NCBI RefSeq assembly: GCF_018069705.1
Contig: NZ_CP072943.1
Span: forward strand, 1,861,453-1,925,452
DNA: 64,000 nucleotides
Direction: 5' to 3'
From: Aminithiophilus ramosus
GTDB taxonomy: Bacteria > Synergistota > Synergistia > Synergistales > Aminithiophilaceae
Numbering within the stretch: position 1 is the stretch's first letter; each line of letters opens with the position of its first letter. The notes under the pieces were generated by a model. The model was not told the origin of the DNA. It saw only the letters and a program-made list of their open reading frames with translations, and made no database searches. The position numbers were made by a program, and so were the translations under genes. Positions 1 to 64,000 of this stretch are shown piece after piece.

Positions 1-587
1 ACCAATCTCTGGGCCTCGACGAGCTCTACCCCCTGGGGCTCATGGTCCCCGGAGAGAGGAACGCCCTCTTTCCCGTCCTGCGCGAACGGGCCCGCGAATA
101 CCTCGAGGAGACCCTGGAAGGACAGAAATGGACGGAGGCGGAAGTGCGCATCTACGACGTCTACGGCCACTACGACGTCCAGGTCAATCGCTTCCTCGTC
201 GCCTTCCGCGACCTGGAACTGGGCATCGTCGTCGAGGAGAGCTGGGGGAAGGACTACCCCCTGGCCATGATGGCCATCCCCATCTACCGGCTGCGCATCT
301 TCACGCCCCTGCCCATGGGAGAGATCAAGCGGCTGGCCATCGGCCTCGAATTTCACCCCGACGGGGTGAGGCTGGCCGACATCGACGTCTTCGAGAACGG
401 AGAACGCCTCAACTGGTCCGACTTCAAGGGCAAGGGAGAACTCGCGACCCGGCCGGGACTCATCTCCCACCTGCGTCGCGAGCTCCACGGCCGTCTTTCG
501 CCGAAGGCCCTGACCCAGGTGCTCGCCCTCGAGGAGGAGGCCCGCCGTCTCATCCCGGCCAACGTCCTCCTCCCCCGGGAGGAGTGA
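1..587 (+). CDS. hypothetical protein, 5' end outside window
   Basis: The reading frame is open from the first bases of the window, and codons upstream of the ATG at 42 read like coding sequence, so the true start probably lies to the left. The visible part is about 195 residues, soluble, and rich in charged residues and prolines. It has no membrane segment or signal peptide. I do not recognise the family. It converges on lgt, with 10 bp between the two stop codons. The antisense frames here are shadows. That it is a gene is fairly sure; its function is unknown. Confidence 0.6.
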   Translation, partial: QSLGLDELYPLGLMVPGERNALFPVLRERAREYLEETLEGQKWTEAEVRIYDVYGHYDVQVNRFLVAFRDLELGIVVEESWGKDYPLAMMAIPIYRLRIFTPLPMGEIKRLAIGLEFHPDGVRLADIDVFENGERLNWSDFKGKGELATRPGLISHLRRELHGRLSPKALTQVLALEEEARRLIPANVLLPREE

Positions 588-597
588 CCGGCCGGAC

Positions 598-1380
598 TCA
601 GACGAGGACTTTCCCCCTTCGACGCGAAGAGACAGCGGAGACGACGAGCCAGACGAGACCGACGAGGAAGGCGGCCCCGCCGACGAGCTGCCCCGTCCGA
701 AGGCCCATGATGCGGTCGCCCTCGCGCAGGAAATCGAGGAGGAAACGCATTCCGCCGTAGAAGATCATGAACAGGGGCCAGAGGAGGGCTCCGTCTCGGG
801 CACGGCGCTCCAGGGGAGGCCAGACGCGCTCGGCCAGAAAAAGCGCGAAGAGGATCAGCCCCGCCCCCAGGCTCTCGTAGAGCTGGGAGGGATGACGGAA
901 GAGGCCGGGGGGATCGAAGGGGAAGTGCATTCCGAAGGGATGGCCCGTGACGAAGCCGTAGCAGCAGCCGTTGAGGAAGCAGCCCCACCGGCCGACGAAG
1001 ATCAGCGCCGCAGCGGGAAGGGCGGCCGCCTCGGCCAGGGGCCAGATGGGGCTGCCCTCTCTGCGGAGGAGGAAAAGGGCCGTCAGACCGCCGCCGAGGA
1101 AGGCCGTCATCGACGACATGCCCCCCTCCCAGAAGCGGAGGATCCGGCTCGGATCGGCGGCGTAAACCTCCCAGAAGTCGAGATAGCCTCCGAGGCGGGC
1201 GCCGATCATCATCCCGATGAAGCCCCAGAAGAGCACCTTCGAGACTCGGGCCGCCCCCATGCCGTAAGCGCTCTCGGCACGGTGCCGCGTCCACTCGAGG
1301 GCGAGGCAGAGAGCCGCCGTCCAGATCAGGTAGTAGCTGTGGACGGGAATCTTGCCCAGATGGAAGAGGACGGGATACAC
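598..1380 (-). CDS. lgt: prolipoprotein diacylglyceryl transferase-family protein
   Basis: A 260-residue polytopic membrane protein with about seven hydrophobic segments. It matches the Lgt family, which transfers diacylglycerol from phosphatidylglycerol to the lipobox cysteine of prolipoproteins in the inner membrane. The signature region reads GRWGCFLNGCCYG (near residue 129) rather than the classical GRIGNFINGE form. This cysteine-containing variant is common in some diderm lineages, but it leaves some doubt about the exact substrate. An HPSQLYE motif follows near residue 162, as expected. The start is GTG at 1380. It is the last gene of the rpmH-rnpA-yidD-yidC-jag block, 12 nt after jag. 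Confidence 0.82.
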   Translation of the reverse strand: MYPVLFHLGKIPVHSYYLIWTAALCLALEWTRHRAESAYGMGAARVSKVLFWGFIGMMIGARLGGYLDFWEVYAADPSRILRFWEGGMSSMTAFLGGGLTALFLLRREGSPIWPLAEAAALPAAALIFVGRWGCFLNGCCYGFVTGHPFGMHFPFDPPGLFRHPSQLYESLGAGLILFALFLAERVWPPLERRARDGALLWPLFMIFYGGMRFLLDFLREGDRIMGLRTGQLVGGAAFLVGLVWLVVSAVSSRRRGKVLV

Positions 1381-1392
1381 GTCTGGCCGCCT

Positions 1393-2022
1393 TCAGCGAC
1401 GGCCGCGGCCGTCTCCCCGAGGCCAGACGACGACCTTGCGGTAGGGATCCTCCCCGGCCGAACGGGTCTCCACGTCGCCTCTGTCCTTCAGGGCCAGGTG
1501 GACGATGCGGCGCTCCCAGCTCGTCATGGGCTCCATCCGCACAGGCCGCCGACGGCGCAGGGCGTCGTCGGCGGCGGCCTGCGCCTGTTTCTCCAGGCTG
1601 TCGATGCGGCTCTGACGGTAGCCCTCGCTGTCGAGGCGGATCCTTTCCCCCTCGGGGCCGTCGCGAAGGATGAGGTTGAGCAGATACTCCATGGCCTTGA
1701 GAACCTCTCCGTAACGGCCGATGACGAGGTTCCCGTCGGCGCCGGTCACGACGATCCGCCCCTCTTCGATGGAGGGACTCGCATCGAGCCCCATCCGGGT
1801 CAGCAGCTCCCGGGCCGTTGCCCTGGCCCTGAAAAGCTGCAGGGGGAAAAGGGGACTGACCTCCACTTTCAGCTTCTTCCCGAAAAGCCCGAAGAGGCGT
1901 TTCTCCTCCTCGACGAGACTGACGGAAACTTCATCGGCCCCGATCCCCCATTGAGACGCGGCGAGGGATTTGGCCTCCTCCAGAGAACTGGCTTCGATGA
2001 CGAGCTTGTCCAGGTCGTTCAC
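1393..2022 (-). CDS. jag: Jag/KhpB RNA-binding protein
   Basis: A 209-residue protein with three parts. An N-terminal Jag_N domain covers about residues 1-50. A KH-type domain (about 65-140) contains VVTGADGNLVIGRYGEVL. A C-terminal R3H domain (about 145-205) carries the ERRIVHLAL helix and a basic tail. It is a single-stranded nucleic-acid-binding partner normally encoded next to yidC, as here. In Gram-positive bacteria KhpB pairs with KhpA in post-transcriptional control; that role is assumed, not shown. The GTG start at 2022 follows a good ribosome site (GGGAGG). Only 33 nt separate it from yidC. Confidence 0.92.
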   Translation of the reverse strand: MNDLDKLVIEASSLEEAKSLAASQWGIGADEVSVSLVEEEKRLFGLFGKKLKVEVSPLFPLQLFRARATARELLTRMGLDASPSIEEGRIVVTGADGNLVIGRYGEVLKAMEYLLNLILRDGPEGERIRLDSEGYRQSRIDSLEKQAQAAADDALRRRRPVRMEPMTSWERRIVHLALKDRGDVETRSAGEDPYRKVVVWPRGDGRGRR

Positions 2023-2055
2023 GTCGAGATCCTCCCCTCGAGGTCCGGATCGGAC

Positions 2056-2856
2056 CTACTCCTCGTCGCCCTCCCGATTCGGCTTGTTGCGAAAGAGAGA
2101 GGGCTTCTCCTTCATCTCGAGTTCCGTCTTGCGGTGAAGGAACCACTGCTGCACCACGCCGGCCAGCGAGGAGACCCCCCAGTAGAGCAGGACGCCGCCG
2201 GGAAGACTGAGGCAGATGAAGGCCAGGAAGACGGGCATGAACCAATTCATCATGGCCATCTGAGGATTGCCCGACGAGGTGAGCTGCTGCTGGAACCAGG
2301 TCAGGAAGGAAATGATCACGAGAAGGATGAAGTTGCCGCCGTAGACGGAGACATTGGCCAGACCGGCCGGATTGGCGGCCACGGCCGAGAGGACGGAGAC
2401 GACGCCGATGGAGGCGTCGGGGGCCATGCCGACGGCATGGGCCAGGGTGGAAAGGACCGATCCCATGAGCTCGACGCCGAGGAAGCTGATCGAGCCGAAG
2501 TCGTAGTTCATCAGGGCCCTGAAGAGGAGGATCAGGATGGGGAGCTGAACCAGGAGGGGAAGGCAGCCCGCGGCGGGGTTGACCTTGTTCTCCTTGTAGA
2601 GCTTCATCGTCTCCTCGTTCAGCTTGGCCTTGTCGTTGCCGTACTTCTCCTGCAGGACCTTCATGCGGGGCTGAAGCTTCTGCATTCGCTGCATGCTGAC
2701 CATCTGCTTATGGTTGAGGGGGTGGAGCAGGAGCCGGATGACCAGGGTCAGGAGGATGATGGCCAAGCCGTAGGAGTGGGTCAGGCCGTAGAAAAAGTTG
2801 AGAATCGCCAGCATCATGTCGCCGCCGGCCTTCCATAGAGCACCCAAGAGATTCAC
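2056..2856 (-). CDS. yidC: membrane protein insertase YidC/Oxa1 family
   Basis: A 266-residue polytopic protein of the short Oxa1/SpoIIIJ type. It lacks the large periplasmic P1 domain found in proteobacterial YidC. A first helix (about 18-40) leads into a charged cytoplasmic hairpin with [14 protein letters not shown] (about 61-74). Helices near 97-114, 170-190 and 220-245 form the insertion core. It helps insert membrane proteins with or without SecYEG. The GTG start at 2856 overlaps the yidD stop (GTGA), so translation is coupled. Confidence is high from sequence and from the rnpA-yidD-yidC-jag order. Confidence 0.95.
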
Positions 2857-3113
2857 CGTCCTTGAAACGAATCGACGTCGTCGCGGCAGATCTTCTCCGG
2901 AACGGGATCATAGCCTCCCGGATGCCAGGGACCGCAGCGGACGATCCTTTTGACGCCGAGCCAGGCGCCCCGAGCGAGGCCGAAACGTTCTACGGCCTCC
3001 AGCGTATACTGAGAACAGGTGGGGTGAAAGCGGCAGTTCCTCCCCAGGAAGGGGGAGAGAAAACGCTGATAGCCCCTGATGGACAGGACGGCGATACGGG
3101 CAGGCCACGTCAC
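2853..3113 (-). CDS. yidD: membrane protein insertion efficiency factor YidD
   Basis: An 86-residue protein with the family core [20 protein letters not shown] followed by [14 protein letters not shown] and [20 protein letters not shown]. The longer open frame back to 3140 would run into rnpA. I chose the GTG at 3113 because it overlaps the rnpA stop (GTGA), follows GGGAGGAGAAGG, and gives the usual family N-terminus just before the YQRF motif. YidD is a small membrane-associated factor that aids YidC-dependent insertion. It overlaps yidC by 4 nt downstream. Confidence 0.93.
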
Positions 3114-3511
3114 GGCCCCTTCTCCTCCCAGGGAGTCCAATCGACGCCGGGAAAGTCCTCGGAGAGAAAACCCCGTGCCCGAAGGAGCCGGGCGAGGTCC
3201 TCGTAGACCTCGACGCCTCCGGCCTCCAGACCGGCCGACCGAAGAGTCAGGACAAACCAGAGGCCCGGACGGAGCCAGGGCACGACGCGACGCACGCCCT
3301 CGCGAAGGAGGCGACGCCCCCTGTTGCGCCGGAAGGATTTGCCCTGTTTCTTGCCGACGGCCATGCCGATGCGCGTCGTTCCGTCGGGGGCATCCAGAAA
3401 CAGCAACCGCACCAGCTCACCCTGAACGCGACGGCCGGTGCGGAACACGAGGTCGAATTGCCACCCATGGAGCAGGCGCGACGTTCTCGGGAAACCGAAG
3501 TGCGGGGCCAT
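3110..3511 (-). CDS. rnpA: ribonuclease P protein component
   Basis: A 133-residue basic protein, the protein subunit of RNase P, which with the M1 RNA removes 5' leaders from pre-tRNAs. It shows the [21 protein letters not shown]-terminus and the RNR-type motif [19 protein letters not shown] near residues 57-76. The ATG at 3511 shares one base with the rpmH stop (TGATG). A GTG one codon earlier would overlap it by four bases. It lies between rpmH and yidD, as in most bacteria. Confidence 0.94.
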
Positions 3512-3645
3512 CACACGGAGAGGCTCTTACGGCCCTTCCTCCTCCGGTTCCGGAGCACCCGACGTCCGGCAGGAGTGCGGGAACGTTCGAGGAAACCCAT
3601 GGTGCGCTTCCGTCTCGTCTTGTGCGGCTGGAAAGTCATCTTCAC
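3511..3645 (-). CDS. rpmH: 50S ribosomal protein L34
   Basis: A 44-residue protein with all the hallmarks of L34: [20 protein letters not shown] near the start, then [20 protein letters not shown]. Two starts are possible: GTG at 3645 (giving M-K-M-T-F-Q) or ATG at 3639. I chose GTG because GGGAGGTGG lies about 7 nt upstream of it. It is the first gene of the rpmH-rnpA-yidD-yidC-jag-lgt transcription unit. In many bacteria dnaA lies divergently upstream; here that side is occupied by an insertion sequence. Confidence 0.96.
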
Positions 3646-3722
3646 GCGTACCACCTCCCTCAGATGAAGAGGTCAAATAAAGACCACAAGGGTCCTTCCG
3701 CCGTCTGAAAACCAGCTTTCGT

Positions 3723-3751
3723 AATATAGCACAGCCGTCGGAGGCTGTCAT
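3723..3751 (-). promoter_or_regulatory. rpmH operon promoter
   Basis: Minus-strand ATGACA (3751-3746), 17 bp, then TATATT (3728-3723): five of six matches in each sigma-70 box. It lies about 80 nt upstream of rpmH. The repeat that flanks the IS begins at 3752, directly against the -35 box, so the insertion has left this promoter intact. Confidence 0.7.
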
Positions 3752-3787
3752 CCCCGGACCGTCCCCTTTGTCGCCGGACAATGGTAT

Positions 3788-5287
3788 TGTCACTCGTGAA
3801 GAGGACAGGGAAAATGTCACTTATGACGACCAGGAGAGACCTACTCATGAAGACAAAAGAAGCAAGGCGCTTGGGGTTGGTGGAAGAGGCTGTCGCGGGC
3901 AACCTGACGGTTCAGGAGGTGGCCGATCGGCTCGGTCTGAGCCGCCGTCAGGTCTTTCGGCTCAAACGACGCTACCGGGAAGAAGGAGCGCAGGGGCTCC
4001 TGCACAAGGGACGAGGCAAACCGTCCCGGCGCAGAATCTCTCAGGAGACACGGGATTTCGTCGTCAGTCTGGCCAAGGGTCTTTACAGGGATACGAGCTG
4101 TCAGCACATGGCCGAACTCCTTGCCGAAGAGCATGATCTCGTGCTGAGCGCCAAGAGCATCGCCCGTTTCCTTCGCGCGGAGAACCTGTCCCTCGTTCAT
4201 CGCCACCGGGCCCCGAAGCGGCGTTCCCGCAGGGTCCGACGGTCCCGACGAGGCGATCTGGTCCAGATGGACGCCTCTCCTTTCGATTGGTTCGAGATCG
4301 GTGAGCGTTGCACTCTCCACGGCGTGATTGACGATGCCACAGGAGAGGTCCTCGGTCTGTGGATGGCCAGGAATGAGTGCCTCTTCGGCTACTTCCGCGT
4401 GCTCCGTCAGATGCTTGATCGCCACGGCGTGCCTCGCGAGCTTTACGCCGACCGCCACACCATCTTCCTTTCTCCCAAGTCGGAAAAACTGACGATCAAG
4501 GAGGAGCTGGAGGACTCGGCGCCTGTAACCCAGTTCGGCCGCGCTCTGGAGGCTCTCGGAACTCGCTATGTCCCTGCAGGGTCTCCCCAGGCGAAGGGGC
4601 GGATCGAAAGGCTCTGGGGAACTCTTCAGGATCGTCTCGTCGTCGCCTTCCGACGGGCCGGAGTGAAAACGATCGAAGAGGCCAACGTCCTGCTCGCCGC
4701 CTACCCGGGAGAGGTCCATAACCCGAGGTTCGCTCGTCCTCCCGCAGAGGGGGCATCTGCCTTTCTCCCTCCGCCGGACGGCCCCGCTCTCGATCTCCTC
4801 CTGACTCGCCAGACCGACCGGAAGGCCTCGGGAGACTCGACGATTTCCCTCGACGGAAAACTGTACGCCCTGATAGGCCCCCGCAGACGCCCCCTGCTTC
4901 TTGCCAGGGGACAGGCGGTCAAGGTCATCGAGAAGCTCGACGGGAAACTCCTGGCTCTTGTCCATGACGGGCTCTACGATCTCGCAGCCGTCGACAAAGA
5001 GCCCCCTGCGACTCCCCCGCCTGTCATCGAGACGAAAACAGGCACTCCATGCAAAACGAAGAAGCAGAGGAAGCCGGCGGCAGACCATCCCTGGCGACAG
5101 AATCCCGCTCCTCCTGCCGCGGCGGTCGGCTCCGAGCAAGGGACGGGTTCCCCTCCCTAAAAGGACCTCCGCCGCGGAGGAAAGCCAAGGCGGGCTGTTG
5201 ACGGGGGCGATTTCAGCCCCTCGAAAGCGACACTTTCATTGTCCCTCAGACCCTCTTTTTAGATGACATTTTTAGTGTCCCTTGACA
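3788..5287 (+). mobile_element. IS1202/ISNCY-like insertion sequence, complete
   Basis: An approximately 1.5-kb element carrying one DDE transposase gene. The left end (TGTCAC at 3788) resembles the reverse complement of the right end (ending TTGACA at 5287); both inner ends carry an AAATGTCA-type motif. The copy is flanked by imperfect direct repeats of about 35 bp starting CCCCGGACCGTCCCC (3752-3787 and 5288-5322). Long target duplications of roughly this size are known for IS1202 itself. Exact ends are inferred by comparing the left end, the right end and the neighbouring partial copy, and could be off by several bases. Confidence 0.65.
3847..5160 (+). CDS. IS1202-like (ISNCY) DDE transposase
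   Basis: A 437-residue transposase read from ATG 3847 (MKTKEARRLG); starts at 3781 or 3829 are possible but lie in the terminal region. An N-terminal helix-turn-helix (about 18-42, NLTVQEVADRLGLSRRQVFR) is followed by a basic region and an rve-type DDE core. The likely catalytic residues are D142 (VQMDAS), D202 (YADRH) and E254 (GRIERLWG). The C-terminal half resembles the DNA-binding part of ISNCY transposases. The frame is uninterrupted and the triad is present, so the enzyme may still be active. Confidence 0.88.
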   Translation: MKTKEARRLGLVEEAVAGNLTVQEVADRLGLSRRQVFRLKRRYREEGAQGLLHKGRGKPSRRRISQETRDFVVSLAKGLYRDTSCQHMAELLAEEHDLVLSAKSIARFLRAENLSLVHRHRAPKRRSRRVRRSRRGDLVQMDASPFDWFEIGERCTLHGVIDDATGEVLGLWMARNECLFGYFRVLRQMLDRHGVPRELYADRHTIFLSPKSEKLTIKEELEDSAPVTQFGRALEALGTRYVPAGSPQAKGRIERLWGTLQDRLVVAFRRAGVKTIEEANVLLAAYPGEVHNPRFARPPAEGASAFLPPPDGPALDLLLTRQTDRKASGDSTISLDGKLYALIGPRRRPLLLARGQAVKVIEKLDGKLLALVHDGLYDLAAVDKEPPATPPPVIETKTGTPCKTKKQRKPAADHPWRQNPAPPAAAVGSEQGTGSPP

Positions 5288-5470
5288 CCCCGGACCGTCC
5301 CCTTGTCACCGGACAAGGGGATTGTCGCTCCTTAGGGGGACAGGGAAAAGGTCATCTATGACGACCAGGAGAGGCCTGCTCATGAAGACAAAAGAAGCAA
5401 GGCGCTTGGGGTTTGGTGGGAGAGGCTGGGGCAACATGACGGTTCAGGAGGTGGCCGATCGGCTCGGTCT
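5288..5470 (+). pseudogene. truncated second copy of the IS left end and transposase 5' end
   Basis: Bases 5288-5470 repeat the left flank, left terminus and first ~30 codons of the transposase at 3752-3935, with scattered substitutions and small indels. Similarity stops abruptly at 5470, in the helix-turn-helix region (after GCTCGGTCTG). The remainder is missing, and dinG ends 46 bp further on. It is a decayed older insertion next to the complete copy. Confidence 0.85.
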
Positions 5471-5516
5471 GGTTCTTCAAAGACCGCGGACGCCTTGCGG
5501 CTGGCCTGACGGAGCT

Positions 5517-7460
5517 TCAGTCCCTCCTCGCCTGTACCTTCAGGGTCACCCTCTTTAAGGGGGCGGGGGGAAGGCACTCGACGACGCGCCAGCCCCGCCG
5601 GACCAGGACGCGATTGTCGAGGATGACGGCCCGTCCCCTGTCGGAACCGCTGCGGATCAGTCGCCCCAAGGCCTGCCTCAGGTAGAGTTTCGCCCAGGGA
5701 AGCGTCACTGTCGCGAAGGAGCGGGCCCCCTCCAGGCGGGATCGGGCCTCCACGAGGGGGTCCTGGGGGTGGGGAAAGGGAATGCGGTCGACGATGACTT
5801 GCGTGAGCCCCTCGCCGGGGATGTCGATCCCCTCTCGGAAGGAGACGCTGCCCACGAGGACGGAGGTGACGTCGTCGCGAAAGGCCGCCAGGAGCGTCCC
5901 GCGGGGAAGGTCCCCCTGGACGAGGACGTTGTAGGGCTTCCTGCGACTCTGAAGACGCTTTCCCACCTCCTTCAGGAGACGGATCGAGCTCAGCAGGATG
6001 AGCGTGCTCCCGCCGTTGTCGTCGCAGAGCTTCTCGACGACGCGGGCCACCCGTTCGTCGTAGCCCTCGTCGCCGACGGCGAGCCCCATGTCGACGACCC
6101 AGGTCTCCATCTGCGAGGCCAAGTCGAAGGGAGAATCGAGACAGAGCGTCTCGTCGGGTTCCAGCCCCGTCTCGTGCGACCAGAAGCCGAAATCGCCCTC
6201 GAGGGTCATCGTCGCCGAGGCGGCGACGATGACCCTCGGCTCGGATTGGTCGAGGGCCTGCCGGATCAGCGTCGAGGAGAGAGTGGGGGCACTGGAGAGG
6301 GCCTCTCCGTCCCACCAGTAGGCCCAGTTCGGGAACTGCCCCACGTCGAGGCACCAGGCCAGATCCTCCCGGGCCTGTCGGAGCTCGTCGCGCCAGAGAA
6401 GGAACTCGGCCCGGACCGGATCGTCGTCCCCTTCGCCCACGGACTGGAGGGCCCTCTCCAGAGAGCCGACGATCTCAAAGGCCGTGCCGCCGTCGGAGCC
6501 GAGAAACTCGGGAGCGGTCTGAAGCCCCCTTCCCCTGGGGAGAAGGGCCGAGAGCTTGTCGAAAAGGCCCGCCAGATGGGCGAGTCCTTCGTTAAACCGT
6601 TCGCCCGCCTCTGAAGGGGCCAGGCCCGCCTCCTCGAAGAAGGGGGTAAACCGGTTGAGCGTCGCCCTGGAGAGAAGGCGGGACCATTCGGCGAGAGCCG
6701 ATCGGCGCGACGCCGAGGCCCGGGCCGCCTCGGCCATGTGATGGGCCTCGTCGCAGAGGAGGATGTCGAAGGGAACGGGAAAGGGGCGCCCCGCCCCGAG
6801 AACGTAGGAGAAGAAGAGGTGGTAGTTGGCGACGACGATCTGCCACCCCTGGGCCCTCTGGAGGGCTTTGACGACGAAGCAGCGATCGTGAAAGGGACAG
6901 GATCCGCCGAGACAGCCTTTGTGGGAGGAAGCGACGCGGGCCAGAGCCGGGTGGGACGGGGCGATATCGAGTTCGGAGAGGTCGCCCGTCTCCGTCTCGG
7001 CGGCCCACTGGACGATCCGGGAGGAGGCGAACCCGCCGTCGTTGAAGGAGAGATAGCCCTCGCCTCCCAGCTCATGCACCTTGAGAAGACAGGCGTAATT
7101 GCGCCTTCCCTTGAGAAGGCCGTAGGCCACGTCGCGCTCCAGCGTCGAGGCCAGAAGGGGCAGGTCCTTGTTCAGAAGCTGCTCCTGAAGGGGAATTCCC
7201 GCCGTCAGGAAGAGAAGGCGCTCGCCGCGGTCCAGGACACGGAGCATCGCGGGAGCCAGGAGCGCGAAGCTCTTCCCGACGCCCGTCGGGGCCTCTGCCG
7301 CCAGAAGGTAGCCCGACCCCTCGTCGAGGGCCCGGGCCACGGCCTGGGCCAGCCGGGTCTGCTGCGGTCGCTCCTCGTAGGCGGCCAGGGCCCGGGAAAA
7401 GGGGCCGCCGCGGCCGAAAAGGGCCTCCATGGAAGGGAAGGATGTCTCGTCGATGGCCAT
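5517..7460 (-). CDS. dinG: DinG/XPD-family ATP-dependent DNA helicase
   Basis: A 647-residue superfamily 2 helicase. Walker A is EAPTGVGKSF (near residue 59) and Walker B is the DEAH box LLCDEAHH. Four cysteines between them (NYACLL, then CLGGSCPFHDRC) fit an XPD-type 4Fe-4S cluster. The C-terminal helicase half ends with motif VI QALGRLIRSGSDRG. Such enzymes unwind DNA with 5'-3' polarity in repair and R-loop or fork processing. It is the size of YoaA/DinG without the exonuclease domain of Gram-positive DinG. It is divergent from rpsT and ends next to the IS fragment. Confidence 0.88.
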   Translation of the reverse strand: MAIDETSFPSMEALFGRGGPFSRALAAYEERPQQTRLAQAVARALDEGSGYLLAAEAPTGVGKSFALLAPAMLRVLDRGERLLFLTAGIPLQEQLLNKDLPLLASTLERDVAYGLLKGRRNYACLLKVHELGGEGYLSFNDGGFASSRIVQWAAETETGDLSELDIAPSHPALARVASSHKGCLGGSCPFHDRCFVVKALQRAQGWQIVVANYHLFFSYVLGAGRPFPVPFDILLCDEAHHMAEAARASASRRSALAEWSRLLSRATLNRFTPFFEEAGLAPSEAGERFNEGLAHLAGLFDKLSALLPRGRGLQTAPEFLGSDGGTAFEIVGSLERALQSVGEGDDDPVRAEFLLWRDELRQAREDLAWCLDVGQFPNWAYWWDGEALSSAPTLSSTLIRQALDQSEPRVIVAASATMTLEGDFGFWSHETGLEPDETLCLDSPFDLASQMETWVVDMGLAVGDEGYDERVARVVEKLCDDNGGSTLILLSSIRLLKEVGKRLQSRRKPYNVLVQGDLPRGTLLAAFRDDVTSVLVGSVSFREGIDIPGEGLTQVIVDRIPFPHPQDPLVEARSRLEGARSFATVTLPWAKLYLRQALGRLIRSGSDRGRAVILDNRVLVRRGWRVVECLPPAPLKRVTLKVQARRD

Positions 7461-7535
7461 CTGTCAGGAGTCCCCCTATCGTAACCGAAATCGGTCTTCC
7501 ATGATACAATGGCCTGCATGGGATTGCCTCGGCCG

Positions 7536-7565
7536 TTGCGGATTTTTCGTCGGCCGTGATAAAAT
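7536..7565 (+). promoter_or_regulatory. rpsT promoter
   Basis: TTGCGG (7536-7541), 18 bp, TAAAAT (7560-7565). It lies 33 nt before the rpsT start, which follows the strong ribosome site GAGGAGGTG. Confidence 0.6.
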
Positions 7566-7598
7566 GTGGTCTGCTTTGCAGAGGAGGAGGTGAACGAA

Positions 7599-7874
7599 AT
7601 GCCCAACAAGAAATCCGCTCTCAAGCGGGTCAAGACGTCCGAGAGGAACCGCGTCTATAACCGTTTCTGGAAGACCCGGTGCAAGACGGAGGCCAAGAAG
7701 GTCCTGGCGGCCGTCGAGGCCGGCGACTACGATGGAGCCGTCAAGCGCCTCGACGACGCCCAGTCGGTCCTCGACAAGGCCCAGGTCAAGGGAGTTCTCC
7801 ATCGCAACACCGTCGCGAGGAGAAAGGCCGGCCTCGCCGCCCGCGTCAAGGGCCTTGCTCCTGCCGCCCAGTAG
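7599..7874 (+). CDS. rpsT: 30S ribosomal protein S20
   Basis: A 91-residue basic protein. It has the family N-terminus MPNKKSALKRVKTSERNR and a helical core ending HRNTVARRKAGLAARVKGL. S20 binds 16S rRNA in the body of the small subunit. The frame is open 11 codons further upstream, but ATG 7599 follows GAGGAGGTGAACGAA and gives the standard start. It is monocistronic, followed by a terminator. Confidence 0.97.
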   Translation: MPNKKSALKRVKTSERNRVYNRFWKTRCKTEAKKVLAAVEAGDYDGAVKRLDDAQSVLDKAQVKGVLHRNTVARRKAGLAARVKGLAPAAQ

Positions 7875-7910
7875 GCCTTTTCCCCTCCTAGCCGTCCCGC
7901 AGATTTCTAC

Positions 7911-7951
7911 AGGGAGAGAGAGCGAAGTCCCTTCGCCCTCTCTCCCTTTTT
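7911..7951 (+). terminator. rpsT intrinsic terminator
   Basis: Left arm AGGGAGAGAGAGCGAAG (7911-7927), loop TCC, right arm CTTCGCCCTCTCTCCCT (7931-7947), with one mismatch. A run of T follows on the plus strand. Confidence 0.85.
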
Positions 7952-7976
7952 CCGTCGCCTCCTCCGCCGGAGAGAC

Positions 7977-8918
7977 TCAAGGGCGCGGACCGCGGCGAGG
8001 CGAGGCGAGAAGCTCCAGCAGAAGAAGGCAGAGGCCGTTCCAGCCTCGGCCCCGACCCATCTTTTCCGCGGCGTTGAGGGCGATGAGGCCGGCGACGGCC
8101 CCCTTCAGGGCCTCGGCCCCGTAGAGACGGGCCGCCTCGGCGGCGAGGCGGGAGGCGTAGTCCTTGGCCTTGAGGGCACCGAGAATGGCCTTGGCCTCCC
8201 GGGGCGGAAGAAGGGCCTGATAGAGGGCAAGCCTCAGACGATTGTGAAGGGCCGTCACGACGGGGAGGGAGGAGGGCTCTCGGCTCAGGACCGTCAGCCC
8301 TCCCAGGACGTCGGCGACCCGCCCCCGGCAGATTCCGTCGAGGAGAAGAAGGAGGCTTTTGCCCCCCTCGTCGATGCAGAGGGCCTCGACGATCGGAGTC
8401 CCCACCCTGCCTCCCTCCGCCGCCAGGGCCAGCTTGGGAAGCTGGGCGCGGATCTCCTCCACGTCGTCGATCCACTCGGCCAGGAGGGAGGCCGCCGCTC
8501 CGTCGAGGTCGACTCCGGCCTCGCGGGCCGCCTCGCGGACCCAGGCGACGCGCCGACTCCCCCAGGGAGGAACCGACTCGCCCCGGACGAGCCAGGCTCG
8601 TTCGACGAGAGCCTTTCCCGGCGTCCGGCGCAGGTCACCCTCACAGACGAGGACGAGGGCACTCGAAGCCTCCTCCCCTTCGACGAAGGGAAGGAGCTCC
8701 GACGGGAAAGGCCCCAACCGTGCCGCCTCCTCGACGACGAGTAGCCTCTTTTCGGAGAAAAGCCCCCCCGTCCGCAACGACGAGAAAAGCTCCCGCCAGT
8801 CGCCCTCTTCCGGCCGCCCCTCGACGGAAAAGCCCTGGCCGACGAGGGAGGCGACCGTCTCCGAGAGAAGGCGCCGCTGAGCGGTCCCGGCGGCGCCGAT
8901 GACGACGACTCGGGGCAC
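7977..8918 (-). CDS. holA: DNA polymerase III subunit delta
   Basis: A 313-residue clamp-loader delta subunit (HolA family), which opens the beta sliding clamp. The N-terminal AAA-like domain starts [11 protein letters not shown], with no functional P-loop as is normal for delta. A helical lid and a C-terminal collar region ending near LLLLELLASPRR follow. The open frame runs upstream into leuS. I chose the GTG at 8918 because it overlaps the leuS stop (TAGTG) and gives the expected length. The gene is translationally coupled to leuS. Confidence 0.85.
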   Translation of the reverse strand: MPRVVVIGAAGTAQRRLLSETVASLVGQGFSVEGRPEEGDWRELFSSLRTGGLFSEKRLLVVEEAARLGPFPSELLPFVEGEEASSALVLVCEGDLRRTPGKALVERAWLVRGESVPPWGSRRVAWVREAAREAGVDLDGAAASLLAEWIDDVEEIRAQLPKLALAAEGGRVGTPIVEALCIDEGGKSLLLLLDGICRGRVADVLGGLTVLSREPSSLPVVTALHNRLRLALYQALLPPREAKAILGALKAKDYASRLAAEAARLYGAEALKGAVAGLIALNAAEKMGRGRGWNGLCLLLLELLASPRRGPRP

Positions 8919-11404
8919 TAGCCCCTCACCACCACGTTGACGAGCCTGTCGGGGACGGCGATGACCTTGACGACCGATCTGCCCTCCAGACGGGCCCGAA
9001 CCCTTTCGTCGGAGAGAACGCGCTTCTCCAGCTCCTCCTTCGAGAGGCCGGCGGGAAACTGAAGGCGCTCGCGCAGCTTGCCGTTCTCCTGAAAGACGAC
9101 GGTGACGCCGTCGACGACGAGGGCCGACGAATCGACTCCGGGCCAGGACTCCCGGGCCAGACAGGTCTCGTGGCCCACCATCTGCCAGAGTTCCTCGCAA
9201 AGATGAGGGGCGACGGGAGAGAGACAGAGCAGCAGCACCTCCACGCCCTCGCGGAAGAGACGCCCGTCGACGTCGTCCGTCGCCCTGAAGGCCGTCAGGG
9301 CGTTGGTCAGCTCCATGAGACGGGCCAGCGCCGTGTTGAACTGACGCTCCACGTCGATGTCGCGGGTGACGGACTGGATCGTCTCGTGGATCTTGCGCTT
9401 CAGGGAGCGCCTCTCGGCGCAGACGAGATCACCCATCGCCACGGGGTCGGACACCGCTGAAAGCAGCCTGTCGAGGTTATCCTCGACGAGGCGCCAGACG
9501 CGGCGCAGGAAGCGGTGAGCCCCCTCGACGCCCTGCTCGGACCAGTCGAGGTCCTTCTCGGGAGGCGAGGCGAAGAGGATGAAGAGTCGGGCCGTGTCGG
9601 CGCCGTATTTTTTTATGATCTCGTTGGGATCGACGACGTTGCCCAGCGACTTGGACATCTTGGCTCCGTCCTTGATGACCATCCCCTGGGTGAGAAGGTT
9701 CGAGAAGGGCTCGCGCACCGTGAGGTAGCCCAGATCGGCGAGGGCCTTCGTGAAGAATCGGGCATAGATCAGATGAAGACAGGCGTGCTCGATCCCTCCG
9801 ATGTACTGGTCGACGGCCATCCAGTAATCCGTGTCCGCCTTGAGGAAGGGGGCCTCGTCGGTGAAGGGCGAGGCGAAGCGCAGGAAGTACCAGGAGGAGC
9901 AGATGAAGGTGTCCATCGTGTCCGTCTCGCGCAAAGCGGGTCTGCCGCAGCGGGGACAGGTCGTCTTGCGCCAGTCGTCGCTCGTCGTCAGGGGGTTGCG
10001 GGTCGTCTCGGAGACGAGGAGATCGAGAGGAAGCTGAAGAGGCAGCTCCTCCTCGGGAACGGGGACCATGCCGCAATCGTCGCAGTAGACGATGGGAATG
10101 GGAGCGCCCCAGTAGCGCTGCCGCGACAGGAGCCAGTCGCGAAGGCGGAAGTTGATCTCCCTCTTGCCCCAGCCCCTCTCCTCGAACCAGAGGGCCATCC
10201 TGGGCAGGGCCTCGGCCGAGGGAAGACCGTCGAAGACGCCCGAATTGCACTGGACGCCGTCCTCGGTGAAGGCGACCGCCATGGTTTCCCCGTCCGGTAC
10301 GGGCCCGTCGGCGGGACGGATGACGGCGATGACGGGGATGCCGTACTTGCGGGCGAAGTCGAAGTCGCGCTCGTCGTGGGCCGGAACGCCCATGATGGCC
10401 CCCGTGCCGTAGTCCATGAGGATGTAGTTGGCGATGTAGATGGGCACCCTTCTCCCGTCGACGGGGCTGACGGCATAGAATCCCGTGAAGAGCCCCTCCT
10501 TCTCTCCGCCGACGGCGGTGCGCTCGATCTCGCTCTTCTGCGTCACCGAGGCGACGAAATCGGCCATGGCCCTTCCATCGGGAGAACGGTCGATGAGCTT
10601 TTGCACGAGGGGATGTTCGGCGGCGAGGGCGACGAAGGTGACGCCGTAGATCGTGTCGATGCGGGTCGTGAAGGTCTCGATCGTCTCGTCGCCGCCGTCG
10701 AGGCCGAAGGAGAGCCGGACCCCCTCGGAACGCCCGATCCAGTGACGCTGCATGATGCGGACCCGCTCGGGCCAGCCCGGCAGATCGTCGAGATCGTCGA
10801 GAAGCTCCTGGGCATAATCGGTGATCTTGAGGAACCACTGGGTGAGGCTCTTCTTCTTGACGGCCGTTCCGCAACGCCAGCAGTGGCCGCCGTCGACGAC
10901 CTGCTCGTTGGCCAGGACGGTGGCGCAGCTGTCGCACCAGTTGACGGGCGCCTGACGGCGGTAGGCCAGACCGGCCTTGTAGAGCTGGAGAAAGAGCCAC
11001 TGGGTCCAGCGGTAGTAGTCGGGCCTGCAGGTGGCCACGGAACGGCGCCAGTCATAGCTGCATCCCATCTGCTTGAGCTGCTCCGTCATGTGGTCGATGT
11101 TGCTCAGCGTCCAGTCGTTGGGGTGGACGCCGTACTTGATGGCGGCGTTCTCGGCGGGAAGGCCGAAGGCGTCGAACCCCATGGGATGGAGGACGTTGAA
11201 CCCCCTCATCATGAGGAAACGGGCCATGAGGTCCCCTATGGAATAGTTGCGCAGGTGTCCCATGTGAAGGGCGCCGCTGGGATAGGGGAACATCTCCAGA
11301 CAGTAGAACTTGGGGCGGTCGCCTCCCGCCTCGACGTGAAAGACCCCCTCCCTCTCCCAGAACGTCTGCCACTTCTCCTCGATCCGTGCGAAATCGTAGG
11401 CCAT
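8918..11404 (-). CDS. leuS: leucine--tRNA ligase
   Basis: An 828-residue class I aminoacyl-tRNA synthetase that charges tRNA-Leu. The HIGH-type motif is HMGHLRN (near residue 50) and the KMSKS motif is KMSKSLGN (near residue 560). A CP1 editing domain lies between, with an inserted zinc-ribbon-like CDSC...CWRC segment near residues 153-172 and a second CDDC...CPRC near 430-480. The longer frame would add 25 residues; I chose ATG 11404 ([13 protein letters not shown]), which is the family start and follows a GGGGGAAAAGGGG site. A -10 box lies at 11474-11469. Confidence 0.96.
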
Positions 11405-11468
11405 AAGCCCCTTTTCCCCCTCTCGAAAAACAGGCCGCCTCGGCGGCCGAAAGAGCAATTTGCCCCAC

Positions 11469-11497
11469 ATTATACCCACTCCGACGGCGAAACTGAA
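11469..11497 (-). promoter_or_regulatory. leuS-holA promoter
   Basis: Minus-strand TATAAT (11474-11469) with a weak TTCAGT -35 (11497-11492) at 17 bp spacing. It lies between the upstream terminator and leuS. The untranslated leader is about 60 nt. Confidence 0.6.
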
Positions 11498-11503
11498 GGA
11501 GGA

Positions 11504-11541
11504 CCGGAAAAAGGCCCGCCTGCAGGCGGGCCTTTTTCCGG
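11504..11541 (-). terminator. terminator of the radA-nfeD-slipin operon
   Basis: A long palindrome, CCGGAAAAAGGCCCGCCTGC and its complement, with a GC core and A/T outer arms that give a T run on either strand. It lies 45 bp after the slipin stop and upstream of the leuS promoter. Confidence 0.88.
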
Positions 11542-11585
11542 CGAAGATCTCTCCGGTCGGGGGCTGTTTCCCCTTCCGGCGGCGT

Positions 11586-12383
11586 TCAGTCCTCGTCCTT
11601 TGCCCCCTGGGTCATCTTGCGGAGAAAGGGCTTGATCAGGTCCATGGGAATGGGGAAGATCGTCGTCGAGTTCTTCTCGCTGGCCACGTCGCGCAGCGTC
11701 TGGAGGTAGCGGAGCTGCAAGGTGATGGGCGAGCGCTCCATGACGAGGGCCGCCTGAGAGAGCCGCTCCGAGGCCTGAAGCTCCCCCTCGGCGCTGATGA
11801 TCTTGGCGCGGCGCTCCCGTTCGGCCTCGGCCTGGCTGGCCATGGCCCGTTTCATCCCCTCGGGAAGTTCGAGTTCCTTCACCTCGACGGCGCTGACCTT
11901 GATCCCCCAGGGATCGGTCTTCTCGTCGATGATCTGCTGAAGCTCCATGTTGATCTGATCGCGGGCCGTCAGGATGTCGTCGAGCTCGGATCGGCCCAGA
12001 ACGGCCCGGAGCGTCGTCTGCGAAAGCTGGCTCGTGGCGACGGCGTAGTTCTCCACTTCGACGATGGAGCGCGTCGGCTCCATGACGCGGAAGTAGACGA
12101 CGGCGTTGACCTTGATGGGGACGTTGTCCTTGGTGATGACCTCCTGAACGGGCACGTCGAGCGTCATCACCCGCAGATCGACGCGGATGACGCGGTCGAT
12201 GAAGGGGATGACGATGACCAGTCCCGGCCCCTTGGCGCCGATCATCCGCCCCAGCCGGAAGACGACGCCCCGTTGATACTCGGGGATGATCTTCAGGGCC
12301 GAGCTGAGGAAAAAGAACGCGATCAGAACGACGCCGAGATAGCTCCCGGCGCTGAAAAGCAGGTTGAACAGAAAATCGATCAT
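11586..12383 (-). CDS. slipin (stomatin-like SPFH/band 7 protein)
   Basis: A 265-residue protein with one N-terminal membrane helix (about 12-32), then an SPFH/band 7 domain ([20 protein letters not shown] near residue 40) and a coiled-coil C-terminal part. This is the bacterial slipin/p-stomatin class, which forms membrane-associated oligomers. It sits 30 nt after an NfeD-family protease, the classic stomatin operon partner whose protease can cleave the slipin C-terminus. The biological role in bacteria remains loosely defined. Confidence 0.9.
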
Positions 12384-12413
12384 GACCTTTCCTCCTTCGT
12401 GATTCTCTCGATT

Positions 12414-13733
12414 TCAGGGTTTTTCCTCTTCCACGGGCTCCACCGTCAGCAGGAGTCCCTCGATCTTGACGACGCGCACCGTCGTTCCCGGGGCAATCCG
12501 CCTGCCGTCGACGGAGCGGGCCCGCCAGAGTTCGCCTCGGCAGAGGACCATGCCCTCGGGGGAAAGGACGCTTTTCACCTCGGCCCGCGTCTCGACGAGG
12601 CCCTCCTGTCCCGAGACGACTTTGCGGCGCAGCGATCGCCAGACAGCGAAGGCCGACAGGGCGAAAAGAAGGGAGAGGGCCGCTATGGCTCCGCTCAGGA
12701 CGCCCATGGAGACGTGAAGAAGCTCTCCGCCCGGCGCTCCTCTGAAGGTGACGAGGGCGCCGAGGATGAGGGCGGCGACGCCGAAGAGACTCAGAATCCC
12801 CATGCCTCCGACGAGCAGATCGAGGACCATGACGGCCACGCCGACGACGAGGAGGACGATGCCGGCCCAGTTGAAGGGAAGCATCCTCAGGCCGTAGGCT
12901 CCCATGAGGATCATGACGGCCCCCGACGTTCCCATCACGAAGCCGCCGGGCGTCAGGATCTCGAAGACGAGGGCGTAAAGACCGGCCATGAGCAGGAGAT
13001 AGGCCACGTCAGGCCTCGTCAGGAAGGAAAGGATCTGAAGGCGTCGAGACAGGGGCCGGGCCTCGACGGAGGCCCCCGCCAGATTCAGGCGGACCGTCCT
13101 GCCTCCCGAACGGACCTCCCTTCCGTCGATGGCCGAAAGGAGTTGGTCGACGTCATCGGCGACGAGATCGACGACGCCCGCCCCGAGGGCCTCCGACGAG
13201 GTCAGGGAGAGACTCTCCGTGACCATGCGGGCCGCCGCCTCGGCGTCGCGTCCCCGCTCCGAGGCCAGGGAACGCATCTGGGCGGCCAGATCGTTGGCCA
13301 CTTTCTTTTTCATGTCCCCCTCGGCGAGATCGCCTCCGGCTCCGACGGGGTGGGCGGCGCCGATGTGCGTTCCCGAGGCCATGACGGCCACGGCCGCCGA
13401 CTGGACGAGGAAGGCCCCGGCCGAGGCGGCCCGGGCCCCCGACGGGGCCACCCAGACGACGACGGGGACGGGGCTGTTGACGATTCTCCCCGTCATGGCC
13501 CGCATGGAGCTGACCAGGCCGCCCGGCGTGTCGAGGCGCAGAAGGACGAGCCCGGCCTCTCTGTCCGCGGCCTCCTGAAGGACCTCGTCGAGATGGGCCT
13601 CCATGGCCGTGCCGACGACGCCCTCCAGATCGGAGAGGACGACGAGAGGGGCCGCCCGGGCCGCCGTCGCCGCCAGAAGGAAAAGGCAGACCACCGACAT
13701 CCTTCGCAGGGCTTTGAAAACTTTTTCGTTCAC
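12414..13733 (-). CDS. nfeD: NfeD-family membrane serine protease (long form)
   Basis: A 439-residue protein. A signal or anchor segment (about 12-27) leads to a ClpP-like protease domain with RLDTPGGLVSSMRAMTGRIV and the nucleophile region ARAASAGAFL. A lysine-bearing segment (MKKKVANDLAAQMRSLA) fits the Ser-Lys dyad of the PH1510 family. Four to five membrane helices follow (about 233-350), then a C-terminal OB-like NfeD domain (about 370-435). The open frame extends upstream through radA. I chose GTG 13733, which overlaps the radA stop (GTGA). It is the partner of the downstream slipin in membrane quality control, by inference from the family. Confidence 0.9.
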   Translation of the reverse strand: MNEKVFKALRRMSVVCLFLLAATAARAAPLVVLSDLEGVVGTAMEAHLDEVLQEAADREAGLVLLRLDTPGGLVSSMRAMTGRIVNSPVPVVVWVAPSGARAASAGAFLVQSAAVAVMASGTHIGAAHPVGAGGDLAEGDMKKKVANDLAAQMRSLASERGRDAEAAARMVTESLSLTSSEALGAGVVDLVADDVDQLLSAIDGREVRSGGRTVRLNLAGASVEARPLSRRLQILSFLTRPDVAYLLLMAGLYALVFEILTPGGFVMGTSGAVMILMGAYGLRMLPFNWAGIVLLVVGVAVMVLDLLVGGMGILSLFGVAALILGALVTFRGAPGGELLHVSMGVLSGAIAALSLLFALSAFAVWRSLRRKVVSGQEGLVETRAEVKSVLSPEGMVLCRGELWRARSVDGRRIAPGTTVRVVKIEGLLLTVEPVEEEKP

Positions 13734-15067
13734 CTTTCCATCACCTCCAGAGCCTCTTTCAGTTCGCTCACGGCGACGACGTCCATTCCTGAGGGCATCT
13801 CGTCCCTGTCGCGGCGACTCACGACGGCCCGGCGGAAACCGAGGCGGGCCGCCTCGCGAAGGCGCAGCCCCGTCCGCCGACAGGGGCGGATCTCTCCGGC
13901 CAGCCCCACCTCGCCGAGGAAACAGCACTCGGGCGGCAGACTTCTGTCCGTCGCCGCCGAGGCCAGCGCCATACAGAGGGCCAGATCGGCGCTCGTCTCC
14001 CGCACCTGAAGACCTCCGGCGATGTTGACGTAGACGTCGGACGTCCTGTAGGAGAGGCCGCACCGCCGCTCCAGGACGGCCAGCAGAAGCTGGACGCGGG
14101 CCACGTCGACGCCTCGGGCCGTCCTCTTCGGATAGGGGAAGGGCGTGGCGCAGGCCAGGGCCTGAACCTCGGCCACGAGGGGACGGGAGCCTTCGAGAGC
14201 GACGGTCATGGCCACGCCGGGGACGGAACCCTCGGCGGCGTTCCAGTAGAGAAGGCTGGCATCCTCGACGGGGGCCAGACCTCTTTCGATCATCTCGAAA
14301 ATGCCCAGCTCGTCCGTGGCCCCGTAGCGGTTCTTCAGGGCCCTCAGGAGCCTGTAGGGCGAACTCCGCTCGCCGGAGAAGAGGAGGACGACGTCGACCA
14401 TGTGCTCCAGCAGCTTGGGGCCGGCCAGCTGTCCCTCCTTGGTGATGTGGCCGACGAGAACGAAGGGGATGGCCTGGGCCTTGGCCAGGGAGATGCAGGT
14501 CTGGGCCACGGCCCGAACCTGGCTGGGCGTGCCGGGCCAGCCGGGTTCGCCCGGAGCCTTCAGGGCCTGAACGCTGTCGGCGACGACGAAGGCGTAATCG
14601 GAGGCCGAGGCCAGAGCCGATTCGAGATCGTCCTGACAGACGAGATGAAGATCGCCTCCCGTCGCTCCCAGGCGACGGGCCCTGAGGGCCACCTGGGAGG
14701 CCGACTCCTCGCCCGACAGGTAGAGCACCTTACGCCCCTGAGAGGCCATGGCCGCGCAGGCCTGGAGAAGAAGGGTCGATTTGCCGATGCCCGGCTCGCC
14801 GCCGAGGAGACTGACCCCACCGGGGACCCAGCCTCCGCCCAGAACGCGGTCCAACTCGTCGATGCCGGAGGCGACGCGCCTCGGCGCCTCGACGTCGAAA
14901 ACATTGAGGGGCTTGACTCGGGCCCGGCGGGACTCTCCCGGTCCCTTCTCCTCGAGGATCTCGGCCAGAGTCCCCCAGGCGCCGCAGCCGGGACAGCGTC
15001 CCGTCCAGGTCACGGTTCGGTGACCGCATTCGCCGCAGAGGAAACGTGACTCCGTCTTCTTGGCCAT
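13730..15067 (-). CDS. radA: DNA repair protein RadA
   Basis: A 445-residue RecA-like ATPase that promotes branch migration in recombination. The N-terminal C4 zinc finger is CGECGHRTVTWTGRCPGCG. Walker A is GGEPGIGKSTLL (near residue 94), the RadA-specific motif is LKNRYGATDELG (near residue 250), and a Lon-like domain fills the C-terminal third. The frame is open upstream, but ATG 15067 (MAKKTES) follows AAGGAGGGAGACT and gives the family start. It is the first gene of radA-nfeD-slipin. Confidence 0.96.
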   Translation of the reverse strand: MAKKTESRFLCGECGHRTVTWTGRCPGCGAWGTLAEILEEKGPGESRRARVKPLNVFDVEAPRRVASGIDELDRVLGGGWVPGGVSLLGGEPGIGKSTLLLQACAAMASQGRKVLYLSGEESASQVALRARRLGATGGDLHLVCQDDLESALASASDYAFVVADSVQALKAPGEPGWPGTPSQVRAVAQTCISLAKAQAIPFVLVGHITKEGQLAGPKLLEHMVDVVLLFSGERSSPYRLLRALKNRYGATDELGIFEMIERGLAPVEDASLLYWNAAEGSVPGVAMTVALEGSRPLVAEVQALACATPFPYPKRTARGVDVARVQLLLAVLERRCGLSYRTSDVYVNIAGGLQVRETSADLALCMALASAATDRSLPPECCFLGEVGLAGEIRPCRRTGLRLREAARLGFRRAVVSRRDRDEMPSGMDVVAVSELKEALEVMER

Positions 15068-15463
15068 AGTCTCCCTCCTTAAGCTTAATTTCAATCTTAT
15101 CCTCCAGACCGGAAGCTGTCGAGCCCGTCGACGGCCCCTCTTCCCGCTCCATCGGCGAAAGGACTTTCGGAGAACCGAAAGGGGATGGCAGATAGGCGCC
15201 AAGACCCGGGCGGCCTTTTCCCCGGCGGGTCGGACCCGTCAGGACGGCCCCCAAACATCGGATATTCCCCGAAGGGCAGGGCCATCGGCTTTCCGCGACG
15301 GCAGGAACGTCTGTCGTAAAGGGAGCGACCTCGGCTCCTTCGGCCCCTGGAGCGGCCGCTCTCCACTGATAGAAACGGACTCGACCAGAACGACCTTTGC
15401 CGTCAAGGGCAAGGTCTCGGTCACGCAGGAAGAGTCGGGCTGGCTTCTCCCGGCGCGACGCCC
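15068..15463. other. non-coding gap between radA and the his promoter
   Basis: About 400 bp between the divergent radA and hisZ genes. The frames open across it have no ribosome sites, recognisable domains or coding-like composition, so I call no gene. The radA leader is at the left end. I see no tRNA or conserved RNA structure. Confidence 0.6.
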
Positions 15464-15538
15464 TTTACACCCCTCGGCGGCCATGTTATCATCCTTTTCG
15501 CCCGACTCGATGCCATGATAGCGATTTAGCACGCTAAA
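15464..15538 (+). promoter_or_regulatory. his operon promoter with a small palindrome in the leader
   Basis: TTTACA (15464-15469), 17 bp, TATCAT (15487-15492): five of six matches in each box. A palindrome TTTAGC-AC-GCTAAA (15525-15538) lies between the expected transcription start and the hisZ ribosome site, where a repressor could act. No his-leader peptide or T-box is visible in this short leader. The operator role is an inference. Confidence 0.65.
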
Positions 15539-15550
15539 GGAGATGCCGCC

Positions 15551-16759
15551 ATGCCCTCTTCGATGATTCACCGCCTTCCTCAGGGATGCCGCACCGTCGG
15601 CGGAGCCCGGGCGAAAGCCATGGAGCGCTGCCGCCAGGTCTTCATGTCCCGCTTCGCCTCCTTCGGCTACCGCCCCTTCCTTCCTTCAGGTCTTCAGCTC
15701 ATCCAGTCGGCCTGGGAGCGTCTCCCCTCCGACCTGAAGGGCCGGACCGTCTGTCTCACCTCGCCCTTCGGCGAGCCCTGCTGCCTTCGAGCCGACCTGA
15801 CTCTGGCCGCCGTGGCCTACCTGGGAGCCCACTACGCCCCTCAGGAACGGCCTCTGCGCCTCTGTTACGCCGAACGCGTCTACAGAAGCTCCCCGCCGCC
15901 CGAGAAGGAGCTCGAAGGAACCCAGATCGGCGCCGAGCTGCTGGGCTGGGAGGGAGAGGGGGCCGACGTGGAGCTCCTCTTTCTCCTCATCGGTCTTCTC
16001 GACGCCCTGGACGTCCCCGACGTGATCATCGTCCTTGGCGACGTCACCCTCTTCGCCCGGGCCCTCCAGGGACTGCCGACGGAGACGGCCCGCCGCCTCA
16101 CCCGGGCGCTGCAGGAGGGCAACCTCTCCGACTACGGCGCCGCCCTGCGGGGTCTGGCCGACCCTCTCGGCGAGACTCTGACCGAGCTTCCCCGCCTCAA
16201 GGGTGACGACGCCGTCCTGCGCCGCGGCGCCGAGCTTTTCGGCGCCGACGCCGTCGCCACCCTGGCGGCCATCAAGGAAAACCTCGACGCACTGGGCCTG
16301 GGCGAACGGATCCGCTTCGATCTGAGCCTCGTCCGGGAACTGGACTACTATTCGGGCCCCCTCTTCGACGTCTATGGCGGAACCTCGGGACGGGCCCTGG
16401 GCGGAGGAGGGCGCTACGACGCCCTCCTGGCCGAATTCGGCATCCTGGGTCAGGCCCTGGGCTTCGGCCTCGACCTGGAGCGCCTCTCCCAGGCCTCCTC
16501 CTTTTCCAGCGGCTCGCGGGGACCGGTCATGGCCTGGACGGGAGGCCTCTCGGCGGCCCGGGCCATCGCCAGGGGCGCCGAACTCTGCGGCGAGGGAATC
16601 GAGATCGAGCTGAGCTGGCAGCCCTCCAAGGCAAGATCGGTCAAACTGGCCGAGGGGCGGGGATTTTCCTTCTGGATCGATCTGGCCCGGGAGAGCGTCG
16701 TCGAAATCGCGACGGGGAAGACCTCTCCCCTCGATCTCTGGATCAGGGAGGGGATCTGA
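15551..16759 (+). CDS. hisZ: ATP phosphoribosyltransferase regulatory subunit
   Basis: A 402-residue paralogue of the histidyl-tRNA synthetase catalytic core with no anticodon-binding domain. It contains the class II-type motif ELDYYSGPLFDVYGG (near residue 260) and the GGGGRYDALLAEFG loop. HisZ assembles with the short form of HisG, which is exactly what follows, to make a feedback-controlled enzyme for the first step of histidine synthesis. ATG 15551 follows AAAGGAGATG. It is the first gene of the operon, with a one-base overlap (TGATG) into hisG. Confidence 0.93.
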   Translation: MPSSMIHRLPQGCRTVGGARAKAMERCRQVFMSRFASFGYRPFLPSGLQLIQSAWERLPSDLKGRTVCLTSPFGEPCCLRADLTLAAVAYLGAHYAPQERPLRLCYAERVYRSSPPPEKELEGTQIGAELLGWEGEGADVELLFLLIGLLDALDVPDVIIVLGDVTLFARALQGLPTETARRLTRALQEGNLSDYGAALRGLADPLGETLTELPRLKGDDAVLRRGAELFGADAVATLAAIKENLDALGLGERIRFDLSLVRELDYYSGPLFDVYGGTSGRALGGGGRYDALLAEFGILGQALGFGLDLERLSQASSFSSGSRGPVMAWTGGLSAARAIARGAELCGEGIEIELSWQPSKARSVKLAEGRGFSFWIDLARESVVEIATGKTSPLDLWIREGI

Positions 16760-17400
16760 TGCTGACCCTGGCTCTGCCGACGGGACGGGTCCAGAAGGAG
16801 GCCCTTCAACTTCTGGCCTCGCTGGGCCTGCCGACGAAAAGGCTGGAAAAGGCCGGACGGAGTCTGGTCATCGACGAGGGGACGACGCGCTATCTCCTGG
16901 CCAAGCCCATGGACGTCCCCCTCTACGTCCATTACGGCGTCGCCGATCTCGCCCTCGTCGGAAGCGACGTCCTGGCCGAGACGTCACCGGCCCTCATCGA
17001 GCTGGCCGACACGGGACAGGGGCGGTGCCGCCTCGTCGTCGCCGGGCCGAAGGAACTGGGCCGCCGCTTCTGGGGACACGAGAGCGCCATCATGGGCCTC
17101 CGCGTCGCCACCAAATATCCCCGCATCGCCGACGGCTATTTCGCGAAAAGGGGCGTTCAGGTCCGCATCATCTCCCTCAACGGCTCCATCGAGCTGGCCC
17201 CCCTGCTCAACCTCAGCGACTGCATCCTCGACATCGTCCAGACGGGAACGACGCTGGAGGCCAACCGTCTCGTCGTCCTCGACGAGGTGGCCCCCGTCTC
17301 GCTCCGCCTCGTGGCGAGCCGACGAAGCGCCCAACTCCGCTGGCAGGAGATCGGGCCTCTCGTCGAAAAGCTGAACCCCTCCCGGAAGGAGGTCCTCTAG
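16759..17400 (+). CDS. hisG: ATP phosphoribosyltransferase, short form
   Basis: A 213-residue catalytic subunit that condenses ATP and PRPP to N'-phosphoribosyl-ATP. It shows LALPTGRVQKEALQLL at the N-terminus and the PRPP-binding loop DIVQTGTTLEANRL (near residue 155). The C-terminal ACT-like regulatory domain of long HisG is absent, so the enzyme depends on HisZ. It is coupled to hisZ by TGATG. Confidence 0.96.
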   Translation: MLTLALPTGRVQKEALQLLASLGLPTKRLEKAGRSLVIDEGTTRYLLAKPMDVPLYVHYGVADLALVGSDVLAETSPALIELADTGQGRCRLVVAGPKELGRRFWGHESAIMGLRVATKYPRIADGYFAKRGVQVRIISLNGSIELAPLLNLSDCILDIVQTGTTLEANRLVVLDEVAPVSLRLVASRRSAQLRWQEIGPLVEKLNPSRKEVL

Positions 17401-17405
17401 AGAAG

Positions 17406-17978
17406 ATGGTCACGGAACGGCAGAGGAAGACGAAAGAGACGGAAATCACCCTTCTTCTCGATACGGCACCGGAGAGCCCCGCAGTCGATGTCGACATCGA
17501 CTGCGGCTTCATGGGCCACATGCTGACTCTCCTGGCCCACCACGGCCGCTGGAGCCTGACCGTCAGGGGTCGCGGCGACGACGCCGACGACCACCACCTC
17601 GTCGAAGACCTGGCCATCGTCCTCGGCTCGGCCCTCCTGGAAGAGACGAAGAAAACCGCCAGGACCCGCTACGGGTGGTGCGCCCTCCCCATGGACGGGA
17701 CCCTCGTCCTCGCCTCCGTCGACATCAGCGGCAGAGGATCGTACAGCGGAGACCTCCCCTTCCCCGTGGCCACCTGCAGGGGCTTCGACCTCGAACTGAT
17801 CGACGAGTTCTTCCGGGCCCTGGCCCGCGAGGCCCGGACGACGATCCACATCCGGGCACTGGCCGTCGACAACGGCCACCACCTGGCCGAGGCGGCCTTC
17901 AAGGGGCTGGGCCGGGCCTTCCGTCAGGCCCTGTCGCCGGCCGACGACGAGCCCAGCAGCAAGGGGAGCTGGCTGTGA
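17406..17978 (+). CDS. hisB: imidazoleglycerol-phosphate dehydratase
   Basis: A 190-residue monofunctional IGPD; the phosphatase domain of enterobacterial HisB is missing. Metal-binding histidine clusters are visible: GHMLTLLAHH (near residue 37), DDHHLVEDLAIVLG (near 60) and DNGHHLAEAAFKGLGRAF (near 157). It dehydrates IGP to imidazole-acetol phosphate, the sixth step. The open frame upstream belongs to hisG sequence; I chose ATG 17406, 5 nt after the hisG stop. The end overlaps hisH by GTGA. Confidence 0.95.
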   Translation: MVTERQRKTKETEITLLLDTAPESPAVDVDIDCGFMGHMLTLLAHHGRWSLTVRGRGDDADDHHLVEDLAIVLGSALLEETKKTARTRYGWCALPMDGTLVLASVDISGRGSYSGDLPFPVATCRGFDLELIDEFFRALAREARTTIHIRALAVDNGHHLAEAAFKGLGRAFRQALSPADDEPSSKGSWL

Positions 17979-18574
17979 TCGCCCTCATCGACTACGGCGC
18001 CGGCAACGTGACCAACGTCGTCCGGGCCCTGGCGCGACTGGGCAGGGAGGCCCGGATTCTCTCCGAACCGGTCCCCATCGATGCCGAGCTCTACGTCCTT
18101 CCCGGCGTGGGTGCCTTTCCGCCCGCCATGGAACGGCTCCGGGATCGGGGATGGGAGACCTTTCTCCGCCGCTGGGCCGCCGCCGGGGGCCCCCTTCTGG
18201 GCATCTGCCTCGGGATGCAGCTCCTTTGCGAAAAGAGCCTCGAAGACGGATCCACGGAGGGACTGGGCTTCATCGGGGGCACCGTCTCCCTCCTGGAGGG
18301 CACGAAGCGCCTGCCTCACATGGGCTGGAACGATATGGTCCCCCTCCCCGCTTGCCCCGTCGCGGGAGGGCCCTTCTACTTCGTCCACAGCTACGCCCTG
18401 AAGGCAAGCGACGACGGAAAGGCCTTCACCGACGTCGACGGCCGTTCCTTCGTCTCCCTCGTCGCTAGAGACTCCGTCGCCGGATGCCAGTTTCACCCCG
18501 AGCGGAGCGGCCTCGAAGGCGTCGCCTTTCTGGGCCGTCTCATCGAGCATCTCATGAAGGAGGGAACACGATGA
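17975..18574 (+). CDS. hisH: imidazole glycerol phosphate synthase, glutaminase subunit
   Basis: A 199-residue class I glutamine amidotransferase that supplies ammonia to HisF. The nucleophile elbow is LLGICLGMQLLCE (Cys near residue 78). The catalytic His-Glu pair is in CQFHPERSG near the C-terminus. I chose GTG 17975, which overlaps the hisB stop and opens with the typical VIALIDYGAGN. The stop overlaps the hisA start (ATGA). Confidence 0.95.
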   Translation: MIALIDYGAGNVTNVVRALARLGREARILSEPVPIDAELYVLPGVGAFPPAMERLRDRGWETFLRRWAAAGGPLLGICLGMQLLCEKSLEDGSTEGLGFIGGTVSLLEGTKRLPHMGWNDMVPLPACPVAGGPFYFVHSYALKASDDGKAFTDVDGRSFVSLVARDSVAGCQFHPERSGLEGVAFLGRLIEHLMKEGTR

Positions 18575-19293
18575 TCCTCTACCCGGCCATCGACCTCTAC
18601 GAGGGACGGGTCGTCCGGCTCCGACAGGGAGATTACGACAGGCTGACGGCCTACGGCGACGACCCCGTCGCCCAGGCACGCCTCTTCGCCGAAGCGGGCT
18701 GCACCTGGCTTCACGTCGTCGATCTCGAAGGAACCAGGGCGGGAGAGCCGAGACATCTCCATCTCCTTCCGGCCCTGGCCGAGACGGGACTTTCCATCCA
18801 GTACGGAGGGGGGCTCCGCAGCAGGGAGGCCCTCTCGTCGGCCCTCCGGGCCGGCGCGACGCGGGTCATGGCAGGAAGCCTTCTCGTCAGGGACATGACA
18901 GGAGCGGCGAGACTCTTCGATCAGTGGGGAGAGGCCATCGTCGCCGCCGTCGACGTCAGGGACGGGGCCGTCGCCTTCGGCGGCTGGATCGAGCAGTCCG
19001 ACCTCGATCCGAAAGGCTTCCTCGAAAAGCTCCTTTCCCTCGGCGCCCGGCGCTTCCTCGTCACCTCCGTGGCGCGGGACGGCACGGGGCAGGGCCCCGA
19101 CATCGAGCTCTATCGCTCTCTTCTCGCCACGTCTCCCTCGGCGGCCCTCATCGCCGCCGGCGGCGTCGCCTCCGTCGAAGACCTCCTTTCCCTGAGGGAT
19201 CTCGGGCTGGAAGGAGCCGTGGCCGGTCGATCCCTCTACGAGGGGATCCTCTCCCTGGTCGAGGCCCTCGAGGCGCTGGGCCGGCCATGCTGA
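18571..19293 (+). CDS. hisA: ProFAR isomerase
   Basis: A 240-residue TIM barrel that isomerises ProFAR to PRFAR. The first catalytic aspartate is in YPAIDLYEGRVVRL (D8) and the second in SVARDGTGQGPD (near residue 130). Phosphate-binding GGG and GGVAS loops are present. It starts at ATG 18571, overlapping hisH by 4 nt, and overlaps hisF by 7 nt. Confidence 0.95.
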   Translation: MILYPAIDLYEGRVVRLRQGDYDRLTAYGDDPVAQARLFAEAGCTWLHVVDLEGTRAGEPRHLHLLPALAETGLSIQYGGGLRSREALSSALRAGATRVMAGSLLVRDMTGAARLFDQWGEAIVAAVDVRDGAVAFGGWIEQSDLDPKGFLEKLLSLGARRFLVTSVARDGTGQGPDIELYRSLLATSPSAALIAAGGVASVEDLLSLRDLGLEGAVAGRSLYEGILSLVEALEALGRPC

Positions 19294-20072
19294 GAAAAAG
19301 GATCATCCCCTGTCTCGACGTCAAAGAGGGACGGGTCGTCAAAGGAGTCAACTTCGTCAACCTCCGCGACGCCGGAGACCCGGCCCGACTGGCCCGGGTC
19401 TACATGGAGCGGGGCGCCGACGAGCTCGTCTTTCTCGACATCAGCGCCTCGGCCCAGCGGCGGAAGACCATGACGGGATGGGTCCGGGCCGTCGCCGACG
19501 AGCTGCTCATCCCCTTCACGGTGGGAGGCGGCATCTCCTCGGCCGAAGAGGCCCGGGAAATCGTCGCCCTCGGAGCCGACAAGATCTCCCTCAACACGGC
19601 GGCCGTCGAGAACCCCGGACTCATCGCCGACTGCGCCCGCCTTCTGGGACGCCAGGCCGTCGTCGTCGCCATCGACGTCCGCCGCGACGGAGAGACCTTC
19701 GACGTCTACATCCGGGGCGGCCGGGAAAAAAGCGGCCTCGAGGCCCTGAGCTGGGCCCGCGAGGTCGAGCGCCTCGGCTGCGGCGAAATCCTCCTCACCT
19801 CCATGGACCGCGACGGGACAAAAGAGGGCTTCGACATCGATCTTCTGAGCCGTCTCACCGCGACCGTCCGCGTTCCCGTCATCGCCTCGGGCGGTGCGGG
19901 AACGAAGGAGCACATGGCCCAGGCCTTCGAGGCCGGAGCGGAAGCGGCCCTGGCCGCCTCCGTCTTCCACTTCGGGACCCTCGACATCGGAGAACTGAAA
20001 GAATGGCTCGACGGGCGGGGAATCGCCGTCCGCCTCGACAAAAAGGCACGACCGAGGAGGGACGGAAATTGA
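19287..20072 (+). CDS. hisF: imidazole glycerol phosphate synthase, cyclase subunit
   Basis: A 261-residue TIM barrel that forms IGP and AICAR from PRFAR and ammonia. It shows [19 protein letters not shown] (catalytic D11) and [15 protein letters not shown] (second aspartate near 130), with the C-terminal phosphate loop [10 protein letters not shown]. It starts at ATG 19287, inside the end of hisA. The stop overlaps the TTG start of hisIE (TTGA). Confidence 0.96.
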
Positions 20073-20698
20073 ACGAAGCGATCTTCGAGGGGCTTCGATT
20101 CGGCGACGACGGCCTCCTGCCCGTCGTCGCCCAGGACGCCGTGACGGGAGAGATCCTCATGCTGGCCTGGGCCGACAGGGAGGCCCTGAGGGAGACGGAA
20201 CGGCTGGGCGAGCTGGTCCTCTACAGCCGCTCCCGCGGGGAGCTCTGGCACAAGGGAAAGACGAGCGGCAACAGAATGAAGGTTCTGGCTCTCAGGGCGG
20301 ACTGCGACAGCGACGCCGTCGTCGCCCTCGTCGAACCGGCAGGGCCGGCCTGCCACACGGGGGCCCGAAGCTGCTTCTTCCGCAATCTTCTCGGCGAGGG
20401 AGGCGACGAGGCCTCCTTTCCGGGACGTCTCTGGCGCTACCTCCTCAAAAGGCGCCACGACGGCCCCGACGAAAGTTACACCGCCTCCCTCCTGGCCCGG
20501 GGAAAAAGCCGGGTGGGACAGAAGATCGGCGAAGAGGGCGTCGAGACGGCCATAGCCGTCGCAACGGGAGACAGAGAAGGGACCCTCTACGAGGCGGCCG
20601 ACCTCGTCTATCACCTCCTCGTCGGCCTTCTCTCCCTCGACATCCCCCTGGGAGACCTCTGGAAGGAACTGGCCTCGCGACACAAGGGAAAGGAATGA
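20069..20698 (+). CDS. hisIE: bifunctional phosphoribosyl-AMP cyclohydrolase / phosphoribosyl-ATP pyrophosphatase
   Basis: A 209-residue fusion. The HisI domain (about 1-115) has the metal-binding [12 protein letters not shown] and [10 protein letters not shown] segments. The HisE domain (about 120-209) has [20 protein letters not shown] and EEGVETAIA. It carries out steps two and three of the pathway. TTG 20069 overlaps the hisF stop by three bases (TTGA), an example of the very tight packing in this operon. It is the last his gene here; hisC and hisD are not in the window. Confidence 0.95.
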
Positions 20699-20730
20699 GG
20701 AAGGGGCGGGTCACGGACCCGCCCCTTCCT
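20698..20730 (+). terminator. his operon hairpin terminator
   Basis: Perfect 15-bp stem, AGGAAGGGGCGGGTC (20698-20712) and its complement (20716-20730), with a three-base loop. It starts within the hisIE stop codon. There is no clear T run after it. The next 216 bp to the LysR gene hold nothing I recognise. Confidence 0.7.
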
Positions 20731-20946
20731 CATTCCTGACGGGGAAGAGAGCGACGGAGGCCGGTTTCGGCCCCCTCGACCTTTCTGAGGAAAGAGGAGA
20801 CCTCTCGTCCCGCCCGGAGACATCCGGAAAGGGAAGGCCCACGACGGGCCCTTCACGAAAAAACGCGCCGAACGGTAAAAGGCGACGGAGAAGGCCCGTC
20901 GACGGGTCCCTGCCTCCGGCCCGGGAAGCGGGCGCCCCTCCTCCTT

Positions 20947-21885
20947 TCAGGGTCGGCTGTGGCTCCAGGGGGCCTCTTTAGCGCACTCGGCGACGACGGA
21001 GACGAAGTCGCGGGCGTACTGGGGCACGTAGCGATCCCGCCTCCTGATGGCATGGTAGGGGACGATCTCACCGGGATCGCCCACCAGAAAATGGAGGACA
21101 GGCCTGGGGTAGACGAAGTTGACGGTGTAGCTCGCCATGTTGAAGGCGATCCCGAGCTCTTCGGCCGCCATCTGCGAGGCCGCCTCGAGATTCTCGATCA
21201 GGAAGACCCTCCCCGGCCTGGCTCCGGAATGGGTCAAGGCGCGATCCGTGTAGGTCCGGACGGACTGGGAGGGATGCTGAAGAATGAAGGTCTCGCCGTC
21301 GAAAACCCTCAGATCGATCCAGGGAAGGGGAAAACCCTCGATGGCCTGCGCCTCCCTGACCCTGCGATGGTCGGGAGAGACGACGACGACCAGGCGGTCG
21401 TCGTAAAGAGGAAGGTACTCCAGTGCGGCATGAGAGGACCTCCTGTTGTTGACGACCAGGTCCAGCTCCCCCTCCAGAACCATGCGGAAGAGCTCCGACG
21501 ATCCCCCTTCGAAGACGGAGACCTGGACGCCCGGGTAGAGACCGGAAAAACGGCGAAGGGCCGCCGGCAGCAGATACGTCGTCCGGCGGGGATGAAGGCC
21601 CAGCCTGAGCGTCCCCGAAATGCCTCCCTTGAGATCGGTCAGAGCCGCCTCGTACTGATTTTTCAGATCGACCATTTGAGCCGCATAGTGGAGATAGAGG
21701 CGCCCTCCCTCGGTGGGGACGAATTTCTTCCCCATTCGGTCGAAGAGGGGGAAGCCGAGGCTTTTCTCCTTCGAGCTGAGGAAGACGCTCAGCGCCGGCG
21801 AGGAGATGTTCAGAGCCTCGGCGGCATACTTGATGGTGCCGTACTTGCAGATGGCCAGAAGATTTTCCTGCTCTCTCAGATTCAT
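20947..21885 (-). CDS. LysR-family transcriptional regulator
   Basis: A 312-residue LTTR. The N-terminal winged helix-turn-helix (about 1-65) contains GTIKYAAEALNISSPALSVF. The effector domain (about 90-300) starts GTLRLGLHPRR. It is divergent from a YfcC-type carrier and an M20 amidohydrolase, so it probably controls them in response to their substrate. An inverted repeat in the shared AT-rich gap (21911-21927) is the likely binding site and overlaps a possible -10 box of the regulator itself, which suggests autoregulation. Confidence 0.9.
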   Translation of the reverse strand: MNLREQENLLAICKYGTIKYAAEALNISSPALSVFLSSKEKSLGFPLFDRMGKKFVPTEGGRLYLHYAAQMVDLKNQYEAALTDLKGGISGTLRLGLHPRRTTYLLPAALRRFSGLYPGVQVSVFEGGSSELFRMVLEGELDLVVNNRRSSHAALEYLPLYDDRLVVVVSPDHRRVREAQAIEGFPLPWIDLRVFDGETFILQHPSQSVRTYTDRALTHSGARPGRVFLIENLEAASQMAAEELGIAFNMASYTVNFVYPRPVLHFLVGDPGEIVPYHAIRRRDRYVPQYARDFVSVVAECAKEAPWSHSRP

Positions 21886-21910
21886 GGCCAGACCTTCCTT
21901 GTTATTTTAA

Positions 21911-21927
21911 ATTAGTTATACACTAAT
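21911..21927. promoter_or_regulatory. candidate LysR-type operator
   Basis: ATTAGT-TATAC-ACTAAT, a 17-bp inverted repeat that fits the T-N11-A rule of LTTR boxes. It sits in a distinctly AT-rich stretch between the regulator and the carrier. TATAAC on the minus strand (21920-21915) could be the regulator's own -10. Confidence 0.6.
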
Positions 21928-22127
21928 ATGTGATTTTAAATATTCCATTTGAAAAAATCATCGTAACCGAGTACGCTGGCTCCCGTCAACCTTCGGGGTG
22001 CGAAGATCTGGGCCGGCCAGGTCTCTCGACTTCCGAGGCCTTTCGCTTCGGCCTCCTCTTCCGGGAACGGGAGATCTCCCGACGGGGCCTGAGACGAGGG
22101 AAACCCGACAAGGAGGGAACAGCGTCC

Positions 22128-23549
22128 ATGGCTGTGCTGAAGAAACGCTTCAATTTCGCCGACGTCAAAGTGCCTCACACTTACGTGATCATCTTCACCA
22201 TGATCCTCGTCGCGGCGGCGCTGACCTACGTCATTCCCGCCGGACAGTACGATCGCCTGAAAAACAGCGCCGGCATCACCGTCGTCGACCCCCAATCCTT
22301 CCACTACGTCGAGTCCGCTCCGGCGGGTGTCATGGGCGTCCTCAGCGCCGTTCCCGACGGCCTGAAATCGACGGCCAGCCTCGTTTTCTTCCTCTTCATC
22401 ATCGGAGGCGTCTTCCAGATCATCAACTGCACCGGGGCCATCAACGTCCTGGTCAACCGGCTGAGCAGGACCTTCAGCGGCCGAGAAGAGTTCATCATTC
22501 CCGTCTTTCTTTTCACCTTCTCCCTGGGCGGAGCCCTGATGGGCATGTCCAACGAGGTGCTGGCCTTCGTCCCCATCGGCATCATGCTGGCCCGCAAGTC
22601 GGGCTTCGACGCGGCGGTGGGAACGGCCATGGTCACCATGGGAGCCCTGGCCGGATTCAGCGCCGGAACGATGAACCCCTTCACCGTCGGCATCGCCCAG
22701 GGCATCGCCGAGCTTCCCCTCTACTCGGGTCTCGGCCTGCGCATCGTCCTCCACTTCACGTTCCTTCTCATCGGAAGCGTCTACCTCATGCGCTACGCCA
22801 GGAGAGTGAAGAACGATCCCTCGTGCAGCATCGTCGCCGATCTGGAGAGAGAGGAACAGGCCATCACCCTCGCCCAGGCCGAACGGGAGGAGACCGTCTC
22901 CGATTTCCGCCACGCAGGCGTCCTCCTCGCCTTCCTCGCAGGGCTGGCCTATATCCTCTACGGCGTCTTCAAATACGAATGGGGCATCGCCGAAATGCAG
23001 CCCATCTTCATCGCCATGGGCATCGTCGGAGGGCTTATCGGAGGCATGGGTCCCAGCGCGATCGCCCGGGAATTCCTGAACGGAGCCCGCGCCCTGGCCT
23101 TCGGCGCCCTCGTCATCGGTTTCGCCCGAGGCATCCTCGTCGTGCTCCAGAACGGGATGATTCTCGACACGATCATCCACGGCCTGGCCGTCTGGCTTCA
23201 GGCCATGCCGGCCCAGCTGACGGCCCTGGGCATGTTCCTCATCCACATCGTCCTCAATTTCTTCATCCCCTCCGGCAGCGGGCAGGCGGCGGCGACGATG
23301 CCCCTCTTCATCCCCCTGGCCGACATCACCGGCGTGAGCCGTCAGGTCGCCGTCCTGGCCTTTCAGCTCGGCGACGGCATCTCCAACGGCATCAACCCCA
23401 CCTCGTCCAACATGAACGCCTTCCTGGGCGTGGCCAAGATCACCTATCCCCAGTGGGTCCGCTTCGCCGGCCCGCTCATCGTGACGTGGCAGATCACGGG
23501 AGCCCTCTTCATCCTCGTCGCCAACCATATCGGCTACGGTCCCTTCTGA
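22128..23549 (+). CDS. YfcC-family (DcuC-like) membrane carrier
   Basis: A 473-residue inner-membrane protein with about 12 helices of the YfcC / C4-dicarboxylate anaerobic carrier superfamily. Members are predicted ion-coupled carriers for amino acids, dipeptides or dicarboxylates. Motif-like loops are AGTMNPFTVGIAQGIA (near 184) and IPSGSGQAAATMPLFIPLA (near 380), related to the helix-hairpin loops of this class. I chose ATG 22128, which follows AAGGAGGGAAC; the frame is open upstream to 21930 without a ribosome site. It pairs with the M20 hydrolase, suggesting uptake followed by amide hydrolysis. Confidence 0.85.
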   Translation: MAVLKKRFNFADVKVPHTYVIIFTMILVAAALTYVIPAGQYDRLKNSAGITVVDPQSFHYVESAPAGVMGVLSAVPDGLKSTASLVFFLFIIGGVFQIINCTGAINVLVNRLSRTFSGREEFIIPVFLFTFSLGGALMGMSNEVLAFVPIGIMLARKSGFDAAVGTAMVTMGALAGFSAGTMNPFTVGIAQGIAELPLYSGLGLRIVLHFTFLLIGSVYLMRYARRVKNDPSCSIVADLEREEQAITLAQAEREETVSDFRHAGVLLAFLAGLAYILYGVFKYEWGIAEMQPIFIAMGIVGGLIGGMGPSAIAREFLNGARALAFGALVIGFARGILVVLQNGMILDTIIHGLAVWLQAMPAQLTALGMFLIHIVLNFFIPSGSGQAAATMPLFIPLADITGVSRQVAVLAFQLGDGISNGINPTSSNMNAFLGVAKITYPQWVRFAGPLIVTWQITGALFILVANHIGYGPF

Positions 23550-23582
23550 CGGGACCGACAGGGAGAGCGCGGGGAAAACGCG

Positions 23583-23613
23583 AGGCCCGGGGGCGAGGCC
23601 GCCGGGCCTTTTT
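23583..23613 (+). terminator. hairpin between the carrier and the hydrolase
   Basis: AGGCCCGG (23583-23590), an 11-base loop, CCGGGCCT (23602-23609) then TTTTT. It resembles an intrinsic terminator and may reduce read-through from the carrier into the amidohydrolase, whose start is only 26 bp away. Confidence 0.65.
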
Positions 23614-23638
23614 CGGAAAGTGGAGGAAAAGAAGACAG

Positions 23639-24829
23639 ATGGACAGAAAACAAGACCTTTTCGAGCACATCGACGCCATGGCCTCCGACCTGACCGCCCT
23701 GTCCGACTTCATCTTCGACCACCCCGAGAAGGGGCTGGAGGAACATCAGGCCTGTGCCCTGCTGACCGATTTCCTGGCCCGAGAGGGTTTCGACGTCGAA
23801 AGAGGTCTCGTCGGCATGGACACGGCCTTCCGGGCCTCTTTCGACAACAGGTCAGGAGACGGGAAGGGACCTTCCATCGGGCTTCTCTGCGAATACGACG
23901 CCCTGGAAGACCTGGGTCACGCCTGCGGCCACCACATGCAGGGACCGGCCATAGTCGGAGCCGCCTCGGCGCTGAAAGCCCTCTGCGGCGACAGGCCCTT
24001 TCGTCTCGTCGTCTACGGGACTCCGGCCGAGGAGACGGTGGGCGGGAAGATCCTCATGAAGGAAAGAGGCTGCTTTCAGGACATCGACGTGGCTCTCATG
24101 ATGCACGGCTCTCCCACGACGACGACGGACGTCCGCTGCCTGGCCCTCATCTCCTACGAGGTGACCTTTCTCGGTCGGTCGGCCCATGCCGCCATCGCTC
24201 CCGAAAAAGGACGGAGCGCCCTCGACGCCCTTCTCCTGGCCTGTCAGGGCATCGAGTTCCTCCGGGAACACGTCCGGGACGAGACGCGGCTCCACTACAC
24301 GATCCTCGACGCCGGAGGGCCGAGCAACGTCATTCCGGCGCGGGCCAAGGGCGAGTTCTCCCTGCGCTCCTACTCCACCGATTACGTCGATTCGGTGGCG
24401 AAGAGAGTCCGCGACCTCTTCCGCGGGGCGGCCCTCATGGCCGGAGTCACCTGCGAGATCGAGGAGAAGCCCCGCTATCAGGCGAAAATACCCGTCCTGG
24501 CCCTCAACGAACTTCTGATGGACAACGCCCGCAGGCTCGAGGCGCCGACGCTGCGCCCGCCGAGGGAGAAGACCGGTTCGACCGATTTCGGCAACGTCAT
24601 GTACGACCTTCCCGGCTCCTGCATCCGCGTCGCCTTCGTCGACGAAAAGGCTTCCCCTCACTCCGAAGACTATCTCCGGGCGGGAAAGAGCCCCGAGGCC
24701 CATCGCTGCGTTCTGCTGGGAGCCAAAATCCTGGCGGCGACCTGCTGGGATCTCGTCGAAAGGGAGGAAACCCTCAAGGCGATCCAAGGAGAATTCGGAG
24801 AGAGGAAGGAAGAACTCTCCCGCGTCTGA
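23639..24829 (+). CDS. M20-family metallo-amidohydrolase (AbgB/M20D-like)
   Basis: A 396-residue cytoplasmic hydrolase of the M20 family, like p-aminobenzoyl-glutamate hydrolase and aminoacylases. Metal-binding and catalytic motifs are visible: CEYDALEDLGHACGHHMQGP (near 84-103), PAEETVGGK with the general-base glutamate (near 130), and the C-terminal metal ligand in DEKASPHSED. The dimerisation domain begins near SAHAAIAPEKGRSA. ATG 23639 was chosen over the longer frame because of its position after GTGGAGGAAAAG and the family start. The likely substrate is an N-acyl amino acid or dipeptide imported by the neighbouring carrier; this is inference. Confidence 0.88.
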   Translation: MDRKQDLFEHIDAMASDLTALSDFIFDHPEKGLEEHQACALLTDFLAREGFDVERGLVGMDTAFRASFDNRSGDGKGPSIGLLCEYDALEDLGHACGHHMQGPAIVGAASALKALCGDRPFRLVVYGTPAEETVGGKILMKERGCFQDIDVALMMHGSPTTTTDVRCLALISYEVTFLGRSAHAAIAPEKGRSALDALLLACQGIEFLREHVRDETRLHYTILDAGGPSNVIPARAKGEFSLRSYSTDYVDSVAKRVRDLFRGAALMAGVTCEIEEKPRYQAKIPVLALNELLMDNARRLEAPTLRPPREKTGSTDFGNVMYDLPGSCIRVAFVDEKASPHSEDYLRAGKSPEAHRCVLLGAKILAATCWDLVEREETLKAIQGEFGERKEELSRV

Positions 24830-25399
24830 CCGGGCCCCGCCGTCGCCGTGCCGGCACAGGGCCATGAGGAGCGGGGACACCGACAGGGGGAGGAGCGGCG
24901 AAGTCCCGATCGTCGACCTTCGAGTGAGGAAGGGATGCCTCGCCCGTCGGCGGGCTCTTTCGAAAAAAGACCCCTCGCCTCGCCTGATGGGTCTGTTCTC
25001 CCCGGGAATCCTTCCGGGGAGAAGGTCCGGCGCCCCTTCCGAGGGAACGTCCCTGCCGAGGTCCCGGCGATGCGGGATCTCAAGGCCGGGCGTCGCCGTC
25101 CTTCGACGGCGCCTTCCTGCGCCGCAGCCCCGGAAGGGTTTCCTTTGGCGCGATTCGGTCCGGGAAAAGCGCCCCTGAAGGGACGGAGAGAGCCGGATAG
25201 CCGTGAGCCCCCGCCTGAAGGCGGGGGCTCACGGCTATCCGGCTGCAGCGAGGGCCAGGAGTCCGTCGGGCTTGGCCTGACGATCGCTGATCGATGCTCT
25301 TTTGTCCTACCTGAAAGGGATTCTTCGTTCTCGAAGGCAGACGCTTCGTCTCATAGGTCAGGCCCAATCAACCTTTTCCCGGAGAAGTCCGACAGGCCC
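24830..25399. other. 570-bp gap between convergent genes, with hairpins
   Basis: There is no convincing gene between the amidohydrolase and the PHP gene. It contains a 9-bp stem hairpin (24997-25022, TCTCCCCGG and its complement) and the perfect 25-bp hairpin at 25191-25244. No tRNA or known RNA family is recognised. Confidence 0.6.
25191..25244. repeat. perfect 25-bp inverted repeat with TGAA loop
   Basis: The left arm 25191-25215 begins AGCCGGATAGCC and ends CCCCCGCC. The loop is TGAA (25216-25219). The right arm 25220-25244 is the exact complement. It lies between converging transcription units and has no T run, so it could be a bidirectional terminator or an RNA-stability hairpin. Comparable perfect hairpins lie at 31347, 39722 and 55502. 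Confidence 0.85.
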
Positions 25400-26140
25400 C
25401 TAGAGAAGGACCTTGCGACCTCCCTGGCCGCGCAGGGCCAGGGCCAGCTCGTCGAAGGAGGGCTCTTCGAGGAGCATCCTGCAGCCCCACCGGGCCTGAA
25501 GATCGTCGAGACGATGGGCGTCGGAGGCCCGGGTGAAGACTCGCCGCGGATAAAGGCGGCGGAAGGCCTCCAGCCCCGCCGCGTCGACGCGGCGGGAGAC
25601 TTCGAGGGCGTCGACGGGCAGCTCGTCTGGGATGGGGCCGAGGACGACGGGGTAGGAGAAGGAACTCCTGTCGATGTGGGCCATGACGGAGAGGCCGCCT
25701 CGGCGGGCCGTCTCGGCGACGACTTCGTCGACGCTGTAGCCGACGGCCTGAACGAGGAGACGGTCCTCCATGCGGACCACTTCGTTGGTGCCGTCGATGA
25801 CGACCTGCCAGCCGAAATAGTCGGGGTCGTTGAGGACGGGCCCCATCTTTTTCCAGAGCCATCCCTGGAAGTCGGCGGCCTCGCCGTAGGAGCGGAAGAG
25901 AGTGACGACATGGATGTCCTCGGCCGTCTGAACCTCGATACCGGCGATGACGAGCGGTCCGCCGTCTCCGGCGGCCTCGCGCAGGGCGGGCACGTTGTCG
26001 GCGGCGTTATGGTCCGTGACGGCCAGGATATCGATCCCCTCGGCCCGCGCTTTTTCGACGATCTCCGGTGCCCCCATCTCCAGCTCGCCGCAGGGCGAAA
26101 GGACGGTGTGGACGTGAAGGTCCACCTGAAAGGGGACCAT
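25400..26140 (-). CDS. PHP-domain phosphoesterase
   Basis: A 246-residue protein of the polymerase-and-histidinol-phosphatase superfamily. Metal-binding motifs are DLHVHTVLSPCG (near 7), VTDHNAAD (near 40) and MAHIDRSS (near 153), with TRASDAHR near 203. It is a likely phosphoesterase of unknown substrate. It is the last gene of the DRTGG-HATPase-hydrogenase-like-DRTGG operon, 5 bp after the preceding gene. PHP proteins often close these gene sets next to bifurcating hydrogenases in other anaerobes. Confidence 0.85.
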   Translation of the reverse strand: MVPFQVDLHVHTVLSPCGELEMGAPEIVEKARAEGIDILAVTDHNAADNVPALREAAGDGGPLVIAGIEVQTAEDIHVVTLFRSYGEAADFQGWLWKKMGPVLNDPDYFGWQVVIDGTNEVVRMEDRLLVQAVGYSVDEVVAETARRGGLSVMAHIDRSSFSYPVVLGPIPDELPVDALEVSRRVDAAGLEAFRRLYPRRVFTRASDAHRLDDLQARWGCRMLLEEPSFDELALALRGQGGRKVLL

Positions 26141-26145
26141 GGGAA

Positions 26146-26481
26146 CTACCCCTCAAGTCCCAGGGCGTAGAGCCTGCCGCAGAGTTCGTAGGCCGAAAGG
26201 GGCGACGAGGCCAGGGCGATCGACTCCTTGAGACACCGCTCCGCCAGCTCCGGCGCGGGTCTACGTCCGTCGGAGAGGACGATGAGAGGCACGTCGCGCA
26301 AAACGGCGACGGCGGCCACGTTGACGTGGTTCTGTATCGTCACCCAGACCGCCTCTTCGGGACAGCGACCCATGACGAAACTGAGGAGGTCTCCGACGGT
26401 GCCCCGGCGGATCTCTGCGTCGCTCCGGCCGGGACAGTGGACCTCGAGGGCAAGAGCCTCCAGGACAGCGGCAACTTTCAT
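26146..26481 (-). CDS. DRTGG-domain protein (second copy)
   Basis: A 111-residue soluble protein starting MKVAAVLEALALEVHCPG. It looks like the DRTGG fold (VAAVAVLRDVPLIVLSDGRRP near 55-75), a paralogue of the first gene in the operon but with a degenerate signature. The long open frame upstream is a shadow of the hydrogenase-like gene. I chose ATG 26481, 2 bp after that gene's stop. The DRTGG fold also occurs in some pyrophosphatases and phosphotransacetylases and may sense a nucleotide. The function is unknown. Confidence 0.72.
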   Translation of the reverse strand: MKVAAVLEALALEVHCPGRSDAEIRRGTVGDLLSFVMGRCPEEAVWVTIQNHVNVAAVAVLRDVPLIVLSDGRRPAPELAERCLKESIALASSPLSAYELCGRLYALGLEG

Positions 26482-26483
26482 GA

Positions 26484-27794
26484 TCAGCGATTTCCCCTTC
26501 CCCGCAGCGTCTGAGGCTGGAATGTGGACAGATCGATGATGTCGGCGGCGAGCGTGCTGATGCGCTCCCGCAGCTTGAAGATGCAATCCGTCGTCTCGCC
26601 GCAGCCTCGGACGATGTCCTCGGCCATGGCCTTGCAGGAGGGCCGGCCACAGGCGCCGCAGTCGATGTGGGGAAGGCCGGCGAAGATCTCCTTCATTTTC
26701 TTGAGGCGATCCATGGCCTCGTTGAGGTTTTCGGCCAGGGGCCTTCCGGGCCGCGTCGACAGAGGCTGGGGAAGGCGCCAGACTCCTGCGTCGTAGAGGT
26801 CGACGATGGCCGCCCGCTCTTCCTCGGAAGGGTTCCAGTCGACGTTGAGGGCCTCCGTCCGAAGCTGGCCGAGAAAGCGCGATTCGGCGTTGCCGATTCC
26901 GCCGATGCAGCCCAGGTCGCAGACGCGGCACTCGACGAAATCGACGCCGTGGAGACGGCCCAGCTCGAGATCCCTCAGAAGGTCGAGGGTGTTGCGCAGT
27001 CCCGAAACGGTGACCGTCGTCAGCTCCCGCGACGCGAAAGCCTTGACGTGACGCGACTCTCCTCTGCGGGCCGCCCAGCGGATCCAGCGGGTGTTGGCCA
27101 TGGGCTCGCGCTCGCCCCTCACGCGGGGACCTCCGGCCAGAAGGTCCCGGGCGACGCTTTTGACGGAGACGACATGGTCGATATTGCTGTTCCCCCGCCC
27201 CTCGGGACTGCGGATCATGGTGATCTTGGCCGGACAGGGAGCCAGAAGCGTCACGGGATCGGTTCTCCCCGTTTCCTTGCGCCAGAGGGCGACGCCCGTC
27301 TCCAGGGGCGATTCGACGGGGACAAGCCGCCCCAGAAGTTCGGGGAAGCGGGTCTGAATGAGACGTACCACGGCGGGACAGTAGGTGGAGATGAAGGGGC
27401 GCTCGTCCTCCGTCGAGCCTTCGATGATCCGGGCCGTGGCGTAGGCGGCGACGTCGAAGGCCCTCGCGACGTAGGGGCAGAGGTCTTCGATGTTCCACGA
27501 AGACAGAGCCTCGACGACGAGGGCCGGACGCCAGTAATGACTGAACTGAACGTAAAAGGTGGGATCGGCGACGACGACGGAGGCTCCGTGGGACTGAAGA
27601 AGCCGCCAGTCATCCTCGTCGAGGCCGAGAGCCTTGTTGCCGCAGCTTCGGATGCACTCGCCGCAGTCGATGCAGAGTTCGGGGATGATCCTCACCTGGC
27701 CGTCGATGACGCGAATCGCCTCGGTGGGACAGGAGCGGATGCAGTTGACGCACCCCCGACAGGCCACGTCGAAAATCTTGACCCCTTGGGCCAT
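26484..27794 (-). CDS. ferredoxin-hydrogenase-like iron-sulfur protein
   Basis: A 436-residue protein. Two N-terminal 4Fe-4S motifs, CRGCVNCIRSCP and CIDCGECIRSC, lead into an iron-only hydrogenase large-subunit C-terminal domain. The loops match H-cluster positions only partly: STYCPAVVRL (cf. TSCCPAW), LAPCPAKITM (cf. MPCTAKK) and ECRVCDLGCIGGIGN (cf. E-MACPGGCxxGGGQ). A further C-terminal iron-sulfur motif is CGACGRPSCKAMAEDIVRGC (near 377-396). Such proteins accompany, but are distinct from, catalytic hydrogenases and are thought to be redox-responsive partners. Whether it holds an H-cluster is unknown. Confidence 0.85.
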   Translation of the reverse strand: MAQGVKIFDVACRGCVNCIRSCPTEAIRVIDGQVRIIPELCIDCGECIRSCGNKALGLDEDDWRLLQSHGASVVVADPTFYVQFSHYWRPALVVEALSSWNIEDLCPYVARAFDVAAYATARIIEGSTEDERPFISTYCPAVVRLIQTRFPELLGRLVPVESPLETGVALWRKETGRTDPVTLLAPCPAKITMIRSPEGRGNSNIDHVVSVKSVARDLLAGGPRVRGEREPMANTRWIRWAARRGESRHVKAFASRELTTVTVSGLRNTLDLLRDLELGRLHGVDFVECRVCDLGCIGGIGNAESRFLGQLRTEALNVDWNPSEEERAAIVDLYDAGVWRLPQPLSTRPGRPLAENLNEAMDRLKKMKEIFAGLPHIDCGACGRPSCKAMAEDIVRGCGETTDCIFKLRERISTLAADIIDLSTFQPQTLRGRGNR

Positions 27795-27811
27795 CGTCGT
27801 TTCCCCCCCGG

Positions 27812-28255
27812 TTAAACGCTACCTCCCTCTGAATCGAGCTCGATGACGGCCCTGAGCGTCGTTCCGACGCCGACGGTCGAGTCGATCTCGAGGGAATCCG
27901 AATTTCGTTTGATGTTGGGCAGGCCCATGCCGGCGCCGAAACCCATCTCGCGGACCCTGTCGGGAGCCGTCGAGTAGCCTTCCTTCATGGCCATCGCCAC
28001 GTCGGGAATGCCGGGCCCCTCGTCGCTGGAGATGATCTCCAGTCTCTGGGGCGTGATGAGAACTCTGAGAAGGCCGCCTCCACCGTGAATGACGAGATTC
28101 ATCTCAGCCTCGTAGGTGATGATGGCAGCCCGACGTATGACGGGAGAGGGCATGCCCAGCATCTTGAGAGTGTCCTTGACGCTTCCCGACCCCTCGCCGG
28201 CGGCCAGAAAATCGTCTTTTTCGACTTCGAACTCCACAACGTAGGGGGCGACCAA
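27812..28255 (-). CDS. RsbW-like HATPase (anti-sigma-factor type kinase domain)
   Basis: A 147-residue GHKL ATPase with the N-box YEAEMNLVIHGGG and the G1 and G2 boxes SSDEGPGIPD and GFGAGMGLPNIKRNSD. No phosphoacceptor domain is present, so it resembles RsbW/SpoIIAB anti-sigma kinases rather than a sensor kinase. The start is TTG 28255, 6 bp after the preceding stop. It lies between a DRTGG protein and the hydrogenase-like protein, suggesting a small signalling module reporting redox or nucleotide state. The target is not visible. Confidence 0.85.
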   Translation of the reverse strand: MVAPYVVEFEVEKDDFLAAGEGSGSVKDTLKMLGMPSPVIRRAAIITYEAEMNLVIHGGGGLLRVLITPQRLEIISSDEGPGIPDVAMAMKEGYSTAPDRVREMGFGAGMGLPNIKRNSDSLEIDSTVGVGTTLRAVIELDSEGGSV

Positions 28256-28261
28256 GTGAGG

Positions 28262-28627
28262 CTACTCTCCCCTCTCGGGAATGGAACAGGGAGCCAATCC
28301 GGCCTTGAAAAGAAGCCCCGACGTCTCGTAGAGGCTTTTGTCGGAGAGGAGAAGGGGAATGCCCACCTGAGAGGCCAGGCGGACCATCTCCTCCTGAGGA
28401 TGCTTCCCTCGGACGAAAAGCACGGCGGGCAGGTCGAGCATCTGGGCCGTACGGACGATCTGGATATTCATCAGTCCCGTCAGCAGAAGCGTTCCCGGTT
28501 GAGCGAAGGCGAGAACGTCGCTCATCAGGTCGGCGGCGTAGACGTAGTCGGCCTCGGCCGTCTCCAGCTCCGCCTCCCCGCACAGAATCCTGGCATTCAC
28601 AAGCTCGGCGATATCCCGAACCTTCAT
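28262..28627 (-). CDS. DRTGG-domain protein (first copy)
   Basis: A 121-residue soluble protein (MKVRDIAELVNARILCGEAE) with the DRTGG-type core SDVLAFAQPGTLLLTGLMNI and VVRTAQMLD-like segments. It is the first gene of the five-gene operon. A possible promoter lies 60-105 bp upstream on the minus strand (TTGCCA-N17-TAGGGT). A paralogue occurs three genes downstream. Confidence 0.78.
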   Translation of the reverse strand: MKVRDIAELVNARILCGEAELETAEADYVYAADLMSDVLAFAQPGTLLLTGLMNIQIVRTAQMLDLPAVLFVRGKHPQEEMVRLASQVGIPLLLSDKSLYETSGLLFKAGLAPCSIPERGE

Positions 28628-28751
28628 GTTCCGTCAACCTCCCCTTCGACAATACACGTTGACACGCAGCGAGTGTCCCTCTTCGGCGGCCTCTTCCTCT
28701 TTCAACACCCTACCAGGAGCGCAAGACTTTGGCAAGAATTTCTCAAAGTGA

Positions 28752-29933
28752 TCAGGGCATCTCGAGACGGCCGTCGGAGACCTCGAAGGAGCGCACGTCG
28801 ACGAAGGCCTTTTCGATGAGGCGCCCGCCAGGGCCTACTTCGAGGACGGCCAGGACCGACAGGAGGGGGCGGTGGGTGCGGGAATCGATGGAGAGGAGCT
28901 GGCTCCCCAGGGCGATGGACTCGACGTGCCCCAGGGCCTCCGCCAGAGCGGAAGCCTCGGGCCCCGCCGCCTCAAGAGCCTTGGCAAGCCAGAGCCCGAG
29001 AGAATAGGCCCTGGCCGCGGCGGCCCCATCGGCGACGCGGAGCCCCTCGTCGAGCCAGAGATCGTCCCTCAGGTGCTCCAGTTGGGGATCGGTCGCCAGG
29101 GGATAATCCTGGTCGGCGAAAAGAAGCCCCTCGGCGGTGCCCAGAGGAGGGCCGAAGGGACCTCCGTAGAGAAGGCTCAGAGAGTACCCCATACGCCGCG
29201 TCAGGGCCCAGAGGTCGAGAGTCGCCAGAGGATCGAGGAAAAGCAGAGCGGAGGTAGCCCGGGCCGCCAGGACCTCGTCGACACGAGAGAGAAGGGCATC
29301 GTCGGCAGAGGTGCGGAAAAGGAGAGATAGCGTGGGCATCCCTCGCGCCTCGAGGCGGTGCCGGGCCTCGTCGTGGCCACGCAGAAGATCCGGCTCGAGA
29401 AGATCGGAGAGAAGGGCTACGACGGGTCCTCCCTGTCGGAGGACGTAATCGCTCAGGGCGTTGGCCCTGCAGGTCTTTTCCTGGCTGAGGGCGAAGAGGT
29501 AGGGAAGAGGAGATCCCGAGAGATCCTTGAGGGGAAAATCCTCCCCTCCCGCGAAGAGAAGCGGCGGCCCCTGACGTCCCATGGCGAGGGCCAGAGCCCG
29601 ATCGGTCTCGGGAGAGGCGAAACTCAGGACGGCGACGACGCCGCGGGCGCGCCATGCCTCCACGCGATCGGGGACGGCATCGGGCAGGAGGGCGTCGTCC
29701 CAGGAGAAGATGACGTCGAAGCCGCGGACCCCCTCGGCGGGCTCGTTGAGGCGGCCCTGAAGCAGGAGGAGGCCGGCCCGCACGGCGACCCCCTGCTCGG
29801 CCAGCCATCCTCCAGGCGGGGGGACGACGGCGACGGACCAGATCCAGGGTGCCGCAAGGGGATCGGCCCCGCCGGAGACGGCGGAACCGACGAGGGAAAG
29901 AACGAGCAGCGCAAGGACGGCAATCTTCTTCAT
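28752..29933 (-). CDS. periplasmic-binding-protein-like protein, family uncertain
   Basis: A 393-residue protein with a signal peptide (MKKIAVLALLVLSLVGSAVSG). Weak similarity to type I periplasmic binding proteins of the LivJ kind (Leu/Ile/Val family) is suggested by alternating hydrophobic strands (VVAVLSFASPETD, VVALLSDLLEPDLL, ATSALLFLDPLATLDLW). No ABC permease or ATPase is adjacent, so it may be an orphan ligand-binding protein. It ends 124 bp before the DRTGG operon. Confidence 0.6.
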   Translation of the reverse strand: MKKIAVLALLVLSLVGSAVSGGADPLAAPWIWSVAVVPPPGGWLAEQGVAVRAGLLLLQGRLNEPAEGVRGFDVIFSWDDALLPDAVPDRVEAWRARGVVAVLSFASPETDRALALAMGRQGPPLLFAGGEDFPLKDLSGSPLPYLFALSQEKTCRANALSDYVLRQGGPVVALLSDLLEPDLLRGHDEARHRLEARGMPTLSLLFRTSADDALLSRVDEVLAARATSALLFLDPLATLDLWALTRRMGYSLSLLYGGPFGPPLGTAEGLLFADQDYPLATDPQLEHLRDDLWLDEGLRVADGAAAARAYSLGLWLAKALEAAGPEASALAEALGHVESIALGSQLLSIDSRTHRPLLSVLAVLEVGPGGRLIEKAFVDVRSFEVSDGRLEMP

Positions 29934-30007
29934 GGCGCCTCCCCATCGATAAGGGCTTGGTTTTCCTGTCTCCCCTTAGAGTATCATAGGGGCGGAGGTG
30001 GTCCACC

Positions 30008-31366
30008 CTGAGAGACTTCTATTCTACCGCTCTTCTCACTCTCGGCGCCTTTTTGCTCCTCGGAGTCCTGGCCGGAAGAAGGACCCGAAGCGGATCGGAC
30101 TACACCGTGGCGGGCCGGAAGGCCGGGGCCGGGGCCGTGGCGGGCATCCTCCTTGGGGCCCTCGTCGGGGGCGCCTCCACCGTCGGTACGGTCCAGATGG
30201 CCTACGGCCACGGCTTTTCGGCCTGGTGGTTCACCCTCGGGGGCGGCATCGGCTGCCTCCTGTTGGGACTGCGCTTCGCCGGGCCGCTCCGCCGATCGGG
30301 ACTGGAGACGATTCCCCAGCTTCTCGGCGCCCACTACGGCGCCGGAACGGGAAGGCTGTCCATGGCCGCAGCCTCGGCCGGAACCTACATCTCCATCGTC
30401 GCCCAATTCCTCGCCGGTCTGGCCCTCCTCCGCTCGGTCCTCCCCCTCTCGACGGGACAGGCCTCTTTGGTCCTGGCCCTGTCCGTGACGGGATTCATCT
30501 TCTTCGGCGGCCTCAAGAGTTTCGGAGCCCTGGGGAAAGCCAAGATCGCCCTCCTCTACGTCGTCATGGCCTCCTGCGCCGCGGCCTCCTCCCGAGGCTC
30601 TCTCCGGGCTCTGGCCGCGCTCCCCTTCTCCCCCTATTTCAACCTCTTCGGCCGAGGTCCGGCCAAGGACCTGGGAGCCCTGACCTCTCTCATCGTCGGC
30701 GTCTTCACCACCCAGATCTACATCCAGTCCTTTTTCGCCGCCTCCGACGAAAGGTCGGCCCGTCGCGGCGCCTTTCTCTCGGCCCTCCTCATGCCCCCGC
30801 TGGGACTGTTGGGCATTCTCGTCGGCCTCACCCTGAGAGGCAGGGGCGCCGTCATCGACCCCGCCCAGGCCCTTCCCCGCTTCATCGTCGAGACCTTTTC
30901 CCCCTGGGCGGGGGGAATCCTCTGGAGCGGCCTCTTCATCACCGTCGTCGGCTGCGCCGCCGGCCTCACCCTGGGCGTGGCCACCAACATCGTCCGCGAC
31001 GTCCTGATTCCTCTCGTCCCGAAGGGAGCCTCGGAGAAGACCGCTCTCGTCGCAAGCCGCCTCGTCGTCGTCGCCCTCGTCTTTTCGGCCTCCTTTTTGG
31101 GCGCCCTGGGCGAGGGATCGATGATCCTGACCTGGAGCTACCTCAGCATGGGGCTCCGCGGCGCCGGAACCTTCTTCCCCTTCGTCATGGCCGTCATCGC
31201 GCCGGGGCGGCTGTCTCCGTCCTGGGCTCTGGGCGCCTCCCTCTCGGGGCTGGCGGCACTTTTCGTCACGCCCCTCCTCTGCGCCGCGGAGCCGCTTTTC
31301 GTCGGCCTCGCCCTTTCGGGAGGCGTCACCTTCGTCGGCCTTACCCGCAAGAAGGGGACCGCCTAG
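30008..31366 (+). CDS. sodium:solute symporter family protein with probable CTG start
   Basis: A 452-residue inner-membrane carrier of the SSS family, with about 12 helices and the pattern DYTVAGRKAGAGAVAG followed by GGASTVGTVQMAYGHG. The only recognised start triplet further in is TTG 30053, which would delete the first membrane helix. An in-frame stop lies at 29987. The best start is CTG at 30008, placed 6 nt after GGAGGTGG (29994-30001), giving LRDFYSTALLTLGAFLLLG. The solute is not predictable. It is divergent from the orphan binding protein and ends inside a terminator. Confidence 0.8.
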   Translation: MRDFYSTALLTLGAFLLLGVLAGRRTRSGSDYTVAGRKAGAGAVAGILLGALVGGASTVGTVQMAYGHGFSAWWFTLGGGIGCLLLGLRFAGPLRRSGLETIPQLLGAHYGAGTGRLSMAAASAGTYISIVAQFLAGLALLRSVLPLSTGQASLVLALSVTGFIFFGGLKSFGALGKAKIALLYVVMASCAAASSRGSLRALAALPFSPYFNLFGRGPAKDLGALTSLIVGVFTTQIYIQSFFAASDERSARRGAFLSALLMPPLGLLGILVGLTLRGRGAVIDPAQALPRFIVETFSPWAGGILWSGLFITVVGCAAGLTLGVATNIVRDVLIPLVPKGASEKTALVASRLVVVALVFSASFLGALGEGSMILTWSYLSMGLRGAGTFFPFVMAVIAPGRLSPSWALGASLSGLAALFVTPLLCAAEPLFVGLALSGGVTFVGLTRKKGTA

Positions 31367-31384
31367 AGGCGGTCCCCTTCTTGC
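31347..31384. terminator. 17-bp hairpin between convergent genes
   Basis: GCAAGAAGGGGACCGCC (31347-31363), loop TAGA, and the exact complement to 31384. The symporter stop codon TAG is in the loop. It ends 17 bp before the adenosine-specific kinase stop on the other strand, so it probably serves both genes. There is no long T run. Confidence 0.75.
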
Positions 31385-31400
31385 CCGGGCGGAAGGCCCT

Positions 31401-31898
31401 TCAGCGCTTGTAGCCGATCACTTCCCTCAGGAGGGTCTTTCTGTCGACGACATCTTCGGCGGTCTCGATGCCCTTCGACGGGAAGCCGTCGACGACGCCG
31501 GCGATGCCCCGGCCCTGATTCGTCTCGAAAACGAGGACCTGAAGGGGATTGGCCGTGGCGGCATAGACGCGGCAGACCTCCTGGACGGCCTTGATTCTGT
31601 CCAGGACGTTGACGGGGTAGCCCTTGCGGATCAGGACGACCAGAGTATGACCCGCGGCGAGACGCTCGGCATTTTCGACGGCCTTCTGGATCAGCTCCTC
31701 GGCGTTGCCGTCGTAACGGATCAGGCAGGGCCCCGAGGCCTCGCAGAAGGCGATTCCGAACTCCAGAAGGGGCGACGACGTCACGAGAGCCTCGTAGACA
31801 TCTTCGACGGTCTTGATGAAATGGCTGTGGGCCAGAATGATGTTGGAACCTTCGGGAAGGGTCATGTCGACGACTTCCCATTTGCGCACTTCCGCCAT
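31401..31898 (-). CDS. adenosine-specific kinase (DUF355 family)
   Basis: A 165-residue protein matching the small adenosine-specific kinase family first described in archaea. Segments include [55 protein letters not shown] and [21 protein letters not shown]. It would phosphorylate adenosine; direct enzymology exists for only a few members. I chose ATG 31898, which follows GGAGGTGTTTCT; the 59 extra codons of the open frame are not conserved-looking. Confidence 0.85.
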
Positions 31899-32050
31899 AG
31901 AAACACCTCCCTCAAAAATACCCCGTTCAAAGGACCGCGGCTCGAAAAAGACCGTCTCGCGGGGAAAACCGGTCGCGGACAAGAGACAACAAAAACGGCG
32001 GAGGGACGTCGCCTCCGCAACTGGACGAGCTTTCCCGGGGAATGCCGTTG

Positions 32051-32469
32051 TCAGAGGATAGGGACGACGGCCCACGACTCCTCTTCACCGAAAAGGGCGG
32101 GAATGCCGAGGAGATCTCCGGAATGGGGCGGTCGAGGCAGAAGGCCTTCTTCACGGTGCGGACCCCCTCTTCGTCCCTGTCGAGCTCTTCGACGCGAATG
32201 ACGTGCTCGTAATCGACGAGGCGACGGCCCCGTCCCGCTTCATGCGCTCCACGGCCTCTCCTCCGTCGACAAAGGCACGGACCCTCGTGTTATGTAGGCC
32301 TCACCACCGATCGTGATCGTTTTGTTGTCGAGCGTGAAATCGAAGCCCTTGACCGATATGGTAAAGCCAAAAGCCCAAAAGAACCAGCGACAGGACCAGA
32401 CAGGCCTGGATGGCGGCTTTCCTCTTCTGCCGAAAAAGGGTGAAGCGACCGAAATCCTGAAGGCGGAGG
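32051..32469 (-). pseudogene. DUF6672-family protein gene, broken by several frameshifts
   Basis: Reading the minus strand and changing frame gives consecutive family-like blocks: RKAAIQACLVLSLVLLGFWL (membrane helix), then KGFDFTLDNKTITIGGEAY, then VRAFVDGGEAVERMKRDGA, then LVDYEHVIRVEELDRDEEGV and VRTVKKAFCLDR, then [13 protein letters not shown] and VVPIL followed by a stop at 32053-32051. At least four frame changes are needed, so no intact protein can be made. No start codon is evident. This small membrane-anchored family is usually found in operons with DUF3798 proteins and ABC transporter genes. DUF3798 is adjacent; the ABC genes are missing. Confidence 0.75.
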
Positions 32470-32613
32470 GGAGACAAACCGAGGGGGAAAGGGCGAGAAA
32501 GGGACAGCCTCGGGAAAACAGCATCCCGGGATCTTCCGTCTGTCGACACACGACACACGACGGAGGAGGGGGAGAAGAAGCGGCGCTTCCTCTCCCCCCA
32601 AGAGGATCGTCCG

Positions 32614-33804
32614 CTAACGGACGGAGAAGTATTTCTCTGGAACGTCGACTTCGGTCATGTGGAGGTAGCCCGTGCCGAAGACATAGGTATCCTGGTAGAC
32701 GAGGATATGGTTCTTCTTCGTCACGCCCGTGTTGAGGTCGACATAGTAGCTGCCGTTCCAGGCCGCGCCCGGAGTGTACTTCTCGAAGCAGGCAATGAGG
32801 TCTTCGAAGCTTTCGAGCTTGGCCTCCCCCGCGAGGATGCGGCGGGCGAACTCCGCAAGACCGGCCGAGTTGGTGTAGCCGTAGGAGTAGGCCCAGGTGC
32901 CCATACGTCCCTTGCCGCCCTTGTCGATGACGGCCTGCTCGACCTTCTTGAGGATGGCGGGAAAATCGCCGTGCTCGGCAGAAAGGTCGATGCCGAGAGC
33001 CCCGGGGTAACCCATGAGAGGCGACGGCAGATCGGCCTCGACGAAGTAGCCGCCGCTCTCGGCGATCCGCTTCAGCAGGGGCTCCGTGTGGGCGTCGTTG
33101 GTGCAGAAGAAGGCCGTGCCCTTGCCGTACTCGCCGATCCAGGCGGGAACCTTTTCGAGGATGAACTGCTGGGCACCGGCGACGCCGACGTCGCTGGTGG
33201 GATCGGGAGCGGTCTCGAAATGGAACTTGAGCCCCAGGTCCTTGCAGGCTTCCTCCATGATGTTGCGGCGTCGCGAGAGCAGCTCATAGCTCATGTGGCG
33301 GGGGAAGGAGATATGGACGAAGTCGGTGGCCCCCATCTTCTTGGCGGCGGCGATGATGAGATAGCCCCGGGCGATGTTGTCGGCGTTGATGACGAGGTCG
33401 GCGGCCGCCTCGATGACGCCCGGATCCTCATGCGCCTCTCCGGCGAAGCAGAGAATGTCGGGCCGTTTCTCCTTGACGCGGCGGAAGGCCTCCGTCGTGC
33501 CGGGGATGGCCTGGTTGACGATGATGGCCTTCATCAGGGGATCGTCGGCGAGACCGACGATCTGGCTGATGGTGGTCTCCATCTCCTGCATGAAGTTATC
33601 GGGATAGGTGAGGTGCTGAATCATGCCTCCGTCGGCCACGCTGCCATACTCGGCGATCATCTTCTCGGCACCGCGAAGGTCATCCTCGGACTGAGAGACC
33701 GTACCCGTACAGATGCCGATGTGGAACTTGGCCTCGGCAAAGGCTCCGCCGGTCAGGGACAGAAGAACCCCAAAAGCAACTGCGAGAAACACGATGCGCC
33801 TCAT
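32614..33804 (-). CDS. DUF3798-family periplasmic binding-type protein
   Basis: A 396-residue exported protein with a signal peptide (MRRIVFLAVAFGVLLSLTGG, cut near AFAEA). The mature part has the two-lobed look of sugar- or BMP-type binding proteins (FHIGICTGTVSQSEDDLRGA at the start, ADLVINADNIARGYLIIAAA in the middle). DUF3798 genes usually precede ABC transporter genes and DUF6672; here only the ruined DUF6672 remains, so the protein may be an orphan. ATG 33804 is preferred over TTG 33807. A TATAAT box lies at 33831-33826. Confidence 0.85.
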   Translation of the reverse strand: MRRIVFLAVAFGVLLSLTGGAFAEAKFHIGICTGTVSQSEDDLRGAEKMIAEYGSVADGGMIQHLTYPDNFMQEMETTISQIVGLADDPLMKAIIVNQAIPGTTEAFRRVKEKRPDILCFAGEAHEDPGVIEAAADLVINADNIARGYLIIAAAKKMGATDFVHISFPRHMSYELLSRRRNIMEEACKDLGLKFHFETAPDPTSDVGVAGAQQFILEKVPAWIGEYGKGTAFFCTNDAHTEPLLKRIAESGGYFVEADLPSPLMGYPGALGIDLSAEHGDFPAILKKVEQAVIDKGGKGRMGTWAYSYGYTNSAGLAEFARRILAGEAKLESFEDLIACFEKYTPGAAWNGSYYVDLNTGVTKKNHILVYQDTYVFGTGYLHMTEVDVPEKYFSVR

Positions 33805-33947
33805 CAAAATTCTCGCCTCCCTTTAATTATAAAACAGTTTCCAGTTAAGCTTACCTCTCGAAGACCTCCTTGTCAATGTTACGAAAAGCCCCGAAAGGGC
33901 GGGCTCGTCAGGGCCAATCCTGTCGAATCCGCCGATTCGGGGTCCGC

Positions 33948-34850
33948 TCAGATCTCCTTGCCGGTGCGGGTTCGAGGCCATTTTCGCCGTCCTTCGACCG
34001 TTTCGCGGCCGGACCCGACGGGATCGCGAGAGTTCCCTGCCTGCCGATTCGGGGGAAGATCGTCCAGGGCAAGAAGCTCCCGGGCGAGCTCGACGAATCC
34101 CCCTTCGGCGGCGGGGGGGAAAATGAAGTGCCCGATCTCCTTCAGTTCATCGTCGGCATCGTCAGGCACGGCGGCCAGATCGGCCAGAAGGAGCAACTCC
34201 CTGTCGTTGTGGTGGTCGCCGGCACAGACGAGAAAACGGGGACGTCCTCCGGAACGGAGCAGAAACTCCAGAGCCGCCCCTTTCGAGACGCCGGGGGCCA
34301 GGACGTCGAGAAAGCCGTCGCCGGCCAGAGTGACCGTCGCGGCCGCGCCCAGGGCATCCTCCATCCGGATCGCCAGTCCTCTCACCGCCGCCGGATCGCC
34401 GTAAAAGATGACGCGGTAGACGTCGGAGTCGACGCGGGGCTCGACGAGATCGTCCCGCAAGGGGATGGACAGCCTGCGGAAATACTCTCCGGAACGTCCT
34501 TCGCCGGGCCTGATGATGATCTCCTCATCGCCGAAGACCTGGACCTCCAACCCCGAACTCCAGCCGAGACGGAGAGCCTCTTCGGCCGTCTCGGCCGGAA
34601 GGAACCGCTCGAAAAGGACTTCGTCCGTGGAGGGGACGATGACGCGGGCCCCGTCGTAGAGGATCAGGGGATGCGCCGTGGGCACATCGGCCAGATGAGG
34701 CCTGACGGAGGCGTAGATCCTCCCCGTGGCGAGGAGCAGGTCCCATCCCGCCCGAGACAGGTCGTTCCAGGCCCGGCTCACTTCGGGTGAAACCCGATCT
34801 CTGTGGGCCAAGGTGCCGTCAAAATCGCTCACAAGGACTTTCGGGCCCAT
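33948..34850 (-). CDS. HAD-superfamily hydrolase, Cof-like
   Basis: A 300-residue cytoplasmic phosphatase. Motif I is VSDFDGTLAHRD (nucleophile and acid aspartates near residue 8), motif II is LLATGR, and motif IV is CAGDHHNDRELL. A C2-type cap lies between. Cof-like enzymes act on sugar phosphates, nucleotides or cofactors; this substrate is unknown. I chose ATG 34850, which follows GAGGAGGTAAGACA. The last ~35 residues (after LALDDLPP) are basic, low-complexity and look like a non-homologous tail. Confidence 0.85.
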   Translation of the reverse strand: MGPKVLVSDFDGTLAHRDRVSPEVSRAWNDLSRAGWDLLLATGRIYASVRPHLADVPTAHPLILYDGARVIVPSTDEVLFERFLPAETAEEALRLGWSSGLEVQVFGDEEIIIRPGEGRSGEYFRRLSIPLRDDLVEPRVDSDVYRVIFYGDPAAVRGLAIRMEDALGAAATVTLAGDGFLDVLAPGVSKGAALEFLLRSGGRPRFLVCAGDHHNDRELLLLADLAAVPDDADDELKEIGHFIFPPAAEGGFVELARELLALDDLPPNRQAGNSRDPVGSGRETVEGRRKWPRTRTGKEI

Positions 34851-35054
34851 TGTCTTACCTCCTCGCCGGATCTCGCAGCCACGCCGCATTCTGACAACAT
34901 TCTAACAGAGAGCGGCCCCGACGATAAAATGAATTTTGTGCCTGATATAGTTCAAGCCTCTTCCCTTTCCGATATGTTCTTCTTTGTTGGATTCTGGTAA
35001 GATAGGGATACAAGAGTCATCCGTCATTCATACATTTCAGGAGGTGGAAGTGAG

Positions 35055-36206
35055 TTGAAGAAGTTCGTTCTGTTTTGTCTTGCGTCCGTGCTGGTGGTGA
35101 CGATGGCGGGAATGGCCATCGGCGCCGAGACGATCAAGGTGGGCTATCTGGCGGCTCTGACCGGAGATTGGGCGGCCTACGGTCAGACGGAGCAGAACAC
35201 GGCCCAGCTGGCCGTCGACGAGATCAACGCCAAGGGAGGCATCAACGGCAGGAAGGTCGAGCTCACCGTCTACGACTTCCGCGGCCGCCAGGAAGACGCC
35301 GTCAACGCCGTCCGCCGCATGGTCGAAGAGGACAAGGTCGTCGCCGTCGTCGGCGCCAACGCCAGCGGCATCAACATCGCCACGGCGGCCATCGTCAACA
35401 AGGCCGGAGTCCCCCAGATCGGGACCGTCTCGACGAACCCCGCCGTCACCGTCGACCGCGACGGCAAGGTCCGCCCCTATTCCTTCCGTGTCTGCTTCAC
35501 CGACCCCTACCAGGGCAAGCTCATCGCCTACTTCGCCGCCCATGACCTGAATCTCAAGAAGGGCGCCATCCTCTACGACATCGCCAGCGACTACTCCCAG
35601 GGTCTGCGCGAATTCTTCATGCAGTCCTACGGCGAGTACGGCGGCAAAGTCGTGGCCGACGAGGCCTTCAAGGGAGGCCAGGACGTCGACTTCCGCGCCC
35701 AGCTGACGAAGATCCGCGAGGCCGGCGCCGACGTCCTCGTCCTGCCCAACATGGGCAAAGAGATGGCCCTCATCATGAAGCAGGCCCGCGAACTGGGCAT
35801 GAAGGACATCGTCTTCGTCGGCGGCGACGGCTACGCCGAATTCATGTGGGAGATCGCCGGCGAGGCCATGGAGGGCTCCTACTGGATCAACCACGTCGCC
35901 CCCGAAGACCCGGCCATGGCCCAGTTCTTCGCCGACTACAAGGCCAAGTACAACGACGAGTGCAAGGAATTCGTCAACGGCATCCTGGGCTACGACGCCA
36001 TGTACTGGCTCTTCGACGCCATCGCCCGCGCCGGAGACCCCACGGCGGACAACATCGCCAAGGCCCTGGCCGCCACGAAAAACGTCCAGCTCCACCACGC
36101 CGTCCTCACCATGGACGAATTCCACAACCCCAAGGACAAAGACGGCGTCGTCCTCATCGCCAAAGAGGGACGGGGCCAGTTCTTCTCCAAGATCAAGCCC
36201 GAATAG
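35055..36206 (+). CDS. livJ: branched-chain amino acid ABC transporter substrate-binding protein
   Basis: A 383-residue periplasmic binding protein of the LivJ/LivK class. A signal peptide (KKFVLFCLASVLVVTMAGMA) is followed by the mature start ETIKVGYLAALTGDWAAYG. It delivers leucine/isoleucine/valine or related amino acids to the LivHMGF transporter encoded next. The start is TTG 35055, 7 nt after GGAGGTGG. A leader of about 50 nt follows a TAAGAT -10 candidate (34998-35003). A hairpin downstream may keep its mRNA more abundant than that of the transporter. Confidence 0.95.
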   Translation: MKKFVLFCLASVLVVTMAGMAIGAETIKVGYLAALTGDWAAYGQTEQNTAQLAVDEINAKGGINGRKVELTVYDFRGRQEDAVNAVRRMVEEDKVVAVVGANASGINIATAAIVNKAGVPQIGTVSTNPAVTVDRDGKVRPYSFRVCFTDPYQGKLIAYFAAHDLNLKKGAILYDIASDYSQGLREFFMQSYGEYGGKVVADEAFKGGQDVDFRAQLTKIREAGADVLVLPNMGKEMALIMKQARELGMKDIVFVGGDGYAEFMWEIAGEAMEGSYWINHVAPEDPAMAQFFADYKAKYNDECKEFVNGILGYDAMYWLFDAIARAGDPTADNIAKALAATKNVQLHHAVLTMDEFHNPKDKDGVVLIAKEGRGQFFSKIKPE

Positions 36207-36224
36207 AACCTCCGGCACGTGAAG

Positions 36225-36266
36225 GAGGCGAGGCGGCCGGGGTCCGTTCCGCCCGCCTCGCCTCCT
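36225..36266 (+). terminator. hairpin between livJ and livH
   Basis: GGAGGCGAGGCG (36225-36236) and its complement CGCCTCGCCTCC (36255-36266) form a 12-bp stem 19 bp after livJ. There is no T run. Its position suggests partial termination or protection of the livJ transcript. Confidence 0.6.
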
Positions 36267-36411
36267 TCCTTCGGACCCGTCCTTCGGCCCCGTCAGGGTT
36301 CCCTCGAACTCGGTCCGAAGGCCGACGCCTCCCCCCTGCCGTTTCAGGGGCTGCCGCCATCCCGACGCCCTCTTCCACGGCGCCTGCATCGCGAAACGAG
36401 GTGACCCCTTT

Positions 36412-37293
36412 TTGGGCACGTTCATCCAGCAGGTCATCAACGGCCTCTCTCTAGGGTCCGTCTATGCCCTCATCGCCGTCGGCTACTCCCTGGTCTATTC
36501 CATCCTTCTTTTCTCCAACTTCGCCCACGGCGGCTTCCTCGTCATCGGCGGCTACATCTGCTACTACGTCCTCAACTCCCTGGGGGCCAACATCTGGGTC
36601 GCCGGACTCGTCTCCCTCGTCGGATCGGGCCTGTGCGCCGTCCTCACCGAACGGCTGGCCTACAAGCCGATCCGGGAGCGGACCAGCGTCACCCTCTACC
36701 TCCTCATCGCCTCCATGGGCATGAGCATCGTCATCGAGAACCTCTTCGTCATCTTCGCCGGGGGACGCTTCCGGGCCCTGCCGCCCGTCATCCCCACGAG
36801 CCCCGTCAACCTCTTCGGCCTGGCCACGACGAGCGCCTTCGACCTCCTCTCCCTCGTCGCCGCCGTCGTCTTCCTCGGCGGTCTCCAGCTCTTCCTCACC
36901 CGGACCAAGTGGGGACTGGCCATCCGCGCCGCCGCCTACGACCTCCGCACGGCGGGGCTCATGGGCGTCAACGTGGGACGGCTCATCTCCATCGTCTTCT
37001 TCGTCTCGGGCCTGCTCGCCTCCGTGGGGGGCATCTTCCTCTCCGTCCGCTACACCCTCTACCCCCAGCTCGGCTCCATCACCATCAAGGCCTTCGTCGC
37101 CGCCGTCATCGGCGGCCTTGGGTCCCTGCCCGGAGCCGTCGTGGGAAGCCTCATCCTCGGCCTGGCCGAGATGCTCACGGCGGGGTTCCTGTCGAGCCAG
37201 CTGCGGGACCTCGTCGTCTTCTCCCTTCTCGTCATCACCCTCATCGTCCGCCCCTCGGGGCTCTTCGGCAAAGACATCAAGGAAAAGGTCTGA
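36412..37293 (+). CDS. livH: branched-chain amino acid ABC transporter permease LivH
   Basis: A 293-residue inner-membrane permease with about eight helices (FIQQVINGLSLGSVYALIAV at the start). It has the LivH-type helix IRAAAYDLRTAGLMGVNVGR that contacts the ATPase. It partners LivM. The start is TTG 36412, placed 7 nt after GAGGTGA. The 205-bp gap before it holds a hairpin. Confidence 0.95.
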   Translation: MGTFIQQVINGLSLGSVYALIAVGYSLVYSILLFSNFAHGGFLVIGGYICYYVLNSLGANIWVAGLVSLVGSGLCAVLTERLAYKPIRERTSVTLYLLIASMGMSIVIENLFVIFAGGRFRALPPVIPTSPVNLFGLATTSAFDLLSLVAAVVFLGGLQLFLTRTKWGLAIRAAAYDLRTAGLMGVNVGRLISIVFFVSGLLASVGGIFLSVRYTLYPQLGSITIKAFVAAVIGGLGSLPGAVVGSLILGLAEMLTAGFLSSQLRDLVVFSLLVITLIVRPSGLFGKDIKEKV

Positions 37294-37305
37294 GGAGGCG
37301 ATCCC

Positions 37306-38202
37306 GTGTCGAACTACACCGAAGGCATCCTCATCCTCCTCATGATCAACGGCATCGCCGCCATGGGCGTCTCCCTCCTCACGGGCTTCACGGGCATCTT
37401 CACCCTGGGACACGCCGCCTACCTGGCCATCGGCTCCTACACGACGGCCATCCTCACCCTCGACTACGGCCTCCACTGGTTCCCCGCCATCCTCATCGGA
37501 GGAATGCTGGCCATGGCCGTCGGCTACCTCGTCGGCCTGCCGACGCTCAAACTCATGGGCGACTACTACGCCATCGCCTCCATCGGCCTGGCCGAATCGA
37601 TCCGCCTCATCATCGAAAACTGGCAGAGCGTCACCAACGGAGCCCGGGGCATCCCCGGCATCGACACGTTCACCACCCTGCCCATCACGGCGGGATTTTT
37701 CGTCGTCATGGCCTACGGCGCCTTCTGCCTCATCGACGGCCGCTTCGGGAGGGCCTTCAAGGCCTGCCGCGACGACCACGTCGCCGCCTCCCTGCTGGGC
37801 TTCAACACGCCCCGCTGTCGCGTCCTGAGCCTCTCCATCTCGGCCTTTTACGTCGGCATCGCCGGCGGTCTGTACGCCGGATTCATCTCCTTCATCCAGC
37901 CCGTCATGTTCGACATGCTCAAATCGACGGAGATGACGGCCGTCGTCGTCTTCGGCGGCCTGGGCTCCATGAGCGGCGCCCTCCTGGGCACGACGATCAT
38001 CACCCTCGTCACCGAACTCTTCCGCCCCATCTCCCAGTACCGCATGCTCATCTACGGCCTCGTCCTCGTGCTGGTCATGATCTTCCGGCCCGAGGGCATC
38101 CTGGGCCAGCACGAGGTCGGCCCGGCCCTCTTCAGACGACTCGGGCGCCTCTTCCGCCGCAACGCCGCCGCAACGCCGGAAGAAAGGAGATCCTCCCGAT
38201 GA
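37306..38202 (+). CDS. livM: branched-chain amino acid ABC transporter permease LivM
   Basis: A 298-residue permease with the LivM signature LLTGFTGIFTLGHAAYLAIG near the N-terminus. The coupling helix region CRDDHVAASLLGFNTPRCRV lies near 160. GTG 37306 follows GGAGGCGATCCC, 12 bp after livH. Its stop overlaps the livG start (ATGA). Confidence 0.95.
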   Translation: MSNYTEGILILLMINGIAAMGVSLLTGFTGIFTLGHAAYLAIGSYTTAILTLDYGLHWFPAILIGGMLAMAVGYLVGLPTLKLMGDYYAIASIGLAESIRLIIENWQSVTNGARGIPGIDTFTTLPITAGFFVVMAYGAFCLIDGRFGRAFKACRDDHVAASLLGFNTPRCRVLSLSISAFYVGIAGGLYAGFISFIQPVMFDMLKSTEMTAVVVFGGLGSMSGALLGTTIITLVTELFRPISQYRMLIYGLVLVLVMIFRPEGILGQHEVGPALFRRLGRLFRRNAAATPEERRSSR

Positions 38203-38984
38203 GCGCCCCCGAAGCCGTCCTGACCCTGTCGGGCGTCAACAAGTCCTTCGGCGGCGTCCAGGCCGTCTCGCAGATGACCTTCACCGTCGAGCGGGGCGCC
38301 ATCACGGGCCTCATCGGCCCCAACGGGGCGGGCAAGACGACGATCTTCAACCTCGTCACCGCCGTCTACCCCGTCGACTCGGGCGACATCCTCTTCAAGG
38401 GGCGCTCCCTGCCGGGACTGGCCTCTCACGAGATCATCCGTCTGGGCATCGCCCGGACCTTCCAGAACCTCCGTCTCTTCCACCGCTCGACGGCCCTGGA
38501 GAACGTCATGACGGCCTGTCAGCGCCACCACCCCTACGGCTTCCTCGAGGCCCTCACCCACGGCGGACGGTGGAAGAGGACGGAGAAGGCCATCGAGAGG
38601 CGTAGCCTGGAGCTTCTCGACCGGGTGGGCCTGGCCGATCGGGCCCACCAGGCCGCCTCGACCCTCCCCTACGGCCATCAGCGGCGGCTCGAGATCGCCC
38701 GCGCCCTGGCCCTCGATCCGGAACTCCTCCTCCTCGACGAGCCCGCCGCGGGGATGAATCCCGAAGAGGTCTTCGCCCTCAACGACCTCATCGGCGCCAT
38801 CCACCGCGACTTCTCCCTGACGATCCTCGTCATCGAGCACCACATGGACCTCGTCATGGAGATCTGTCCCCACATCGTCTGCATGAACTTCGGCGCCAAA
38901 ATAGCCGAAGGGGGCCCCGAGGACATCCAGAACCACCCCGAAGTCCTCAAGGCCTATCTGGGAGAGGAGGCCGTCGAAGCATGA
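38199..38984 (+). CDS. livG: branched-chain amino acid ABC transporter ATPase LivG
   Basis: A 261-residue ATPase. Walker A is GPNGAGKTTIFN, the Q-loop is in ARTFQNLRLF, the signature-like segment is LPYGHQRRLEIARAL, Walker B is LLLLDEPAAGMNP, and the switch histidine is in VIEHHMD. The canonical LSGGQ is replaced by LPYGHQ, which is normal for LivG. ATG 38199 overlaps livM; the stop overlaps livF. Confidence 0.96.
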   Translation: MSAPEAVLTLSGVNKSFGGVQAVSQMTFTVERGAITGLIGPNGAGKTTIFNLVTAVYPVDSGDILFKGRSLPGLASHEIIRLGIARTFQNLRLFHRSTALENVMTACQRHHPYGFLEALTHGGRWKRTEKAIERRSLELLDRVGLADRAHQAASTLPYGHQRRLEIARALALDPELLLLDEPAAGMNPEEVFALNDLIGAIHRDFSLTILVIEHHMDLVMEICPHIVCMNFGAKIAEGGPEDIQNHPEVLKAYLGEEAVEA

Positions 38985-39718
38985 CCGAGCCCAAAGCCCC
39001 CCTGCTCTCCGTCCGCGACCTCTGCGTCAGCTACGGCGCCATCCAGGCCGTCCAGAACGTCTCCATCGACGTCTTCGAGGGCGAGATCGTCTCCGTCATC
39101 GGCGCCAACGGGGCGGGCAAGTCGACGCTGATGAACGCCATCATGGGCGACGTCCGCCGCGAGAGGGGCGAGATCTTCCTCGACGGCAACCCCCTCGCCT
39201 CGAAGAGTTTCCAGGTCGTCGCCCAGGGCGTCTCCCTCTCTCCCGAGGGGCGGAAGGTCTTCGCCCCCCTGACGGTCATGGAAAACCTCATGATGGGGGC
39301 CTTCCCCCGGAGCGACAGGCACAACGTCGACGAGGACCTCCAGAAGGTCTTCACCCTCTTCCCCCGCCTCGAAGAGCGCCGGGGGCAGTACGCCGGCACC
39401 CTCTCGGGCGGAGAACAGCAGATGCTGGCCATAGGCCGGGCCCTCATGTCGCGCCCCCGGATCCTCCTCCTCGACGAGCCCTCCCTGGGGCTGGCCCCCA
39501 TCATCATCAGGGAGATCTTCAAGGAGCTGGTCCTCGTCAACAGACAGGGCATCACGATCCTCCTCGTCGAGCAGAACGCCCGTCAGGCCCTTCTTCTCTC
39601 CCATCGGGCCTACGTCCTCCAGACGGGTCTCCTCGTCAAGGAGGGACTCTCCGCCGACCTGCTCAAGGATCCCGACATCGAGGCGGCCTACCTCGGCGGC
39701 GGTCGCCGACGCCGCTGA
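38981..39718 (+). CDS. livF: branched-chain amino acid ABC transporter ATPase LivF
   Basis: A 245-residue ATPase with Walker A GANGAGKSTLMNAIMG, signature LSGGEQQMLAIGRAL, Walker B LLLDEPSLGLAP and switch VEQNAR. It pairs with LivG on the LivHM channel. It is the last gene of livJHMGF, followed by a perfect 28-bp hairpin. Confidence 0.96.
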   Translation: MTEPKAPLLSVRDLCVSYGAIQAVQNVSIDVFEGEIVSVIGANGAGKSTLMNAIMGDVRRERGEIFLDGNPLASKSFQVVAQGVSLSPEGRKVFAPLTVMENLMMGAFPRSDRHNVDEDLQKVFTLFPRLEERRGQYAGTLSGGEQQMLAIGRALMSRPRILLLDEPSLGLAPIIIREIFKELVLVNRQGITILLVEQNARQALLLSHRAYVLQTGLLVKEGLSADLLKDPDIEAAYLGGGRRRR

Positions 39719-39721
39719 ACG

Positions 39722-39781
39722 GTCCTCCTTCCCACGAACAGGGGCCCCCGTCGGGGGGCCCCTGTTCGTGGGAAGGAGGAC
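39722..39781. terminator. perfect 28-bp hairpin after livF
   Basis: The left arm 39722-39749 (starts GTCCTCCTTCCC, ends GGGGCCCCC), loop GTCG, and right arm 39754-39781 are exact complements. It begins 4 bp after the livF stop and has no T run. A partly similar sequence (GCTGAACGG..CTCCTTCCCA then a hairpin) borders the other side of the 264-bp array at 41625-41679, so the array is bracketed by related hairpins. Confidence 0.8.
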
Positions 39782-39810
39782 TCGCGTATCGTCGCTTCTC
39801 CTGAACGCGC

Positions 39811-41633
39811 TGCCGTCTCCGTTCGCTTCGGAAAGAACGGAAAGCTCCACATCGCGGCCGTCGCCCTTCCCGGGAGCATTATCGTCTCGGCTGATTCGGA
39901 AAGAAGGGCAAGTCCCACGTCGCGGCTCTTGCCCTTCCTGGGAGCGTGGGCATCCTGCCCGCGCCCGCCCCGAAGGGGCGGTGGGTTCCCTGCACGTCTC
40001 CGCCATCGCCGAGGTGACGTCGTTCGAGTCGGGAGACCCTGCGGGACGAGAAATCCGTCCCGCGCGCCGCCAGGATGGCCGCGCTCCCAGCAGGGGCAAA
40101 ACCTCAAGCTCCACGTCGCGGCCGTTGCCCTTCCCGGGAACACTATCGTCTCGGCCGCTTCGGAAGGAACGGAAGACTCCACGTCGCGGCTCTTGCCTCT
40201 CCTGGGAGCGTGGGCATCCTGCCCGCGCCCGCCCCGAAGGGGCGGTGGGTTCCCTGCACGTCTCCCTCGTTGCCGAAGTGACGTCGTTCAAGTCGGGAAA
40301 CTCTGCGGGACGAGAAATCCGTCCCGCGCGCCGCCAGGATGGCCGCGCTCCCAGCAGGGGCAAAACCTCAAGCTCCGCGTCGCGGCCGTCGCCCTTCCCG
40401 GGAGCATTATCATCTCGGCCGCTTCGAAAGGAACGGAAGACTCCACGTCGCGGCTCTTGCCTCTCCTGGGAGCGTGGGCATCTTGCCCGCGCCCGCCCCG
40501 AAGGGGCGGTGGGTTCCCTGCACGTCTCCCTCGTTGCCGAAGTGACGTCGTTCAAGTCGGGAAACTCTGCGGGACGAGAAATCCGTCCCGCGCGCCGCCA
40601 GGATGGCCGCGCTCCCAGCAGGGGCAAAACCTCAAGCTCCGCGTCGCGGCCGTCGCCCTTCCCGGGAGCATTATCATCTCGGCCGCTTCGAAAGGAACGG
40701 AAGACTCCACGTCGCGGCCGTTGCCTCTCCTGGGAGCGTGAGCATCTTGCCCGCGCCCGCCCCGAAGGGGCGGTGGGTTCCCTGCACGTCTCCCTCGTTG
40801 CCGAAGTGACGTCGTTCGAGTCGGGAAACTCTGCGGGACGAGAAATCCGTCCCGCGCGCCGCCAGGATGGCCGCGCTCCCAGCAGGGGCAAAACCTCAAG
40901 CTCCACGTCGCGGCCGTTGCCCTTCCCGGGAACACTATCGTCTCGGCCGCTTCGGAAGGAACGGAAGACTCCACGTCGCGGCTCTTGCCTCTCCTGGGAG
41001 CGTGGGCATCCTGCCCGCGCCCGCCCCGAAGGGGCGGTGGGTTCCCTGCACGTCTCCCTCGTTGCCGAAGTGACGTCGTTCAAGTCGGGAAACTCTGCGG
41101 GACGAGAAATCCGTCCCGCGCGCCGCCAAGATGGCCGCGCTCCCAGCAGGGGCAAAACCTCAAGCTCCGCGTCGCGGCCGTCGCCCTTCCCGGGAGCATT
41201 ATCATCTCGGCCGCTTCGAAAGGAACGGAAGACTCCACGTCGCGGCTCTTGCCTCTCCTGGGAGCGTGGGCATCTTGCCCGCGCCCGCCCCGAAGGGGCG
41301 GTGGGTTCCCTGCACGTCTCCCTCGTTGCCGAAGTGACGTCGTTCAAGTCGGGAAACTCTGCGGGACGAGAAATCCGTCCCGCGCGCCGCCAGGATGGCC
41401 GCGCTCCCAGCAGGGGCAAAACCCTCCGTCGCAGCCGTGTTTTCCTGGGAGCGTGGGCATCCTGCCCGCGCCCGCCCCGGAGGGGCGGTGGGTTCTGCAC
41501 GTTACCTCCATCGCCGAGGGGACGTCGTTCGAGTCGGGAGACCCTGCGGGACGAGAAATTCGTCCCGCGCGCCGCCAAGATGGCCGCGCTCCCAGCAAGG
41601 GCAAAACCCCTCCGCCGCAGGCTGAACGGATCT
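39811..41633. repeat. 264-bp tandem repeat array, about seven units, non-coding
   Basis: Units recur at exact 264-bp spacing: ATGGCCGCGCTCCCAGCAGG is at 40075, 40339, 40603, 40867, 41131 and 41395, the second unit base differing slightly in places. The first unit (from about 39811) is diverged and the last, after 41395, is shortened to about 185 bp. Each unit contains several hairpins: GCGGGACG/CGTCCCGC, GGGCAtccTGCCC, and CGCCCCgaaGGGGCG. Because 264 is a multiple of three, all frames tend to stay open on both strands, giving long but spurious reading frames. There are no ribosome sites and no recognisable domains. Confidence 0.92.
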
Positions 41634-41643
41634 CCTTCCCATG

Positions 41644-41679
41644 AAAAAACGAGGGCCCCCGAAGGGACCCTCGTTTTTT
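41644..41679. terminator. bidirectional terminator after ompH
   Basis: AAAAAACGAGGG (41644-41655), GC-rich loop, CCCTCGTTTTTT (41668-41679). The A/T outer arms give a T run in both directions. It lies 78 bp beyond the ompH stop (minus strand) and at the right edge of the repeat array. Confidence 0.85.
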
Positions 41680-41757
41680 GCGCGCACGTGCGAGGAACGG
41701 GATTGAAACCTAGCAGCCCGACACCGCAGCAGAAAGAGCGAATCTATGCGACCGAAC

Positions 41758-42201
41758 CTAGCTGCCGGCTCCGATCTTCTTGAGCTCGACGATGACGTCT
41801 TCGGTGATCTCCGTCCCTCCGAAGATGACAGTGCTCTTCTCGAAGATGACGGTGAAGCTTTTGGCCTTGGCCACGGTGCGGATGGCCATGTCGACATCCT
41901 TGAGAATGGGAGCCATGAGGCGGTTCTCCTCCTGGGCCATCTCCATCCGCTTGGTGCGATAGATCTCTGCCTTCTTGTCCTGATCCTTCTCGGCATCGAT
42001 GGCCATTTTGGCCTCCTGCTGCTTGGTCGTCAGCGTGGCACCGATCTGCTTCTGCGTCGCCTCGAACTTGGGGTGGCCGAAGACCACTTTCTGCATGTCG
42101 ATGATGCCGATCTTCTCCGCCGCCTGGGCGGTTCCGGCACCGAGAGCGAGCGCAAAAGCCAGAGCCATGACGGCGAGAACGGACCTCCTGAAGATAACCA
42201 T
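41758..42201 (-). CDS. OmpH/Skp-family periplasmic chaperone
   Basis: A 147-residue exported protein. The signal peptide (VIFRRSVLAVMALAFALALG, cut after AQA) is followed by KIGIIDMQKVVFGHPKF and a helical coiled-coil region (about 55-105). Its C-terminal segment SFTVIFEKSTVIFGGTEITE is typical of the Skp fold. Skp-type proteins hold unfolded outer-membrane proteins in the periplasm, which implies a diderm envelope. ATG 42201 lies 7 nt after GAGGAGG; TTG 42207 is less likely. Confidence 0.9.
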   Translation of the reverse strand: MVIFRRSVLAVMALAFALALGAGTAQAAEKIGIIDMQKVVFGHPKFEATQKQIGATLTTKQQEAKMAIDAEKDQDKKAEIYRTKRMEMAQEENRLMAPILKDVDMAIRTVAKAKSFTVIFEKSTVIFGGTEITEDVIVELKKIGAGS

Positions 42202-42237
42202 AAACAACCTCCTCCTCTATTCTGACCTTGCTCAGCG

Positions 42238-42274
42238 ATTATACCCGCACCGGTTGCCCCCGTACAGGTATAAT
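42238..42274. promoter_or_regulatory. overlapping divergent promoters of ompH and the DUF3343 gene
   Basis: ATTATACC (42238-42245) and GGTATAAT (42267-42274) form an inverted repeat. Each half is a perfect TATAAT -10 box, the left one reading toward ompH and the right one toward the DUF3343 gene. The -35 regions must overlap in the 21 bp between and are poor matches, so an activator or a shared polymerase site is possible. Confidence 0.7.
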
Positions 42275-42320
42275 TGCTGAAGATAACGAGAAAAACGGAG
42301 TTCAGGGGGAGGAATCGCTC

Positions 42321-42551
42321 TTGGAATGTCTTGCCACCTTCGACACGACTCACATGGCCCTTCGCTTCGAAAAAATCTGCCGTCAGGCCGACCTCTCGGT
42401 GCGCATCGTTCCCGTCCCCCGTGAGCTGTCGGCCTCCTGCGGCCTCGCCTGCCGTTACCCCTGCGAGGCCGAGGAGACGGTCCGAGGTCTCGTCGAAGAA
42501 CACCGCATCGACGTCCTTCAGCTTCACCGCATCGACGGGGGCCGGCCGTGA
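42321..42551 (+). CDS. DUF3343 protein (putative Se/S carrier-like)
   Basis: A 76-residue protein with the family pattern TFDTTHMALRFEKICRQADL, then VRIVPVPRELSASCGLACRY. The two-cysteine CGLAC site is the suggested sulfur or selenium carrier position. TTG 42321 was chosen because AGGGGGAGG lies 8 nt before it and the family begins here; the open frame extends upstream to 42228. Its stop overlaps the start of the MoaD/ThiS-like gene (GTGA), so the two are co-translated. Confidence 0.82.
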   Translation: MECLATFDTTHMALRFEKICRQADLSVRIVPVPRELSASCGLACRYPCEAEETVRGLVEEHRIDVLQLHRIDGGRP

Positions 42552-42826
42552 AACTCCGACTTTTCGCCACCCTGAGGGGCCTTTCAGGAGCTAAGGAAAT
42601 GGACGTGGCCACGCCGGCCACGGTGGGAGAGCTCCTGAGCGACCTCTCCCGCCGCTGGGGCAGTAACTTCGACGGCCAGATCTTCCAGGACAGGGACAGG
42701 ACCGCCCTCGTCAACGGCGTCATCGTCCTCGTCAACGGCCGCCACATCGCTCACCTCGCAGGGATGGAGACGCCTCTCACCGAAAGCGACATCGTCGATC
42801 TCTTCCCCCCTCTGGCAGGGGGCTGA
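42548..42826 (+). CDS. MoaD/ThiS-family sulfur carrier
   Basis: A 92-residue beta-grasp protein that ends in the required Gly-Gly (FPPLAGG). It shows MKLRLFATLRGLSGAKEM at the start and LVNGRHIAHLAG and ESDIVDLFPPLAGG near the end. Such proteins carry sulfur as a C-terminal thiocarboxylate for molybdopterin or other sulfur-transfer reactions. The pairing with DUF3343 suggests a sulfur or selenium delivery module; no moaE or adenylating enzyme is adjacent. GTG 42548 overlaps the previous stop. Confidence 0.88.
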   Translation: MKLRLFATLRGLSGAKEMDVATPATVGELLSDLSRRWGSNFDGQIFQDRDRTALVNGVIVLVNGRHIAHLAGMETPLTESDIVDLFPPLAGG

Positions 42827-42834
42827 GCTGGGGC

Positions 42835-43140
42835 TCACCGTTCCTTTTCCCTCTCCTCCGGCGGCGGAGGGGGACTCTGGGTGGGAAAATACTTGCTCCA
42901 GAAGAAGGTTGAAAGAGCCCACCAGCCGACGATGCCGACGACGACAAGGGCCACGGAAAGACCCAAGATTCCGCCGGGAAAGGAACCCAGGCCGCCGGAG
43001 AGGCGGCGCATGGGCGCACCTGAGGGGCGCAACCCGCCGGGCTCTCCGAAGTAGCGCACCATCCATCCCGCCGAGACCAGGAGGGCAAGGAACATCAGGC
43101 CACGCCGAAACCAGCGAGGCAACACGGGATCGGGACGCAT
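42835..43140 (-). CDS. small two-helix membrane protein, unknown
   Basis: A 101-residue protein with two hydrophobic segments (about 14-28, FLALLVSAGWMVRYF, and about 57-78, LGLSVALVVVGIVGWWALST) and a proline-rich charged tail (PTQSPPPPPEEREKER). I do not recognise the family. ATG 43140 was chosen because GGAGGTG lies 9 nt upstream; the open frame reaches 43215. It converges on the MoaD-like gene. Confidence 0.6.
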   Translation of the reverse strand: MRPDPVLPRWFRRGLMFLALLVSAGWMVRYFGEPGGLRPSGAPMRRLSGGLGSFPGGILGLSVALVVVGIVGWWALSTFFWSKYFPTQSPPPPPEEREKER

Positions 43141-43293
43141 GAGACACATCACCTCCTCTCGCCTGCAAGGACCGTCTTCGGCTGAAAGAACCGTTTTTCC
43201 CACCGCGACGGCCATCGGACAGAGAATCCGGCTCCCCGACGGAAGGCTTCGGCGACGGCCCCTTCCCGCGACGGAAAATCCCCTTCCGCCCCT

Positions 43294-44421
43294 CTAGCTT
43301 TTCAGAAGTGCCCGCAGGGCCTCGACGACGCGATCGACATCGCCGTCGGCCATGGCGGGGAAAAGGGGGAGGGAGATCTCCCCTCCGTAGGCCGCCTCGG
43401 CACGGGGGAAATCGCCTTCGGCAAGACCGAACCGGCGCCGGTAATAGGGGTGGAGGTGAACGGGCAGGTAATGGACCTGAACACCGATCCCCGCCTTCCG
43501 CAACCCCTCGAAAATCTCCCTCCTCCGCGAGGAGGGCAGCCGCACCGGATAGAGATGGTAGGCATGCCCCTTGTGCCGGGGAGGCAGCGTCACCCTCTCA
43601 AGACCGCCCAGAGCTTCGTCGTAGAGATGGGCCAAGTGACGTCTGCGGGCCACGAAGGCGTCGAGACGCCTCATCTGGCTCAACCCCAGGGCAGCCTGCA
43701 GATCGGTGAGGCGATAGTTATAGCCCAAATCGATCATCTCTCCGTACCAGGGCCCCTCGTCGGGACGCTCCATCCGATCAGGATCTTTCGTGATGCCGTG
43801 ACTGCGGAAAAGGCGGAGCTTCCGGGCGAACGTCCCGTCGTCGGTGACGACCATGCCTCCCTCTCCCGTCGTCACGTGCTTGACGGGATGGAAGCTGAAG
43901 ACGGTCATATCGGCCTCGGAGCCTATCTTGCGAGAGCCCCTCTCGCCTCCCAAAGCGTGACAGCCGTCTTCGACGATCACCGCGTCGGGCGCGGCCCGAC
44001 GACAGCCCTCCACGTCGGCAGGGAAACCGGCATAGCTGACGGGAGCGACGACTTTCGTCCGTTCCGTCACCTTTTCGGCCGCGCAGGCGGCGTCGAGGCA
44101 GAGCGTCTCCGGAGAGATGTCGGCAAAGACGGGACGTGCCCCGAGATAGACGGCTGCATTGGCCGTGGCGGCAAAGGTCAGGGGCGGCACGATCACCTCG
44201 TCCCCCGCGACGACGCCCGCCGCGTGGTAGGCCCCGTGAAGGGCCGCCGTCCCGTTGCAGAAGGCCACGGCATGGGCGGCGCCGACATAGCCGGAGACGG
44301 CCGCCTCGAAGGCCTCGATGGCGGGGCCCTGAGTCAGCCAGTCGCCCTTCATCGCCGACACCACGGCCGCCACATCATCGTCGTCGATCCACTGATGCCC
44401 ATAGGGCAGATAGGACGTCAT
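43294..44421 (-). CDS. pseC: PseC-type sugar aminotransferase
   Basis: A 375-residue PLP enzyme of the DegT/DnrJ/EryC1/StrS family, consistent with UDP-4-amino-4,6-dideoxy-N-acetyl-beta-L-altrosamine transaminase. The PLP lysine is in FSFHPVKHVTTGEGGMV (near 184), with VEDGCHALGG (near 150) and FCNGTAALHGAYHAAG (near 54). It acts after PseB on the 4-keto sugar. It is the last gene of the interrupted Pse unit and overlaps pseG (ATGA). The assignment to Pse rather than another 4-aminosugar pathway rests on the neighbours pseB, pseI and pseG. Confidence 0.88.
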   Translation of the reverse strand: MTSYLPYGHQWIDDDDVAAVVSAMKGDWLTQGPAIEAFEAAVSGYVGAAHAVAFCNGTAALHGAYHAAGVVAGDEVIVPPLTFAATANAAVYLGARPVFADISPETLCLDAACAAEKVTERTKVVAPVSYAGFPADVEGCRRAAPDAVIVEDGCHALGGERGSRKIGSEADMTVFSFHPVKHVTTGEGGMVVTDDGTFARKLRLFRSHGITKDPDRMERPDEGPWYGEMIDLGYNYRLTDLQAALGLSQMRRLDAFVARRRHLAHLYDEALGGLERVTLPPRHKGHAYHLYPVRLPSSRRREIFEGLRKAGIGVQVHYLPVHLHPYYRRRFGLAEGDFPRAEAAYGGEISLPLFPAMADGDVDRVVEALRALLKS

Positions 44422-45554
44422 CGACGCCCTCCTCTCTCGAAAAAGGCCGCAAGAGCCGCGGCGGCCGCCAATGCCCCCCTGGGGTCGACGACGGCCCCTT
44501 CCCGAGCCCGACAGGGCCTTCGGGCCAGGGTCGTCTCCCCCCGCGCCACCGGATGGTCCGTTCCTTCCTCCGTCACAACAGTATTTTCCCCGCCAAGGGG
44601 AAGAGAAAGGACCGCTTCGAGGTCACCGCGACCGAAGGAGCCCCAAAAGCCCAGATCGTGCCCCAGCCCTTTCGCCTGGATGGCTTCGCCAATCCCTCTC
44701 TGGTTATCGGCTACCTGAAAGACCGCTAAAGGCCTACCCAGAGCCAGGGCCTCGTAGGCCGTCACGCTGGAGGTGCAGATCACCCTTCCCGACCGGGCCA
44801 TTCTTTCCAGGAAATCGTTTGGAGCCTCCAGAAGAGCCACGTTCTCTTTTCCGTCCGCCGCGGCGCGGCAGCGCCGCCGGAGCGACGCGTCGACGAGGGG
44901 ACCCAAAACGGCTGAAAGAGGCGGCCAGCTCCCGTCCCACCAGCGAAGGATACTTTCCGTCGCTCCGGCCATATCGGAGGCCCCCGCCACGAAAAGAACG
45001 TCCTCCCCCGAAAGGAGCGCTCCCGAATCGATCTGATCGGCCCAGAAAGCCACCTCGGGGCGCAGGAGAGCGTAGGCGGGACCGAGAAGACGGAGGCGAT
45101 CGGAGGAAAACTCGTAAGGCCATCTTTCGGCGTCGAGATTGTAGTTCAGCAGAGCCGTCGCGTAACGCTCGACGGGACGATCGCGGAAATCATCGATCAC
45201 AACCAGAGGCAGCCGTTCGGCGACCCAGGCGAGCCAGGGAGAAGAGGCCCTGTAGGAATCGACGACGACAAAATCGACGCCGTCGAAAAGAGGAACCAAA
45301 GACTCCCTTACGCCAGAACCCATCGAAAAGGGATCGGCAAGGGGGAAAAAACGGGACATACCGACGGCAGGCCTCCCTCTCGCCCCGCTCAGGGACAAAG
45401 CCCCCTCCTCGTTAAGGACGAAACCGACATCGACGCCGCAGCCCTCAAGAGCCGAAGCCAGAGAAAGACAACGGGAAAGATGCCCTCCACCGATGGAGGG
45501 ACCTCCGTGGGTGATGAAAAGAGCGCGCCGATCAAACCCACCACGAAACGTCAG
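44418..45554 (-). CDS. pseG: PseG-type UDP-sugar hydrolase, probable CTG start
   Basis: A 378-residue GT-B-fold hydrolase that removes UDP from the diacylated altrose derivative before the PseI step. The essential glycine loop ITHGGPSIGGGHLSRCLSLA lies upstream of the first conventional start (TTG 45398), so translation must begin earlier. The frame contains no ATG, GTG or TTG there. A CTG at 45554 overlaps the stop of the upstream Rpn gene (CTGA) and lies 8 nt after GGAGGGGG. The C-terminal CTSSVTAYEALALGRPLAVF loop is intact. The native start may have been lost when the Rpn array was inserted. Confidence 0.78.
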   Translation of the reverse strand: MTFRGGFDRRALFITHGGPSIGGGHLSRCLSLASALEGCGVDVGFVLNEEGALSLSGARGRPAVGMSRFFPLADPFSMGSGVRESLVPLFDGVDFVVVDSYRASSPWLAWVAERLPLVVIDDFRDRPVERYATALLNYNLDAERWPYEFSSDRLRLLGPAYALLRPEVAFWADQIDSGALLSGEDVLFVAGASDMAGATESILRWWDGSWPPLSAVLGPLVDASLRRRCRAAADGKENVALLEAPNDFLERMARSGRVICTSSVTAYEALALGRPLAVFQVADNQRGIGEAIQAKGLGHDLGFWGSFGRGDLEAVLSLPLGGENTVVTEEGTDHPVARGETTLARRPCRAREGAVVDPRGALAAAAALAAFFERGGRR

Positions 45555-46495
45555 CTCTTCTCCCCCTCCGATTCCGCCAGGGCACGCACCTGCTCCAGGG
45601 GAAGGTCCAGGACGTCGGCCACCTGGGCGGCGTCGAAGCCGCGGGAGAGCATCTTCCGGGCGCTCTCAAGCATCGCCTCCATACGACCCTCCTCGCGGCC
45701 TTCCATGCGGCCTTCCTTCCTGATCTTCCTGATCTCGCGCTGCACGTAGGTCACCATCTTCTCCGCCTCCTCTTCGCTCGCGATTTCTTCGGCCATTCCG
45801 CTCAGGTCCACTCCCTCACGCTTCGCCAGGATCGTCAGGTAGCCCGCGAAATGGCGCGACAGGATCTCTCGCTCCTCCAGCGGAAGGAGCTTGCGGTACT
45901 CCAGCAGACGACGCACCGTCATGGACAGGTCCTCTTCCTTCGACGGGTTGGCCAGGTAGAGCAGACCTCCCAGCGCGTCCCGGAAGGCCAGGAGCTCCTC
46001 CGACGTCCGCTTGCCCAGGACCATGAGGTGGTAGCTGAAGTTGGGCACGAATCCCGCGAAGGCATCCCCGTTTTCGACCTTCTCGACGAAGGTCGACGCC
46101 ACCGTCCATTTCTGCATTCCGTCGTAGAAGACCACGGGGATGACGGGCGGCAGCAGGTAGCTCTTCCTCCTCGATTTCGACCCCGCCTCTTCCACGCAGC
46201 GCTCCCAGATGCGCACCATGTAGGCCAGCAGGCGGAAGGGCATGAGGTGGTCCACGCTCGATTGGTGCTCGACGAGGATGTAGACGTAGGTCTCCTTCCC
46301 TCCGCGGCGGATCCGGTAGAGGACGTCCGATTCCCGCGCGACGAGTTCCTGGGAGATGAAGGAGACGTTCTCCAGTTCGATGTCCTCCAGGCCCACCCCC
46401 TCCAGCGTCCCGAAGCGGAGAAAGCGCCTCAGAAACTGGAAAAAGAGGACTTTGTCGCTCAGAAAGTTGCGGAAGGCTCGGTCCTTGTCTCCCAT
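45551..46495 (-). CDS. Rpn-family PD-(D/E)XK nuclease, copy A
   Basis: A 314-residue protein of the Rpn / TIGR01784 family of recombination-promoting nucleases. The nuclease core has D57 (ESDVLYRI), E76 and Q78 (ILVEHQSS). A helical middle region and a C-terminal tail follow, with three GRxE repeats and one SARK heptad. The tail ends EGEKS, while the other copies end EGEKD, because the last codons differ where homology stops against pseG. ATG 46495 is preferred over TTG 46498 by spacing from GGAGGGGG. Rpn proteins are linked to RecA-independent recombination and, in some hosts, to phage defence. Confidence 0.88.
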   Translation of the reverse strand: MGDKDRAFRNFLSDKVLFFQFLRRFLRFGTLEGVGLEDIELENVSFISQELVARESDVLYRIRRGGKETYVYILVEHQSSVDHLMPFRLLAYMVRIWERCVEEAGSKSRRKSYLLPPVIPVVFYDGMQKWTVASTFVEKVENGDAFAGFVPNFSYHLMVLGKRTSEELLAFRDALGGLLYLANPSKEEDLSMTVRRLLEYRKLLPLEEREILSRHFAGYLTILAKREGVDLSGMAEEIASEEEAEKMVTYVQREIRKIRKEGRMEGREEGRMEAMLESARKMLSRGFDAAQVADVLDLPLEQVRALAESEGEKS

Positions 46496-46667
46496 CAAAG
46501 CCCCCTCCTTCTGTACCTGTACCGCGCGGCACTCGCTTGTCTCAACCTCGGCCCCGGCGGCCGTCTGCTTTTATGATGCAGCGTCGAGGCGGCGAGGTCG
46601 CTTTTGCAAGCCCCAAATCCCTGGGACCCTTTTTATGTGCGCACGACACAGGGACTTCTCCCGGGGG

Positions 46668-46938
46668 TCAGTCCTTTTCCCCCTCCGATTCCGCCAGGGC
46701 ACGCACCTGCTCCAGGGGAAGGTCGAGGACGTCGGCCACCTGGGCGGCGTCGAAGCCGCGGGAGAGCATCTTCCGGGCGCTCTCAAGCACCTTCCGGGCG
46801 CTCTCCTGCATCGCCTCCTGACGACCCTCCTGACGACCTTCCATACGGCCCTCCTGACGGCCCTCCTGGCGGCCTTCCTTCCTGATCTTCCTGATCTCGC
46901 GCTGCACGTAGGTCACCATCTTCTCCGCCTCCTCTTCG
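46668..46938 (-). pseudogene. C-terminal fragment of Rpn gene, fragment B
   Basis: Contains only the last ~89 codons of the Rpn gene, from EEEAEKMVTYVQREIRKIRK to the stop, with five GRxE repeats and a doubled SARK heptad. Homology ends at 46938, where a non-Rpn spacer begins. The frame continues into the spacer to 47156 but nothing there looks coding. Its tail differs in repeat number from the full copies. Confidence 0.88.
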
Positions 46939-47266
46939 GCAACGGCGGCCTGCGGGAACCGTTCGCCCCTTGCGGGACGGAGCGAGCAGGGATGCCAGCA
47001 GGAGCGGGACGGGACTACCGGCCCTCCCGGTTCGCGCCCTGAAAGCCGCCGCTTCGACGACGAAGGCCGGGAGCGAGAAAAGCCCCTCGCCCCATCGGGC
47101 CGCGCTCCCGGCAGGGGCAAAGGCGTTCTGCCGTTGCGACGACTCCCCCGTCGCAAGCTCCCGGGTAGCTCCCGGACGGACGAGGAGACTCGCCCCGACG
47201 AAACCGGCCAGACCTCGCAGCAGCCCCTTTCGGGAAGGGCCTCGATCTTCAGGAGGGACTCCGGGG
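46939..47266. repeat. first-type spacer of the Rpn array, with relic of the 264-bp repeat
   Basis: A 328-bp non-coding spacer, almost the same as 48754-49080. Bases 47100-47121 (CCGCGCTCCCGGCAGGGGC) match the ATGGCCGCGCTCCC segment of the 264-bp repeat with one change, tying this array to the dispersed repeat family. Confidence 0.75.
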
Positions 47267-48316
47267 TCAGTCCTTTTCCCCCTCCGATTCCGCCAGGGCA
47301 CGCACCTGCTCCAGGGGAAGGTCGAGGACGTCGGCCACCTGGGCGGCGTCGAAGCCGCGGGAGAGCATCTTCCGGGCGCTCTCAAGCACCTTCCGGGCGC
47401 TCTCAAGCATCGCCTCGTTGCGGCCTTCCTGACGACCTTCCATACGGCCTTCCTGGCGGCCTTCCATACGACCCTCCTGACGGCCCTCCATACGCCCCTC
47501 CTCGCGACCCTCCTCGCGGCCTTCCAGGCGGCCTTCCTTCCTGATCTTCCTGATCTCGCGCTGCACGTAGGTCACCATCTTCTCCGCCTCCTCTTCGCTC
47601 GCGATTTCTTCGGCCATTCCGCTCAGGTCCACTCCCTCACGCTTCGCCAGGATCGTCAGGTAGCCCGCGAAGTGGCGCGACAGGATCTCACGCTCCTCCG
47701 GCGGAAGGAGCTTGCGGTACTCCAGCAGACGACGCACCGTCATGGACAGGTCCTCTTCCTTCGACGGGTTGGCCAGGTAGAGCAGACCTCCCAGCGCGTC
47801 CCGGAAGGCCAGGAGCTCCTCCGACGTCCGCTTGCCCAGGACCATGAGGTGGTAGCTGAAGTTGGGCACGAATCCCGCGAAGGCATCCCCGTTTTCGACC
47901 TTCTCGACGAAGGTCGACGCCACCGTCCATTTCTGCATTCCGTCGTAGAAGACCACGGGGATGACGGGCGGCAGCAGGTAGCTCTTCCTCCTCGATTTCG
48001 ACCCCGCCTCTTCCACGCAGCGCTCCCAGATGCGCACCATGTAGGCCAGCAGGCGGAAGGGCATGAGGTGGTCCACGCTCGATTGGTGCTCGACGAGGAT
48101 GTAGACGTAGGTCTCCTTCCCTCCGCGGCGGATCCGGTAGAGGACGTCCGATTCCCGCGCGACGAGTTCCTGGGAGATGAAGGAGACGTTCTCCAGTTCG
48201 ATGTCCTCCAGGCCCACCCCCTCCAGCGTCCCGAAGCGGAGAAAGCGCCTCAGAAACTGGAAAAAGAGGACTTTGTCGCTCAGAAAGTTGCGGAAGGCCC
48301 GGTCCTTGTCTCCCAT
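47267..48316 (-). CDS. Rpn-family PD-(D/E)XK nuclease, copy C (long tail)
   Basis: A 349-residue copy, the longest, because the C-terminal tail has ten GRxE tetrads and a doubled SARK heptad. Otherwise it is practically identical to the copy at 49081-50046, and both have LLPPEEREIL where copy A has LLPLEEREIL. The nuclease residues D57, E76 and Q78 are retained, so the protein may be active. The 12-bp coding repeats look prone to slippage. Confidence 0.88.
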   Translation of the reverse strand: MGDKDRAFRNFLSDKVLFFQFLRRFLRFGTLEGVGLEDIELENVSFISQELVARESDVLYRIRRGGKETYVYILVEHQSSVDHLMPFRLLAYMVRIWERCVEEAGSKSRRKSYLLPPVIPVVFYDGMQKWTVASTFVEKVENGDAFAGFVPNFSYHLMVLGKRTSEELLAFRDALGGLLYLANPSKEEDLSMTVRRLLEYRKLLPPEEREILSRHFAGYLTILAKREGVDLSGMAEEIASEEEAEKMVTYVQREIRKIRKEGRLEGREEGREEGRMEGRQEGRMEGRQEGRMEGRQEGRNEAMLESARKVLESARKMLSRGFDAAQVADVLDLPLEQVRALAESEGEKD

Positions 48317-48491
48317 CAAAGCCCCCTCCTTTCTGTACCTGTACCGCGCGCGGCGCTCGCTTGTCTCAACCTCGGTCCCGGCGGCCGTCTGCTTTTATGA
48401 TGCAGCGTCGAGGCGGCGAGGTCGCTTTTGCAAGCCCCAAATCCCTGGGACCCTTTTTATGTGCGCACGACACGGGGGCTTCTCCCGGGGG

Positions 48492-48753
48492 TCAGCCCTT
48501 TTCCCCCTCCGATTCCGCCAGGGCACGCACCTGCTCCAGGGGAAGGTCGAGGACGTCGGCCACCTGGGCGGCGTCGAAGCCGCGGGAGAGCATCTTCCGG
48601 GCGCTTTCAAGCATCGCCTCGCGACGGCCTTCCTGGCGGCCTTCCATACGACCCTCCTGACGGCCCTCCTCGCGGCCTTCCAGGCGGCCTTCCTTCCTGA
48701 TCTTCCTGATCTCGCGCTGCACGTAGGTCACCATCTTCTCCGCCTCCTCTTCG
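48492..48753 (-). pseudogene. C-terminal fragment of Rpn gene, fragment D
   Basis: Same fragment type as at 46668-46938, with six GRxE repeats and a single SARK heptad. Homology to the full gene begins at the same base of the coding sequence in both fragments, so they arose by duplication of one truncated unit. No start codon belongs to it. Confidence 0.87.
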
Positions 48754-49080
48754 GCAACGGCGGCCTGCGGGAACCGTTCGCCCCTTACGGGACGGAGCGG
48801 GCAGGGACGCCAGCAGGAGCGGGACGGGACTACCGGCCCTCCCGGTTCGCGCCCTGAAAGCCGCCGCTTCGACGACGAAGGTCGGGAGCGAGAAAAAACC
48901 TCGCCCCATCGGGCCGCGCTCCCGGGAAGGGCAAAGGCGTTCTGCCGTTGCGACGACTCCCCCGTCGCAAGCTCCCGGGTAGCTCCCGGACGGACGAGGA
49001 GACTCGCCCCGACGAAACCGGCCAGACCTCGCAGCAGCCCCTTTCGGGAAGGGCCTCGATCTTCAGGAGGGACTCCGGGG

Positions 49081-50046
49081 TCAGTCCTTTTCCCCTTCCG
49101 ATTCCGCCAGGGCACGCACCTGCTCCAGGGGAAGGTCGAGGACGTCGGCCACCTGGGCGGCGTCGAAGCCGCGGGAGAGCATCTTCCGGGCGCTCTCAAG
49201 CACCTTCCGGGCGCTCTCCTGCATCGCCTCCTGACGGCCCTCCTCGCGGCCTTCCAGGCGGCCTTCCTTCCTGATCTTCCTGATCTCGCGCTGCACGTAG
49301 GTCACCATCTTCTCCGCCTCCTCTTCGCTCGCGATTTCTTCGGCCATTCCGCTCAGGTCCACTCCCTCACGCTTCGCCAGGATCGTCAGGTAGCCCGCGA
49401 AGTGGCGCGACAGGATCTCACGCTCCTCCGGCGGAAGGAGCTTGCGGTACTCCAGCAGACGACGCACCGTCATGGACAGGTCCTCTTCCTTCGACGGGTT
49501 GGCCAGGTAGAGCAGACCTCCCAGCGCGTCCCGGAAGGCCAGGAGCTCCTCCGACGTCCGCTTGCCCAGGACCATGAGGTGGTAGCTGAAGTTGGGCACG
49601 AATCCCGCGAAGGCATCCCCGTTTTCGACCTTCTCGACGAAGGTCGACGCCACCGTCCATTTCTGCATTCCGTCGTAGAAGACCACGGGGATGACGGGCG
49701 GCAGCAGGTAGCTCTTCCTCCTCGATTTCGACCCCGCCTCTTCCACGCAGCGCTCCCAGATGCGCACCATGTAGGCCAGCAGGCGGAAGGGCATGAGGTG
49801 GTCCACGCTCGATTGGTGCTCGACGAGGATGTAGACGTAGGTCTCCTTCCCTCCGCGGCGGATCCGGTAGAGGACGTCCGATTCCCGCGCGACGAGTTCC
49901 TGGGAGATGAAGGAGACGTTCTCCAGTTCGATGTCCTCCAGGCCCACCCCCTCCAGCGTCCCGAAGCGGAGAAAGCGCCTCAGAAACTGGAAAAAGAGGA
50001 CTTTGTCGCTCAGAAAGTTGCGGAAGGCCCGGTCCTTGTCTCCCAT
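49081..50046 (-). CDS. Rpn-family PD-(D/E)XK nuclease, copy E (outermost)
   Basis: A 321-residue copy with three GRxE tetrads and a doubled SARK heptad; the nuclease residues are retained. Its upstream DNA differs from that of the other two copies beyond about 50112 and contains TATCAT, so this may be the founding gene with its own promoter. ATG 50046 follows AGGAGGGGG. Confidence 0.88.
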   Translation of the reverse strand: MGDKDRAFRNFLSDKVLFFQFLRRFLRFGTLEGVGLEDIELENVSFISQELVARESDVLYRIRRGGKETYVYILVEHQSSVDHLMPFRLLAYMVRIWERCVEEAGSKSRRKSYLLPPVIPVVFYDGMQKWTVASTFVEKVENGDAFAGFVPNFSYHLMVLGKRTSEELLAFRDALGGLLYLANPSKEEDLSMTVRRLLEYRKLLPPEEREILSRHFAGYLTILAKREGVDLSGMAEEIASEEEAEKMVTYVQREIRKIRKEGRLEGREEGRQEAMQESARKVLESARKMLSRGFDAAQVADVLDLPLEQVRALAESEGEKD

Positions 50047-50913
50047 CAAAGCCCCCTCCTTTCTGTACCTGTACCGCGCGCGGCGCTCGCTTGTCTCAAC
50101 CTCGGCCCCGGCGACCGCTTTTCACTATGATACCCCGAAGAATTGCCCTTTTACCCGTCCTTTGGCGGGAGCTTCCTTCCGTTATCGATAGGGGTCTCGG
50201 GATTGGGAATGCGTCTCGACGTGGGCAAGGAGGTGATCATCCTCCCCAGAGACCCTGAGACGGACGAGTCTGTCGGCGAGGACCGTCGATTTCGATCGGA
50301 AGGAGGCGATGCGGCGAAGTGCCTGTCGGGGAATGAAGCGAGGACCGTTCCCGCCGAGGGCACCGGTAAGAGAGGGGAAGAAGAACTCCGGGGACCGACG
50401 AGGGATCGCAGGGCACCCTTCAAAACTCTGTCGAAATCGGCGGCAAGGCGCGGGGGAACGCCTTTTCCGGGGCGATTCCGTCGTGGCAACGCGCCCTTCC
50501 GTGAATCCGCGGGCTCGTCGGGACCACTGCCACAGGACGAGCCAGTCCGAGGCCCGTTTCGATGTCGCCGGTGCGGGTTCGAGGCCGACCCCCCGGCTTT
50601 CCGGCTTCCTCATGGCCGGGACCGACGACACGGCCATCCCTTCCTGCCTGTGGGTCGGAAGCCTTTGTTCAAGGAACTTTCTCCGAAGACCGAACAGGAC
50701 CTTCTCGATCTCATTATACCCCGCAATCGGAAGGGGGCGGGCCACAACAGGCCACGAGACATCGCCGTCGATGGAAACGATCAAGACATCCGGGCGACAT
50801 AGCCGAAGAGAGATCAATCCTTTGTTGATTAATGCCTGTAACGCCGCGGCAGCTCTAAGGAGGTGTTTTTCCACAAAACGGAGCACAGAGCTTATCAACA
50901 AAACGACCAAATT
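50047..50913. other. 867-bp gap between Rpn array and formyltransferase, no clear gene
   Basis: Open frames exist on both strands (50143-50802 plus, 50182-50910 minus) but I see no domain, ribosome site or coding signature. The minus frame contains a stretch (DVLIVSIDGDVSW) that could be a decayed gene. GC content drops from about 50800 onward and stays low through the formyltransferase. Confidence 0.5.
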
Positions 50914-50937
50914 GCCTTATTTTAAATCAAAATAGGC
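50914..50937 (-). terminator. terminator-like hairpin at the end of the formyltransferase
   Basis: On the minus strand GCCTATTTT, a short loop, then AAAATAAGGC with one bulged base, followed by T-rich sequence. It overlaps the stop codon. It would end the pseF-pseB-pseI-formyltransferase unit before the Rpn array. Confidence 0.55.
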
Positions 50938-51707
50938 TAATCGCCCGAAGTCTCTTCGGCCGAACGAATATTGATATCCACATAATAACGGCGTCCCGCA
51001 CAAACAAAATAGGCATTGCGATAGGGAGGAAAAGTAAGCGCCCTAAGGCGATCGAGGAAGACGCCCAGAGAAGCAATTTCGTCGAGATCAAGGCGACAGA
51101 GCGCCTTCATATCCCGAGTCTTATGTTCGCTTCCTCCATTTTCCATCGGATACCCTTCGATGGCCCCCTCTCTCAGGGCGGGCCAAACCGTCCTCATCAA
51201 CGTGACGGACGCCTCCTCCAAGCGTTCATAGAGACTGGCACCCGTATCACCGGGATCGACAGGAACATCCAAAGAAGCGACGATCTCTCCCCTATCGAGC
51301 TCCTCCGTCATGCGATGCAGCGTCACTCCTGCCGGAGATCGTTCCACAATGGCCCAGACGTTGGGGTTGCTTCCTCGACACCACGGCAACAATCCCGTGT
51401 GAAGATTAAGCGCTTCAGGAAGCATATTCAACAGAACGGGGGGGATAACGTAACCGAAGTTAACCGAGAGAAGCAGTTCAATCCCTGCTTCTCTCAGGAG
51501 ACCAGTCACTTCCTCACAAGGACGCTCTTTCCAACGTATCACCCTCGAACGGGGAAAGAGAGAAAGGATCTCGCCGTCAAAACGCGCTTCCGAAGAGGGG
51601 TGGAGGAGGAGAAATTCCGGCTCGTCTCCCGCCTCTGCGATCACGCGACCGCAACGATAGCCGTTACGGTTATTGAGAGCCAAGGCGAAAGGACGTTTTC
51701 CCCCCAT
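50937..51707 (-). CDS. sugar N-formyltransferase-like protein
   Basis: A 256-residue protein of the formyltransferase fold (related to Fmt and ArnA). The catalytic Asn and His are in NLHTGLLPWCRGSNPNVWAI (near residue 110), with the Asp in LDRGEIV. It would use 10-formyl-THF to formylate an amino sugar. The gene has clearly lower GC than its neighbours, suggesting transfer. It follows pseI directly: the pseI stop is 51710, ATG 51707 is preferred and GTG 51713 is possible. In place of the missing PseH it could formylate N4 of the PseC product. This role is inference. Confidence 0.82.
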   Translation of the reverse strand: MGGKRPFALALNNRNGYRCGRVIAEAGDEPEFLLLHPSSEARFDGEILSLFPRSRVIRWKERPCEEVTGLLREAGIELLLSVNFGYVIPPVLLNMLPEALNLHTGLLPWCRGSNPNVWAIVERSPAGVTLHRMTEELDRGEIVASLDVPVDPGDTGASLYERLEEASVTLMRTVWPALREGAIEGYPMENGGSEHKTRDMKALCRLDLDEIASLGVFLDRLRALTFPPYRNAYFVCAGRRYYVDINIRSAEETSGD

Positions 51708-51709
51708 CG

Positions 51710-52741
51710 TCACACCATCTCCCACGTGATCCACTGATCGGACGCAATGTCGACCTTGACGGGCCGACCCAGCACCAGAGGCAGAAACTTGGGCCTGATG
51801 CCGTAGCCGGGGCGCTTGCAGACGACCATCGCCTCCGTCAGGACCGTCCCGGCGGGAATGTCGCAGGCTGCATGGAGACTGCGGCGGGCCTTTTCGTAAA
51901 ACTCCCGTTCCTCGACGAAGGGACCCAGCTTGCGGCCGTCGCCCATGGCCGATTCGATCTCGCGACAGGAGCGTACCAGATCGGCCAGTTCGTCGGGCTC
52001 GATGGCGAAGGGATGGTCGGGCCCCGCCATCGTCCGATCGAGAGTGAAATGTTTTTCGATGACGGAAGCCCCCATGGCGACGGCGGCCAGGGAGACGTGA
52101 ATGCCCCGGGTATGGTCCGAAAGCCCCGTAGGAACGCCGAAAGCCCGCGAAAGCGTCTCCATGGCCCGAAGGTTCATGATATGGGCCGGAGCGGGGTAGA
52201 CGGAGGCGCACTGCAAGAAGACCACCCGCTCGTTGCCGACCTCCCGACAGGCCAGGTAGGCGTCTTCGATCTCCTCCATCGTCGCCAGTCCCGTCGAGAT
52301 GATGAGGGGCTTGCCCTTGGAGGCACAGTGCCGGATCAGGGCGAGGTCGACGAGTTCGAAAGAGGCGATCTTGAAAAGATCGCTCACCTCGTCCAGTTCG
52401 TCGACGGCCCGATGGTCGAAGGGCGTGGCGAAAAAGAGGATCTTCCTCTCGTCACAGTAACGCCTCAGCTCGGGCAGCCAGGAGCGGGGCGTCTCGATCT
52501 CCCTGATGAGAGTGAAAAGGTCCTTTTCATAGCCGGAATGACGGGGGGTGCGCCTCGAATAAAGCCCTTCGGCGCTGTAGATCTGGAACTTGACGGCGTC
52601 GGCCCCGGCGGCGACGGCGGCGTCGATGTGGGCCTTGGCCAGGTCGAGAGAGCGGTTGTGATTGGCCCCCACCTCGGCGACGAGGAAAGAGGGATTGCCC
52701 GGACCGATGGAACGTCCGCAAAGACCGATCTCGCCGGCCAT
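51710..52741 (-). CDS. pseI: pseudaminic acid synthase
   Basis: A 343-residue NeuB-family enzyme that condenses the 6-deoxy-altrose sugar with phosphoenolpyruvate to a nonulosonic acid. The TIM-barrel core has FLVAEVGANHNRSLDLAKAH and KIASFELVDLALIRHCA, with metal ligands in IEKHFTLDRT. A C-terminal SAF (antifreeze-like) domain covers about 285-343 (AACDIPAGTVLTEAMV). PseI versus NeuB or LegI is decided by the neighbours pseB, pseC and pseG. It starts one base after pseB ends. Confidence 0.9.
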   Translation of the reverse strand: MAGEIGLCGRSIGPGNPSFLVAEVGANHNRSLDLAKAHIDAAVAAGADAVKFQIYSAEGLYSRRTPRHSGYEKDLFTLIREIETPRSWLPELRRYCDERKILFFATPFDHRAVDELDEVSDLFKIASFELVDLALIRHCASKGKPLIISTGLATMEEIEDAYLACREVGNERVVFLQCASVYPAPAHIMNLRAMETLSRAFGVPTGLSDHTRGIHVSLAAVAMGASVIEKHFTLDRTMAGPDHPFAIEPDELADLVRSCREIESAMGDGRKLGPFVEEREFYEKARRSLHAACDIPAGTVLTEAMVVCKRPGYGIRPKFLPLVLGRPVKVDIASDQWITWEMV

Positions 52742-52742
52742 G

Positions 52743-53750
52743 CTACCCCTCCCGTCCCGAAGGCGTAATCATAAGCTCGCGGATCTCCTCGGCGGCGAGA
52801 AAACGGTCATTGCGTCCCGAACTGTATTCAAATCCGTCAGAAACAGGGTTGCCCCTCTCTCCCAGGGCGTTGACATCGTGGGCAACCTGGTTGACGAAGG
52901 CGATGGAGGGGGCGATGACGTAGTGGTCGCCGAACTCGATCGTCATGCGGCAGTCGTCGGCGGGACACATGACTTCGTGAAGCTTCTCGCCGGGGCGGAT
53001 GCCGATGACCTTCGTCGCCAGGCCCGGCGCGACGGCCTCGGCGATGTCGCCGATGCGGGCCGAGGGGATCTTGGGGACGAAAATCTCCCCCCCCCACATG
53101 CGCCGAAAGGCCTGGATAACGAAGTCGACGCCCTGAGGCAGGGTGATGAGAAAACGGGTCATGCGGGGATCGGTCAGGGGGAGCTCCGTCGCTCCCTGGG
53201 CGACGAGGCGCCTGAAAAAGGGGATGACCGATCCGCGGGAGCCGACGACGTTGCCGTAACGGACGACGGAAAAGCGCGTCCTCCCCGATCCGGCGAGATT
53301 GTTGGCGGCGATGAAGATCTTGTCGGAACAGAGCTTGGTGGCGCCGTAGAGATTGATGGGGTTGGCGGCCTTGTCCGTCGAGAGGGCGACGACCTTCTCC
53401 ACGTCGTTGGCGAGGGCGGCGGCAACGACGTTGGAGGCGCCGTTGACGTTGGTCTTGACGCACTCCATGGGGTTGTACTCGGCGGCCGGAACCTGCTTGA
53501 GAGCCGCGGCGTGGACGACGAAATCGACGCCCTTCATGGCCAGGGAGAGACGATCGGCGTCGCGCACGTCACCGAGGAAATAGCGCATGACGGGAGAGGC
53601 GATCTCCTGCTGCATCTCGAACTGCTTCAGTTCGTCCCGGGAATAAACGATGAGCCGTCGAGGGGAAAAACGGCCCAGCACGGTACGGATGAAGGCTTTA
53701 CCGAAGGAACCGGTCCCCCCGGTAACGAGGATCGTCTTGTCGTCGAACAT
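52743..53750 (-). CDS. pseB: UDP-N-acetylglucosamine 4,6-dehydratase (inverting)
   Basis: A 335-residue SDR enzyme that starts the pseudaminic acid pathway by making UDP-2-acetamido-2,6-dideoxy-beta-L-arabino-hexos-4-ulose. The NAD-binding motif is VTGGTGSFGKAF (near 9), with ALSTDKAANPINLYGATK (active-site Tyr and Lys) near 127-144. It is 78 bp after the cytidylyltransferase gene and one base before pseI. Confidence 0.92.
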   Translation of the reverse strand: MFDDKTILVTGGTGSFGKAFIRTVLGRFSPRRLIVYSRDELKQFEMQQEIASPVMRYFLGDVRDADRLSLAMKGVDFVVHAAALKQVPAAEYNPMECVKTNVNGASNVVAAALANDVEKVVALSTDKAANPINLYGATKLCSDKIFIAANNLAGSGRTRFSVVRYGNVVGSRGSVIPFFRRLVAQGATELPLTDPRMTRFLITLPQGVDFVIQAFRRMWGGEIFVPKIPSARIGDIAEAVAPGLATKVIGIRPGEKLHEVMCPADDCRMTIEFGDHYVIAPSIAFVNQVAHDVNALGERGNPVSDGFEYSSGRNDRFLAAEEIRELMITPSGREG

Positions 53751-53828
53751 GGGCCTCGCTCCTCCCTTGGTCTCTTTTTTCCTAATACTGTATCGGAGGC
53801 GCGGCCCGAGAGGATGAGCCTCTGCCGC

Positions 53829-54545
53829 TCAGTGGGACAGATGAAGGTTGAGGGCTGCCGCCTCGGGATGGCCCAGAAGGAAACGGCGATAGGCCTCCGC
53901 CTCGGCGAGAGGCCCGACCGACGTGTAAAGACGCCGGACCAGTTCGAAATCCTCGGCATAGTCGAGAGTCAGGCGACAATCGGGCCAAAGAGGATCCTTC
54001 TCGCCGGGGCGCAGCCAGACGAGGCGGAACCGCTCGGGATGGGAGCGGAAAAGATAGGGGCCGACATGTTCGCGCTCCTGCGGTTCCCGGGCCTCTCTCC
54101 CGGCCCGTTCCAGGGCCTCCCTGGAATAGACCTCCACGTCGAGTCCGAGAGGATAGGCGCCGAAAGCCGTGCGGACGGCCTCGGAATCGTTTTCGCCCAG
54201 GGCGAAGAGACAGAGATCGACGAGACGCCAGTCGAAAAAGGGACAATCGGACGTGACGCGGACGACGACATCGGCCTCGGTCTCCCTCGCCGCCTGGACA
54301 TAGCGGGCCAGCACGTCCTCTTCGCTTCCCCGCGTGACGTGAACGCCGTCAAAGGAGGAGGCCAGCGCGGCCAGTCCGTCGTCGGCGCCGTTTGTCGTCG
54401 TGGCGACGCAGAGGCAGTCGCAGGACGTTCTGCGAGCCCGCTCCATGAACCATTCCAACAGCGTTTTGCCTTCCACGACTTTCAGAACCTTGCCCGGCAG
54501 GCGCGTGGAGCCGCTGCGTGCCTGAGTGATGAAAACCGTCTTCAA
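53829..54545 (-). CDS. cytidylyltransferase-family protein, probable PseF
   Basis: A 238-residue nucleotidyltransferase of the SpsF/COG1861 type: QARSGSTRLPGKVLKVVEGK at the N-terminus, VRVTSDCPFFDWRLVD in the middle and LDYAEDFELVRRLY near the C-terminus. By position it should make the CMP-activated sugar for glycosylation, the PseF role, although SpsF-like members are broader in function. TTG 54545 was chosen as the start (KTVFITQARSG); the long open frame upstream has no ribosome site. It is the first gene of the Pse run. Confidence 0.75.
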   Translation of the reverse strand: MKTVFITQARSGSTRLPGKVLKVVEGKTLLEWFMERARRTSCDCLCVATTTNGADDGLAALASSFDGVHVTRGSEEDVLARYVQAARETEADVVVRVTSDCPFFDWRLVDLCLFALGENDSEAVRTAFGAYPLGLDVEVYSREALERAGREAREPQEREHVGPYLFRSHPERFRLVWLRPGEKDPLWPDCRLTLDYAEDFELVRRLYTSVGPLAEAEAYRRFLLGHPEAAALNLHLSH

Positions 54546-54861
54546 TGAAGGTGCCCCTTTCTCGCCGGAACCCGTCAAATCCCGACTCGGCGTCGGCTCC
54601 ATCACACAAGAGACGGGGGCCGGTCACCAAGCGTTCAGACTCTTTCCGACCTATGGTGAAGAAGGAAACAAGAAAACCCGCAATGGCGATCGAACCGCCG
54701 AAGCCGCTGCCCGAGCCGAGGAAAAGGACCTCGTCCGGGTCCACCGCCTGTTTCTGCAGAACCCTGTCGACGTTATCCGACTTGAGGGGCTGAGGTCTCA
54801 GTTCCTTTGTCTGAAGTCTAGCACATCTCGCCGTTCACCTGGCCATTCAGACCTTGCGGGC
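54546..54861. other. 316-bp gap upstream of the Pse run
   Basis: Contains short open frames on both strands but no recognisable gene. The minus frame has a hydrophobic stretch (IAIAGFLVSFFTIG) that could be a remnant. The Pse promoter should be in this interval; no strong sigma-70 boxes are seen. Confidence 0.45.
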
Positions 54862-55465
54862 AACATGGAAGGAAACCCCTCCGCCCCTTCGGGGCGGGCG
54901 CGGGCAGGATGCCCACGCTCCCAGGAAAGGCGACGGGAGTGCACGGGGAAACCCTTCCGCCCCTCCGGGCGGACGCGGGCAGGATGCCCACGCTCCCAGG
55001 AAAGGCGACGGGAGTGCACGGGGAAACCCTTCCGCCCCTCCGGGCGGACGCGGGCAGGATGCCCACGCTCCCAGGAAAGGCGACGGGAGTGCACGGGGAA
55101 ACCCTTCCGCCCCTCCGGGCGGGCGCGGGCAGGATGCCCACTCTCCCAGGAAAGGCGACGGGAGTGCACGGGGAAACCTTTCCGCCCCTCCGGGCGGGCG
55201 CGGGCAGGATGCCCACGCTCCCAGGAAAGGCGACGGGAGTGCACGGGGAAACCCCTCCGCCCCTTCGGGGCGGACGCGGGCAGGATGCCCACGCTCCCAG
55301 GAAAGGCGACGGGAGTGCACGGGGAAACCCTTCCGCCCCTTCGGGGCGGGCGCGGGCAGGATGCCCACGCTCCCAGGAAGGGCGACGGGGACGCACGGGG
55401 GAAACCCTCCGCCCCTTCGGGGCGGGCGCGGGCAGGATGCCCACGCTCCCAGGAAGGGCGACGAC
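54862..55465. repeat. ~75-bp tandem repeat array, about eight units, non-coding
   Basis: Units recur at 75 bp (GTGCACG at 54939, 55014, 55089, 55164, 55239, then 76 bp to 55315). Each contains CCGCCCCTTCGGGGCGG or its variant (a hairpin with TTCG loop) followed by GCGGGCAGGATGCCCAC and CTCCCAGG. This is the reverse complement of the core of the 264-bp array (TGGGCATCCTGCCCGCG with CGCCCCGAAGGGGCG). The 75-bp unit keeps reading frames open on both strands and produces artefact proteins such as ERGHPARARPEG-type repeats. Confidence 0.92.
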
Positions 55466-55501
55466 GCGCGGAGAAAATCCGGACGAGGCGAAGGGGGAAG
55501 A

Positions 55502-55538
55502 CGCGACGAGGGCCGCCCATAGGGCGGCCCTCGTCGCG
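55502..55538. terminator. perfect 17-bp hairpin after flaG
   Basis: CGCGACGAGGGCCGCCC (55502-55518), loop ATA, exact complement to 55538. It lies 145 bp beyond the flaG stop (minus strand), between it and the 75-bp array. A second weaker stem (GGGCCT/AGGCCC) lies at about 55552-55572. Confidence 0.7.
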
Positions 55539-55682
55539 GAAAAGAATATTGGGGCCTCCGTATGGCAGGCCCTCCATCCGGCGTCCCGTCGTTGAAACGG
55601 GCTGCATGCCCCCGGAGTCGGCAAAGCGTGAAACGCTCGGCCAGAACCCCCTCCGGGAGGTTCACGCCGTCAGACTCTCCGA

Positions 55683-56030
55683 TCAGGCCTCCGTGTCCAT
55701 GAGGGCGCCGAACATCTCCCGGATGTGCTCGACGAAGTGAACGATGTTGTCGGGAGGGATCTTGCGCACCACCTTGTCGGAGACGGTGTCGAGGACGGAG
55801 ACCTGAACGAGGCCCGCCTCCTCCCTCACCTCGAAGCGGAGGCTGCGGTCGAAGGCCTGGGCCATCTCCTGGGCCTGGCGGGCCGCCTTTTGGACCTGCT
55901 CGACGCTGGTCTTTTCCTCTTTTTTCTCCCTGCCGTCGTTGCGTCCCGATGAGACGAGCTGCTGGGGCGAGGCGGAACTGTTCTTGAGGATCTCCCGGGA
56001 GGCCGCTGCGGCATCGACGATCTTCGCCAC
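55683..56030 (-). CDS. flaG: flagellar protein FlaG
   Basis: A 115-residue FlaG-family protein. The N-terminal half is polar and unstructured. The conserved C-terminal half is RSLRFEVREEAGLVQVSVLD, TVSDKVVRKIPPDNIV. FlaG influences filament length in several bacteria. GTG 56030 follows AAGGAGGCGAGAGCC. It lies 80 bp after flagellin and is likely co-transcribed. Confidence 0.88.
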   Translation of the reverse strand: MAKIVDAAAASREILKNSSASPQQLVSSGRNDGREKKEEKTSVEQVQKAARQAQEMAQAFDRSLRFEVREEAGLVQVSVLDTVSDKVVRKIPPDNIVHFVEHIREMFGALMDTEA

Positions 56031-56110
56031 GGCTCTCGCCTCCTTGCGTACGGGCCAAAATCAGGGAACGAGGAGAGGGGAAAGCCCCTCTCCTCGACGG
56101 TCACCGGGCC

Positions 56111-59100
56111 TTAGCGGAGGAGGGAGAGAACGTTCTGGGGCAGCTGATTGGCCTGGCCCAGCATGGAGTTGCCGGCCTGCATGAGGATGTTGAGCTTGGT
56201 GAAGTTCATCATCTCCTTGGCCATGTCGACGTCGCGGATGCGGCTCTCGGCCGAGGTCAGGTTCGTGCTGGCCGTGGTCAGGTTGCTGATGGTGTGCTCC
56301 AACCGGTTCTGGTAGGCGCCCAGCTTGGCCCGCTGCGTCGAGACCTTGTCGATGGCCTTGTCGAGGACGGTGATGGACCGGGCGGCGTTCTCCCTGTCGG
56401 TGACGAGGATGTTGTCGACGCCCAGGGCGTAGGAGGACATGTTGCCGATGTTGATGCCCATGTCTTCCTTCTCGTTGGCGCCGATCTGGAAGACCGTCGT
56501 GTTGTCGGCGAGGTGGACGGTGGTCTCGTAGGAACCGTCCTCGCCGGAGGAGACCCACTTGGCCTGGTCGGCATCCCAAGAGACCTTCACGTCGGCCATG
56601 GTGTCGAACTCGACGTCGATGTTCTGGTGAACGACGCCGACGAGGTTGTTGCCCGTCACCTGGACGTTGCTGGCGATGACGTTGGTGGCATCGTGGGCGT
56701 CGACGACGGAGACGGTGAACTTGTTCTCCACGCTATCCTGGATAACGTTGAGGCTCAGGGCGTTGATGAGTTCCTCGTCGCCAATGAAGGTCAGATCACC
56801 GTCGCGGCCGTTGATAGCGCTGCTGATGACGATGGTCCCCGCCACGGCGTAGGGGGAATCGGCGTTGGCCGCTGCCTCGTCTTCGGTGATGTAGTTGGCG
56901 AAGGTTTCGGCAGCCTCCAGTCCCTCGAGGTCCCCCTGGCCGAGACCGTCACGGATGGCGTTGTTGAGCTTCTCGGCGACGCTGTCCATGGTGTCGTCCT
57001 TGTAGAGGGTGATGGAGGTCTTGCTGCCGTCGCCCTGGACGATGGTGATCGTCTGGGGATCTTCGATCATGAAGTTGCCGTTCGAATCCCAGAACTTGTC
57101 GATGTCGTAGACGCTCGTGTTGCCGTCGGCGATGGCGCCGATGCTCTGCTTGTCGATGGTGAAGGAGGCGGCGTAGTCGCGGCCGTCGGGGGCGGTGATG
57201 TCAGTGTAGGCGTCTTCGAGAACGCCGAACTCCATGGAGACGGTGCTCGACTTGATCTCGCCGTAGTCGGCGCTGGACGAGAGGGTGTTGAGCTGGAAGA
57301 AGGAGAAGTCCGTCGTCTTGTTGTTCAGGGCGCCGTTGTCGAAGGTGTAGCTCATGGGCGTCGCCGAGGCGCTGCCGTTGGTCCTGTTGACGGCGACGGA
57401 ATCCATGACTGCCGTCGTGACCGCGGCGGCGACGTTGACGACGACCTTGTCGCCGACGGTGAAGGCCGAGTAGTCGTCGCTGATGTCGAAGGTCCCGAAG
57501 GCGACGCCGCCGTAGCTGCCGGTGAGCGAGTCACCGATGGCAGCGCCGGTCAGGGTCTTCGTCACCGTGCCGTTGCCCACCTCGGTGACGCCGTCCGTGC
57601 CCATCTGGACGTACTTGTAGCTGAAGGTGACGGAGCTGGTGGCCGAGTCCTTCGAGGCAACCTCGAAGACGATGGACATGTTGTAGGAGGTCGTGTTCGC
57701 CACAGCGATCGTGTTATCGACGAAGGCACTGGCATACTTCTGCTCGTAGGCCACGGCGGTGGCGACGGCATTGGCGGTCGCGTTCGTCGCCCGCGTCTCC
57801 ACGGTGTAATCGCCGACCATCATGTTGGCGCCGTTCATGGAGATGGAGCGGACGTTGTCGTCGCTGGGCTTGACCATCGTCAGCCCCTGGGTGGAAGTGG
57901 GGGCGGCGAAGCCCGACCCGGCCCCGGCGATGGTGGCCCCGTCGGTGAGGCTCCAGCCCACCTCGAAGTTGGTCCCCGCCTCCTTGGCGACGAGGGTGAA
58001 GGCGCCCACGGCCGAGCCGGTGGTGAAGAGGACCTTGTCGGAAAGACCGGCCTGCGTCTCGACGAGAGACTCCAGAGCCGAGGTGATCTGCTGGGCGGCA
58101 GCGTAACTGACGGCTGTTCCATTTGTCACAGCATATGTAGCTGTAGTAAGAGTCAGGTTATAAGTCGTACCATCCATCTTGACATCAAAAGAACTCTCGA
58201 CGGTCACAGAGCCAACTCCTCCTGTAATTCCCGCCACCGAGTTCCAACTGACATCAAAAGCATCACCGCCCGCAGAAATAGTAAAAGCACCGGCGGCACC
58301 GGAAGCTGTGGCGAGAGTTAAGCCTACACCCAAGCCGTTAAAATAAGCAATCATAGCAGAAACCGCACTATCCACATCGCCATAGGCACCGTTTTGAGTA
58401 AAAGTATACATCGATGTTCCTACAGTGATAGAATAATCGGTTCCAGCAGAACCAACACCACCGACCACACCCGAGAACTGGGTGAACCCGCCCCGGACGG
58501 TCCCCTCGAAGTTGGCGAAGCCCACGGTGGACTCGGAGACGGACTCCTGGACGGCATGCTTGACCTTGAAGATGTCCGTCTTCTGGACCTGGCCCTGGCC
58601 GGCGACGGCGTCGATGGTGATCTTGTAGTTGCCCTCCATGGCTGACTTCTGGCCGTAGGCGTCGATGGTGCGCAGCCCGCCGTTGACGGTCACCTTCGTG
58701 CTCGTCGTGTCGGAGGACCAGAGGACGGCGGCGTCTCCGTTGAGGAGCTTCTTCTTGTTGAACTGGGTCGTGTTGGAGATGCGGTCGATCTCCTCGGACA
58801 ACTCGTCCACCTCGAGCTGGATGGCCTGGCGGTCGTTGGAGGTGAGGGTGTCGTTGGCGGCCTGGACGGAGAGTTCCCTCATGCGCTGAAGGATGGAGTG
58901 GGTCTCGTTGAGGGCGCCCTCCGCCGTGGAGATCATGTTGATGCCGTCCTGGGCGTTGGCGTTGGCCTGGTCGAGGCCGCGGATCTGGGCCCGCATCTTC
59001 TCCGAAATGGCCAGCCCGGCGGCGTCGTCGGCGGCGCCGTTGATGCGCAGGCCCGACGAGAGCTTGGCGATGGACTTGGTGAGAGAGCTGTTGGTTGCGT

Positions 59101-59149
59101 TGACGGAGTTATAGGCGTAGAGGGCGGGAATGTTGTGATTGACTCGCAT
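56111..59149 (-). CDS. fliC: flagellin, very large (1012 residues)
   Basis: The N-terminal D0/D1 part (about 1-150: MRVNHNIPALYAYNSVNATN, then ELSVQAANDTLTSNDRQAIQ) and C-terminal D1/D0 part (about 920-1012: ITVLDKAIDKVSTQRAKLGA, ending MLGQANQLPQNVLSLLR) are standard. About 760 residues of variable surface domain, twice the usual size, lie between. They are rich in Ser, Thr, Val and Ala, as expected for O-glycosylated loops. A central stretch (about residues 228-346, DNA 58110-58465) is much more AT-rich than the rest. ATG 59149 follows GGGAGGTAG. Confidence 0.95.
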   Translation of the reverse strand: MRVNHNIPALYAYNSVNATNSSLTKSIAKLSSGLRINGAADDAAGLAISEKMRAQIRGLDQANANAQDGINMISTAEGALNETHSILQRMRELSVQAANDTLTSNDRQAIQLEVDELSEEIDRISNTTQFNKKKLLNGDAAVLWSSDTTSTKVTVNGGLRTIDAYGQKSAMEGNYKITIDAVAGQGQVQKTDIFKVKHAVQESVSESTVGFANFEGTVRGGFTQFSGVVGGVGSAGTDYSITVGTSMYTFTQNGAYGDVDSAVSAMIAYFNGLGVGLTLATASGAAGAFTISAGGDAFDVSWNSVAGITGGVGSVTVESSFDVKMDGTTYNLTLTTATYAVTNGTAVSYAAAQQITSALESLVETQAGLSDKVLFTTGSAVGAFTLVAKEAGTNFEVGWSLTDGATIAGAGSGFAAPTSTQGLTMVKPSDDNVRSISMNGANMMVGDYTVETRATNATANAVATAVAYEQKYASAFVDNTIAVANTTSYNMSIVFEVASKDSATSSVTFSYKYVQMGTDGVTEVGNGTVTKTLTGAAIGDSLTGSYGGVAFGTFDISDDYSAFTVGDKVVVNVAAAVTTAVMDSVAVNRTNGSASATPMSYTFDNGALNNKTTDFSFFQLNTLSSSADYGEIKSSTVSMEFGVLEDAYTDITAPDGRDYAASFTIDKQSIGAIADGNTSVYDIDKFWDSNGNFMIEDPQTITIVQGDGSKTSITLYKDDTMDSVAEKLNNAIRDGLGQGDLEGLEAAETFANYITEDEAAANADSPYAVAGTIVISSAINGRDGDLTFIGDEELINALSLNVIQDSVENKFTVSVVDAHDATNVIASNVQVTGNNLVGVVHQNIDVEFDTMADVKVSWDADQAKWVSSGEDGSYETTVHLADNTTVFQIGANEKEDMGINIGNMSSYALGVDNILVTDRENAARSITVLDKAIDKVSTQRAKLGAYQNRLEHTISNLTTASTNLTSAESRIRDVDMAKEMMNFTKLNILMQAGNSMLGQANQLPQNVLSLLR

Positions 59150-59310
59150 GGTCGTCTACCTCCCTGTTGTCGACTCGTCCCCGTCCGTGGGGATCGTCTT
59201 CTCGTGGCGAAAGGGTCGCCGGAAAGGGGCGCGCGTTCGGTGCGGAAAGGCTTTTCAGGCATTCCTCCCCTCGATCGCAAGGAGTGGAGAGAGAAGCTGT
59301 CCTGTCTCCT

Positions 59311-59338
59311 TTTTCGGTTTTTCCGGTCCCGACCTTTA
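59311..59338 (-). promoter_or_regulatory. candidate sigma-28 promoter of flagellin
   Basis: Minus-strand TAAAGGTC (59338-59331), 12 bp, ACCGAAAA (59318-59311), compared with TAAA-N15-GCCGATAA. The TAAA overlaps the maf stop codon. It gives a leader of about 150 nt with several GGA motifs, including AGGGAGG at the ribosome site, where CsrA could bind and repress. Confidence 0.55.
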
Positions 59339-61819
59339 GGCCTCTTCCGGAAGGGGTTCGCCCTTTTCCTCGAGGATGGCGACGAGGTAGCGCCGCAGCA
59401 CCTCCCGGGCGGCCTCCCCTCCTCCCTCCAGGGCCTCCCTGTCGCGGGAGAGCCCCTCGGCGACGGACTGAAGGAAATTCCTGTTCGCCTCCGTTTTTTC
59501 GCGGATGAGGAAGTCCTCAAGATCTTCGCGGCGGCGGCGGAGGAGCTCCGACAGGAGAAGGGGTATCTCTCCGTCGTCGGGGGCGTAGCCGTAGGCGTTG
59601 GCCAGACTGACGAGGGCCTCGTGGGCATGGCCCGTCCAGCAGAGGTCGCGGCCCATGAGGGCCTTGGCCCGCTCCTTGAGGAGTTCGGCGGCGGCCTCGA
59701 CGGCGACGGAGCGCCCCTCGAAGCCTTCGATGGCGGCCTGGAAGAGGCGCGAGGCCTCGAGGTGGCGCCCCTCGCCGTGGAAGTGGCGCCCCAGGGCCCA
59801 GAGAAGAGTGGGCTCCCAGCGGGCGGCGACGGGATCGACGCGGGAGAGGAGGAAATCGGCCAGGACCGTCTCCTCCAGGTCGGGCCTGCGCTCCTGGGCT
59901 CGGGCGAGGAAGCCCTCCAGGGCCGAACGGATCGGCGCCTCCTCGGGAGGGCCGGCGATGCCCAGGTCGCGGAGGGCGTCGGCCGAAAGGGTCGAGGCCC
60001 TCATGTAGGCGAGCCAGTCGAGAAAGACGGAGGCGCTCCGCTCCTGGGCGTCGAAGAACTCCTCGTGGGAGCGGAGCCAGAGAGAGAGGTCCTCCTCCTC
60101 GCGGAGGTCGAAGCGGGCCTCGTCGCCGAGGAGGGTGGCCATGTAGCTCTGGCCGACGTAGGCCAGGACGGCGTTGGCGTTGGTCAGCCCCTGGAGCAGG
60201 TCGTAGAGGGCCGAGACCCGGCCGGGGAGGGCGTCGCCGATCCCGAGGGAGGCGATCTCGTTCAGGAGTCCCCGCCCCCGGGAGATCCGCTCCAGGGAGT
60301 CACGGAAAGTCCCCTCCAGGGCCTCCAGGGCCTGGCGGGCCGCCCGGGCCCCTTCCTCCCCCCGGCCCGATCCGAGGCCGCCGACGAGGGAGAAGCTGTT
60401 TTCCGGCGGCCGGCCGACGCCGCGGAGGTAGTCGGCCAGGGGGCGGACTTCGGTTCCGCCGATGAGGGCTCCCCCTTCGGTGCAGTCCCAGACCTTGAAG
60501 GGCATCTTGGGGATCATTTCCTCGAAGGTGTCGATGAAGAACTTCCAGACCTTCGTCGTCTCCACGGCGCCTCCCAGGGCACCGGGGACGACGAGACGCT
60601 GCTGGGCCCTTTCGACGCCGCCCGTGCCGTCCCAGGCCGTCTGGTTCGTGTGGGTCCTGCCGTCGTCGCCGAAGGCCAGGTCCTGGCCGACGAGGGCGGC
60701 CCTGTCGACGCCGAGGTAGGCGAGAAGGCCCAGGGCCATGTGGGCCACGGAGGCGCCCGAGGGGAGGACGACGCCGCCCAGGGCGCCGCCGATGACCTGC
60801 CTGTCGAGGTTGATCGACTCCTTGCCGACGACGGAAAGGCGCCCCGGCCACCGCCCGGCGATCTGGGGGAAGCAGACGGACTGGGCGACGAGGACGATCG
60901 ACGCCAGAGAAGGCTCCCGGGCCTCGTAGAGGGGACGGAAGTATTTCTCGTAGGTCGTGGCCCCCCGTTCGAGGGCGCAGACGAAGTGGGGGCGGATCCC
61001 CTGGGCGGCCAGTTTGGCCAGAAGGGTGTCGGCGGCGACGATGACGAGGCGCTCCTCCATCCCCTTGAGGAGGTGGAGGTTTTTGTCCAGCGAGGGCCCG
61101 GCGGAGAGGACGACGCCGCTGTACCCCTTGAAGCGCCCCTTGAGGGGGGCCAGGGATTCGCGGAAGAGGATCGACGGGGCGGCCAGGGCCATCTGGCGGA
61201 AGCCCAGAAGGGTGTCCTCGGCCGAGTCGCCGAGGCGCATCATCTGGTAGGAGATGCGCCCCACGTAGCTTCTGAGGGCCTCGCGGTAGGCCTCTCCGGC
61301 CTGTTCGGCCTGGCCGGGGTGGGGATGGACGTCGAAGAGGCCGCCGAGGAAGAATCCCCTGTGGCCGAAGGCGGCCCTGAGGGCCTCGTCGATGAGGGCC
61401 TCGTCGCCGGCGGGCAGGAAGAAGCGCTCGAAGGGGGCCTTCCTGCCGAATAGATCGACGCTCTCGAGGATGAAAAGCATCAGGGGGAGGCTCGATTCCA
61501 TGAGAAGGACGATCTGCCTGCGTCGGATCCGGTTGAGGATCCCCACGAGGTAGCGGGGCGTTCCGATTCCGGCCAGGACGAGGACGGGCTTTTTCCCCTC
61601 GGGCGTGACGTCGAGGGCCGCTCTGGGCTCGAAAAAGGGGCGGTCGAAGAAGCCCGACCACCAGCTTCCCCGGGGCGTCTCCTTCTCTTCGATCCTGAAG
61701 CGGGCGCCGGGGCGCATCGTCTCGCGCAGCCGGGCGGCCAGAAGGGGCTGACGCCCTTCGAGAACCTTCAGGTTGGCCTCCAGGGTGGGATTGGCTCGCG
61801 CCGTTCCTCTCTGGCTCAC
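59336..61819 (-). CDS. Maf-type flagellin glycosyltransferase (DUF115)
   Basis: An 827-residue motility-associated factor, the family that transfers nonulosonic acids such as pseudaminic acid to flagellin Ser/Thr. The DUF115/GT-A-like core contains GVVLSAGPSLDKNLHLLKGM near residues 235-254, followed by IVAADTLLAKLAAQGIRPHF and, further on, NQTAWDGTGG. Long helical N- and C-terminal parts surround it. GTG 61819 overlaps the csrA stop (GTGA). Its place between csrA and flagellin, near the Pse genes, supports the role. Confidence 0.9.
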   Translation of the reverse strand: MSQRGTARANPTLEANLKVLEGRQPLLAARLRETMRPGARFRIEEKETPRGSWWSGFFDRPFFEPRAALDVTPEGKKPVLVLAGIGTPRYLVGILNRIRRRQIVLLMESSLPLMLFILESVDLFGRKAPFERFFLPAGDEALIDEALRAAFGHRGFFLGGLFDVHPHPGQAEQAGEAYREALRSYVGRISYQMMRLGDSAEDTLLGFRQMALAAPSILFRESLAPLKGRFKGYSGVVLSAGPSLDKNLHLLKGMEERLVIVAADTLLAKLAAQGIRPHFVCALERGATTYEKYFRPLYEAREPSLASIVLVAQSVCFPQIAGRWPGRLSVVGKESINLDRQVIGGALGGVVLPSGASVAHMALGLLAYLGVDRAALVGQDLAFGDDGRTHTNQTAWDGTGGVERAQQRLVVPGALGGAVETTKVWKFFIDTFEEMIPKMPFKVWDCTEGGALIGGTEVRPLADYLRGVGRPPENSFSLVGGLGSGRGEEGARAARQALEALEGTFRDSLERISRGRGLLNEIASLGIGDALPGRVSALYDLLQGLTNANAVLAYVGQSYMATLLGDEARFDLREEEDLSLWLRSHEEFFDAQERSASVFLDWLAYMRASTLSADALRDLGIAGPPEEAPIRSALEGFLARAQERRPDLEETVLADFLLSRVDPVAARWEPTLLWALGRHFHGEGRHLEASRLFQAAIEGFEGRSVAVEAAAELLKERAKALMGRDLCWTGHAHEALVSLANAYGYAPDDGEIPLLLSELLRRRREDLEDFLIREKTEANRNFLQSVAEGLSRDREALEGGGEAAREVLRRYLVAILEEKGEPLPEEA

Positions 61820-62046
61820 CGGTCTTCCCTCCTCTTTTTGAGCAGGTCCGCCGGGACGAAGGCGACCTGGGCGGCGCGGCGGTTGGCGAGGCGGACGGCG
61901 TCGACGAGCTCGCTGCGGAGGATGACGTAGTCGCGGGGGGCCTTGATGCCCAGGCGGACCTGGTCGCCCTTGACGTCGACGACGACGACTTCGATGTCGT
62001 CGCCGATGAGGAGCGATTCGCCCTTTTTGCGGGAGAGGGCCAGCAT
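61816..62046 (-). CDS. csrA: carbon storage regulator CsrA
   Basis: A 76-residue RNA-binding dimer. It shows MLALSRKKGESLLIGDDIEV, VKGDQVRLGIKAPRDYVILR and a typical acidic-basic tail. It binds GGA motifs in mRNA leaders. FliW, encoded just upstream, normally sequesters it, which links filament assembly to flagellin translation. ATG 62046 shares a base with the fliW stop (TGATG). Confidence 0.95.
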   Translation of the reverse strand: MLALSRKKGESLLIGDDIEVVVVDVKGDQVRLGIKAPRDYVILRSELVDAVRLANRRAAQVAFVPADLLKKRREDR

Positions 62047-62528
62047 CAGGCAGGCCCCTTCCCGGCCGCCTCTCCCTCGCGGCGGCAGCTTTCGCGCAGT
62101 TCCGCCGGGAGGAGAGGGGCCTGGAGCGACAGTCTTTCGTCGTCGACGATGATCTGTCGGGCCAGCCGGCAAGCGGTGTTGACGACGATGGGGGCCCGGA
62201 GGTTGGCCGTGGCCCTCCAGGGTTCGTCGGCCGGGACGGAGACGACGACGAGAAGGGCGAGACCGTCGCCCGAATCGGTCCGAAGGAGGCTCAGGTCGGA
62301 GCGGACGATGTCGACGTGATAGTCGGGGAAGAAGGTCAGAGGCGTCGTCACGGGAAGGGCGACGTCGGCGTCGGCCAGGCTCTGGAGCCACTTGACGGGG
62401 TTGTCGTCGTCGCCGGCCAGAAGCCATTCCCTGTGGCCCTCGAAGCCGGGAATGCCCTTGGGGAAGGAAAGGACATCGCCCTCTTCGTAGCCGAGGTCGC
62501 CGAAACGGGAGGTCTTGAAGCTCTTCAC
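62046..62528 (-). CDS. fliW: flagellar assembly factor FliW
   Basis: A 160-residue FliW. Typical features are LSFPKGIPGFEGHREWLLAG near 21-40 and LLVVVSVPADEPWRATANLR then APIVVNTACRLARQIIVDDE. It binds CsrA and flagellin alternately and controls hag translation. GTG 62528 is the start. It lies 16 bp after flgL. Confidence 0.93.
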   Translation of the reverse strand: MKSFKTSRFGDLGYEEGDVLSFPKGIPGFEGHREWLLAGDDDNPVKWLQSLADADVALPVTTPLTFFPDYHVDIVRSDLSLLRTDSGDGLALLVVVSVPADEPWRATANLRAPIVVNTACRLARQIIVDDERLSLQAPLLPAELRESCRREGEAAGKGPA

Positions 62529-62544
62529 GGGCAGGTCACCTCGA

Positions 62545-64000
62545 TCAGCTGAGGAAATCGACCAGCGTGGGCTGGACGATGCGGGCGATGACGGCCAGGC
62601 TGGCCTGGTAGACGGCCTGGGCCATCATGAAGTTGATCGAGGCCTCGGCCAGATCCGTGTCGGAGATTTTGCTGTAGAGGCTCTCGGTGCTGGTGTAGTT
62701 GGCCACGAGGCGGGCCTGGCTCGTCTCGTAGCGCCGCGTGAGGGCGCCCACCTGGGTGCGGCAGCGGAGAAGGTTGTCGAGGAAGTCGTCGACCTGGCCC
62801 AGAAGAGTATCGGAGAGGCCCTCGCGGTCCTCGTTGCGCATGGCGTCGGCGATCTGATCGAGGAGGCCGAAGAAGTCCGTTGTCGTCTGATCCGAGCCGC
62901 TGCGGGTCGTGACGGTTTGGCCGTAGGGGCTGTTGCCCGCCTGGGCGCTGACGTCGGGGCTCTTTCCGTTCGCGGCGGGGTCGAATTCAAGGCCCGTCGC
63001 TTTACAGGAGACGGTGAAGTTGTACCCCTTGGGCGACGAGAGGACGAGACGGCCGTCGTCGGAGACGGAGGCCCTGATGTCCTGGCCCTGGAAGCGGGCG
63101 TTGATGAGGTCGGGCAGTTTTTTCAGCTCGTCGGCGTCGAGGTTGCCGTCGCCGCTGAGGTCGAGCTGGCGGAGGTCGACGGTGTGTTCATAGCCGGCGA
63201 CGTCGAAGGTCATGGTGTAGTTCGTCGAGATGCCGACCGTCGTCGACAGGTCGGGCCCGCGGACGACGGTGCTGATACCGAAGGCCTCGGCGGCGTTGGT
63301 CGATATCCCGCCCACATCGACGGTGGCGGCGTCGTTGTCGTAGATGACCAGGGCCGATCCGTCCTTGGCGGCCAGGGTCAGGGAGGCGTCGCCGGAAGTG
63401 TCGAGGTCTCTGTCGATGTAGGCCACGTCGAGCCAGGTGCCGGCATACTGCTTTATCCGTTCGGCGATGTCCTTGAGGGTATCGCCTTCGGCCAGAGGGA
63501 TGTCGATGGATCGCCCGCTCGACTCGATGCGGATCGTCCCCGAGCCGCCGGCGGAGACGGCGAGGGTCTCGTCGACGGTGGTGGAGATTCCGGCGCTGAT
63601 GCCCAGGGCCTGGGCGATTCCGGCGCTGTAGTCGCCGAAGGCGGGGTCACCGAAGGATTCGTCGACGAAGCGCAGGGGCTCTCCGGTGGAAGTGTAGAAG
63701 GCGAGGCCCGCCGAGGTCTCCTGATACTGAACGAGGTACTGACCGTCGCTCCCCTTGCCGACCTGTTCCTGGATCTGTTCGGCCACCTTGGCGGCGTCGA
63801 TCTGTCCGTTCGTGACGATGTCTTCGGGGAAGAGGCTGACGGAGTAGTCCTTCTCTCCGACGGTGACGGTCATGTAGCCGGGCATGCGCGAGTCGAGCCC
63901 CGTCCCCGCGGGGAACGTACCGCCCGTCGTGGCGTAGACGGCCGTAGAGAGACCCATGGACTGGGCCAGGGTCGAGTTGGGGCTGGCGCTGTCGGGGGCG
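62545..64000 (-). CDS. flgL: flagellar hook-associated protein FlgL, 5' end outside window
   Basis: About 485 residues of the C-terminal part of a large hook-filament junction protein; the frame is open to the window edge. The C-terminal flagellin-like helix is RCRTQVGALTRRYETSQARL, then SDTDLAEASINFMMAQAVYQ, ASLAVIARIVQPTLVDFL. The middle consists of repeated beta-rich domains (GGSGTIRIESSGRSIDIPLA). It is the first visible gene of flgL-fliW-csrA-maf-flagellin-flaG. Confidence 0.9.
   Translation of the reverse strand, partial: APDSASPNSTLAQSMGLSTAVYATTGGTFPAGTGLDSRMPGYMTVTVGEKDYSVSLFPEDIVTNGQIDAAKVAEQIQEQVGKGSDGQYLVQYQETSAGLAFYTSTGEPLRFVDESFGDPAFGDYSAGIAQALGISAGISTTVDETLAVSAGGSGTIRIESSGRSIDIPLAEGDTLKDIAERIKQYAGTWLDVAYIDRDLDTSGDASLTLAAKDGSALVIYDNDAATVDVGGISTNAAEAFGISTVVRGPDLSTTVGISTNYTMTFDVAGYEHTVDLRQLDLSGDGNLDADELKKLPDLINARFQGQDIRASVSDDGRLVLSSPKGYNFTVSCKATGLEFDPAANGKSPDVSAQAGNSPYGQTVTTRSGSDQTTTDFFGLLDQIADAMRNEDREGLSDTLLGQVDDFLDNLLRCRTQVGALTRRYETSQARLVANYTSTESLYSKISDTDLAEASINFMMAQAVYQASLAVIARIVQPTLVDFLS

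Follow-up and report, generated by a model that had tools for sequence, protein, structure and literature searches.

The region analysed here, referred to as the window, is a 64,000 nt stretch of the Aminithiophilus ramosus genome (RefSeq assembly GCF_018069705.1, contig NZ_CP072943.1, positions 1,861,453 to 1,925,452). On its minus strand, three near-identical full-length rpn genes alternate head-to-tail with two C-terminal fragments in a pseudaminic acid operon. The features are listed in the direction of transcription, with the fragment coordinates running from the RpnS start to the stop.

51710..52741, minus strand: PseI/NeuB-type synthase, upstream of the array (TIGR03569/TIGR03586, below curated cut-offs)
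49081..50046, minus strand: rpnL copy 1 (La), full-length Rpn with 3 GRxE tetrads and a double SARK heptad; PF04754 E=1.1e-36, also TIGR01784; D57, E76 and Q78 kept
49081..49308, minus strand: predicted intragenic rpnS of copy 1, 75 aa, AGGAGG 8 nt ahead of the ATG
48754..49080, minus strand: spacer A, copy 1, native 3′ flank of rpnL; the identical sequence follows rpnL-g at locus II (C1:2373771-2374093)
48746..48753, minus strand: 8 bp microhomology CGAAGAGG at the junction of spacer A and fragment, overlapping the rpnS ribosome-binding site (junction compared with native spacer A and with the gene interior)
48492..48734, minus strand: stand-alone rpnS (S6), 80 aa, 6 tetrads, single heptad; RpnS profile A3 matches PDB 7TH0 RpnA-S, E=3.9e-6
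48317..48491, minus strand: spacer B, copy 1, rpnL upstream region, the last ~70 nt also present upstream of La
47267..48316, minus strand: rpnL copy 2 (L10), 10 tetrads, double heptad
47267..47578, minus strand: predicted intragenic rpnS of copy 2, 103 aa
46939..47266, minus strand: spacer A, copy 2
46668..46919, minus strand: stand-alone rpnS (S5), 83 aa, 5 tetrads, double heptad; junction microhomology at 46938-46931
46496..46667, minus strand: spacer B, copy 2
45551..46495, minus strand: rpnL copy 3 (Le), 3 tetrads, single heptad
45551..45757, minus strand: predicted intragenic rpnS of copy 3, 68 aa
44418..45554, minus strand: pseG, following the array; ahead of its conserved N-terminus the sole plausible start is a CTG at 45554, which overlaps the TGA that ends rpnL copy 3

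The three full genes have ATG starts, with a TTG one codon upstream. Spacer A (full gene to fragment) is ~327 nt and spacer B (fragment to full gene) ~172–175 nt, and this order is repeated. Along the direction of transcription the five units carry 3, 6, 10, 5 and 3 GRxE tetrads and 2, 1, 2, 2 and 1 SARK heptads, and the 738 nt body ahead of the tail includes 4 variable sites among the three rpnL genes in the window. The initial annotation had described three full rpn genes alternating with two fragments of identical boundaries, which is exact to the base, and its two spacer types in repeated order, its near-identity of the full genes outside the tails, its tetrad counts (3, 10 and 3 in the full genes; 6 and 5 in the fragments) and its single or double heptad were all confirmed. 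The operon setting it proposed was also upheld, PseB and PseC being above the NCBIfam cut-offs and PseG and the PseI/NeuB-type synthase matching below theirs. In a relative from the same genus, pseI, pseH, pseG and pseC are found together.

An autonomous transposon-like unit was rejected, as a search of 44500-51500 for inverted repeats of at least 40 nt found none. Foreign cargo was also rejected as the source of the spacers, since spacer A corresponds to the region 3′ of rpnL and spacer B to the region upstream of it.

The Rpn proteins in the window match PF04754 (YhgA-like) at 126–127 bits (cut-off 21) and TIGR01784 at 75–85 bits (cut-off 52.1). The PD-(D/E)XK-type residues D57, E76 and Q78, previously reported for this array, are retained in all of its full-length copies; the 40 Synergistota Rpn proteins compared all share D57, with conservation of E76 and Q78 among them at 90 % or more. 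In models built from shallow alignments, RpnL has a mean pLDDT of 74 and no PDB match below E 0.001, and RpnS is predicted to form a long helix and two short helices, with 7TH0 found in the fold search at E=2.3 only and nothing significant. Three further copies of the rpn gene of the array lie elsewhere in the genome. The tails of all eight genes of this family in the genome differ in sequence while the bodies are ~99 % identical, and only 9 sites in the 738 nt body vary across all 15 copies from two strains.

In Rpn toxin-antitoxin systems, RpnS is the antitoxin encoded within the toxin gene (PMC10327210). Both fragments start at GAAGAGGAGGCGGAGAAGATG, which is the ribosome-binding site and start of RpnS, a feature that was overlooked in the initial annotation. 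In all copies AGGAGG lies 8 nt before an ATG, giving a predicted internal in-frame start upstream of the C-terminal domain, and the GRxE repeats begin 16 residues into RpnS. The 22-mer spanning the start of each fragment has five occurrences in the window and none in shuffles. When 75 non-redundant Synergistota rpn genes were compared with synonymous shuffles, an internal start with a Shine-Dalgarno match of at least 5 nt was found in 66 (37.7±3.8 in the shuffles), one with 6 nt in 35 (14.3±2.9) and one with 7 nt in 17 (3.7±1.6), so that evidence for an intragenic antitoxin start now spans the whole phylum. As the fragments hold the RpnS ribosome-binding site and start, each is better read primarily as a stand-alone antitoxin gene, that is, a separate gene for the C-terminal domain that adjoins rpnL and has its own predicted start signal. 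Stand-alone rpnS-like genes also adjoin rpnL in other Synergistota, one rpnL having three. Hence, we consider that Rpn toxin-antitoxin modules are arrayed in tandem at this locus, with a predicted intragenic RpnS in each RpnL and with the fragments as stand-alone rpnS genes, and place the probability of this reading at about 0.78.

According to this reading, each full gene would encode a nuclease toxin, RpnL, and, from the internal start, its own antitoxin RpnS, corresponding to the C-terminal tail. The stand-alone rpnS genes probably arose by recombination between two occurrences of CGAAGAGG, one in the 3′ flanking region of rpnL and the other within the gene, at the ribosome-binding site of RpnS; the boundary is observed and the event is deduced from it. 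An 8 bp microhomology junction, together with the lack of any sigma-70-type promoter found in the array, would also be expected if the fragments were by-products of illegitimate recombination with no function of their own. However, the breakpoint lies precisely at a position that leaves a complete ribosome-binding site and start in place, the stand-alone frames are intact in all copies of both strains, and the same architecture is seen in other Synergistota and in Escherichia coli, which produces the RpnES protein (PMC10327210), making simple debris an unlikely explanation.

The two other genomes of the genus gave no matches to the Rpn of the window, leaving only a sister strain of the same species, L-13, as informative. 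Between the same flanks L-13 has six rpnL and four rpnS genes compared with three and two in the window strain and, hence, the array is not fixed, a fixed array in related strains being the outcome that the initial annotation had named as contrary to its proposal. The L-13 array is exactly 4,762 bp longer, and the extra stretch sits between two identical 1,821 bp blocks, the pattern that homologous recombination would leave. The long identical blocks may, thus, allow the array to expand and contract by this route, as suggested by the exact breakpoints. Misassembly of the unit number in one strain was considered because the difference lies between perfect 1.8 kb repeats, where assemblies collapse, and two neighbouring tandem arrays are likewise shorter in the window strain. 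This is very improbable, as each genome is a single contig in which four 16S rRNA genes are placed, and the neighbouring 75 bp array is just ~88–90 % alike between the strains, which does not fit a simple collapse.

The initial annotation had proposed a gene-conversion cassette system, in which the stand-alone copies are retained as donors that re-tail the full genes. Part of this stands, namely that the array differs between strains, that tails elsewhere have changed and that features consistent with fusion are present. In L-13, spacer B comes immediately after rpnL11, the arrangement that a crossover between rpnL and rpnS would produce and one consistent with the footprint of a fusion of full gene and fragment; two sampled E. 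coli strains that lack stand-alone rpnES have a fused rpnE with its rpnS-type 3′ end. That all tails differ on nearly identical bodies, and that patches of body SNPs are common to loci I and II, would also be accounted for. Also under the reading as toxin-antitoxin modules, a crossover between an rpnL tail and a downstream rpnS tail would yield an rpnL with both a new tail and the matching internal antitoxin. On the other hand, no donation of a tail from fragment to full gene could be demonstrated, with no donor-recipient pairs identified between the two strains, and an intramolecular crossover destroys the donor. Seven of the eight orthologous tails have the same repeat number in both strains, and the eighth, at locus II, shows the loss of one repeat within a homogeneous run (Q2 Q2 Q2 to Q2 Q2; 13 to 12 tetrads), so that the sole change of tail within the family resembles repeat slippage. 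A second rpn family elsewhere in the genome has 4/4 versus 3/1 tetrads in the two strains. Retention of the stand-alone genes as donors is, at best, a tentative proposal.

The tail length of the stand-alone RpnS differs from that of the adjacent RpnL in every neighbouring pair read closely. These comprise seven rpnE and five rpnC haplotypes in E. coli, all copies in the window array, and nine pairs at seven other Synergistota loci, where the difference is 1–3 whole tetrads. Statistical avoidance of matching tails was rejected, as the absence of matches was not significant by permutation within E. coli (P 0.39 for rpnE and 0.60 for rpnC).

The GRxE repeats would lengthen the first helix of RpnS, and their number may decide which RpnS neutralises which RpnL, a pairing rule deduced from a single E. 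coli experiment in which one added repeat abolished neutralisation for RpnC (PMC10327210). No two of the eight tails in the genome are the same, so that insulation between the near-identical toxins is probable, and each stand-alone RpnS is probably non-cognate to its neighbours. Extra dosage of antitoxin for the adjacent RpnL, though in keeping with the adjacent placement and the antitoxin domain encoded, is thus most unlikely given the mismatched tail lengths and the RpnC result.

Alternatively, the stand-alone RpnS may be orphan antitoxins acting not on their neighbours but on Rpn toxins encoded at other loci, in other strains or on plasmids and phages that enter the cell. The mismatch with neighbours and the intact frames would suit this role, as would two cases of equal tail length, S6 with RpnL-g (IIg, at a different locus) and S3 of L-13 with Le, because of which the term non-cognate is not absolute. 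However, zero matches is not much below chance pairing and S5 fits no RpnL of the family of the array in either strain, and the proposal is possible but doubtful. Phage-borne stand-alone RpnS was considered and set aside: in a phage collection, E. coli RpnES matched eight records, two of which, short and unannotated, may be host DNA; RpnS from the window had no matches in the same collection.

It is also conceivable, though unlikely, that stand-alone rpnS genes are kept as spare specificity modules and the mismatch is selected. A crossover would then switch the repeat number of the toxin and, because the antitoxin lies within the same stretch as the tail, bring the matching antitoxin along. 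If true, the array would hold a stock of alternative tails with which to outpace a phage-encoded inhibitor. Returning to the array of toxin-antitoxin modules, its likely role, judged from the family, is anti-phage defence with fast-changing specificity, and it is probably a defence locus undergoing reshuffling.

The original Rpn study leaves open the route of repeat expansion and the origin of extra rpnS genes. Here, two closely related complete genomes catch several steps: a 4,762 bp deletion or gain between 1.8 kb repeats, the loss of a single repeat at another locus, a microhomology junction on the antitoxin ribosome-binding site, and footprints of tail fusion. The mismatch between stand-alone RpnS and neighbouring tails in the pairs read closely, in both E. 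coli and Synergistota, makes the role of stand-alone rpnS testable by a toxin-rescue matrix.

The kind of gene that makes up the array is already known singly from E. coli, where rpnE is accompanied by stand-alone rpnES (ypaA) and rpnC by stand-alone rpnCS (PMC10327210). As there, a full rpn gene is followed by a separate C-terminal antitoxin gene, the tetrad number varies and gene fusion occurs. However, E. coli has one full and one small gene, ~10–70 bases apart, whereas the window and L-13 have alternating tandem arrays of 3+2 and 6+4 genes with a spacing of ~345 bases in the window. Tandem rpn arrays as described in PMC10327210 are likewise direct duplications without terminal inverted repeats, but in the window a stand-alone antitoxin gene forms part of the repeat unit, and a base-by-base comparison is possible between two strains that differ in unit number. 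The RpnS profile match and the predicted helices resemble RpnA-S (7TH0), though the RpnA-S chain, at 49 aa, is shorter than RpnS in the window (68–103 aa), the first helix of which bears the tetrad repeats. In the type I restriction enzymes EcoR124I/II, as cited in PMC10327210, the number of four-residue TAEL repeats also changes specificity, but there the repeats set the length of the DNA spacer while in Rpn they would set protein pairing.

The Rpn array occupies 50046-45551 on the minus strand, and its members, together with two further loci elsewhere in the genome (a single contig, C1, of 3,108,337 bases holding six full genes of this Rpn family), are as follows.

Members of the Rpn array in transcription order (window coordinates) and further loci (C1 coordinates)
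50046-49081, minus strand: rpnL-a (La), first in transcription order, followed by spacer A
48734-48492, minus strand: fragment 1 (S6), between spacer A and spacer B
48316-47267, minus strand: rpnL-c (L10), after spacer B and followed by spacer A
46919-46668, minus strand: fragment 2 (S5), between spacer A and spacer B
46495-45551, minus strand: rpnL-e (Le), last Rpn gene, with pseG next
C1:2374101-2376517: locus II, two full genes (f and g)
C1:3076683-3077708: locus III, one full gene (h)

The counts in the initial annotation of GRxE tetrads (3, 6, 10, 5 and 3 in transcription order) and of heptads (2, 1, 2, 2 and 1) were correct. The proteins belong to the Rpn family (PF04754, TIGR01784); conservation among 40 Synergistota homologues is complete for the active-site residue D57 and reaches at least 90 % for E76 and Q78. 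Downstream, pseG has no ATG, GTG or TTG ahead of its conserved N-terminus, only a CTG at 45554, besides an ATC further up; this CTG overlaps the stop codon of the last rpn gene (within 45551-45554), and pseG may start there or be translationally coupled to rpn. Upstream lies a formyltransferase-like gene (50937-51689, named by eye); the corresponding place in a related genome (G001), between pseI and pseG, is taken by an acetyltransferase-like gene.

Each fragment begins with CGAAGAGGAGGCGGAGAAGATG, a string that every full gene also contains internally; it occurs exactly five times in the window, never in shuffles, and provides a strong ribosome-binding site 8 bases ahead of an ATG. Internal starts of this kind in Rpn genes yield a further protein, RpnS, which acts as antitoxin to the full-length nuclease, RpnL (Zhong et al., PMC10327210). 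Judged by sequence, the fragments are stand-alone rpnS genes. A profile of RpnS sequences matched PDB 7TH0 (RpnA-S; E=3.9e-6), and in its structural model the fragment forms a long helix with two short helices after it. In this organism RpnL would be toxic and RpnS would neutralise it. The tail of S6 (48492-48734) alone is matched by phrog_5416, a PHROG family of 66 positions, a hint that phages may encode RpnS-like proteins on their own; a tblastn search of a phage collection with the S6 RpnS gave no match.

The internal start signal is phylum-wide. The test set comprised 75 rpn genes of Synergistota after an identity filter of ≤70 %. Of these, 66 have an in-frame start in their C-terminal part with a Shine-Dalgarno match of ≥5 bases, compared with 37.7±3.8 after synonymous codons were shuffled gene by gene. 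Requiring ≥6 bases gives 35 observed and 14.3±2.9 in shuffles, and requiring ≥7 bases gives 17 and 3.7±1.6. Because the shuffles hold the protein constant, this excess suggests that the DNA itself is under selection for internal initiation.

The fragments probably arose by recombination at an 8-bp microhomology between spacer A and the gene interior. Past the second gene of locus II, native spacer A continues as GCCGAAGAGGGAGTTC, whereas array spacer A changes over to gene interior at CGAAGAGG. This junction, an 8-bp match, lies on the RpnS ribosome-binding site and hence the duplicated piece retained a complete start signal.

Unit number differs between the window strain and Synergistota bacterium strain L-13 (CP074691.1, same species, one contig); cleanly aligned outer stretches of the array flanks share 99.7-99.85 % identity. 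The window order is La S6 L10 S5 Le and that of L-13 is La S6 L10 S5 L11 L4 S3 L10 S5 Le, with La to S5, including its spacer B, identical in both. The surplus of 4,762 bp fits between two copies of L10-A-S5-B, identical and 1,821 bp long; a single homologous exchange suffices to interconvert the arrays. The simpler direction is a deletion in the window lineage, as the L11, L4 and S3 tails are not present in the window strain. Four 16S rRNA genes are placed in each of the two assemblies, which speaks, though not conclusively, against collapse during assembly. Two other tandem arrays also vary, one of 264 bp (39842-41423; 6.0 copies versus 7.7 in L-13) and one of 75-76 bp (54871-55463; 7.9 versus 12.8); they have a common GC-rich core, also repeated elsewhere in the genome.

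Seven of eight orthologous tails have the same repeats in the two strains. The exception, locus II f, has 13 tetrads in the window strain and 12 in L-13, one unit having been lost from a run of three identical units, and in a second Rpn-like family the two near-identical copies (C1:2438199, L017, and C1:2501406, L018; L087 and L088 in L-13) carry 4 + 4 GMEK tetrads versus 3 + 1. Both changes look slippage-like. The S6 tail equals that of locus III h with four units fewer, and a hybrid GRQE marks the join. Some tails may have been switched by crossover: spacer B comes directly after L11 in L-13, as expected from a crossover between rpnL and rpnS tails, and in two sampled E. coli strains lacking rpnES, rpnE ends in rpnES-type sequence. 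Loci I (the array) and II have body SNPs 46, 98 and 530-531 in common in patches, and these few sites suggest ectopic conversion. The initial proposal that the fragments donate tails to the full genes is a live possibility, with footprints found and no donor-recipient pair identified between the two strains.

The number of four-residue repeats just past the RpnS start varies and, in RpnC, adding one repeat breaks pairing, which is restored when it is added to both partners (Zhong et al., PMC10327210). No stand-alone RpnS in the array equals an adjacent RpnL. Seven other loci in Synergistota provide nine neighbouring pairs, in which the difference is one, two or three whole tetrads. At one of them, L068:1390-2846 (genome G109), a single rpnL has three stand-alone rpnS-like genes of differing lengths (58, 62 and 55 aa) in tandem only a few bases after it, with the common beginning MKLLMRDSLNFEAG; at L155:1964-2584 (genome G050), a tandem pair of stand-alone rpnS-like genes (74 and 78 aa), one tetrad apart, adjoins a large methyltransferase-like gene (named by eye). 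Given the published pairing rule, stand-alone RpnS should not neutralise their neighbours, and paralogues are probably insulated by tail length. The equal lengths of S6 and RpnL-g, and of S3 of L-13 and Le, make action in trans on another gene possible.

Stand-alone rpnS genes also lie downstream of rpnE and rpnC in E. coli, and tandem rpn arrays are on record too (Zhong et al., PMC10327210). Repeat numbers are unequal in all 13 strains read for rpnE/rpnES (seven haplotypes) and in 6/6 for rpnC/rpnCS (five distinct pairs compared by length). Avoidance of matching tails was not significant in a permutation within E. coli, so the claim goes no further than that a role as extra cognate antitoxin is disfavoured. 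The window fragments match the description of rpnS given by Zhong et al. (PMC10327210).
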